37,228 bases of DNA. Source: Bacteroidota bacterium. Its GTDB lineage: Bacteria; Bacteroidota; Bacteroidia; Chitinophagales; LD1. The notes under the pieces are model-generated. The model was not told where the DNA came from. It did no database searches and worked only from the letters and a program-made list of their open reading frames with translations. This document shows, piece after piece, positions 1 to 37,228 of the stretch. The position numbers and the translations under genes are program-made. The DNA lies in NCBI GenBank assembly GCA_947461105.1, contig CANHIG010000006.1, positions 1-37,228 of the forward strand, read 5' to 3'. The first letter of the stretch is position 1. The number at the start of each line of letters is the position of its first letter.

Positions 1-2292
1 TATAGTGTAAAAGGAACTACTCGTCATAATTATGCTGATGAAGTGCGAGGTGAAATTGACTTTGATAAAGAAGCTAATATAGTTGTAGCATCCTGTACTC
101 GCTCCGCAGATTTTCCCAGAACTGATTCTACATTTCAAACTTCTTTTGGTGGTGGATTGGATGCTTGTGTTACCAAATTAAAGCCTAATCTCGATTCACT
201 TATTTGGAGTACTACTTTTGGCGGCACAGGAGATGATGCAGCCTATTCCGTGGCGTTTGACGGAGATAATGATTTATATTTAGCCGGGGGCACAGTATCT
301 AGTGATTTTCCAATGCCTGGAGGCGGAAGACAGAAGACGATAGGCGGAGGAACTGATGGTTTTATTTATTACGTAACTAATGATATTGACACTGTAATAT
401 CATCCACTTTTCAGGGTTTTGCAGACTATGATCAAATATATTTTGTTGAGACCGACAGAAAGAAAAATGTTTTGGTTTTAGGTCAGGCAGAAAACAGTCA
501 GTCCAATTTTATTTTCAATGCTTTATATAACAAACCTAATAGCGGTCAATTTATAAGTAAGTATCCGGCTGATTTAAGTTCATGGACTTGGTCAACTTCA
601 TTTGGCAGAGGTATAGGTCAGACGGATATTTCACCTACAGCTTTTCTGGTGGATTTGTGCAATAGTGTTTATGTAAGTGGATGGGGAAGTCCCGGTGTAA
701 ATAATATTGTTCAGGCAACAGGAGGGACAACAGGAATGGATGTGACACCCGGTGCTTTGAAACCTACAACAGATGGCGAGGAATTTTATTTGATGGTGAT
801 GAGAGATGACGCATCGGGACTTCAGTATGCAACATTTATGGGTGGGAATAACAGCGAAGAACACGTAGATGGAGGGACAAGCCGATTCGACCGTAAAGGA
901 GTTGTATACCAATCTGTTTGTGCGGGATGTGGTGGTAATAGTCGTTTCCCAACAGCTCCTGCAAACTGTGTTTCTCCGACAAACCGAAGCAGCAATTGTA
1001 ATAATTTGCTTTTTAAATTTGATTTGGATATTCCGCTTGCTATTGCAGATTTTTCTTTTCCGGGTGGATGTAATTTATTCAATATTCCGTTTACAAATCT
1101 CAGTAAACAAGTTAGTGCAAATGCAAAGTATTACTGGATATTTGGAGATGGAGATACCGCTATTTCAAATTCACCATATCATGTTTATCAGGATACAGGG
1201 ATTTATGTAGTGAAGCTGAAGCTGATTGATTCTATGAGCTGCAATATTTCAGACTCAATAGAAAAAACAATTATTATTCAATCTTCGAATAGTACAGTTT
1301 TTGGTGATACAGCAAAATGTATTCCTGATGCTGTTCAGATAGGTATACAAAATGATGGAAATCCTACTTCATCTTATTTATGGACACCTGCAGCAGCTTT
1401 AGATAACCCAAATATTTCAAGCCCTATTTCATCTACTGATACGAATATAACATATCAATTAGTCTATTTTCATGGCTATTGTGGCGACACCTTCACGCAG
1501 AGGGTTTTGGTAAGAGACGATTCACTTTTGATTAGCGGTGGTTATGTTTTGTGTCCTAAGGACACACTGCGACTGAATATTTCCAACGTGAATACTTCTA
1601 ATAATTTGACTTATGAGTGGACTCCTGTAAGTGAAATTCTATTAGGTCAAAATTCTTCTAATCCAATTTGTTTTCCGAGAATGGATACCATGTATTATGT
1701 AAATGCAATCAGTCAATATGGTTGTAAGTATGCAGATTCTATTTTTGTAGCAGTGGCTTCTCCAATAGGTAGTATCAGCATTATTGCAAATCCCGATACA
1801 ATTCTATATGGCGATACCTCGCAAATTATTACTACCTATCCTCCTGAAGTTGTTTCTTTTGAATGGGTAAATGATGCTACCCTTTCTTCATGGGATATTC
1901 CTAATCCTAAGGCAAATCCTAAGGAAGATAAAAATTATGTGCTTGTCGCAAAAGATGCAAATGGATGCAAGGTATCAAGTACAGTAAGGATTTTGGTGCG
2001 TAGGACTCCATGTAATAATGAAGGAGTATATATTCCAAATGCTTTCACGCCAAATGGAGATGGCAAAAATGATGTCTGGTATGTAAGGGGAAATGATATT
2101 AGAAGTGTTGAAATTTCAGTTTTTGATCGCTGGGGACAAAGAGTTTTTAATTCCACTTCTCTTTCTGTTGGATGGGATGGCACTTTTGGCGGGGCAAAAT
2201 TAGACCCTTCTGTTTTTGGGTATTATGTGGAAGGGTATTGTAAAAATGGAGATAAATTTTCATTGAAAGGCAATGTTACCATACTGAGATAA
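1..2292 (+). CDS. Secreted SBBP/beta-propeller and PKD protein with T9SS type B (gliding motility-associated, CHU_C) C-terminal domain; 5' truncated by the window
   Basis: Frame is open from base 1 (YSVKGTTRHNYADEVRGEID...), so the listed GTG at 43 is not a real start. SBBP-like repeats (DFPRTDSTFQTSFGGGLDACVTKL, STTFGGTGDDAAYSVAFDGDNDLYLAGGT). PKD-like segment (YYWIFGDGDTAISNSPYHVYQDTGIYVVKLKLID). C-terminus NAFTPNGDGKNDVWYVRG..FDRWGQRVF..WDGTFGG is the classic CHU_C signature. Confidence 0.9.
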   Translation, partial: YSVKGTTRHNYADEVRGEIDFDKEANIVVASCTRSADFPRTDSTFQTSFGGGLDACVTKLKPNLDSLIWSTTFGGTGDDAAYSVAFDGDNDLYLAGGTVSSDFPMPGGGRQKTIGGGTDGFIYYVTNDIDTVISSTFQGFADYDQIYFVETDRKKNVLVLGQAENSQSNFIFNALYNKPNSGQFISKYPADLSSWTWSTSFGRGIGQTDISPTAFLVDLCNSVYVSGWGSPGVNNIVQATGGTTGMDVTPGALKPTTDGEEFYLMVMRDDASGLQYATFMGGNNSEEHVDGGTSRFDRKGVVYQSVCAGCGGNSRFPTAPANCVSPTNRSSNCNNLLFKFDLDIPLAIADFSFPGGCNLFNIPFTNLSKQVSANAKYYWIFGDGDTAISNSPYHVYQDTGIYVVKLKLIDSMSCNISDSIEKTIIIQSSNSTVFGDTAKCIPDAVQIGIQNDGNPTSSYLWTPAAALDNPNISSPISSTDTNITYQLVYFHGYCGDTFTQRVLVRDDSLLISGGYVLCPKDTLRLNISNVNTSNNLTYEWTPVSEILLGQNSSNPICFPRMDTMYYVNAISQYGCKYADSIFVAVASPIGSISIIANPDTILYGDTSQIITTYPPEVVSFEWVNDATLSSWDIPNPKANPKEDKNYVLVAKDANGCKVSSTVRILVRRTPCNNEGVYIPNAFTPNGDGKNDVWYVRGNDIRSVEISVFDRWGQRVFNSTSLSVGWDGTFGGAKLDPSVFGYYVEGYCKNGDKFSLKGNVTILR

Positions 2293-2293
2293 A

Positions 2294-3352
2294 ATGAATT
2301 GGTTCAAAAAATATAGCAGTACTATTTATAAGCATTTGAAGCTGATGAGGCTGCTTTTTTCTGTATTGTTTTTATCGAGTACATTCCTTACAAATGCTCA
2401 GGATATTCATTTTTCGCAATTTTCTTTTTCTCCAATGAATGTGAATCCTGCTTATACCGCTTTGTTTAATGGCGATGTTCGATTTGTAGGGAATTACAGA
2501 AATCAGTGGTTTACTGTTCCCGTTAACTATAATACAGTTTCTATTTCTGCTGATATGAATTTGTTCCAACTTAAAAATCATGATAAGATTGGCGGAGGAC
2601 TTTCATTTTACTATGACAGAGCAGGCGATTCTCGATTTACATCCATTCAGGCATTAGCTCATTTTAGCTATTTACTCAATTTTGGGAAAGACGATAAGCA
2701 TACTATTGGTGTAGGATTTAATGTTGGCGTAGGAAATAGAACTGTTCAGTATCAGTATTTGTATTTTGACAATCAATATAATGGAGATCGTTTTGATGGG
2801 CGAATTCAACCTGATGAAAATTTTCCAACGGCTACTTTTACCTATCCTGACATGGGAGCAGGAATCAGTTATCAGTATAGAAAAAGTAATAGGCAAGTAT
2901 TCGTTTTAGGTACTTCCATTCAACATCTTAACCAACCTGCGCAATCATTTTTTGGTGATAAAAACGTGAGATTGAATATGCGCTATACTATTCAAGCAAG
3001 CTTGAGGTGGAAGGTTCATAAAAAGTTAGATATTGTTCCTCAGGTAATTTTTCAATCGCAGGATACAAAATATGAGCTTGCATTTGGAGTACATACCAAG
3101 GCCTATATTTTCAAACAAAAAAATGCGAACATTTGCCTCAATACTGGTGTGTATTATCGAAATAATGATGCTGCATATCTTTTGCTTGGGATCGATTATA
3201 ATGCCTGGCAGGTGAATCTGACTTATGATATTAATACTTCAAAGTTTAAACCGGCTACCAGTACTTATGGCGCAATAGAAGCATCTGTCATTTATATTTT
3301 ATCAAGAGTGAAAAAAGTAAATAGTACCGGTAGTGATTGTCAGATTTTTTAA
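2294..3352 (+). CDS. PorP/SprF family type IX secretion membrane protein
   Basis: Signal peptide followed by AQDIHFSQFSFSPMNVNPAYTALFNGDVRFVGNYRNQW, typical of PorP/SprF; directly follows a CHU_C protein gene. Confidence 0.92.
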   Translation: MNWFKKYSSTIYKHLKLMRLLFSVLFLSSTFLTNAQDIHFSQFSFSPMNVNPAYTALFNGDVRFVGNYRNQWFTVPVNYNTVSISADMNLFQLKNHDKIGGGLSFYYDRAGDSRFTSIQALAHFSYLLNFGKDDKHTIGVGFNVGVGNRTVQYQYLYFDNQYNGDRFDGRIQPDENFPTATFTYPDMGAGISYQYRKSNRQVFVLGTSIQHLNQPAQSFFGDKNVRLNMRYTIQASLRWKVHKKLDIVPQVIFQSQDTKYELAFGVHTKAYIFKQKNANICLNTGVYYRNNDAAYLLLGIDYNAWQVNLTYDINTSKFKPATSTYGAIEASVIYILSRVKKVNSTGSDCQIF

Positions 3353-3359
3353 TAAAAAA

Positions 3360-5423
3360 ATGAGCGTAAAATTGCCTTTCAGAAAATTGCTTTTTCTGTC
3401 TCTTTTCTTTCTGTTTGCAAGTGCTTTGGTTTCAGCACAAAGTGCAAAGCAGTTCTTAGAAAAGGGGAATCAGCGTTTTGAAATGGCAGATTATTATGGA
3501 GCTGCTGAAATATTGAATCAGGGAGCAGAGTTATATACTGACAATCTTGAAATCCGCTTTCTTCTTGCTGAGTCTTATAGACATTATAACGATTATGAAA
3601 CTGCTGCTGAGTCTTACAAAAATATTTTGACTGATGATAAAGATGAGCTTTTCCCTACAGCGCGATTTTGGTATGCCAGTATGTTGAAACAACTTGGAAA
3701 GTATAATGAAGCATTAAAACAATTTGAGAAATATAAAATAGCGAGCAGGGGGAGAACTGAGCTGGCAGCTGAAATAACTCGTGAGGTAGAAAGTGCAAAA
3801 TGGGCAAAAGAAAATCAAGCTAAAGTGGCACCAATAAAAATAATTCATCTTGGCGATGATGTGAATTCCGTGTACTCTGATTTCAATCCTTTTACTTCAA
3901 TTGATAATGAATTGGTATATAGTTCTCTGAAGAAAGACACATTGAAGAATATTAAAGAAAGTCGTTCTGGTTTTTTTTCTCCAGATAAAGAACTTGCAAA
4001 ATTTATAGATAAAATAAATGCTTCGCAAAGTTCTAAAAGTATTGCTAATGGTAGTTTTTCTGTTGATTTTTCTCAATTCTTTTTTAATGTTTGTGATAAT
4101 GAAATCAAAAAGCACTGCGATGTTTATGTGATGCATTTCAATGGAGAATGGTCTGCTCCAATAATAACTCAAGGGGTCAATTCAAATAATGCTACATCCT
4201 CGCAACCATTTTTAGTAAAAGAGCAGGATGGGAATTATTTGTATTTCAGCAGCGATAGGAGCGGCACTAAAGGTGGAATGGATATTTGGCGTGCCAAACA
4301 GATTGATAAAGAAAAGTTTATTGCTCCTGAAAATGTAAGCGCTATCAATACAGCAAAAAATGAGTATTCAGTATTTTATGATGAAGATTCAAACAAAATT
4401 TATTTTTCGTCTGAAGGGTGGAAAGGTTTTGGGGGACTTGATATTTTCTATTATGATCTAACCTGCAAGTGCGCACCCGTTAATTTAGGACAGCCTATTA
4501 ATTCACCTGCAAATGATTTCGGGTATTCATTGTCAGCTGACAGAACTAAAGCCTATTTTGCTTCTAATAGGAAAGGTTCTTTGTTTATTAAATCGCAAAC
4601 ATGCTGCTATGATATTTGGATGTATGATACAGGAAAAGATGCTAAGGAAAAGAAGGAAGTGCTAACAGTAAAAGTTGTTGATAGCATTGAAGCACGAATG
4701 AAAATTGATTCATCTTTTACTGTAGCTGTAACCAAAAATGATGATGAGAAATCTATAAAGGATACTCTAATAGTCAACGGAGAACAAATTGCAAATAGGC
4801 AGCGTGATTCATCAGTTCAAACATCACAAAATGTTTTTGATATTGCTAAGACCAAGAAATTGATTCCTGTTACTCTTTATTTCCATAATGATGAACCCGA
4901 TTGTTGCAATTTGAGTGACACAACAAATCTGAACTATGCAACCACCTATGAGGCATATTGGAAATTACTGAGAGAGTATAAAATGAATTTTGCTAAAGGG
5001 CTGGATGAAGGCAAGAAAACAGAAGCAGAGGATGCTATATTTTATTTGTTTACTAACCGTGTAGAGAAGGGATACAGCGATTTGGTACAACTTAGTGCAC
5101 AAATCACAGATGCGTTGAATACGAATCAAAAAATTGAAATTACTATTCAAGGTTATTGCTCTCCACTCAATTATAATTTGTATAACATTAAGCTGGGATA
5201 CAGGCGTGTAGCGTCATTAATCAATTATTTTTACAACTACAGAAACGGATTGCTCAGGCCATTTTTAAATGATGGACGATTAGTACTTAAAAAAGAATCA
5301 TTTGGAGAGGAGACCGCTCCGAGCGATGTAAGCGATAGCAGAGAGGATACTCAGAATTCTGTTTACAACCCACGAGCAGCGATTGAAAGAAAAGTAGAAA
5401 TCATTTCAATTGAAATAAAATAG
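3360..5423 (+). CDS. OmpA-family outer-membrane-associated protein with TPR, PD40/WD40-like repeats and divergent OmpA C-terminal domain (PorE/SprF-associated type)
   Basis: N-terminal TPR-like region (AKQFLEKGNQRFEMADYYGAAEILNQGAELY), PD40-like YLYFSSDRSGTKGGMDIWRA and IYFSSEGWKGFGGLDIFY, C-terminal IEITIQGYCSPLNYNLYNIKLGYRRVASLINYF. ATG at 3360 (MSVKLPFRK, signal peptide) preferred over the track's GTG at 3333. Confidence 0.87.
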   Translation: MSVKLPFRKLLFLSLFFLFASALVSAQSAKQFLEKGNQRFEMADYYGAAEILNQGAELYTDNLEIRFLLAESYRHYNDYETAAESYKNILTDDKDELFPTARFWYASMLKQLGKYNEALKQFEKYKIASRGRTELAAEITREVESAKWAKENQAKVAPIKIIHLGDDVNSVYSDFNPFTSIDNELVYSSLKKDTLKNIKESRSGFFSPDKELAKFIDKINASQSSKSIANGSFSVDFSQFFFNVCDNEIKKHCDVYVMHFNGEWSAPIITQGVNSNNATSSQPFLVKEQDGNYLYFSSDRSGTKGGMDIWRAKQIDKEKFIAPENVSAINTAKNEYSVFYDEDSNKIYFSSEGWKGFGGLDIFYYDLTCKCAPVNLGQPINSPANDFGYSLSADRTKAYFASNRKGSLFIKSQTCCYDIWMYDTGKDAKEKKEVLTVKVVDSIEARMKIDSSFTVAVTKNDDEKSIKDTLIVNGEQIANRQRDSSVQTSQNVFDIAKTKKLIPVTLYFHNDEPDCCNLSDTTNLNYATTYEAYWKLLREYKMNFAKGLDEGKKTEAEDAIFYLFTNRVEKGYSDLVQLSAQITDALNTNQKIEITIQGYCSPLNYNLYNIKLGYRRVASLINYFYNYRNGLLRPFLNDGRLVLKKESFGEETAPSDVSDSREDTQNSVYNPRAAIERKVEIISIEIK

Positions 5424-5473
5424 AATAGTAAACAGAATTTTATTTGTTTAAATTAGTGGCGTAAAATTCATCA

Positions 5474-6457
5474 GTGAGTAAAGAAAATTTCAAATCAAAA
5501 ACATCTGATAAACATCCTTTCACAAAGTTTATCAAAGAAAAGCCTGTAGCAATCGAGCCTGAGCTTATCAAACGATTTGAAAAAGGACAAATTGCTCCAA
5601 GACCTGCAAGGAAATCAGCTTCATCTCTTGAAGAAAGAATAGACAAGAGAATCCGACAACTTGATATTGATAATAAAAAGAAACCCTATACAGGGAAAGG
5701 TGACGATTCCCCAAATTTTGATGAACCGGTAAGATTGAATAAATATCTAGCACATGCTGGAGTAGCTTCCAGACGCAAAGCCGATGAATTAATTGCAGCC
5801 GGAAAGGTAAAAGTAAATGGTGTAGTGATTTTGGAAATGGGCCACAAGGTATTGCCTGAGGATAAGGTTTATTTTGATGGGAAAACTGTAAATCCTGAGC
5901 AGAAGGTGTACATTTTGCTTAATAAGCCTAAGGATTGTATCACAACAACCAGTGATGAAAAAGATAGAAAAACAGTACTTGATTTAATCAAAGGTGCTTA
6001 CGCTCAGATAAAGTCGGTTAAGAAGCCGAGGCTATACCCTGTGGGGAGATTAGATAGAAATACATCGGGTGTTTTACTGATTACCAATGATGGTGAATTA
6101 GCTCAAAACCTTACACATCCTTCACGCGAGATGCGCAAGATTTATCACGTGCATCTAAATAAAAATCTGACTATTGAGGATATTGCAAAAATTCAACACG
6201 GAATTGTGCTGGAAGATGGCATTGCGGAAGTGGATGAAATAGCTTATACCAATCCTAAAACAAAAAGTGAAGTTGGTGTAGAAATTCATAGCGGAAAAAA
6301 CAGAATTGTCAGAAGAATTTTTGAATCACTTGGCTATGAAGTAGAAAAACTTGATAGAGTCTATTTTGGTGGTCTTACCAAAAAAGATTTGCCAAGAGGG
6401 AAATGGAGATTTCTTGATGAAGAGGAGGTGCGCAGATTAAAGCACTTTATTGTTTAA
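5474..6457 (+). CDS. rluB: Pseudouridine synthase, RsuA/RluB family with S4 domain
   Basis: S4 motif VRLNKYLAHAGVASRRKADELIAAGKVKVNG; pseudouridine synthase motif RLYPVGRLDRNTSGVLLITNDGELAQNLTHPS; GTG start. Confidence 0.92.
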   Translation: MSKENFKSKTSDKHPFTKFIKEKPVAIEPELIKRFEKGQIAPRPARKSASSLEERIDKRIRQLDIDNKKKPYTGKGDDSPNFDEPVRLNKYLAHAGVASRRKADELIAAGKVKVNGVVILEMGHKVLPEDKVYFDGKTVNPEQKVYILLNKPKDCITTTSDEKDRKTVLDLIKGAYAQIKSVKKPRLYPVGRLDRNTSGVLLITNDGELAQNLTHPSREMRKIYHVHLNKNLTIEDIAKIQHGIVLEDGIAEVDEIAYTNPKTKSEVGVEIHSGKNRIVRRIFESLGYEVEKLDRVYFGGLTKKDLPRGKWRFLDEEEVRRLKHFIV

Positions 6458-6992
6458 GCGCTCTCGCCAACCACACAAACTCATTTGTAAAATTATTAAG
6501 GCTTCTATTGAGACCTTCGTCTAGTTTTTCTCCTTGCTCACTTATCTTTTTATCGATATTGCCAATTAGTAGCATGTGAGGACATGGTATACCGAAAAAT
6601 GCACAAATCATTTGTTGCATTTGTTGCGCAGCTCTCATACCTCCTAAAGCTCCTGTTGAGTAGGTAACTATACCAAATGCTTTTCGATTAAATTTTGGAA
6701 AATGGTCTAACAAATTTTTGAGCACCGGAGCGCAACTGCCATTATATTCAGGGGAAATAAGAATAAAAGCATCTGCATCAAAAATTAAACTTTCAAGTCC
6801 GTTATGGGAAGCAGGGATTTGTTCCTTAGAGGCAAAAATGTGTTCTATAAATGGAAGCGGATAATCGCGAATATCTAGAATATTAAATTCCACTTCGGGA
6901 TATTTGATATGCAATTCTCTTTGTAATAATAATGCAGCTCTGTGGCTCAATGCTTTCTCTCTGGAACTTCCGGATATTAGGGTAACTCTCAT
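6447..6992 (-). CDS. NADPH-dependent FMN reductase family protein
   Basis: MRVTLISGSSREKALSHRAA, ILISPEYNGSCAPVLKNLLDHF and GALGGMRAAQQM are typical of the family. Start placed at the internal ATG (6992) rather than 7013. Confidence 0.88.
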   Translation of the reverse strand: MRVTLISGSSREKALSHRAALLLQRELHIKYPEVEFNILDIRDYPLPFIEHIFASKEQIPASHNGLESLIFDADAFILISPEYNGSCAPVLKNLLDHFPKFNRKAFGIVTYSTGALGGMRAAQQMQQMICAFFGIPCPHMLLIGNIDKKISEQGEKLDEGLNRSLNNFTNEFVWLARALKQ

Positions 6993-7084
6993 TTTTTTTG
7001 AAATATATAACACTCATAATCGAAACTATGTTTAATTTTAATGCAATATTTCTGATTGTGATTATATTTAGCAAATATTTTTTT

Positions 7085-7618
7085 ATGGATTGGTTGTCTG
7101 TTGTAATAGAAGTGCTTAAAATATTCATCCCTTTGGCGATATTGGCTGCTACAGTTATTTATACCATCCGCTCTTTTTTGGAGCGAGATGAGAAAGTGAG
7201 ATTAATAGAAGCAAAAGTAAATAGTTCGAAGGATGTGACTTTGATTCGACTACAGGCCTACGAAAGAATGGCATTGTTGCTGGAAAGAATTCATCCAGCA
7301 TCTGTTATGAACAGAGTATGGCAGTCTGAAATGAATGCCCGAGAACTGCAATATGCTTTTACCATGACTATTCAGGCTGAATATGATCACAATGTGGCTC
7401 AGCAGATTTATATTTCTTCTGAAGCATGGGGACTAATTGCTGAAGCAAAAGAGGAATTGATTAAGCTGGCTAATATGATTGGTAATGCTTTGCCGCAGGA
7501 TTCACCGGCTGCTCAGTTTTCTAAATTTTATCTTGACGCTGTAGCAAATGCAGGTAAGCCATTGCCAAATGAAACTGCCCTATCTTTTCTTAAACAGGAA
7601 ATAGCCCAAATACTATAG
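7085..7618 (+). CDS. Conserved Bacteroidota membrane-anchored protein (DUF7935-like)
   Basis: N-terminal TM segment then VTLIRLQAYERMALLLERIHPASVMNRV...EYDHNVAQQIYISSEAWGLI. ATG at 7085 (MDWLSVV) preferred over upstream 6998. Confidence 0.7.
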   Translation: MDWLSVVIEVLKIFIPLAILAATVIYTIRSFLERDEKVRLIEAKVNSSKDVTLIRLQAYERMALLLERIHPASVMNRVWQSEMNARELQYAFTMTIQAEYDHNVAQQIYISSEAWGLIAEAKEELIKLANMIGNALPQDSPAAQFSKFYLDAVANAGKPLPNETALSFLKQEIAQIL

Positions 7619-7621
7619 TCT

Positions 7622-8356
7622 ATGAAACTCAGTGACCAAAGCCTAAGGAAAGTATTGTTTATTGATATTGAAACCGTTTCTCGCGAAAAGAGCTTCAAGG
7701 AATTAGATCAAACCTGGCAAAATCTGTGGGAACTGAAGGCGGCTACTTTTCAAAATAATACTGATTCTATTGATGTGTCTTACGAAAAGCGTGCTGCAAT
7801 TTTTGCAGAGTTTGGTAAAGTGATTTGCATTTCACTTGGTTATTTTCACAAAGACAAGAATAGTCACCATGAGATTTTCAGAGTGAAAAGTTTCTATGAA
7901 AATGAGGAAAGCGCGCTTTTGAAATCATTTGCTGCACTGCTTCAAAAGTATTTTTCTGATGAGCATGACTGGCAATTGTGTGGACATAATATAAGAGAGT
8001 TTGATATTCCATTTTTGTGCAGAAGGATGGTAGCGAATGGAATTGCTTTGCCTGATATTTTAGACTTATCTGGTCGCAAACCATGGGAAATAAATATTAT
8101 TGATACGATGCAGCAGTGGAAATTTGGAGATTATAAAAACTATACTTCACTTAAACTAATCGCTGCTACGCTGGGTATTCCTTCTCCAAAGGATGATATA
8201 GAAGGGAAAGATGTTGGACATGTTTTTTGGAATGAGCATAATCTTCAGCGTATAGTGGATTATTGTCATCGCGATGTAATTACTGTAGCCAGAATCCTCA
8301 TGAAAATCAAAGCTGAGACCTGCACTTTAGATGAGGCTGATATTTTGATCCAATAA
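7622..8356 (+). CDS. Predicted 3'-5' exonuclease related to the PolB exonuclease domain
   Basis: LFIDIETVS, LCGHNIREFDIPFLCRRM, YCHRDVITVARI match DEDD exonuclease motifs. Confidence 0.85.
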   Translation: MKLSDQSLRKVLFIDIETVSREKSFKELDQTWQNLWELKAATFQNNTDSIDVSYEKRAAIFAEFGKVICISLGYFHKDKNSHHEIFRVKSFYENEESALLKSFAALLQKYFSDEHDWQLCGHNIREFDIPFLCRRMVANGIALPDILDLSGRKPWEINIIDTMQQWKFGDYKNYTSLKLIAATLGIPSPKDDIEGKDVGHVFWNEHNLQRIVDYCHRDVITVARILMKIKAETCTLDEADILIQ

Positions 8357-8359
8357 TTG

Positions 8360-9268
8360 CTACTCGAAATTTTTATCCAGAAAAGCACTGAGTTTTTTTA
8401 TTGCTGCATTAGCTTTTGGTAAAACCCTCCAAAAGGATTGGAACACATGAAAGTAATCTTCATAAACATCCATTTCAATCGGAACATTTTTTGATTGAGC
8501 ATTTTCATAAACTCTTACTGAATCATCAAGCAGCACTTCTGCTGTACCCACTTGAATATAAATAGGTGGAAGACCACTGAAGTCGCCAAATACAGGAGAT
8601 ATATATGGATTTGCAGGATTGTTTTCGGTGTAGTAAATTTTTGTCCAAAACGGAAATGCTTCTTTGGTGAGCATAGGTTCCTCTGTGTTTGGATCTAAAT
8701 AGGTTTTCCCACTCAGGGTAAGGTCTGTCCATGGCGATAAAGTAATGGCGCACTTCGGAAGAGGCTTGTTATGGTCTCGTAAATACAAAAGGGTTGCGAA
8801 TGTAAGTCCTCCTCCTGCCGAGTCCCCGCCAAGTGCTATATCATTGTTACTATATCCATTTTCCAGCAACCATTCATAAGCCATTACTGCATCATTGAGT
8901 CCTGCGGGGAAAGGATTTTCCGGTGCAAGCCTGTATTCAAAGTTTAGAATTTTAAAATGCTGTCCTGCCAAAGCAATTTTGGTAAGTAATGAGCGATGTG
9001 TATCTATACTGCCTACTGAATAGCCTCCCCCATGAAAATACAACAACACTTTTTTTGAAGAATGCTTTTTTTGTTCAATCCATTCAGCTTTGCAATGCTG
9101 TATTTCTATTGGTGTGTAGTTGCATTTATCGCTTCTATATTCATAGCGCTTTGTAAGTTTTTCGAACCCGGCTCTGGACCTTGGTATATTTTGCCATTCA
9201 GCCTTATTACGAAATGAACGAATTGCATTTTTTACAACACTAATTGGAATTGGAATATTTATCATCAT
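8360..9268 (-). CDS. Alpha/beta hydrolase (hormone-sensitive-lipase-like esterase)
   Basis: HGGGYSVGS oxyanion motif, GDSAGGG nucleophile elbow, DYFHVF catalytic His. Confidence 0.9.
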   Translation of the reverse strand: MMINIPIPISVVKNAIRSFRNKAEWQNIPRSRAGFEKLTKRYEYRSDKCNYTPIEIQHCKAEWIEQKKHSSKKVLLYFHGGGYSVGSIDTHRSLLTKIALAGQHFKILNFEYRLAPENPFPAGLNDAVMAYEWLLENGYSNNDIALGGDSAGGGLTFATLLYLRDHNKPLPKCAITLSPWTDLTLSGKTYLDPNTEEPMLTKEAFPFWTKIYYTENNPANPYISPVFGDFSGLPPIYIQVGTAEVLLDDSVRVYENAQSKNVPIEMDVYEDYFHVFQSFWRVLPKANAAIKKLSAFLDKNFE

Positions 9269-9340
9269 GGTATTATAATCTTAAGTTGAAACTGTTTCTA
9301 ATCTCCATTTAATGAAATATTGGGAATAGCAATTAATAAG

Positions 9341-9895
9341 TTAGGGTCTGAAATCAGGATTTCCGGCTCGTTTTTTCATGAGGCGCTCATATATGCTGGA
9401 AATAGGATTATAGAATTTCGCCTTTTCTTTGTGAAGGTATTTTGGAGCCGCTACGCCAGGAACTAAAACAATATTTGCCATTCCATCTCCCCGAATAAAT
9501 GCATCTTCAAATTCTCTTTTATTGCTGAATGGATAGATGGTCACTTCTTTAAGTTTGTAAAAGTCTTTCATGAGATTTACATCCAGCGAATAGCGCATCG
9601 TTTCGGGAATTCCCGAAACGGGTATTTCTTTCCAAATATATCCTAATGAAGAAAATCTTAAGGTGTCTGAAGGGTATACATATATTTGAAATTTTCCGTC
9701 TGCATCGGCACTTTGTCCTTTTTTTCTGTTTTGAATTACGATTGAAGCATTTGGTAAGTGTGCTTTGGACTGCATGTCAACAACTGTTCCCTTAAGCAAT
9801 ATTTTCCCTTCTGTATAGTCGAAATTTAATTGAGCGCTAATGTTAAGCGTCAGAAATATAATCAGAAAAAATGAAAGGAATAAACGAGTTTTCAC
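9341..9895 (-). CDS. Secreted protein with carboxypeptidase-regulatory-like (CarboxypepD_reg) domain
   Basis: Signal peptide plus ILLKGTVVDMQSKAHLPNASIVIQNRKKGQSADADGKFQIYV...DTLRFSSLGY. Confidence 0.82.
   Translation of the reverse strand: MKTRLFLSFFLIIFLTLNISAQLNFDYTEGKILLKGTVVDMQSKAHLPNASIVIQNRKKGQSADADGKFQIYVYPSDTLRFSSLGYIWKEIPVSGIPETMRYSLDVNLMKDFYKLKEVTIYPFSNKREFEDAFIRGDGMANIVLVPGVAAPKYLHKEKAKFYNPISSIYERLMKKRAGNPDFRP
9599..9620. repeat. 22-bp perfect palindrome CGTTTCGGGAATTCCCGAAACG inside a CDS
   Basis: Left half CGTTTCGGGAA is the exact reverse complement of TTCCCGAAACG. Confidence 0.9.
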
Positions 9896-9956
9896 AGTAG
9901 TAAAATATAATAACAGATTGAGGGTTGAAAAGTATTTAGCCTTATTAACAGTTCTG

Positions 9957-10910
9957 TTATTTTTTAAGTCCTATTTCTCTCAATCTTTCATCTAAATACT
10001 CTCCTGCCGAAGAAGGAGTATACGCCAATGGATTTTGATCATTAACACAGGATGGTAAACAATCTAACCTCATTTCTGAACGTGGGTGTAAGAAAAACGG
10101 AATAGAATAACGGTGTGTATGCCATTTTTCTCTGGATGGATTTACCACCCGATGTGTTGTAGAGCGAAGTTTATTATTGGTGAAACGTTGCAGCATATCT
10201 CCTACGTTTACTACTATACAGCCTTCAGGTGCAGTGATGTCACGCCATTGGTTTTGTCTGTTCACTAGCTGCAATCCTTCTGCAGATGCGCCTACCAGAA
10301 GTGTAATGAGATTAATATCTTCATGCGCTTCAGCACGAATAGCGGATTTCGGTTCCTGAGTTATTGGCGGGTAATGAATGGCGCGCAAAATGGAGTTTCC
10401 GTTTCTAATGTGCTGATCAAAATAAAACTCACCTATTCCAAGATGTATGGCAATTGCCCTTAATAGATTTTTTCCTGATTGTTCAAAAGCCTTGTAGAGT
10501 TGCGAGCCTACTTCGTCAAAATCCGGTAATTCGTTTACTTTGATATTATCAGGATAATCAGCCTTGGATAATTCTTCACCTTCAACCTGCTGTCCTATTT
10601 GCCAGAACTCTTTTAAATCTGGAGCATCACTCCCTTTTGCATGTTCTTTACCAAATGAAGTATATCCTCTTTGTCCAGCATATTCAGGTATCTCATATCC
10701 TCGTTTTGCATCTGTAGGTAATGAAAAAAACGACTCCACCAATTCATAAAATTTATTGATTTTTTCGGCAGGCACTCCATGATTTTTTACTGATACAAAA
10801 CCGGTTTCTTCAAATGCTTTTCCGAGCTCTTCCACAAATTTATGCTTAGACTCAGCATTGCCGTTTATAAATTCGTTTAAATCAACAATAGGAATTGTGG
10901 TTAATGACAT
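9957..10910 (-). CDS. 2OG-Fe(II) oxygenase, isopenicillin N synthase-like fold
   Basis: DIOX_N start IPIVDLNEFINGN, HEDINLITLLVG (HxD), NNKLRSTTHRVVNP and RYSIPFF (RxS). Confidence 0.9.
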   Translation of the reverse strand: MSLTTIPIVDLNEFINGNAESKHKFVEELGKAFEETGFVSVKNHGVPAEKINKFYELVESFFSLPTDAKRGYEIPEYAGQRGYTSFGKEHAKGSDAPDLKEFWQIGQQVEGEELSKADYPDNIKVNELPDFDEVGSQLYKAFEQSGKNLLRAIAIHLGIGEFYFDQHIRNGNSILRAIHYPPITQEPKSAIRAEAHEDINLITLLVGASAEGLQLVNRQNQWRDITAPEGCIVVNVGDMLQRFTNNKLRSTTHRVVNPSREKWHTHRYSIPFFLHPRSEMRLDCLPSCVNDQNPLAYTPSSAGEYLDERLREIGLKK

Positions 10911-10971
10911 AGCAATTTATTATAGCTGAAAAATATTGTTTAATGATGCAAAAACAAAATAAAGCGATGCT

Positions 10972-12525
10972 TTATTGTATTGGTAAAGCTATGTCTTTAA
11001 TGGCAATTTTGGGGTTTGTTTCCTTATCCGCAATAGTGATTATTGAACCTAGCTTCAGTTTATTAGTTTTTAAGAAATCATAAGCAGCTGCTTCATTTTG
11101 AATATTTAGGATATTTCTTTTTGCATAATAAATCAGTTGTGGCTCAGCTTTTTCGTAGCTAAATAAAACATGATTAGTATCCGTTTGATTCGCAATCTGC
11201 TCTCCGATTTTTTTGTCTAAATCATAGTTGATTCCTTTTATGTTTCTGGAGCCGGGTAGGTTGGAAAGCGTGAATTGAACACAAAGAACTATAACACCCA
11301 AAAAATAGATCAGGTTTAATGTTCCTGCTTTAATAGAATTAGATTTTTTTCCTTTATCATAGAATATGCCCATCAACACACTTAGAAATAGCGATGCATA
11401 CAAAACGGTAAAATCATGTTCTGAATAATTCAGGAAAAGCATATGCATGAGTAATACTGGTAGTAAGGATAGCCAAATAAAGCGATAGCCATTTTCAGTG
11501 AAAGTTATTTTCAGTTTCTTTTTTGAAAAAACGAAAAAAAGGAAACCGATTATAATCAGATAATAGAGTGTGTAATTTACTGCATAGTTATATATGATGT
11601 TCTTCAGGTAATGGAAATAGGAAATGAAGAATGCCCAAAATCCATTATTAATTTCACCGATGCTACCACGGATTAGGTAACGATGAAAGAGCTCATTGAA
11701 ATATATTTCAGTTCCTGCAATCAGGCTGTATTGATAAGTGATTAACCTAAGCGTAAATATGCTTATCACGATGGTGGTCAATATTAAAATTCTGAATCCT
11801 TTGATTTCCCTGACATGCAGCAAAGAATAAACAATAACTGATGCGGCATAGAAAAAACCGAGCCATGATGTATAAATCATTACGAACAAGATAATGGCAT
11901 AGAAAAAAATGTATTTGGGTACTTGAAATTTTTGTCTGATAATCATCTTAAGTACTACATACACTCCAATCACAAACGGTGTTTGCACAGACATATCACT
12001 CATATACACATTGCCTTGAAACCATAAAGCGGGAGGCGCAAATACATAAAAGCAAAAAGCAACGAGCGAGGGAATATGGAGATGGCTTCTTGCTCTATTG
12101 AAGCTTAGCAGACAGACCGTGAAGTAAACAAACATTGCGGCAATAAAGTGCAATAGGAAGTTGATAATTTGCAGAGACTTTACATCAGGTCTGTAATGGA
12201 TTGCTTTGTATATAAGGAAAGGGAAATAGTAGGCAAACGGAGGATGAGAAACGTAGTAAAAATTACCTGTGGCATCTTTAATTTTGCCTGTAGCATTGGC
12301 AAAGTTGTTGATGTTTTTGTCAGCAATGTGATTGTAGGTCATTACAGGATTATACTGATAGGAGCCGATGCCATTGTCATACCAGATTTCAAGAATGCGA
12401 AGTGAGACAGCAGTACAAAATTCATGATGCTTAGAAAGAGGCCGACCAAGCTGAGGCAATCTTAATGCTACAGAAAGCAAAAAAATCACTGCAAGTATGG
12501 GGAATGTTTTTCTAAGGAAAATCAT
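10972..12525 (-). CDS. Polytopic membrane glycosyltransferase-like protein (GT39/PMT-like)
   Basis: Many TM segments; N-terminal LRLPQLGRPLSKHHEF loop and SHPPFAYYFPFLIYKA resemble PMT-fold glycosyltransferases. Confidence 0.6.
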   Translation of the reverse strand: MIFLRKTFPILAVIFLLSVALRLPQLGRPLSKHHEFCTAVSLRILEIWYDNGIGSYQYNPVMTYNHIADKNINNFANATGKIKDATGNFYYVSHPPFAYYFPFLIYKAIHYRPDVKSLQIINFLLHFIAAMFVYFTVCLLSFNRARSHLHIPSLVAFCFYVFAPPALWFQGNVYMSDMSVQTPFVIGVYVVLKMIIRQKFQVPKYIFFYAIILFVMIYTSWLGFFYAASVIVYSLLHVREIKGFRILILTTIVISIFTLRLITYQYSLIAGTEIYFNELFHRYLIRGSIGEINNGFWAFFISYFHYLKNIIYNYAVNYTLYYLIIIGFLFFVFSKKKLKITFTENGYRFIWLSLLPVLLMHMLFLNYSEHDFTVLYASLFLSVLMGIFYDKGKKSNSIKAGTLNLIYFLGVIVLCVQFTLSNLPGSRNIKGINYDLDKKIGEQIANQTDTNHVLFSYEKAEPQLIYYAKRNILNIQNEAAAYDFLKTNKLKLGSIITIADKETNPKIAIKDIALPIQ

Positions 12526-12537
12526 CGTGTAAGATGT

Positions 12538-13200
12538 TTACTTATTTCTATTCTTATTACCATTAAATTTGTTGTTTCTAAACTTATTGTTCGGTCTGTT
12601 TCCGGTGAATTTTCGTCCATCTCTGCCGGTGTTGTTGTTCTCTCTGAATTTGTTCCCTTTGGTAAGTTCACTGATGCTATCTTCAACGCCTAGTTGGAGC
12701 TTATCATCAGATAGGATACGTAAATCGTTTTTAATGATTTCATCATTTGTATTTTCCTTAGTCCAGTTTTGGTATACCAGCTTCATATAATTTCCAATGG
12801 TTTGTGCAAAGGCAAGTCTTTTTTCAGGATCTTTTTCTTCTATCGCCTTTTTCACAAGCAGGTCTACCTTTTTTCCATAAGTCCTATGCTTGATTCTGCT
12901 TTGAGGGTAGGGTAGTGGTTCAGGTTTTTTCTCTACCAGTGCTCTTGTTGTTTTTGGATATGGCGAATCTACATCTAGTTTGAAATCAGACATGATGAAA
13001 AGGTGATCCCATAGCTTGTGCCTGAAGTCTTCAACGTTTCTAAGTTGGGGATTTAATTGCCCCATGAGCTCTATAATCTCTCGCGCCATCTGATTTCTTC
13101 TTATAGGGTCTTCTACGGTAATACATCGTTCTACTATTTCTTGAATGTGTCGTCCATATTCAAGTAATTCAATTTTTTCTCTTGTAGTATTATATTCCAT
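12538..13200 (-). CDS. DUF4290 family protein with Asn/Arg/Lys-rich C-terminal tail
   Basis: MEYNTTREKIELLEYGRHIQEIVERC...NPQLRNVEDFRHKLWDHLF is the DUF4290 signature; start at MEYNTT (13200) or MHTM (13209). Confidence 0.85.
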   Translation of the reverse strand: MEYNTTREKIELLEYGRHIQEIVERCITVEDPIRRNQMAREIIELMGQLNPQLRNVEDFRHKLWDHLFIMSDFKLDVDSPYPKTTRALVEKKPEPLPYPQSRIKHRTYGKKVDLLVKKAIEEKDPEKRLAFAQTIGNYMKLVYQNWTKENTNDEIIKNDLRILSDDKLQLGVEDSISELTKGNKFRENNNTGRDGRKFTGNRPNNKFRNNKFNGNKNRNK

Positions 13201-13315
13201 TGTGTGCATGTGATTAATTAAGTAATAATGCTCCGAATCAAAATTGATTCATGAGGTAATGGTGCTTTGTCTGCAAAAATCCGAATGCAAAGAGAGGGTG
13301 AATTGCTCAGATTCT

Positions 13316-15586
13316 TTATGTGCCACTAACTATCTTTAGCTTTGCAAATTTGAGCATTATTTTCTTTTCTCCAAAGTTTGGGAAGAAAATAGTTGCTATT
13401 TTGTTAATTGCGTTGCCTTCAAGAAGGATTACTTTTCCTTCACCAAACTTTTCATGTATGACATCTGCACCCATTTGGAGGTTAGAAACATCATCAGGAA
13501 CAAACGGTTCTCCATTGCCCATCATTCTGGCAGGAGCTTGTGCTACTGGCTTTTGCATGAGTGTTTTCCCAAAGCTTGACCTTAATGAACTTTCTGATGT
13601 AGTAGGTCTAGATTCTTTTTGCTGTCCGTAAAATGATAAAACTCCTTCTGGTAATTCTTTTAGAAATCTTGATGGTTCGCTATATTGAATATTTCCAAAC
13701 TTGTAACGAGATGTTGCATAGTTGAGGAATAGTTTCTTTTCAGCTCTGGTGATAGCTACATAGAATAATCTTCGCTCTTCCTCTAAATCATCCATGGAGT
13801 ATAGAGATTGCGATGATGGAAAAAGACCTTCTTCCATGCCTACTACATAAACTACAGGAAACTCAAGTCCTTTTGCAGCATGTGTTGTCATTAGTTTTAC
13901 GCAATCAATATTTTCAGTTTGTTTTTCATCACCTGTTAGTAATGTTATATTTTGAAGATATGTTCCTAAGCCTCTGTCTTCAGTAATCTCGTCACCATCA
14001 GTTACGATATCTTCTTCTACCCATTCTTTGATACCGTTTAATAACTCCTGCAAGTTTTCATATCGAGCAATACCTTCTACTGTTTTATCATTATAGAGTT
14101 CAGCAATTAGTTTTGTTGTTTTACCGATGTGGGTTGCCAGTTCAAAAGCATTTTTCTGCTTTGCCATAGCTCCAAAAGATTGAACCAATAAAACGAATTC
14201 CTGAATCAATTGCTTGGCACGCGGTGGAATTTCATATTTATGAATATGCTCTAAAACATCCCACATTCTAACGCCATCATTGGCAGCATAAATTGTAATC
14301 TTATCTATAGTGGTTTGTCCAATGCCCCGCATTGGGTAATTGATTACCCTTTTTAATGCTTCTTCCTCAAATGGATTGACTGCAAGCTTCAGATATGCAA
14401 GTAGGTCTTTTATTTCTTTTCTTTGGTAGAATGACATACCTCCGTATATCTTGTATGGTATGTTATGTTTTCTAAGCGATTCTTCAAAAGAACGTGACTG
14501 CGCATTAGTTCTATACAATATTGCAAAGTCATTATTTTTGAAGTGGTCGCGCATTTTTAACTCCATAATGCTATCGGCCACCCAACGCCCTTCTTCATTG
14601 TCGGAAGCGGTTTTAACTACCAATATTGCATCTCCCTGATTGTTTGATGTCCAAATCTCTTTCTTGATTTGGTTCTTGTTTTTATGAATCAGCTCATTTG
14701 CAGCCTTTACAATGTTTTTAGTAGATCTGTAATTCTGTTCCAGTTTGAATACTTTCAAATCCGGGAAATCAGATTCGAAATTCAATATGTTGTCAATGGT
14801 TGCTCCCCTGAAGGCATAAATGCTTTGCGCATCATCACCTACTACTGTTATATTTTGATGAGCATCAGCTATACTTTTAATAATGGAGTATTGAAGTTGA
14901 TTCGTATCCTGAAACTCATCAATCAATACATACTTAAATTTGTGTTGATACTTATATAAAACCTGTGGATGATTTTTAATCAGCTCATAAGTCTTTAAAA
15001 GTAAATCATCAAAGTCCATTGCTCCCGATCTGAAGCATCTATCACAATATAGTTTGTAAATATTTGCGGTTTGAGGTCTTTTTGTGTTTTTGTCTTCTGT
15101 AATTAATTCGGGATCATTTGCATAGTCCTCAGGAAAAACCAAAGCGTTTTTACATGCTGATATCCTCCATTGAATCGTAGATGGTTTGTATATTTTATCA
15201 TCAAGATTTAATTCTTTGATAATGCTTTTGATAACAGATTTAGAGTCTTCGGTATCGTATATAGTGAAATTGGACGGATAGCCAATAAATTGGGCATCTG
15301 TTCTGAGCAGTCGTGCAAAAATGGAGTGAAAGGTACCCATGAATAAAGAGCGAGCATCTGTTCCGGCAATTTTTTCAATCCTCTGCCTCATTGCTTCCGA
15401 AGCTTTGTTGGTAAATGTGAGTGCAAGGATTGAAAATGGATTTGCTCCGTTTCTAAGCAAATGAGCTATACGGTAAGTGAGTACTCTGGTTTTGCCTGAC
15501 CCCGGTCCGGCAACTATCATTACCGGGCCATCAATATGCTCTACGGCCTGTTTTTGGACATCATTAAGTTCTTCTAAGTAGTTCAT
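13316..15586 (-). CDS. pcrA: UvrD/PcrA-type superfamily 1 DNA helicase
   Basis: MIVAGPGSGKTRVL Walker A, VLIDEFQDTN, VVGDDAQSIYAFRGA, LMTTHAAKGLEFPVVYVVGMEEGLFP. Confidence 0.95.
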   Translation of the reverse strand: MNYLEELNDVQKQAVEHIDGPVMIVAGPGSGKTRVLTYRIAHLLRNGANPFSILALTFTNKASEAMRQRIEKIAGTDARSLFMGTFHSIFARLLRTDAQFIGYPSNFTIYDTEDSKSVIKSIIKELNLDDKIYKPSTIQWRISACKNALVFPEDYANDPELITEDKNTKRPQTANIYKLYCDRCFRSGAMDFDDLLLKTYELIKNHPQVLYKYQHKFKYVLIDEFQDTNQLQYSIIKSIADAHQNITVVGDDAQSIYAFRGATIDNILNFESDFPDLKVFKLEQNYRSTKNIVKAANELIHKNKNQIKKEIWTSNNQGDAILVVKTASDNEEGRWVADSIMELKMRDHFKNNDFAILYRTNAQSRSFEESLRKHNIPYKIYGGMSFYQRKEIKDLLAYLKLAVNPFEEEALKRVINYPMRGIGQTTIDKITIYAANDGVRMWDVLEHIHKYEIPPRAKQLIQEFVLLVQSFGAMAKQKNAFELATHIGKTTKLIAELYNDKTVEGIARYENLQELLNGIKEWVEEDIVTDGDEITEDRGLGTYLQNITLLTGDEKQTENIDCVKLMTTHAAKGLEFPVVYVVGMEEGLFPSSQSLYSMDDLEEERRLFYVAITRAEKKLFLNYATSRYKFGNIQYSEPSRFLKELPEGVLSFYGQQKESRPTTSESSLRSSFGKTLMQKPVAQAPARMMGNGEPFVPDDVSNLQMGADVIHEKFGEGKVILLEGNAINKIATIFFPNFGEKKIMLKFAKLKIVSGT

Positions 15587-15659
15587 AATTATAACGCTGT
15601 GAAATTAAAATAATGCACACAAACCACTTTGAAAATTGTAAACAATTGGAATTAGATAA

Positions 15660-15693
15660 TATCGGATAATTAAAAATTTTTTATTATCCGATA
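15660..15693. promoter_or_regulatory. 34-bp near-perfect dyad (candidate operator) upstream of the Fic gene
   Basis: TATCGGATAAT-TAAAAATTTTTT-ATTATCCGATA: 11-bp perfect arms, and the A/T centre is also self-complementary except one T-T position. Confidence 0.75.
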
Positions 15694-15707
15694 AATTTGT
15701 AACTTTG
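15692..15707 (+). promoter_or_regulatory. Two contiguous TAnnTTTG boxes (TAAATTTG, TAACTTTG), candidate Bacteroidota -7 elements for the Fic gene
   Basis: Exact matches to the known Bacteroidota -7 consensus TAnnTTTG immediately before the ATG at 15716. Confidence 0.55.
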
Positions 15708-15715
15708 TGTGAGAT

Positions 15716-16666
15716 ATGTGGAATATAAATTTTAATGAACTATTGGAATTCAATGAAAGCCTTGATCGAATTGCTGAGAAAGAGCAGCAATTGTCGCTCA
15801 AGAGACCATTGCCATCTATAGCAGTCCAAAAAATCAAGGAAGGGTTATTTGTTGAATGGACATACAACTCGAATGGTATAGAAGGAAATACACTCACGCT
15901 CAGAGAAACAAGAGTGGTATTGGAGGAAGGCATGACAGTCAAAGGGAAATCGCTTCGTGAGCATTTTGAAATTACTAACCATCATGATGCTATAGAGTTA
16001 GTTGAGAAAATGGTAGCTGAGAAAAATAGTTTTACTGAGCGCCATATCTTAGATATTCATGAAATGGTGATGCTCAAAATTGAAAAGGAATTTGCAGGCA
16101 GGTACCGTAATGCAGGAGTGCGTATAGTTGGTGCCAATTTTTTACCGCCTAATGCGCGTAAAGTTCAGGATTTGATGTCAGAGTTAGTTGCGTTTGTTAA
16201 TCAAAACCCAATGAATTTGCATGAAGTAATATTAGCAACTGTGTTCCATCATCGGTTTGTTTGGATTCATCCTTTTTTGGATGGTAACGGCAGAACAGTT
16301 AGACTTGTGATGAATCTTATATTAATGCAGCATGGATTTCCGCCTGCCATCATTCTAAAAAATGACAGGAAGAAATATTATGATGCTTTGAATCAAGCAA
16401 ATTCGGGTTCCTATAAAAAGCTTTTATTGTTAGTAATTCAGGCTTTGGAACGCTCTTTGGATATTTATCTCAGTAGTTTTCAGGATACCGATGATGAATA
16501 TTTACCAATTTCCTCTATAGTGATGGAACCTGACATGCCTTATGGCCAGGAATATGTGAGTCTTTTGGCGCGTACAGGAAAAATAGATGCTTATAAGGAA
16601 GGAAGAAACTGGCTCACTACTGAGCGAGCAGTGAAAGAGTATGTAATAAAAAGGAGAAAAAAATAG
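15716..16666 (+). CDS. Fic domain protein, class II-like, with C-terminal HTH-like segment
   Basis: Fic motif HPFLDGNGRTVR (nt 16268-16303) matches HxFx(D/E)GNGRxxR; N-terminal SNGIEG (nt 15869-15886) matches the inhibitory (S/T)xxxE(G/N); C-terminal LLARTGKIDAYKEGRNWLTTERAVKEYV resembles excisionase-like HTH. Confidence 0.93.
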   Translation: MWNINFNELLEFNESLDRIAEKEQQLSLKRPLPSIAVQKIKEGLFVEWTYNSNGIEGNTLTLRETRVVLEEGMTVKGKSLREHFEITNHHDAIELVEKMVAEKNSFTERHILDIHEMVMLKIEKEFAGRYRNAGVRIVGANFLPPNARKVQDLMSELVAFVNQNPMNLHEVILATVFHHRFVWIHPFLDGNGRTVRLVMNLILMQHGFPPAIILKNDRKKYYDALNQANSGSYKKLLLLVIQALERSLDIYLSSFQDTDDEYLPISSIVMEPDMPYGQEYVSLLARTGKIDAYKEGRNWLTTERAVKEYVIKRRKK

Positions 16667-16672
16667 CAGAAC

Positions 16673-17353
16673 TTACCAATCAAAATTTGGTTTAAGTTCT
16701 GCATTTTGAAAATGATTTTTGATAACCGTTACTCCTTCATCTAGGTCATTAGTGATATGAAAGAGATCCAAATCCTGAATATTTATATTCTTTTCACTTA
16801 GCATTTGATCTTTTATCCATTCAACCAAACCGCTCCAGTAACTTTTCCCAATCAATATTATTGGCACTCTGCTTATTTTTTTTGTTTGCACAAGAGTGAG
16901 GACTTCAAAAAGCTCGTCCATTGTTCCAAACCCTCCGGGGAAATAAACAAACCCCTGAGCATATTTTATAAACATCACTTTTCTGACAAAGAAGTATCTG
17001 AATACAAATGTCCTGTTGTGGTCTACATATTGGTTTGCGCCTTCTTCATTAGGTAGAACGATATGTAAGCCAACTGAATGCCCATTTGCTTTTTTTGCCC
17101 CCTTATTCCCGGCTTCCATTATTCCGGGGCCACCACCAGTAATTACACCAAAGCCTTCGTGAACTAGCTTCTCTGCCATTTTTTCAGCAAGGTCATAGTA
17201 TGGATTATCTTGTTTCGTCCGAGCTGAACCAAAGATAGAAACGCATGGTCCGAATTGTTCCATTCTATCAAATCCATCCGCAAATTCAGCCATAATTCTG
17301 AACATACGCCAAGATGAATCTGCATGGTGACTACTCCATTTTTTAGGCTGCAT
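16673..17353 (-). CDS. LOG family (TIGR00730-type) protein, putative nucleotide 5'-monophosphate phosphoribohydrolase
   Basis: GGGPGIMEAGNKGA and PGGFGTMDELFEVLTLVQT motifs. Confidence 0.92.
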   Translation of the reverse strand: MQPKKWSSHHADSSWRMFRIMAEFADGFDRMEQFGPCVSIFGSARTKQDNPYYDLAEKMAEKLVHEGFGVITGGGPGIMEAGNKGAKKANGHSVGLHIVLPNEEGANQYVDHNRTFVFRYFFVRKVMFIKYAQGFVYFPGGFGTMDELFEVLTLVQTKKISRVPIILIGKSYWSGLVEWIKDQMLSEKNINIQDLDLFHITNDLDEGVTVIKNHFQNAELKPNFDW

Positions 17354-18785
17354 CTTTTATTGTTTTTTTAAGTAAAAATAATCCTGCAAAAGTGAGAACA
17401 CCATTGATGAGTAATAACTCATTACCTATTTGGTAGCCTTCGGGATTCGATTTGCTCCACTCACTGAGTAAATAGCAGATAAAAGGGACTATGATACAAA
17501 CAATGGGGATCCATTTATCATGAACAGTATATTTTGTAAGTATTCCAAACATGAAAAGCCCCAGTAAAGGCCCATAGGTGATATTTGCAATAAAAAGAAC
17601 GGATGAAATCACTGCACTATTATTCATCCATTTAAAACCCATAATTACAATCAATAGCAACACAGCAAACCCGATATGTATGAATTTCCTTGTTTTTGAG
17701 GATTGTTCGTTTTTATTCAGAAAATCGAAATAAAAAGATGTTGTGAGTGTAGTGAGAACTGAGTCTGCGCTATTAAATGTAGCTGCAGTGAGTCCAACAA
17801 TGAAGACCATTGATGCAAATAGCCCAAGATGTTGCAATGCTAAAAACGGGAATAAATCATCAGATTTTGCAGGCAAAGTAATTTGTTGAACAGAAGCATA
17901 ATGATAGAGCAAGACTCCAAGAGAAAGGAAGAATATATTTACTACAAGTTGTATAATACTGAAGGTATAGATATTTGTTTGAGCTTCTTTTAGCGAGCGG
18001 CAGCTTAGATTTTTCTGCATCATATTTTGATCAAGTCCTGTCATGGTCAGCGCTATCAAAGCTCCGCCAATAAACTGTTTTGGGAAAAAGCTTTTTGGCA
18101 TCCAATCCCAAAAGAAGATTTGATTATTTGGCGAATCTGATATAGTGGAAACTAGCTGAGGCAGGGAAAGATTAAGTTGGCTTGTAATAGCAACGATTGA
18201 GAAAATTACAGCCATCAGTAAAAAGGAAGATTGGAAAACATCTGTCCATACCAAAGTTTTTATACCGCCTTTTACGGTATATATCAATATCATGATGATT
18301 ACTATGGCAGCAGAAATTGCAAAGGGAATATGCAACGCATCAAATACAAAAAGTTGCAGCACATTTATGGCAAGAAAAAGTCTTGCTCCTGCACCAAGCA
18401 AGCGAGATATAATGAAATAAAATGCTCCGGTTTTTTCTGCATAAAATCCAAAACGGCTTTTGAGATAAGTGTATATTGAAGTGAGATTTCGATTGTAGAA
18501 AATAGGCAGTAAAATTTTCCCGATAACGATATAGCCAAGTATATATCCTAGTACTACCTGCAGATAACCAAATTTGTCTTTGGCTACTATTCCGGGAACT
18601 GAAATGAATGTAACTCCTGATAATGAGTCGCCAATCATTCCGAATGCCACTAAATACCATTTTGACTGTTTGTTGCCCAGAAAATAACTTGCTTCATCGG
18701 CACCTCGCGATGTAAACCATGAAATAGTAAGCAGTACGCCAAAGTATGCTACAATGAAGAGCAGAATGTATAAAGGTGCTATCAT
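17343..18785 (-). CDS. Sodium:solute symporter family protein
   Basis: Polytopic; YFLGNKQSKWYLVAFGMIGDSLSGVTFISVPG and GLDQNMMQKNLSCRSLKEAQ typical of SSS. Confidence 0.92.
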   Translation of the reverse strand: MIAPLYILLFIVAYFGVLLTISWFTSRGADEASYFLGNKQSKWYLVAFGMIGDSLSGVTFISVPGIVAKDKFGYLQVVLGYILGYIVIGKILLPIFYNRNLTSIYTYLKSRFGFYAEKTGAFYFIISRLLGAGARLFLAINVLQLFVFDALHIPFAISAAIVIIMILIYTVKGGIKTLVWTDVFQSSFLLMAVIFSIVAITSQLNLSLPQLVSTISDSPNNQIFFWDWMPKSFFPKQFIGGALIALTMTGLDQNMMQKNLSCRSLKEAQTNIYTFSIIQLVVNIFFLSLGVLLYHYASVQQITLPAKSDDLFPFLALQHLGLFASMVFIVGLTAATFNSADSVLTTLTTSFYFDFLNKNEQSSKTRKFIHIGFAVLLLIVIMGFKWMNNSAVISSVLFIANITYGPLLGLFMFGILTKYTVHDKWIPIVCIIVPFICYLLSEWSKSNPEGYQIGNELLLINGVLTFAGLFLLKKTIKDAA

Positions 18786-18821
18786 AGATTCGTAATTCTA
18801 TTGGGAATATACATTTTTATT

Positions 18822-18857
18822 AAAAAACAGAAAGCCCCACCGCAATAGCGAAGGGGC
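18822..18857 (-). terminator. Rho-independent terminator downstream of the THX-like gene
   Basis: On the minus strand GCCCC-tt-CGC-TATT-GCG-gt-GGGGC hairpin followed by TTTCTGTTTTTT. Confidence 0.75.
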
Positions 18858-18881
18858 GATTCTATTTTTGAAAGTTGTATC

Positions 18882-19115
18882 TTATTCTTCAGTTTTCTTT
18901 GCTGCCTTTTTTGCCGGAGCTTTTTTAGCTGCTGCTTTTTTTGGAGCTGCTTTTTTTGGAGCTGCTTCTGTTGAAGTTGTTTTTTCTTTTGCAGGTTTAG
19001 CTGCTTTTTTAGCTGAAGGGGCAGCAGCTTTTACAGCTACTTTGCTCGGACGAGCGTTGCCAAATGAGCCTTTAAATCTTTTTCCTTTTTCAGTTCTTTT
19101 ATCTCCTCTTCCCAT
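18882..19115 (-). CDS. 30S ribosomal protein THX-like N-terminus fused to an Ala/Lys/Pro-rich histone H1-like tail
   Basis: MGRGDKRTEKGKRFKGSFGNARPSK resembles THX (MGKGDxxTxRGKxxRGSYGxxRP); remainder is KKAAPKKAAAKKAPAKKAAKK. Confidence 0.8.
   Translation of the reverse strand: MGRGDKRTEKGKRFKGSFGNARPSKVAVKAAAPSAKKAAKPAKEKTTSTEAAPKKAAPKKAAAKKAPAKKAAKKTEE
18931..18960. repeat. Two exact tandem copies of a 15-bp unit GCTGCTTTTTTTGGA (third copy degenerate) within the H1-like tail
   Basis: Read directly: gctgctttttttgga gctgctttttttgga gctgcttctgttgaa. Confidence 0.85.
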
Positions 19116-19181
19116 GATTTTTTAATTTTTAAGATGCACAAACCTAATTAAAATTTGTTTTAACACAAATGAACACTGAAA

Positions 19182-19307
19182 TTAATGCAGCCGTTTGCCA
19201 TTGAATTTAGGACAGTCGCACTTTTGAGCTGCGCAGGAAACCATTTGACTGACTGCTATAAAACTGATAACAATGAAAAGAATTTTCCTAATTCTGATTT
19301 TAAGCAT
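19182..19307 (-). CDS. Small 41-aa putative Cys-rich lipoprotein, not in supplied ORF track
   Basis: Minus-strand translation MLKIRIRKILFIVISFIAVSQMVSCAAQKCDCPKFNGKRLH*: basic N-terminus, hydrophobic core, MVSC lipobox-like site. Confidence 0.6.
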   Translation of the reverse strand: MLKIRIRKILFIVISFIAVSQMVSCAAQKCDCPKFNGKRLH

Positions 19308-19340
19308 AATATTTATCTCAATTTACCGCTAAAATAACTT

Positions 19341-20393
19341 TTGAAAGTTAATACAAAAATATTAGTTACTCCGCTTAATTGGGGACTTGGGCATGCTACA
19401 AGGTGCATCCCTTTAATTAATGAGCTAAGGAGGCAATCTTATGATGTTCATATAGCCTCGGATGGCGGATCACTTCAGCTTCTGAAAGAGGAGTTTCCTC
19501 AGCTACATTTTTTTGAATTACCTTCTTATAATATTTCTTACAACAGCCATTTTGTATGGAGCATGGCAAAAAAAATACCTGCTATCGTAAATGCTATTGA
19601 AGCTGAAAGAGAGGCGATTCAAAATATTGTAACTCAATGTGGAATTGACGTTGTTATTAGCGACAATCGTTATGGTTGCTATTCATCGAAAACAAAAAAT
19701 ATCTTTCTATGTCATCAGCAATATTTGTTGTTGCCTTGGTGGATGAAGCCTGTTAGTCCCTTCATTAATTTTTTACATAGGCGGTATCTAAATAAGTTTC
19801 ATGAGCAATGGATTCCTGATTTCAGCAATCATTACCTAAGTGGAATTTTGAGTGAAACTGCTCTGAGTAACGTAAGGTATATTGGCGCGCTTTCCCGTTT
19901 TAAGGCTAGCGATTCTGAGATGTATTATGATATTGCAGCTGTGATTTCAGGCCCTGAGCCACAGCGTACTTTCATTGAGCAAATCTTGTGGAGTCAACTT
20001 CAAAGCGCACCATATAAGTCTATATTGGTTTGTGGAAAAATTTCAGATGATAGAGTGGCGGTAAAATCACGGAATGCTGAGAAAGTAAATTTCCTCAATG
20101 CTCATGAATTGGAGCTTCTATTGAATAAAAGCGATGTTGTCATTTGTCGTTCTGGATACAGCTCTCTGATGGACATGATTTCTTTACGGAAGCGAGTGAT
20201 TTTTATTCCTACTCCCGGTCAAACAGAACAGGAATATATTGCTCAAAGATTTCAAGCAATGAAAATTGCACCTATGTTTACTCAAAATGATTTTAACATA
20301 GAATATGCAATTGATGTTTTGAAGGATTACAAGGGATTTAGCAAAACTCATGATTTTTCAACACTTTTGGCTGAAGCAGTAAAAAGTATATAA
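19341..20393 (+). CDS. MurG-like predicted glycosyltransferase
   Basis: ILVTPLNWGLGHATRCIPLINEL N-terminus; C-terminal VVICRSGYSSLMDMISLRKRVIFIPTPGQTEQEYIAQRF; TTG start. Confidence 0.82.
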   Translation: MKVNTKILVTPLNWGLGHATRCIPLINELRRQSYDVHIASDGGSLQLLKEEFPQLHFFELPSYNISYNSHFVWSMAKKIPAIVNAIEAEREAIQNIVTQCGIDVVISDNRYGCYSSKTKNIFLCHQQYLLLPWWMKPVSPFINFLHRRYLNKFHEQWIPDFSNHYLSGILSETALSNVRYIGALSRFKASDSEMYYDIAAVISGPEPQRTFIEQILWSQLQSAPYKSILVCGKISDDRVAVKSRNAEKVNFLNAHELELLLNKSDVVICRSGYSSLMDMISLRKRVIFIPTPGQTEQEYIAQRFQAMKIAPMFTQNDFNIEYAIDVLKDYKGFSKTHDFSTLLAEAVKSI

Positions 20394-20394
20394 A

Positions 20395-20760
20395 ATGGTT
20401 TTAAAATTTTTCAAAGGATTTTCATTTGCTTTTGCTGGTTTGATGGCGGCAGTACGTTCAGAAATCAATATGAAATTTCATCTTCTTGCTTCTGCTTTAG
20501 TAATATTTGCAGGATGCTTCTTTAAGATAAAAGCGCAGGAATGGATAGTCTTGATTTTTTGTATTTCTATGGTAATATCGATGGAACTGATAAATACATC
20601 AATCGAAAAGTTATGCGATTCTTTGCATCCGGAACAATCTCCCAAAATTAAGTATGTGAAAGATGTTGCTGCAGCCGCAGTTCTAATAGTTGCTTTGGGT
20701 GCAGCTATTATTGGTGCAATAGTCTTTATTCCTTATTGCGTATCGCTTTTTAATTCCTGA
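20395..20760 (+). CDS. dgkA: Diacylglycerol kinase (DgkA-like, integral membrane)
   Basis: GLMAAVRSEINMKFHLLASALV and ELINTSIEKLCDSLHPEQSPKIKYVKDVAAAAVL. Confidence 0.92.
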   Translation: MVLKFFKGFSFAFAGLMAAVRSEINMKFHLLASALVIFAGCFFKIKAQEWIVLIFCISMVISMELINTSIEKLCDSLHPEQSPKIKYVKDVAAAAVLIVALGAAIIGAIVFIPYCVSLFNS

Positions 20761-21395
20761 GGCTTTTCTGAAGCTGTTGCAATTATCTCATCTGTAGCAG
20801 GGAAAAATCTTTGCTGAAAAATAATGATGATGAAAACACTTACAGTAATTGCGGAATCAGCAATATTAAAGACTGGTCTGAAAAACTCAAAAGGTTCATT
20901 TGCCCAAAGCGGAAACCATAATGGGAAAGTGCCTCTGAGAATCGGAAACCAAAGCATGTCTACCACATAGCCCTCAAGGAATCCGGCATAACCCTTCTGC
21001 GGGAAAAGCTCAGCAATTCTGTAGTAGCTGTCAGTAAAAATCAATCCGTAGAATGCGCTGTCAATGAGATTCCCAAAAGCTCCTGCCAAAATTCCGGCAC
21101 CACAGTATATCAGTCCTTTTGGTTTGTCTTTTTTAATAAAATCAAGCAGTGTGTATACTAAAAAGCCTATTGCAAAAAGTCTGAAAACTGAAAGTAGGAT
21201 TTTCCCAAATTTCCCGGGTAGTTCTATGCTGAAAGCCATACCCGGATTTTCCACAAAATGGAGTTTTGCCCGGTCTCCAATCAGCTGTATTTCTTGTCCT
21301 TCTATCATGTGGGTCTTCACCCAAAGTTTCAAGCCCTGATCTATAAAAATTATTGTCAGAAAAATGATTACCGGAACGATTAATTTTTTTGCCAT
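20733..21395 (-). CDS. lspA: Lipoprotein signal peptidase (signal peptidase II)
   Basis: FIDQGLKLWVKTHM, FVENPGMAF, GGxxGNLIDSAFYG-like (GAFGNLIDSAFYG), VVDMLWFPI, FNIADSAIT. Confidence 0.93.
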   Translation of the reverse strand: MAKKLIVPVIIFLTIIFIDQGLKLWVKTHMIEGQEIQLIGDRAKLHFVENPGMAFSIELPGKFGKILLSVFRLFAIGFLVYTLLDFIKKDKPKGLIYCGAGILAGAFGNLIDSAFYGLIFTDSYYRIAELFPQKGYAGFLEGYVVDMLWFPILRGTFPLWFPLWANEPFEFFRPVFNIADSAITVSVFIIIIFQQRFFPATDEIIATASEKPQELKSDTQ

Positions 21396-21401
21396 TTTAA
21401 T

Positions 21402-24400
21402 TTAGTTGTTTGCGACTGCAATATGTGTTTTAAGAATAGTTCCGTTGATATCTATCTCGTCAAAATCGCTGAATGATGCTGTTTCTGAAATATCAATTGC
21501 CAAAATTTCATTAGCAATGAAACTTTTGAAATTAGTCAAAGCAGGACTGATATTTTCGTTTCTTTCCAACTCCACTTTGATTCTGTCGAGCACCTGAAAA
21601 CCTTTATCTTTCCTAAGATTTTGAACTTTATTTACAATCTCGCGGGCAATTCCTTCCTGATGCAATTCGTCTGTGATTGTGACATCAAGCGCTACTGTTA
21701 ATGAGCCTTCATTAGCTACTAACCAGCCTTCGATGTCCTCAGACGCTATATCCACTTCTTCAAGCAGCAGTTCAAATTTCTCGCCACTCAAATCAAGCTT
21801 ATACTTTTTATTCTTTTCAATCGCTAATATGTCTTTTTGAGTGAAGGTTGCTACTGCATCCTGAACGGCTTTGATTTTTGGTCCTGCACGCTTTCCGAGT
21901 ACTTTGAAGTTTGGTTTTATTTTTTTCTTTACCATATCCGAAGCATCGCTAACGTACTGTATTTCTTTTACGTTTAATTCACTCAGAATATAGCCTTCCA
22001 CTTTCTGAAGCTGCTCCTGCATGTGACTTCCTGAAACCGGAATCAGAATTTTTTGTAATGGCTGACGCACTTTTATCATCATTTTTTTGCGTAGCGAAAG
22101 TATCATAGATGAAACCTTCTGAGCCATCTCCATCCTTTCTTCAAGCAATGCATCAATCAGCTTGGTATTTGCCTCAGGCCAGTAGGTGAGATGAACAGAT
22201 TCACAGCTGTTTTGATTTACTTTGTTGATGTTTTTATATAACCAATCGCTAAAGAATGGAGAGATCGGAGACATAAGCTGTGCAACAGTTTCCAGACACT
22301 CAATCAAGGTTTCATAAGCTGCTTGTTTATCGCGGCTCATTTCGCCCTTCCAGAATCTTCTTCGGGAAAGTCTGATGTGCCAATTACTAAGATTTACATC
22401 CACAAATTCCTCAATTGCTCTTGCCGCTTTTGTTGGTTCATAGTCTTTATAGAAACCTGTAACATCAACAATGAGTGAGTGTAATTTTGATATAATCCAA
22501 CGATCAAGTTCCGTTCTTTCTTCTATTGAAGTCAGATTATCTTTGTCAATAATGAACTTGTCAATGTTAGCATAAAGCGCAAAGAAGGAGTAGGTGTTGT
22601 ATAAGGTTCCGAAATGTGCACGAGTAACATCCTGTATTCCTTCAATATCAAATTTCAAATTATCCCAAGGGTCGCTGTTACGAATCATATACCAGCGTGT
22701 AGCATCAGCAGAATACTTTTCTATAGCTTCAAAAGGCTCTACCACATTGCCGAGTCTCTTGCTCATTTTGTTGCCGTTTTTATCGAGTAGTAACCCATTT
22801 GAAACTACGTTTTTGTAGGCAACAGAATCGAATAATGCAACTGCCAAAACATGCAGCGTAAAGAACCAGCCACGCGTTTGGTCAACGCCTTCAGCGATAA
22901 AATCGGCAGGGAAATTGTTTTTAAATTTCTCGATGTTTTCAAAAGGATAATGCCACTGCGCATAAGGCATAGCACCGGAATCGAACCAAACGTCTATCAA
23001 GTCAGAAACTCTGTTCATTGGTTTTCCGGAATCAGAAACAAGCACTATTTCATCTACGACAGGTTTATGCAAGTCAGTTACTTCAACTGATAGCATTAGT
23101 CCCGCTTTTGCTGATTTTTCAATTTCTTTTTTTAGCTCTTCGATAGAACCAATACATTTTTCCTCCTTGCCATCTTCAGTTCTCCAAATGTTGAGCGGAG
23201 TTCCCCAATATCTGCTGCGCGATAAATTCCAGTCTACTAAGTTTTCTAGCCACTGCCCAAATCGCCCTTCGCCTGTGTTAGCAGGTTTCCAGTTAATGGT
23301 TTTATTGAGTTCAATCAGTCTGTCTTTTACAGCAGTAGTTTTTATAAACCACGAATCAAGCGGATAGTAAATAATCGGCTTATCAGTTCTCCAGCAGTGC
23401 GGATAGCTGTGATCGTATTTCTCAGTTTTGAAAAGTTTGTTTTCCAGTTTCAGTTTCAGCACAATCAAATCATCTGCACTCATATAGCTTTTCAAATCAG
23501 CTATGATGTTGTTCACACGCAAAATCTCTTTTTGCAGATGAAACTCTTTCTCTTTTTCTTCTTCGGTATAGTAGGCTTCTTTCACATAGCGACCATCTAG
23601 TGGAAAAATAGGGTCGTTTACTTCATCTACAAACTTCCCTTGTCTGTCTACCAATGTAAGTGAACCAATACCATTTTGCTTCGCTACTTTAAAGTCATCA
23701 GAACCAAATGATGGCGAAAGGTGCACGATTCCTGTTCCGTCTGTGGTAGTCACAAAATCTCCGATTAAAACTCTGAACGCATCGCCATCTTTTGGCTGAG
23801 CATAAGGCAATAATTGTTCGTAGCGGATTCCTTCGAGTTCTGAACCCTTTACTTCAAATTGAATTTTCCAACTATTTATTTTATCTGTTGTAGTAAGTTG
23901 TCCAACATTTTTTTGATCTATCGAGGTATTAATAAAGATAAATGGTTCCTCGGCACTATTAGCAATTTGAGATAATGGGAAAGTTTTTCCTTTAAAAAGT
24001 GAAGCTCTTTCATTTCCTGCAATCAAAAAATATTTTTCAAAGAGATCTGAGGCTATAACTATTGAAATAGGTAATCCAGTGTATCTGTTTAAAGTTTTTA
24101 CTTTTAGATATTCAATTTTTTCACCAACCGCCAAAGCTGTATTACTCGGTAAAGTCCAGGGAGTTGTCGTCCATGCTAAGAATCTTACATCCTCATTTTC
24201 GCTGTCAAAAAGAAAAGCAGATTTCTCATCTTTTATCACTTTGAACATCGCTATCGCACTCACATCCTTCACATTTCTGTAACAGCCCGGCTGATTCAGC
24301 TCGTGTGAGCTTAGTCCTGTTCCTGCTGCGGGAGAGTATGGCTGAATGGTGTAGCCTTCATAAAGCAATCCTTTATCATAAAGCATTTTGAGCAATGCCC

Positions 24401-24902
24401 AGAGCGTTTCTATGTAGTTGTTTTCATATGTAACATAAGGGCTTTCCATATCCACCCAATAGCCCATTTTGCGGGTAAGTTCGTTCCAGATATCAGTGAA
24501 ACGCATCACATCTTCGCGGCAGAGTTTGTTGTATTCCGCCACAGTGATTTTTGTTCCGATGTCAGCCTTAGTGATGCCGAGTTGTTTTTCCACGTTCAGC
24601 TCCACAGGAAGTCCGTGCGTGTCCCAACCAGCTTTTCGCTCTACTCTGTATCCTTGCAATGTTTTAAAACGGCAGAATAAATCCTTAATCGTGCGGCTCA
24701 TTACATGGTGAATGCCTGGTTTGCCGTTGGCGCTTGGAGGACCTTCAAAAAACACAAAAGGCTTATTTTCTGGGCGACTTTCCACACTTTTTTTGAAAAT
24801 ATCGTTTTGCTCCCAAAATTCAAGAATTGCCTTTTCTAAAGCCGGAATATCTAATCCACTATATTCAGGATAGGCATTTTGCAGTTCGTTCTTCGCTTTC
24901 AT
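21402..24902 (-). CDS. ileS: Isoleucyl-tRNA synthetase
   Basis: GPPSANGKPGIHHVMSRTIKD (HIGH region), KAGWDTHGLPVEL, GVDQTRGWFFTLHVLAVALFDS, GNKMSKRLGNVVEP (KMSKS). Confidence 0.97.
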   Translation of the reverse strand: MKAKNELQNAYPEYSGLDIPALEKAILEFWEQNDIFKKSVESRPENKPFVFFEGPPSANGKPGIHHVMSRTIKDLFCRFKTLQGYRVERKAGWDTHGLPVELNVEKQLGITKADIGTKITVAEYNKLCREDVMRFTDIWNELTRKMGYWVDMESPYVTYENNYIETLWALLKMLYDKGLLYEGYTIQPYSPAAGTGLSSHELNQPGCYRNVKDVSAIAMFKVIKDEKSAFLFDSENEDVRFLAWTTTPWTLPSNTALAVGEKIEYLKVKTLNRYTGLPISIVIASDLFEKYFLIAGNERASLFKGKTFPLSQIANSAEEPFIFINTSIDQKNVGQLTTTDKINSWKIQFEVKGSELEGIRYEQLLPYAQPKDGDAFRVLIGDFVTTTDGTGIVHLSPSFGSDDFKVAKQNGIGSLTLVDRQGKFVDEVNDPIFPLDGRYVKEAYYTEEEKEKEFHLQKEILRVNNIIADLKSYMSADDLIVLKLKLENKLFKTEKYDHSYPHCWRTDKPIIYYPLDSWFIKTTAVKDRLIELNKTINWKPANTGEGRFGQWLENLVDWNLSRSRYWGTPLNIWRTEDGKEEKCIGSIEELKKEIEKSAKAGLMLSVEVTDLHKPVVDEIVLVSDSGKPMNRVSDLIDVWFDSGAMPYAQWHYPFENIEKFKNNFPADFIAEGVDQTRGWFFTLHVLAVALFDSVAYKNVVSNGLLLDKNGNKMSKRLGNVVEPFEAIEKYSADATRWYMIRNSDPWDNLKFDIEGIQDVTRAHFGTLYNTYSFFALYANIDKFIIDKDNLTSIEERTELDRWIISKLHSLIVDVTGFYKDYEPTKAARAIEEFVDVNLSNWHIRLSRRRFWKGEMSRDKQAAYETLIECLETVAQLMSPISPFFSDWLYKNINKVNQNSCESVHLTYWPEANTKLIDALLEERMEMAQKVSSMILSLRKKMMIKVRQPLQKILIPVSGSHMQEQLQKVEGYILSELNVKEIQYVSDASDMVKKKIKPNFKVLGKRAGPKIKAVQDAVATFTQKDILAIEKNKKYKLDLSGEKFELLLEEVDIASEDIEGWLVANEGSLTVALDVTITDELHQEGIAREIVNKVQNLRKDKGFQVLDRIKVELERNENISPALTNFKSFIANEILAIDISETASFSDFDEIDINGTILKTHIAVANN

Positions 24903-25116
24903 CTACTTCGGGTTTGCAATCGTTTTTTCAAAAAATGAAGCGCCAAAATAATCGTTTTTGTCTACGAAACAGACTAAAATTAGTGCTTTAAAAATCTTTG
25001 TGATGAAATAATAATATTTAAAATGTTCCGTTTAATTGCGAAAAGTTATTTTAGACAAAATAAAACCGGGTTTAAACCAATAATATAGCGCTCAACCGAT
25101 TTAATCACAATTAGCC

Positions 25117-27423
25117 ATGCTTATCAGAAAAACGTTATTCACTTTCTCCATACTTTTTATTTCAATACATTCTTTCGCATCTTCACAAAGACCGATTGGA
25201 ACTTGGAAAGCTTTTTTCCCTTATGGTAGTGCTTTTCAGGTGGAGGAGAGCGAAGAGAGGGTATACTGCGCCTCTACATTGGGAATATTTTTTGTGGAGA
25301 AAGAAGACAATAGTTTGCATGCGCTGGATAAGGCATCCGGCCTCAGCGATGTCAGTATCAAAAGGATAAAATACAGCGATGCAGCAAAGTCATTGGTTAT
25401 TGTATACGAGAATAGCAATATAGATTTGCTGGTAGATGGGAATACCATTTTTAATATTCCGGAAATAAAAAACAAGGCAACCACAAGTTCTAAAAACATT
25501 AACAGTATTACCATTTCGGGCAAACTTGCATACCTATCTACCGATCTTGGAATAGCTGTTCTTGATCTTGAGAAAAGGGAGATTAAGAGTACTTATGTGA
25601 TTGGGAATACGGGCGGCAATGTTGTAGTGAATGATGTAGCAATAAATCAAGGCAAGATATATGCAGCGACCGATGAAGGCTTGAAAGTAGCTAATCTTAG
25701 TATTGGCAATCTTCAGGATTATAATAGCTGGACGCTTCAAAATAATGGAATGACAGCAGCTAAATCAAGTTTTGTGGCTGCCTACAACAGTAGTATTTTT
25801 ACTTCAATTCGTGATACTATTTATCGTTTTGATGGGAACTCATGGTCTGTGTTTTATCAGCAAAATAGCTGGAATGTGAAGCAGCTAAAAACCTCAGGAA
25901 ATAAGCTTTGGATTTCTCTTTGGCTGGACACGGCATCAGCAAATAACGGTAAGTGGGTCGCTGTAGATGCAACAAACTCAGCTGCAGAAGTTGTTTTTCA
26001 ATCGTCTATTCGTCCATTAGACATTTCTATTGATGGTAAATATTGGGTCGCTGATTTATGGTCAGGATTATTGCGATATGATGATATCAATGGTACAAAA
26101 ATCTCTTTCATTCCAAATGGCCCGGTTTCTAACGGGGTTTTTAATATGGCTATTCATGATGATGTTTTATATTTGGCAGCGGGTGGTACAGATGAAGCTT
26201 ATATTACCTCCAATAATAACAGAGACGGGCTGGTGATGCTCAAAGATGGGAACTGGCGCTACTACAATTACTTTACCGGATATGGCGGACTCTATAAAAT
26301 GGTAGATAACCTATCTGTTACAGTGAATAAAGAAGCCAATAAAATATACTGGGCATCTTATTCAGGCGGACTCACTGAGTTTAATGCATGGAATAACGAA
26401 ATCAAAATATACGATCAAACCAATAGTCCACTAGAGGTAGTTTTTGGAGACAGGGTAGCTGTTTCCGCACTCACAGTTGATGCAAAGGGAAATGTGTGGA
26501 TGATGAATACAGGAACCCCTAAGCAGCTAAAAGTATTGAAAACTGATGGAACCTGGTTGTCTTTTTCTCTGCCATACAATGTATTATCTACAAGGAAAAT
26601 GGTTTTCGACAGTTATGGTATATTATGGATGTGTCAAAGGGGAGGAGACATTATTCTATATGATCAAGGCGATGATATGGATAGTCCGAATGATGATAAT
26701 TTCAAGAAACTTGGCTTTGGAGTGGGTAATGGAAACCTTCCTAATAATGGAGTTTGGGCGATAGCAGAGGATAAACTTGGTGACATGTGGGTAGGAACAG
26801 AAGAAGGAATAGGTACTTACTATTGTGTTGGGTCTGTTTTTACAACAAGGGGATGTGATGCAGATAAAATTAAAGTAGAACGAGACGGATACATTGGATA
26901 TTTGTTTAGTACCGAAATTGTTCGCGCTATTGCTGTGGACGGAGGTAATAGAAAATGGGTAGGAACTACTAATGGCCTTTATCTGATTTCAGCCGATGGC
27001 AAAACTGAAATTCATCGTTTCACTAAGAATAATAGTCCACTTCCTGCAAACTACATTACTGATATCAAGATTAATCCGAGTAATGGCGAAGTTTTCATTG
27101 GTACAGAACTTGGGTTGGTGAGCTACCAGGGCGAGGCAACTGAAGGTGGTGAGAAAAAAGGCGAAGCATTGGTTTTTCCGAATCCTGTGCGACCTGATTA
27201 TGATGGTCCGATTGCTATAAAAGGATTGGTAGATGAGGCTAATGTAAAAATTACAGATGCTGCCGGAACACTTGTTTATCAAGGTAAAGCATACGGAGGG
27301 CAAATGATTTGGAATGGCAGAGGGTATAAAGGAGAGCGAGCTAAATCGGGTGTTTATATTGTTTATGCTGATACTGATTTAGGAAAAGAGAGGAGTGTGG
27401 CTAAAATCGTTTTATTGAACTAG
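25117..27423 (+). CDS. porZ: PorZ-like two-propeller T9SS protein
   Basis: Signal peptide, IGTWKAFFPYGSAFQVEESEERVYCASTLGIFFVEKEDNSLHALDKASGLSDVSI, two-component-regulator-propeller-like repeats, C-terminus FPNPVRPDYDGPIAIKGLVDEANVKITDAAGTLVYQGKAYGGQMIWNG. Confidence 0.8.
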   Translation: MLIRKTLFTFSILFISIHSFASSQRPIGTWKAFFPYGSAFQVEESEERVYCASTLGIFFVEKEDNSLHALDKASGLSDVSIKRIKYSDAAKSLVIVYENSNIDLLVDGNTIFNIPEIKNKATTSSKNINSITISGKLAYLSTDLGIAVLDLEKREIKSTYVIGNTGGNVVVNDVAINQGKIYAATDEGLKVANLSIGNLQDYNSWTLQNNGMTAAKSSFVAAYNSSIFTSIRDTIYRFDGNSWSVFYQQNSWNVKQLKTSGNKLWISLWLDTASANNGKWVAVDATNSAAEVVFQSSIRPLDISIDGKYWVADLWSGLLRYDDINGTKISFIPNGPVSNGVFNMAIHDDVLYLAAGGTDEAYITSNNNRDGLVMLKDGNWRYYNYFTGYGGLYKMVDNLSVTVNKEANKIYWASYSGGLTEFNAWNNEIKIYDQTNSPLEVVFGDRVAVSALTVDAKGNVWMMNTGTPKQLKVLKTDGTWLSFSLPYNVLSTRKMVFDSYGILWMCQRGGDIILYDQGDDMDSPNDDNFKKLGFGVGNGNLPNNGVWAIAEDKLGDMWVGTEEGIGTYYCVGSVFTTRGCDADKIKVERDGYIGYLFSTEIVRAIAVDGGNRKWVGTTNGLYLISADGKTEIHRFTKNNSPLPANYITDIKINPSNGEVFIGTELGLVSYQGEATEGGEKKGEALVFPNPVRPDYDGPIAIKGLVDEANVKITDAAGTLVYQGKAYGGQMIWNGRGYKGERAKSGVYIVYADTDLGKERSVAKIVLLN

Positions 27424-29404
27424 ATATTGTTGCAATAATAAAACTGCTCCACAAAAATAGGTTGAGATAAAGCAGCCATTTTATCCATTTGTTTTCAAAG
27501 CTAAAACTAACTATGTGTTTTCCTGAATCAACTTTTACTTGAAGAAGTTCACTATTAATTTTGTCAGCTCTTTTCCCATCCACTTTTATGTTCCAAAAAG
27601 GGTAATTCATTTGCATGAGCTTGAGTGTGTCTGCTCTGTTATTTATTAAAGAAAATGTAAACTTATTAGGTGAAAAAGAGGTGCATTGAAAAAGGCTGGC
27701 GCTATCTCTCATGGTTGCAAAAGGGTAGGCCGTTGCTTCAAAAATATTCTTATCAGCAATGTTGTTATATGTTTTTAAATTGAAGCTATTGTTGCCATTA
27801 AAGGTTATTTGTTTTTTGATAAAACCGGCATTATGCCATATCGGAGATGCGATATCATCAGTACCAGTTTCGCTTTGAGAACCAATAATTTCATTTCCCG
27901 GAATGGGAAATCCTGCTGGATATTGATTAATGGCTATTTGGAGTTCGGTTGTTTTTTTATTCAAGCAGACTGTGCTGAATTGATTGAGTAAGGAAGCCGA
28001 AAGTACATCAGCAATTATCAGCATTGCGAAGACGCTTGGTTTGAGTTTATTAAAAAAAGCAAACCCAATCAGTATTAGCAGCAAAGAGAGATGAATGGCA
28101 GATTGATTGAAAATTAAGTTCCAGATATTTGATTGATAGAAGTTGTCCCATTTATCAGCACTGAATATTGGAGCAAATATAATTTGTGGGTTGAAGATTA
28201 TTGCTGAGGTAATCATTATTATAAGCAATATGGCATAAACAATATAGCCCCTTTTGACGATTGATAGTTGTTGCTTCCAATTATTTGTTATCCATTCAAA
28301 AGTGCCGCATGCCAGTATAATAAAGCATAATTCTGCAATGAATCTGAAAATGGAGGCAAAGCGGAAAGTATTCATCAGAGGGACGAAATTGTATAGCCAT
28401 GTCCTCAGCGGAATTAAATCGCCCAGAGAAATAAGCAGAAAAAGAATTCCAATAAAAGAAATCACTTTCTCAAATGGACTGCTGTATTTTATCAAATAAT
28501 ACCCTGTAAATGGAAGTAGTAGGAATCCGAAATAAATATTTCGCATTGAAATGTCATTGCCGAAATTTAAATTGAGGTTAGTGGTAAACAATGGAAAAAC
28601 AAATGAAATGAAACTCTTCAAGGTAAAGGCATTGAAGTTGGCTCCTACTAAACTTACTCCGTTTCCCCGGTCAATATATTCCATATTGATGATGAAAACT
28701 GCAAAGTAGGTAAATGTTAGTAGCAATACCCCCAAGTTATATAGTGTAAGTCGCTTAAAATAGATCGCTCTTGTATTTGATTTTAGAAGACGTAATAAGT
28801 GATAGAAAAGTGCGATGTAGCAATTGATTATTGCCAAAGCAATATAGCCTCCACAAATCATTAAAGCAGTTAGAAGTATAGCTTGCATTAGTGATGCGGT
28901 GTCTCCCTTTCGCTCAATATTTAATTGTGCAAGGAAAAACCAAGGTGTCCATGCAGCGCTGACGAAAAGTGTGTAATGCATGGCATTGCTAACAAATATT
29001 CCGCTAAGTGCATACACTATTCCAAATGTGACAGCTGGTAATTCATCATATTTCAGCACTTTTAATAGCTTGTACATGCCTGTTGATGCAATAATAAGAT
29101 GTATGGAGAACTCTGCATTTGCAGTAAAGACATTATATTTATACAGCAAGGCGAACAGTAATGTAACGGGATAGTATAAGCCACTTTGAGGATCTCCGAA
29201 GAAGGGATATCCAAGTCTGCTGTATGGACACCAAAGCGGAAGAATCCCCTGATGGAAACATTCACTTATATATCTGTGCCATTGGAACATGGCATCCATA
29301 TTGTCCCATTTCATGCAATAAATCAGCGAGCTGACAGGCAAAAAACCGAGTAGTGGAATAATAGTTAGCCAGATATAAGGATTTGATTTTATTTTGTGCC
29401 ACAT
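27401..29404 (-). CDS. YfhO family membrane protein
   Basis: MKWDNMDAMFQWHRYISECFHQGILPLWCPYSRLGYPFFGDPQSGLYYPV plus many TM segments; ATG start at 29404 (track start is TTG at 29413). Confidence 0.85.
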   Translation of the reverse strand: MWHKIKSNPYIWLTIIPLLGFLPVSSLIYCMKWDNMDAMFQWHRYISECFHQGILPLWCPYSRLGYPFFGDPQSGLYYPVTLLFALLYKYNVFTANAEFSIHLIIASTGMYKLLKVLKYDELPAVTFGIVYALSGIFVSNAMHYTLFVSAAWTPWFFLAQLNIERKGDTASLMQAILLTALMICGGYIALAIINCYIALFYHLLRLLKSNTRAIYFKRLTLYNLGVLLLTFTYFAVFIINMEYIDRGNGVSLVGANFNAFTLKSFISFVFPLFTTNLNLNFGNDISMRNIYFGFLLLPFTGYYLIKYSSPFEKVISFIGILFLLISLGDLIPLRTWLYNFVPLMNTFRFASIFRFIAELCFIILACGTFEWITNNWKQQLSIVKRGYIVYAILLIIMITSAIIFNPQIIFAPIFSADKWDNFYQSNIWNLIFNQSAIHLSLLLILIGFAFFNKLKPSVFAMLIIADVLSASLLNQFSTVCLNKKTTELQIAINQYPAGFPIPGNEIIGSQSETGTDDIASPIWHNAGFIKKQITFNGNNSFNLKTYNNIADKNIFEATAYPFATMRDSASLFQCTSFSPNKFTFSLINNRADTLKLMQMNYPFWNIKVDGKRADKINSELLQVKVDSGKHIVSFSFENKWIKWLLYLNLFLWSSFIIATISSSIKRF

Positions 29405-30119
29405 GTACCACAAATCTAAAGGAATAGTATTACAAACAGTAAAATATGGTGAAACATCCGCTATCGCTAAAATTTATACCGAAAATATAGGGCTACTATC
29501 CTTCATGGTGTATGGTTTCAGGAGCAGCAAATCTACAAAGAAGGCAGCAATGCTACAGCAGGGAACACTTTTGGAAATTGATTTCCTGCATCAGACAAAT
29601 AAAAACCTGCATCAACTCAAAGAAATTAAGCGCTCATATACGTATCAAAGTATTCCTTTCGATATGCGCAAATCATCTGTGATGCTTTTTCTTATTGAGC
29701 TTATTTCAAAGTGTGTGATTGAAAATCAGATTAACGAAGAAGAGTTTGATTTTATATATAGTCAGTTTATTCATCTTGACAGTATGCCTGAAATTGATCC
29801 TTTTTTCCATCTCGATTTCCTCGTTTCCCTGACGCAGTACCTTGGTTTTTTTCCTGAAAACAACTGTTCTAGTGAGTATCCTTACTTTGATGTAAAAAAT
29901 GGCTTTTTTGTTTCTGCTCCCACTCATGATTTTAAAAACTTTTCAAAGGAAGAGAGTCAGTTGCTGGCAGATTTGCTGAGCAATCAGGTGAATTTGAAGC
30001 GGTATTCCAAAGATGTGCGAAATAGGTTTTTGGAGAAGTTTTTAACCTATTATGCTTATCATATTGATAACTTCAAGGAGATAAAATCGCTCAAGATATT
30101 TGAGGATATTTTTGCCTGA
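29403..30119 (+). CDS. recO: DNA repair protein RecO
   Basis: MYHKSKGIVLQTVKYGETSAIAKIYTENIGLLSFMVYGFRSSKS is typical RecO N-terminus; ATG at 29403 (track start 29394 is TTG). Confidence 0.92.
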   Translation: MYHKSKGIVLQTVKYGETSAIAKIYTENIGLLSFMVYGFRSSKSTKKAAMLQQGTLLEIDFLHQTNKNLHQLKEIKRSYTYQSIPFDMRKSSVMLFLIELISKCVIENQINEEEFDFIYSQFIHLDSMPEIDPFFHLDFLVSLTQYLGFFPENNCSSEYPYFDVKNGFFVSAPTHDFKNFSKEESQLLADLLSNQVNLKRYSKDVRNRFLEKFLTYYAYHIDNFKEIKSLKIFEDIFA

Positions 30120-30255
30120 AAGTGTTCCCTTTCAATTCCTCACTGTTAATTATTCCATACACTCAACAATTCTTTGTGCTATAAGATAATCTGTGAATAA
30201 AGCGGATTAAAGCCTAAGAAGCTATTTTAGCCGAAATAAAATTTTAAGACATAGA

Positions 30256-31566
30256 ATGGCAAATGCATTTGAGGTACAGGGCGGGTTAAAATTGAAGGGA
30301 ACGATAACGCCACAAGGCGCAAAAAACGAGGCATTGCAGATTATTTCTGCTGTTTTACTTACAGCTGGGGAAGTAGTGATTTCGAACATTCCTGACATTC
30401 GAGATGTGAATTTGCTCATTGAAATTCTTTCAGATTTAGGTGTTAAAGTAAAAAAGCTTAATCAGGATACTTATTCTTTTCAGGCAGATGATATCAATCT
30501 GGAATATTTGCAAGGAGAGGTATTTAGGAAAAAAGGTGCAGCTCTTCGAGGCAGTGTGATGATTATCGGACCGCTTTTGGCTCGATTCAAAAAAGCATTC
30601 ATGCCCAAACCGGGGGGCGATAAAATTGGTCGAAGAAGGCTCGATACTCACTTTTTGGGTTTCGAAAAACTTGGTGCAGCTTTCATTTTTGATGACAAGG
30701 AAAGTTTCTTTACAATTAGTGCTGAACATCTAGAGGGCAAGTACATCCTTCTTGATGAGCCTTCGGTTACCGGTACTGCAAATATTGTGATGACAGCTGT
30801 CTTGGCAAAAGGAAGCACCACTATATATAATGCAGCCTGTGAGCCTTATCTGCAACAGCTTTGCAATATGCTTAATAGGATGGGAGCAAAAATATCAGGA
30901 ATCGGCTCTAACCTTCTGACAATAGAAGGCGTGAATGAGCTCGGTGGAACTACTCATACCATGCTTCCGGATATGATTGAGATTGGCTCTTTTATCGGCA
31001 TGGCTGCAATGACTCAATCGGAAATTTTGATTAAGAATTGCAGAATAGACCAACTTGGAAATATTCTTCCCGTTTTTGCTAAGATGGGTATTCAAATGGA
31101 ATTTAAGGGCGATGACATTTTTATTCCAAGTCAGGAGCATTATGAAATTCAAAAATTTATTGACGGCTCAATACTCACAGTGGCAGATGGTCCATGGCCC
31201 TTGTTTACACCGGATTTGATAAGTATCGTATTGGTTACTGCTACTCAGGCAAAAGGCTCGGTGCTGATACACCAAAAAATGTTTGAATCGCGACTTTTCT
31301 TTGTAGATAAATTGATAGATATGGGTGCTCAGATTATTCTGTGCGACCCACACCGCGCTTCTGTAATTGGTATTGACAGAGCTTATAAACTACGTGGTAT
31401 TACCATGTCATCACCCGATATACGAGCGGGAGTATCGCTTTTGATAGCTGCAATGTCTGCTGAAGGGAAATCGACTATTAACAATATTGACCAGATAGAC
31501 CGAGGGTATCAATTTATAGATACTCGACTTAACGCACTAGGTGCAAATATAAAACGCATAGAATGA
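30256..31566 (+). CDS. murA: UDP-N-acetylglucosamine 1-carboxyvinyltransferase
   Basis: FEVQGGLKLKGTITPQGAKNEALQIISAVLL, RGSVMIIGPLLARF, PGGDKIGRRRLDTHFLGFEKLGA, SPDIRAGVSLLIAAMSAEGKSTI. Confidence 0.96.
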   Translation: MANAFEVQGGLKLKGTITPQGAKNEALQIISAVLLTAGEVVISNIPDIRDVNLLIEILSDLGVKVKKLNQDTYSFQADDINLEYLQGEVFRKKGAALRGSVMIIGPLLARFKKAFMPKPGGDKIGRRRLDTHFLGFEKLGAAFIFDDKESFFTISAEHLEGKYILLDEPSVTGTANIVMTAVLAKGSTTIYNAACEPYLQQLCNMLNRMGAKISGIGSNLLTIEGVNELGGTTHTMLPDMIEIGSFIGMAAMTQSEILIKNCRIDQLGNILPVFAKMGIQMEFKGDDIFIPSQEHYEIQKFIDGSILTVADGPWPLFTPDLISIVLVTATQAKGSVLIHQKMFESRLFFVDKLIDMGAQIILCDPHRASVIGIDRAYKLRGITMSSPDIRAGVSLLIAAMSAEGKSTINNIDQIDRGYQFIDTRLNALGANIKRIE

Positions 31567-32432
31567 CCCAAAACCCCATACCACAAGAGCTTTGGTCGTA
31601 TTTGCAAAACAAGTACAAGGCCGTTGACGCTCGAATTGTGAAAGGGGGTAGCATTAACGAGACTGCTAAAATTATTACTCCCACTCAAATTTTCTTTATT
31701 AAGTGGAATCAGGATTTCATTCCGGGATTCTTTGAATCGGAGGTAAATAATCTTGAGTTAGTAGCTGCAACTAATACCGCTAAAACGCCACAACTTATTG
31801 AATTTGGACTTACAGAAGATTCATCATTTTTGATGTTGGAATATTTACAACCTGGATTTCATACTTATCAGTCTATGCAAACATTAGGGGAGCAGCTTGC
31901 GCAGATGCATAAGCAGAAAAGTGATTTTTCAGGTTTGCATTATCACAATTATTGTGGCCTTCTTCCTCAATATAATGCCCGCTCCAGTTCATGGGCAGAT
32001 TTTTTTATTGAATACCGATTGAAACCTTTGGTGAATAAAGCTTTTAGCCAAAATTTGCTATCTCTGGATGAAGTGGAACGTTTCGTAAAGCTATTTACTG
32101 TTTTCCCTTCTCTTTTTCCTCAGGAGCAGTCCTGTTTGCTTCATGGTGATTTATGGAATGGCAATTTTATGATTACTGAAAGTCAGATTCCGTATCTTTT
32201 AGACCCGGCATGTTATTACGGGCATAGAGAAGTAGATATAGCGATGACTATGCTTTTTGGAGGTTTTGACAAAGCTTTTTATGATGCCTATACGGCAAAC
32301 TATCCTCTTGAAGAGGGCTGGAAAGAGCGCTCAGCACTTTGGAATTTATACCCATTGCTGGTTCACTTAATTCTTTTTGGATCCAGCTACAGGCAGCAGT
32401 TGGTAGCTCAGCTAAGTACTATAGCAGCTTGA
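31563..32432 (+). CDS. Fructosamine kinase family protein
   Basis: LLHGDLWNGNFMI and DPACYYGHREVDIAMTMLFGGF; ATGA overlap with murA. Confidence 0.92.
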   Translation: MTQNPIPQELWSYLQNKYKAVDARIVKGGSINETAKIITPTQIFFIKWNQDFIPGFFESEVNNLELVAATNTAKTPQLIEFGLTEDSSFLMLEYLQPGFHTYQSMQTLGEQLAQMHKQKSDFSGLHYHNYCGLLPQYNARSSSWADFFIEYRLKPLVNKAFSQNLLSLDEVERFVKLFTVFPSLFPQEQSCLLHGDLWNGNFMITESQIPYLLDPACYYGHREVDIAMTMLFGGFDKAFYDAYTANYPLEEGWKERSALWNLYPLLVHLILFGSSYRQQLVAQLSTIAA

Positions 32433-32459
32433 TTGTTTTCATTTCACTCATTTTGATAC

Positions 32460-32669
32460 ATGCGTAACACTACAAAACTAAAGGTGCTTTTGCTCAAATA
32501 TACAGTTAGTTTGGATTTGGATGACGATGGCTGTTTTGTTCTCCTACTTACTGATAAATCAAATAATGATATGAAACAGTTCGAAGGAAAATCTTACAGT
32601 CAGGTTTTGGCTTTTGCTTATAGTTTTCTGTTGCGGGAATTGAAAAATCAGGAAAAGGAAAGTCGCTGA
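32460..32669 (+). CDS. Small hypothetical protein (69 aa)
   Basis: Same-strand ORF 27 bp after the fructosamine kinase gene, acidic and soluble; no family recognised. Confidence 0.5.
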   Translation: MRNTTKLKVLLLKYTVSLDLDDDGCFVLLLTDKSNNDMKQFEGKSYSQVLAFAYSFLLRELKNQEKESR

Positions 32670-32767
32670 AAATCCAGGTAGAGATTTATCAAGGAACACA
32701 AAGTTGCCTTTGAATTACTCACCTCACATTACCAAAACATTTGTTTTACTTTTAAATAACATTTAAT

Positions 32768-32775
32768 TAGCTTTG
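32768..32775 (+). promoter_or_regulatory. TAnnTTTG box (TAGCTTTG), candidate -7 element of the phosphoesterase gene
   Basis: Exact consensus match in a 204-bp AT-rich intergenic region; nearest upstream TTG at 32741 is spaced 24 bp. Confidence 0.4.
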
Positions 32776-32873
32776 AAAAAGCCTTGATGTTAGCATTATT
32801 CAATTTTTTATTGTTCTGTTCAATATTATGCGCTTTGTTTTATTAATTATTTATTAAAGTTAAAAACATAATA

Positions 32874-35708
32874 ATGCGAACTATCCTCACCATTTTATTT
32901 GCCGCTGTAATCAGTATGGCCAGCAATGCACAAACAGCTCCTGCTGTTGTTCCAAATCAAATATCAGGAATGGTAGGATTTTGGGATTTTGAGAATATCG
33001 GAAATCTAAATGAACCTACTTCCGGATTGGGTTCCGGTTTGGTAGTAAGTGGTTCCTCGGGCTCTATTACTCAAATTGCAGGACCGGAGGCTGGAGATAT
33101 GGCGATTACAAAAACTACCGGAAAGTATTTGAACTGTATTCATGGCATCGCTGCTAACGGAGGAGGCTCAACCAATGTCAATAAATACTCATTGCTTGTT
33201 GATTTTCGAGTACCCACTACTACTGATTGGAAATCTTTTTACCAAACTAATACTGCAAACTCTAATGATGGTGACTTTTTTATGAATAATACCGCTAATA
33301 TTGGTATTGCGGCAGTTGGTTATTCTCCCTCTTCTTTAATTGCCAACCAATGGTATCGCTTGTTGATTTCTGTTGATTGCGGTAATGAAGTATCTTATTA
33401 TATAGATGGGCAAAAATGGGTTTCAGGTAATCCGGATGTGCTAAATGGCCGATTTTCTTTAGATCTAAATGGCGTTTTGCTTTTTGCTGATGATAATGGT
33501 GAGGATGGTAATATGGACATTTCCAAAGTAGTTTTGTTTGATAGAGCTCTCAATGCTTCAGAAGCATTGCTTTTAGGAGGATATGGGCATAGTCCTAATG
33601 GTTCCTCACGCAGTATCTCGATGTCACCATATTTACAGACTCCAACTACTTCCTCAATATATATATCATGGCATTCGGTTAATAATGTTACCCCTGAAGT
33701 CAAATATGGCACAAGTGCTTCTAATTTGAATCAAACTGCCAGCGGCAGCTCACAACTGATTAATGGAAATGCCAATTACAGATGGCATACCGTGAAACTT
33801 ACTGGCTTATCACCCAATACGGAGTACTTCTATAAGTGCTATAGCGGTTCAGATTCTACGCCTACCGTATATCCTTTTAAAACTCAGGCTTTGCGAAGCA
33901 CTCCGGGTCAGCATTTCAGATTTATTGCACTTGGAGACAATCGTACCAATGTGGCTCAGTCGTCTAGCGAGGCAATAAATATTGCTGCTAAGCTCACCGA
34001 ACTATACGGTCCGGATTATCATAAATATGTTAATCTGATTTGTAGTGAGGGTGATATTGTAACCAGCGGTTCTGATGTTACTCAATACGAAAGAGAATAT
34101 TTCACACCTTTTGCACCACTCACAAAAAATATTCCTTCCATGATTTCTATCGGTAATCATGAAAACAATTCAACCATGTTTTTCGATTACATGAAGTATG
34201 AGGAGTTAACTGACGGTTATAGTGCGCCAAATCCTTACAATGAAAAGTTCTACCAGTTTTCTTTGGGGTCTTCTCAATTTCTGTTTTTAAATGCAAACAC
34301 GCTGTATAGAATTGCTCCTCAAACCACTTGGGTTAACGACCGTTTGAATGAATCCCAAAGCAATCCTGATATAGATTTTGTTTTCAGTTTTACCCATCAG
34401 CCAGGACATAGCGAAGTGTGGCCGGATGGCAATGAAAATTATGTGCAAACAAGTTTATTTGGTGCATTGAAAACGCATCATAAATCAGCCATTCATTTTG
34501 ACGGACACTCCCATAATTACGAAAGGGGCATTGTAGAAATGGTAAATTCCGACTCTACAAAACAACACGATATGCGTCAGGTGCTAAGTGGCGGAGCTGG
34601 TTCTGCGTTGGATAGATGGGGTATGTATTCAAATCAAACCAATTATTATGAAATTAATAAGAGCATGGACATCTACTGCTGGACATTGATAGATATTGAT
34701 ATTGACAATAAATCATACAAAGGATGGACTTATAGTTTTGGTAATGCCTCTGCACCCAAAAGCAATATAATTGTTGATTCATTTTACAGGAAAATAAATC
34801 AGTCAGGTCCTTTAAAGGCTAAAGCAGCAGGAGTTGTAAACTCAAATCAGCTAGTAGCATTTCCGATGCAGGGAGTTGATTCAGCAATGACTTGTCATTT
34901 TCAGGTAACTGCTACTCCAGGGAATTATTCCACAGTAGCTTTAGATAGAAAGCAAGATAAATATGATGTATATGGAGATTCAGGAGCACCAAATTGGGCG
35001 CCTACCGATTTGAATGCTAATCTTGATATTAAGCGACTTTTATTTGGCGGATTAACATCTGGTCAAACTTATGGCTTCCGAGTTAGATACAAGGATAATA
35101 ACTTGGAATGGGGCAAGTGGTCTGATGAGAAAACGTTTGTTTTTTCTCCTGGCACATCTTCTAATGCAGTTGATTTTGTTGCGGATTCTTTAAATGTTCC
35201 GGTTGGTTACGCTGTTTCTTTTACTGATTTATCTGGAACTGCAGCTTCATCATGGGCATGGGATTTCAATAATGACGGAACAGTAGAAAGTACTACGCAA
35301 GATCCAACTTATTCCTACTCAACTCCCGGCTTCTATACCGTATCACTTAAAATAAATGGTTCAGGAGGAAGTGTAGCAACAAAAAATAGCTACATCCATG
35401 TTTATAGCGGGAATGGCATTGCAGATAATACAGAATCAATGGAGGTATCTGTCAGTCCAAATCCTTTTCAGTCAAATACTTCTATCCGTTTTGATTTGGA
35501 AAAAACACAAAATGTAGACATAACAATCAGCGATATTTCCGGAAAATTAGTTCGCAGATTACAACAATCGACTAAACTTAATTCAGGCGTTCAAAACTTA
35601 ACTTGGGATGGCAAATCTGATAGCGGTGCAAAGCTTGCATCAGGCTCATATTTTATTTCCATTAAGGGCGAAACAGTTAATACTACTAAAACTATTATTC
35701 TCGAGTAA
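32874..35708 (+). CDS. Secreted LamG / purple-acid-phosphatase-like metallophosphoesterase with PKD and T9SS type A sorting domain
   Basis: LamG-like VGFWDFENIG..VSYYIDGQKW; FN3 NYRWHTVKLTGLSPNTEYFYKC; FIALGDNR, SEGDIV, IGNHEN, DGHSHNYERG; PKD AWDFNNDGTVESTTQDPTYSYSTPGFYTVSLKI; SVSPNPFQSNTSIRFDLEKTQNVDITISDISGKLVR. Confidence 0.92.
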   Translation: MRTILTILFAAVISMASNAQTAPAVVPNQISGMVGFWDFENIGNLNEPTSGLGSGLVVSGSSGSITQIAGPEAGDMAITKTTGKYLNCIHGIAANGGGSTNVNKYSLLVDFRVPTTTDWKSFYQTNTANSNDGDFFMNNTANIGIAAVGYSPSSLIANQWYRLLISVDCGNEVSYYIDGQKWVSGNPDVLNGRFSLDLNGVLLFADDNGEDGNMDISKVVLFDRALNASEALLLGGYGHSPNGSSRSISMSPYLQTPTTSSIYISWHSVNNVTPEVKYGTSASNLNQTASGSSQLINGNANYRWHTVKLTGLSPNTEYFYKCYSGSDSTPTVYPFKTQALRSTPGQHFRFIALGDNRTNVAQSSSEAINIAAKLTELYGPDYHKYVNLICSEGDIVTSGSDVTQYEREYFTPFAPLTKNIPSMISIGNHENNSTMFFDYMKYEELTDGYSAPNPYNEKFYQFSLGSSQFLFLNANTLYRIAPQTTWVNDRLNESQSNPDIDFVFSFTHQPGHSEVWPDGNENYVQTSLFGALKTHHKSAIHFDGHSHNYERGIVEMVNSDSTKQHDMRQVLSGGAGSALDRWGMYSNQTNYYEINKSMDIYCWTLIDIDIDNKSYKGWTYSFGNASAPKSNIIVDSFYRKINQSGPLKAKAAGVVNSNQLVAFPMQGVDSAMTCHFQVTATPGNYSTVALDRKQDKYDVYGDSGAPNWAPTDLNANLDIKRLLFGGLTSGQTYGFRVRYKDNNLEWGKWSDEKTFVFSPGTSSNAVDFVADSLNVPVGYAVSFTDLSGTAASSWAWDFNNDGTVESTTQDPTYSYSTPGFYTVSLKINGSGGSVATKNSYIHVYSGNGIADNTESMEVSVSPNPFQSNTSIRFDLEKTQNVDITISDISGKLVRRLQQSTKLNSGVQNLTWDGKSDSGAKLASGSYFISIKGETVNTTKTIILE

Positions 35709-35709
35709 A

Positions 35710-36624
35710 ATGAAATCTATTAATTTTTTACTTGCGCTGCTATTCATTTCCTTTTGTGTTCAGGCAGCTGATACTGATTCATTGAATGCAAAAGGAACTT
35801 CGGTGAAAGGGAAGAAGCAAAGCGAATGGACTTATTATCGTAATGATGGCACAGTTTCCTACCAATGTAATTATATAGATGATGTGTTGTATGGCAAATA
35901 CAAAGCATTTTTCTCCAATGGGAAGGTATCTTTAGAAGGCAACTTTCAGGCTGGGAAAGAAGTGGGCTTGTTTATTTCCTATTATGAAAATGGAAATGTA
36001 GCATCTAAAAAGAGCTACGATTTCGGAATGCTTTATGGCAAGTCAGAAGAATTTTACGAAAACGGAAATCCGTATCGGGAAGACTATTACAAAGAATATA
36101 AGCGGGTTGGATTCTGGAAGCAATGGTATGAAAACAAGCAGCTAAACTGGATAGCTGAATATAAGAATGGGCTTCAGACAGGAAATTATGTTTCTTATTA
36201 TGAGAATGGAAATAAGAAAGAGGAGGGCGCTTATGAAAATGATACCAGAATAGGGAAGTGGATTTACTATAACAAAGATGGAACTATTCAGCAAACCAGA
36301 AATTACAAAGGGGGGATGTTGACAGGGGTTAATGTTGTTTATTTTCCGGATGGAAAAGTAAAGGAAGAAACCCGCTATATTGATGATGAAAGGGAAGGCC
36401 CTTATACTTTGTATGATGATAGAGGTCAGGTGCTTGTTCGTAGTTCCTTTCAAAAAAATCTGGTGAATGGTCTTTGGGAAGATTTTTATCCTTCAGGACT
36501 AAGAAAATCAAAAGGTGTTTTTGTCAGAGGTCAAAGGGCTGGTTTATGGAAGTATTTCAATGAACAAGGGAAACTGGTGGAAAAGAAAAAGTATAAACTA
36601 AATCCAAATCAGGCTTCTTGGTAA
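35710..36624 (+). CDS. Secreted MORN-repeat-variant protein (YwqK-like)
   Basis: Signal peptide MKSINFLLALLFISFCVQAAD then repeated G-x-W/Y..YYENGN..K motifs; ATG at 35710 two bases after the upstream stop. Confidence 0.88.
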   Translation: MKSINFLLALLFISFCVQAADTDSLNAKGTSVKGKKQSEWTYYRNDGTVSYQCNYIDDVLYGKYKAFFSNGKVSLEGNFQAGKEVGLFISYYENGNVASKKSYDFGMLYGKSEEFYENGNPYREDYYKEYKRVGFWKQWYENKQLNWIAEYKNGLQTGNYVSYYENGNKKEEGAYENDTRIGKWIYYNKDGTIQQTRNYKGGMLTGVNVVYFPDGKVKEETRYIDDEREGPYTLYDDRGQVLVRSSFQKNLVNGLWEDFYPSGLRKSKGVFVRGQRAGLWKYFNEQGKLVEKKKYKLNPNQASW

Positions 36625-37061
36625 AGTTTAGTTTTCTAGCTCTTCATATTCTTTTCGGAGTTGCAGGTACATTCTTGGCTGCAATAGCTTTGCATTTTCG
36701 CTTGCTCAATGATGGTAAGAAAGTCAATCAATTTGCTTTTTATGAGTTTCTGTCTTCTATGCTGGCTTTAGTTACTGCTGGTGTTTATTACATTATATTT
36801 TATCAACCCGATAAGGCGATTATTATAAACGGCAAATTTCCGTTAGCCCACGAACTGTTTATGGAGGTGAAAGAACATGTTTTTATTATGTTCTTTTTGT
36901 TGAGCTTGTATTTGCAATTTAGATTTTGGTTTACGGAAACAGAGAAAGACATTTCATTCATTAAAGAGAGCAAGACTGTTTTGATTCTGATTATTTTTCT
37001 TGGGGTTTTCATGTCAGTGATGGGGATACTTGTCAATATTGGCTTTAGAGTAAATCAATAA
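36618..37061 (+). CDS. Hypothetical integral membrane protein
   Basis: About four predicted TM helices; overlaps the upstream stop region, TTG start. Confidence 0.65.
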   Translation: MVKFSFLALHILFGVAGTFLAAIALHFRLLNDGKKVNQFAFYEFLSSMLALVTAGVYYIIFYQPDKAIIINGKFPLAHELFMEVKEHVFIMFFLLSLYLQFRFWFTETEKDISFIKESKTVLILIIFLGVFMSVMGILVNIGFRVNQ

Positions 37062-37062
37062 G

Positions 37063-37228
37063 ATGGGCAATAAAACTTCTTTTAGTAAATCATCACTCCA
37101 AATTTCATTTCTACTCTGTAGTGTTATAAATGTATTTTTTACAATAACCAAGGAGTTTAACGCTGAATTAAATCAAACATTAAAAAGTGTATTTTCTAAC
37201 TCATGGTTTGGGCAAATGCTCATTATGA
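37063..37228 (+). CDS. Hypothetical membrane protein, truncated by window end
   Basis: ATG at 37063, open to window end: MGNKTSFSKSSLQISFLLCSVINVFFTITKEFNAELNQTLKSVFSNSWFGQMLIM... Confidence 0.55.
   Translation, partial: MGNKTSFSKSSLQISFLLCSVINVFFTITKEFNAELNQTLKSVFSNSWFGQMLIM

Follow-up and report, generated by a model that had tools for sequence, protein, structure and literature searches.

The fic gene at 15716..16666 (+ strand) of the window, the 37,228-nucleotide stretch of Bacteroidota DNA analysed here, raises the question of how a possibly toxic, standalone enzyme is kept in check. To our knowledge, no regulation has been described for the majority of standalone class II bacterial Fic proteins. 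The gene encodes a 316-residue standalone class II Fic protein with a predicted C-terminal winged helix-turn-helix (HTH) domain, and its product matches the Fic/DOC family PF02661 with 77.2 bits against a cut-off of 24. Both motifs that the original prediction had described are intact: the catalytic motif HPFLDGNGRTVR, of the HxFx(D/E)GNGRxxR type (16268..16303, + strand, residues 185-196), in which H185, P186, F187, D189-R193 and R196 are invariant in the orthologues, and the class II inhibitory motif SNGIEGN (15869..15889, + strand, residues 52-58), in which S52, E56, G57 and N58 are invariant across 57 sequences. The protein is probably self-inhibited in the class II manner, with a FICD-like core and AMPylase/deAMPylase activity. 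The gene stands alone between neighbours that we take, from their sequences by eye, to be a UvrD/PcrA-like gene and a LOG-like gene.

A conserved dyad upstream of fic

Upstream of the gene lies a dyad of 34 bp at 15660..15693 (no strand assigned), TATCGGATAAT-N12-ATTATCCGATA, with the full sequence TATCGGATAATTAAAAATTTTTTATTATCCGATA. The near-perfect symmetry claimed for it was confirmed, with 16 of 17 symmetric pairs and perfect arms of 11 bp (15660-15670 and 15683-15693), whereas the best even palindrome reached 12-13 of 17 pairs when the whole window was shuffled 20 times with dinucleotides preserved. In the 2.5-Mb assembly these arms have no second exact copy.

The original prediction had proposed searching for the dyad upstream of orthologous fic genes. 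Orthologues were sought at the protein level across bacteria and archaea, each species being represented by one genome, and the best 80 loci (60-68% identity) were taken, the dyad playing no part in the selection. These loci span Flavobacterium, Pedobacter, Chitinophaga-like and other Bacteroidota; a single locus bears the label Phycisphaerales, probably because its contig was misbinned. In all 80 of them, TATCGG (or CATCGG) was found upstream of the fic start with CGATA 28 or 29 bp further on, and the half-sites lie in a common frame of 33/34 bp with 10-11 of 11 positions matching in 80/80 loci; in the same search, 10/11 matches were reached by 2 of 1620 shuffles and by 2 of 1513 other stretches of DNA. 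An information profile of 32 non-redundant loci shows conserved columns TAATATCGGATA and CCGATA around an A/T-rich centre, with unconserved flanks. The left arm (15660..15670, + strand) has a near invariant TATCGG core that is lengthened to TAATATCGG in most orthologues, and the right arm (15683..15693, + strand) has a near invariant CGATA core with a looser inner part (ATCCGATA, ACCGATA or AACGATA). Further full-length orthologues from order and phylum samples also carry the dyad, an exception being G196 (L012), in which the right half-site has been lost. Over a large part of the Bacteroidota the dyad occupies the same position ahead of fic, and a putative operator at essentially every orthologue provides a candidate binding site predicted to the base.

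Additional half-sites were seen at a few loci. In L034 and L035 a perfect TATCCGATA half-site is present inside the first fic codons (encoding LSDI), and at these loci the main dyad has a weak right arm; this is possibly an extra half-site or a coincidence of coding. In G020 the upstream ORF contains another half-site pair (C8:21796-21828, L172), located about 410 bp ahead of the fic operator.

Position of the dyad relative to the promoter

Two tandem TAnnTTTG boxes had been noted between the dyad and the start codon, and both are present. The first, the -7-like match TAAATTTG (15692..15699, + strand), overlaps the end of the dyad and is not conserved; comparison of the orthologues points to the second, TAACTTTG (15700..15707, + strand), as the Bacteroidota -7 box that is conserved in the fic promoter. 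In 77 of 81 loci a TAnnTTTG box is found downstream of the dyad, in most cases 3-8 bp away, and in 74 of those 77 an in-frame start codon follows 3-8 nt past the box. In Flavobacterium johnsoniae, transcription starts 4-5 nt past the -7 box (PMC6847099), which places the predicted start of the fic transcript at 15712..15713 (+ strand) and gives a leader of about 3-4 nt. The same spacing implies that fic leaders among the orthologues would be at most a few nt long; leaderless transcripts are rare in flavobacteria (5.5%, PMC9723704).

With 15700-15707 as the -7 box, the dyad spans approximately -52 to -19 relative to the predicted start and covers the promoter, including the place that the earlier proposal had assigned to a -33 element, and Fic bound at this position would exclude RNA polymerase. 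The distance between dyad and box varies from -2 to +16 bp among the loci, and in three Pedobacter-type loci (L065, L066 and L069) the sole TAnnTTTG box, TATATTTG, lies within the dyad centre, so that the dyad covers the promoter there too. Unlike the other loci, L065 and L069 have a GGAG stretch ahead of the fic ATG.

The variable register favours occlusion of the polymerase over a precise activator geometry, and it bears on the proposal that Fic binds the dyad yet activates its own promoter in the manner of MerR. Such activation would suit both the excisionase/MerR type of the predicted HTH and the missing -33 element, none being evident here, but it needs a fixed geometry, which is difficult to reconcile with a distance of -2 to +16 bp and with a box inside the dyad. 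Moreover, the -33 motif is generally weak in Flavobacterium promoters (PMC6847099), and CccR, a Fic protein considered below, is a repressor; we therefore regard activation as quite unlikely. The same geometry speaks to a function of the inverted repeat as RNA (a hairpin, terminator or attenuator) or as the end of a mobile element, which its A/T centre might bring to mind and which we hold to be very improbable. Lying upstream of the -7 box, the dyad would be outside the fic mRNA, and in 20 of 95 loci only 5-6 of 9 arm positions match, so that pairing is broken while TATCGG and CGATA are retained. Rfam gave no match, and the dyad is present as a single copy with no partner end.

The C-terminal domain and its link to the dyad

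The original prediction had placed an HTH-like segment at the C-terminus and suggested structure prediction of this region. A winged HTH of the excisionase/MerR type (Pfam HTH_17-like) is indeed predicted for residues 262-312 (16499..16651, + strand), built from a helix, a second helix at 278-287, two strands and a final helix, with a pLDDT of 85 for the C-terminal model and 80 for the full-length model. The segment quoted at the time, GKIDAYKEGRNWLTTERAV, corresponds mainly to the wing, and the putative recognition helix is instead QEYVSLLART (residues 278-287; 16547..16576, + strand), which is nearly invariant. The top Foldseek matches of the C-terminal model are lambda Xis-DNA complexes, CbpM, TraN and RdfS, the best of them (Xis-DNA) with a probability of 0.96 and an E-value of 0.16, which is not significant, the domain being small. 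Every one of the 36 sequences in the domain alignment is found by Pfam HTH_17, the window protein with 14.2 bits, below the cut-off of 27. Conservation is 0.92 in the HTH core (275-301), close to that of the Fic motif (0.93), and 0.59 in the linker. The wing residue 297 (R or K) seems to covary with operator positions 7-8 (78/3 against 3/10, p = 8e-9, uncorrected); on a tree built without the HTH this reduces to 2 supported independent changes and is not significant, so a contact of residue 297 with the operator is a lead only.

The dyad goes together with this domain. Fic homologues that end before the C-terminal domain (L016-L027, 39-48% identity) have dyad scores of at most 8.7, which is the level of chance. 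In the phylum sample, 12 of 396 genomes have a strong C-terminal HTH, and the dyad is present in all of them except at the copy in G032, an N-terminally truncated fic remnant. The 81 fic loci show 39 distinct neighbour pairs and 29 distinct upstream genes with no common regulator gene, from which it appears that the site travels with fic. About half of these loci are in a Flavobacterium context with, judging the genes by eye, what is presumably a ClC channel upstream and mostly uvrA downstream. In the window, the UvrD/PcrA-like helicase gene (13316-15586, - strand) adjoins fic, and uvrA is next to fic in many Flavobacterium species; this is probably a coincidence.

We also looked for the site elsewhere in 24 fic-bearing genomes, where the exact pattern TATCGG-N22/23-CGATA gave 124 strand matches compared with 79 when the pattern was reversed. 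The fic sites, counted once per strand, make up about 36 of the surplus and approximately account for it; there is thus no detectable excess of non-fic sites over the reversed-pattern control, and a further target is undetectable in these genomes. Several Flavobacterium genomes have another symmetric site (e.g. G357 C1:2324729), which by eye resembles a shared coding stretch and was judged a coincidence. Among viral contigs there were only distant Fic relatives and 20 matches to the half-site pair, 0 of them before a fic gene, and plasmids searched for the HTH by itself gave no match.

These data also weigh on whether the dyad might be the operator of another regulator that acts on fic from a distant gene. 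Dyads are in many cases the targets of unlinked regulators, and the assignment of this one to Fic is our own deduction. However, no constant neighbour accompanies the dyad in its 39 contexts, other sites show no detectable excess in fic-bearing genomes, and the dyad follows the Fic C-terminal HTH, being absent before homologues without it and present, the truncated copy apart, wherever a strong HTH was found in the phylum sample. We consider a separate regulator unlikely.

From the dyad, its conservation, its promoter position and the HTH prediction, we infer that Fic itself binds the dyad, that it does so as a dimer and that binding represses the promoter. It appears quite probable that the fic locus is a one-gene autoregulated module in which the class II Fic represses its own near-leaderless transcript. 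In this mechanism the excisionase/MerR-type winged HTH would bind the 34-bp dyad, each TATCGGAT half-site probably being taken by one HTH of a Fic dimer, about 25 bp apart; RNA polymerase would be excluded from the fic promoter by the bound protein, and the potentially toxic enzyme would thereby be kept at a low level.

Comparison with other Fic systems

The autorepression originally proposed is the reading best supported by the dyad in 80/80 orthologues, the predicted HTH and the precedent of CccR from Yersinia pseudotuberculosis, a Fic autorepressor that binds as a dimer to an inverted repeat near the -35/-10 boxes of its own promoter (PMC9755527). Both proteins have a Fic domain and a C-terminal HTH (here predicted) on one chain and an inverted repeat at their own promoter, and the Fic core of CccR (PDB 7XUX) is homologous to that of the window protein (E 4e-24, residues 35-239), the match running through the core only. 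Their operators differ, that of CccR being AGATAATCAT-N26-ATGATAATCT over 46 nt (PMC9755527), compared with TATCGGATA-N16-TATCCGATA over 34 bp here. The DNA-binding domain of CccR, of about 105 aa, is not detected by the window HTH profile, and a search of the PDB with this profile found neither CccR nor the SoFic chain at E-values of up to 1; the DNA-binding tails therefore seem to be unrelated. In addition, CccR is a type VI effector, whereas the window Fic gives no hint of secretion. The proposed fic module resembles one known case in Yersinia but has another site and a DNA-binding tail that is apparently of other descent. This suggests that Fic proteins became autorepressors on more than one occasion, by way of different DNA-binding domains (CccR-type and excisionase-type).

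SoFic (PDB 3EQX) is likewise a class II Fic with a C-terminal winged helix, and the PADLOC SoFic profile matches the window core (E 7e-39), but its C-terminal domain is unlike the window HTH (TM 0.34), and the whole protein reaches 42.4 bits on the SoFic equivalog NCBIfam NF046030, against a cut-off of 550. No operator of SoFic was found in the literature examined. The closest solved relatives of the core are human FICD (E 2e-45, ~34% identity) and C. elegans Fic-1, which have the class II motif in common with the window Fic but, unlike it, no HTH and no operator. FICD and Fic-1 are membrane-anchored and carry a TPR domain. The FicTA/VbhTA and Phd-Doc modules are similar in that a Fic/Doc enzyme is restrained and the locus is autoregulated, but they use a separate antitoxin, whereas here the inhibitory helix and the predicted DNA-binding domain are on one chain. 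Indeed, no antitoxin gene is found beside the window fic, which does not fit a FicTA-type module, and the orthologues have no constant neighbour; the operator would explain the restraint of a possibly toxic enzyme without an antitoxin gene.

In CbFic2 of Coxiella burnetii, also a class II Fic, the C-terminal HTH binds DNA and this binding turns AMPylation into deAMPylation; CbFic2 differs from the window Fic in its DeoR-type HTH and DUF4172 N-terminus, and its binding was assayed on random DNA only (PMC10628234). The original prediction had suggested that modification state may be coupled to DNA binding, an idea for which CbFic2 offers an analogy. In one such scheme the operator could also be an allosteric ligand, the operator-bound Fic dimer being AMPylation-silent or deAMPylating while free Fic modifies a target and possibly its own chain; occupancy of the promoter and the state of the enzyme would then be a single switch. 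We put this forward tentatively, as a rather doubtful extension of the autorepression model; the operator opens the question of whether DNA binding and AMPylation state are coupled to study in ordinary laboratory strains.

A Chloroflexota plasmid encodes a Fic homologue (L164, 41% identity) with a related C-terminus and a dyad of its own shortly before the ATG, AGATAATTACTACGAAT-N16-ATTCGTGGTAATTATCT (positions 1379-1428), a near-perfect 50-nt repeat with 17-bp arms that is unrelated to the window dyad. This single case is in line with every HTH lineage having an operator of its own and, within the tentative switch model, would point to Fic-HTH_17 proteins with private operators recurring across phyla. 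In G574, a Fic whose HTH_17-like tail is divergent (L150/L171) has no inverted repeat with arms of at least 7 near its start. Elsewhere in the window, a small ORF (18886-19116, - strand) encodes an alanine/lysine-rich, histone-H1-like tail through an imperfect 15-bp repeat, and its product looks like ribosomal protein bTHX (MGRGDKRTEKGKRFKGSFGNARP...).
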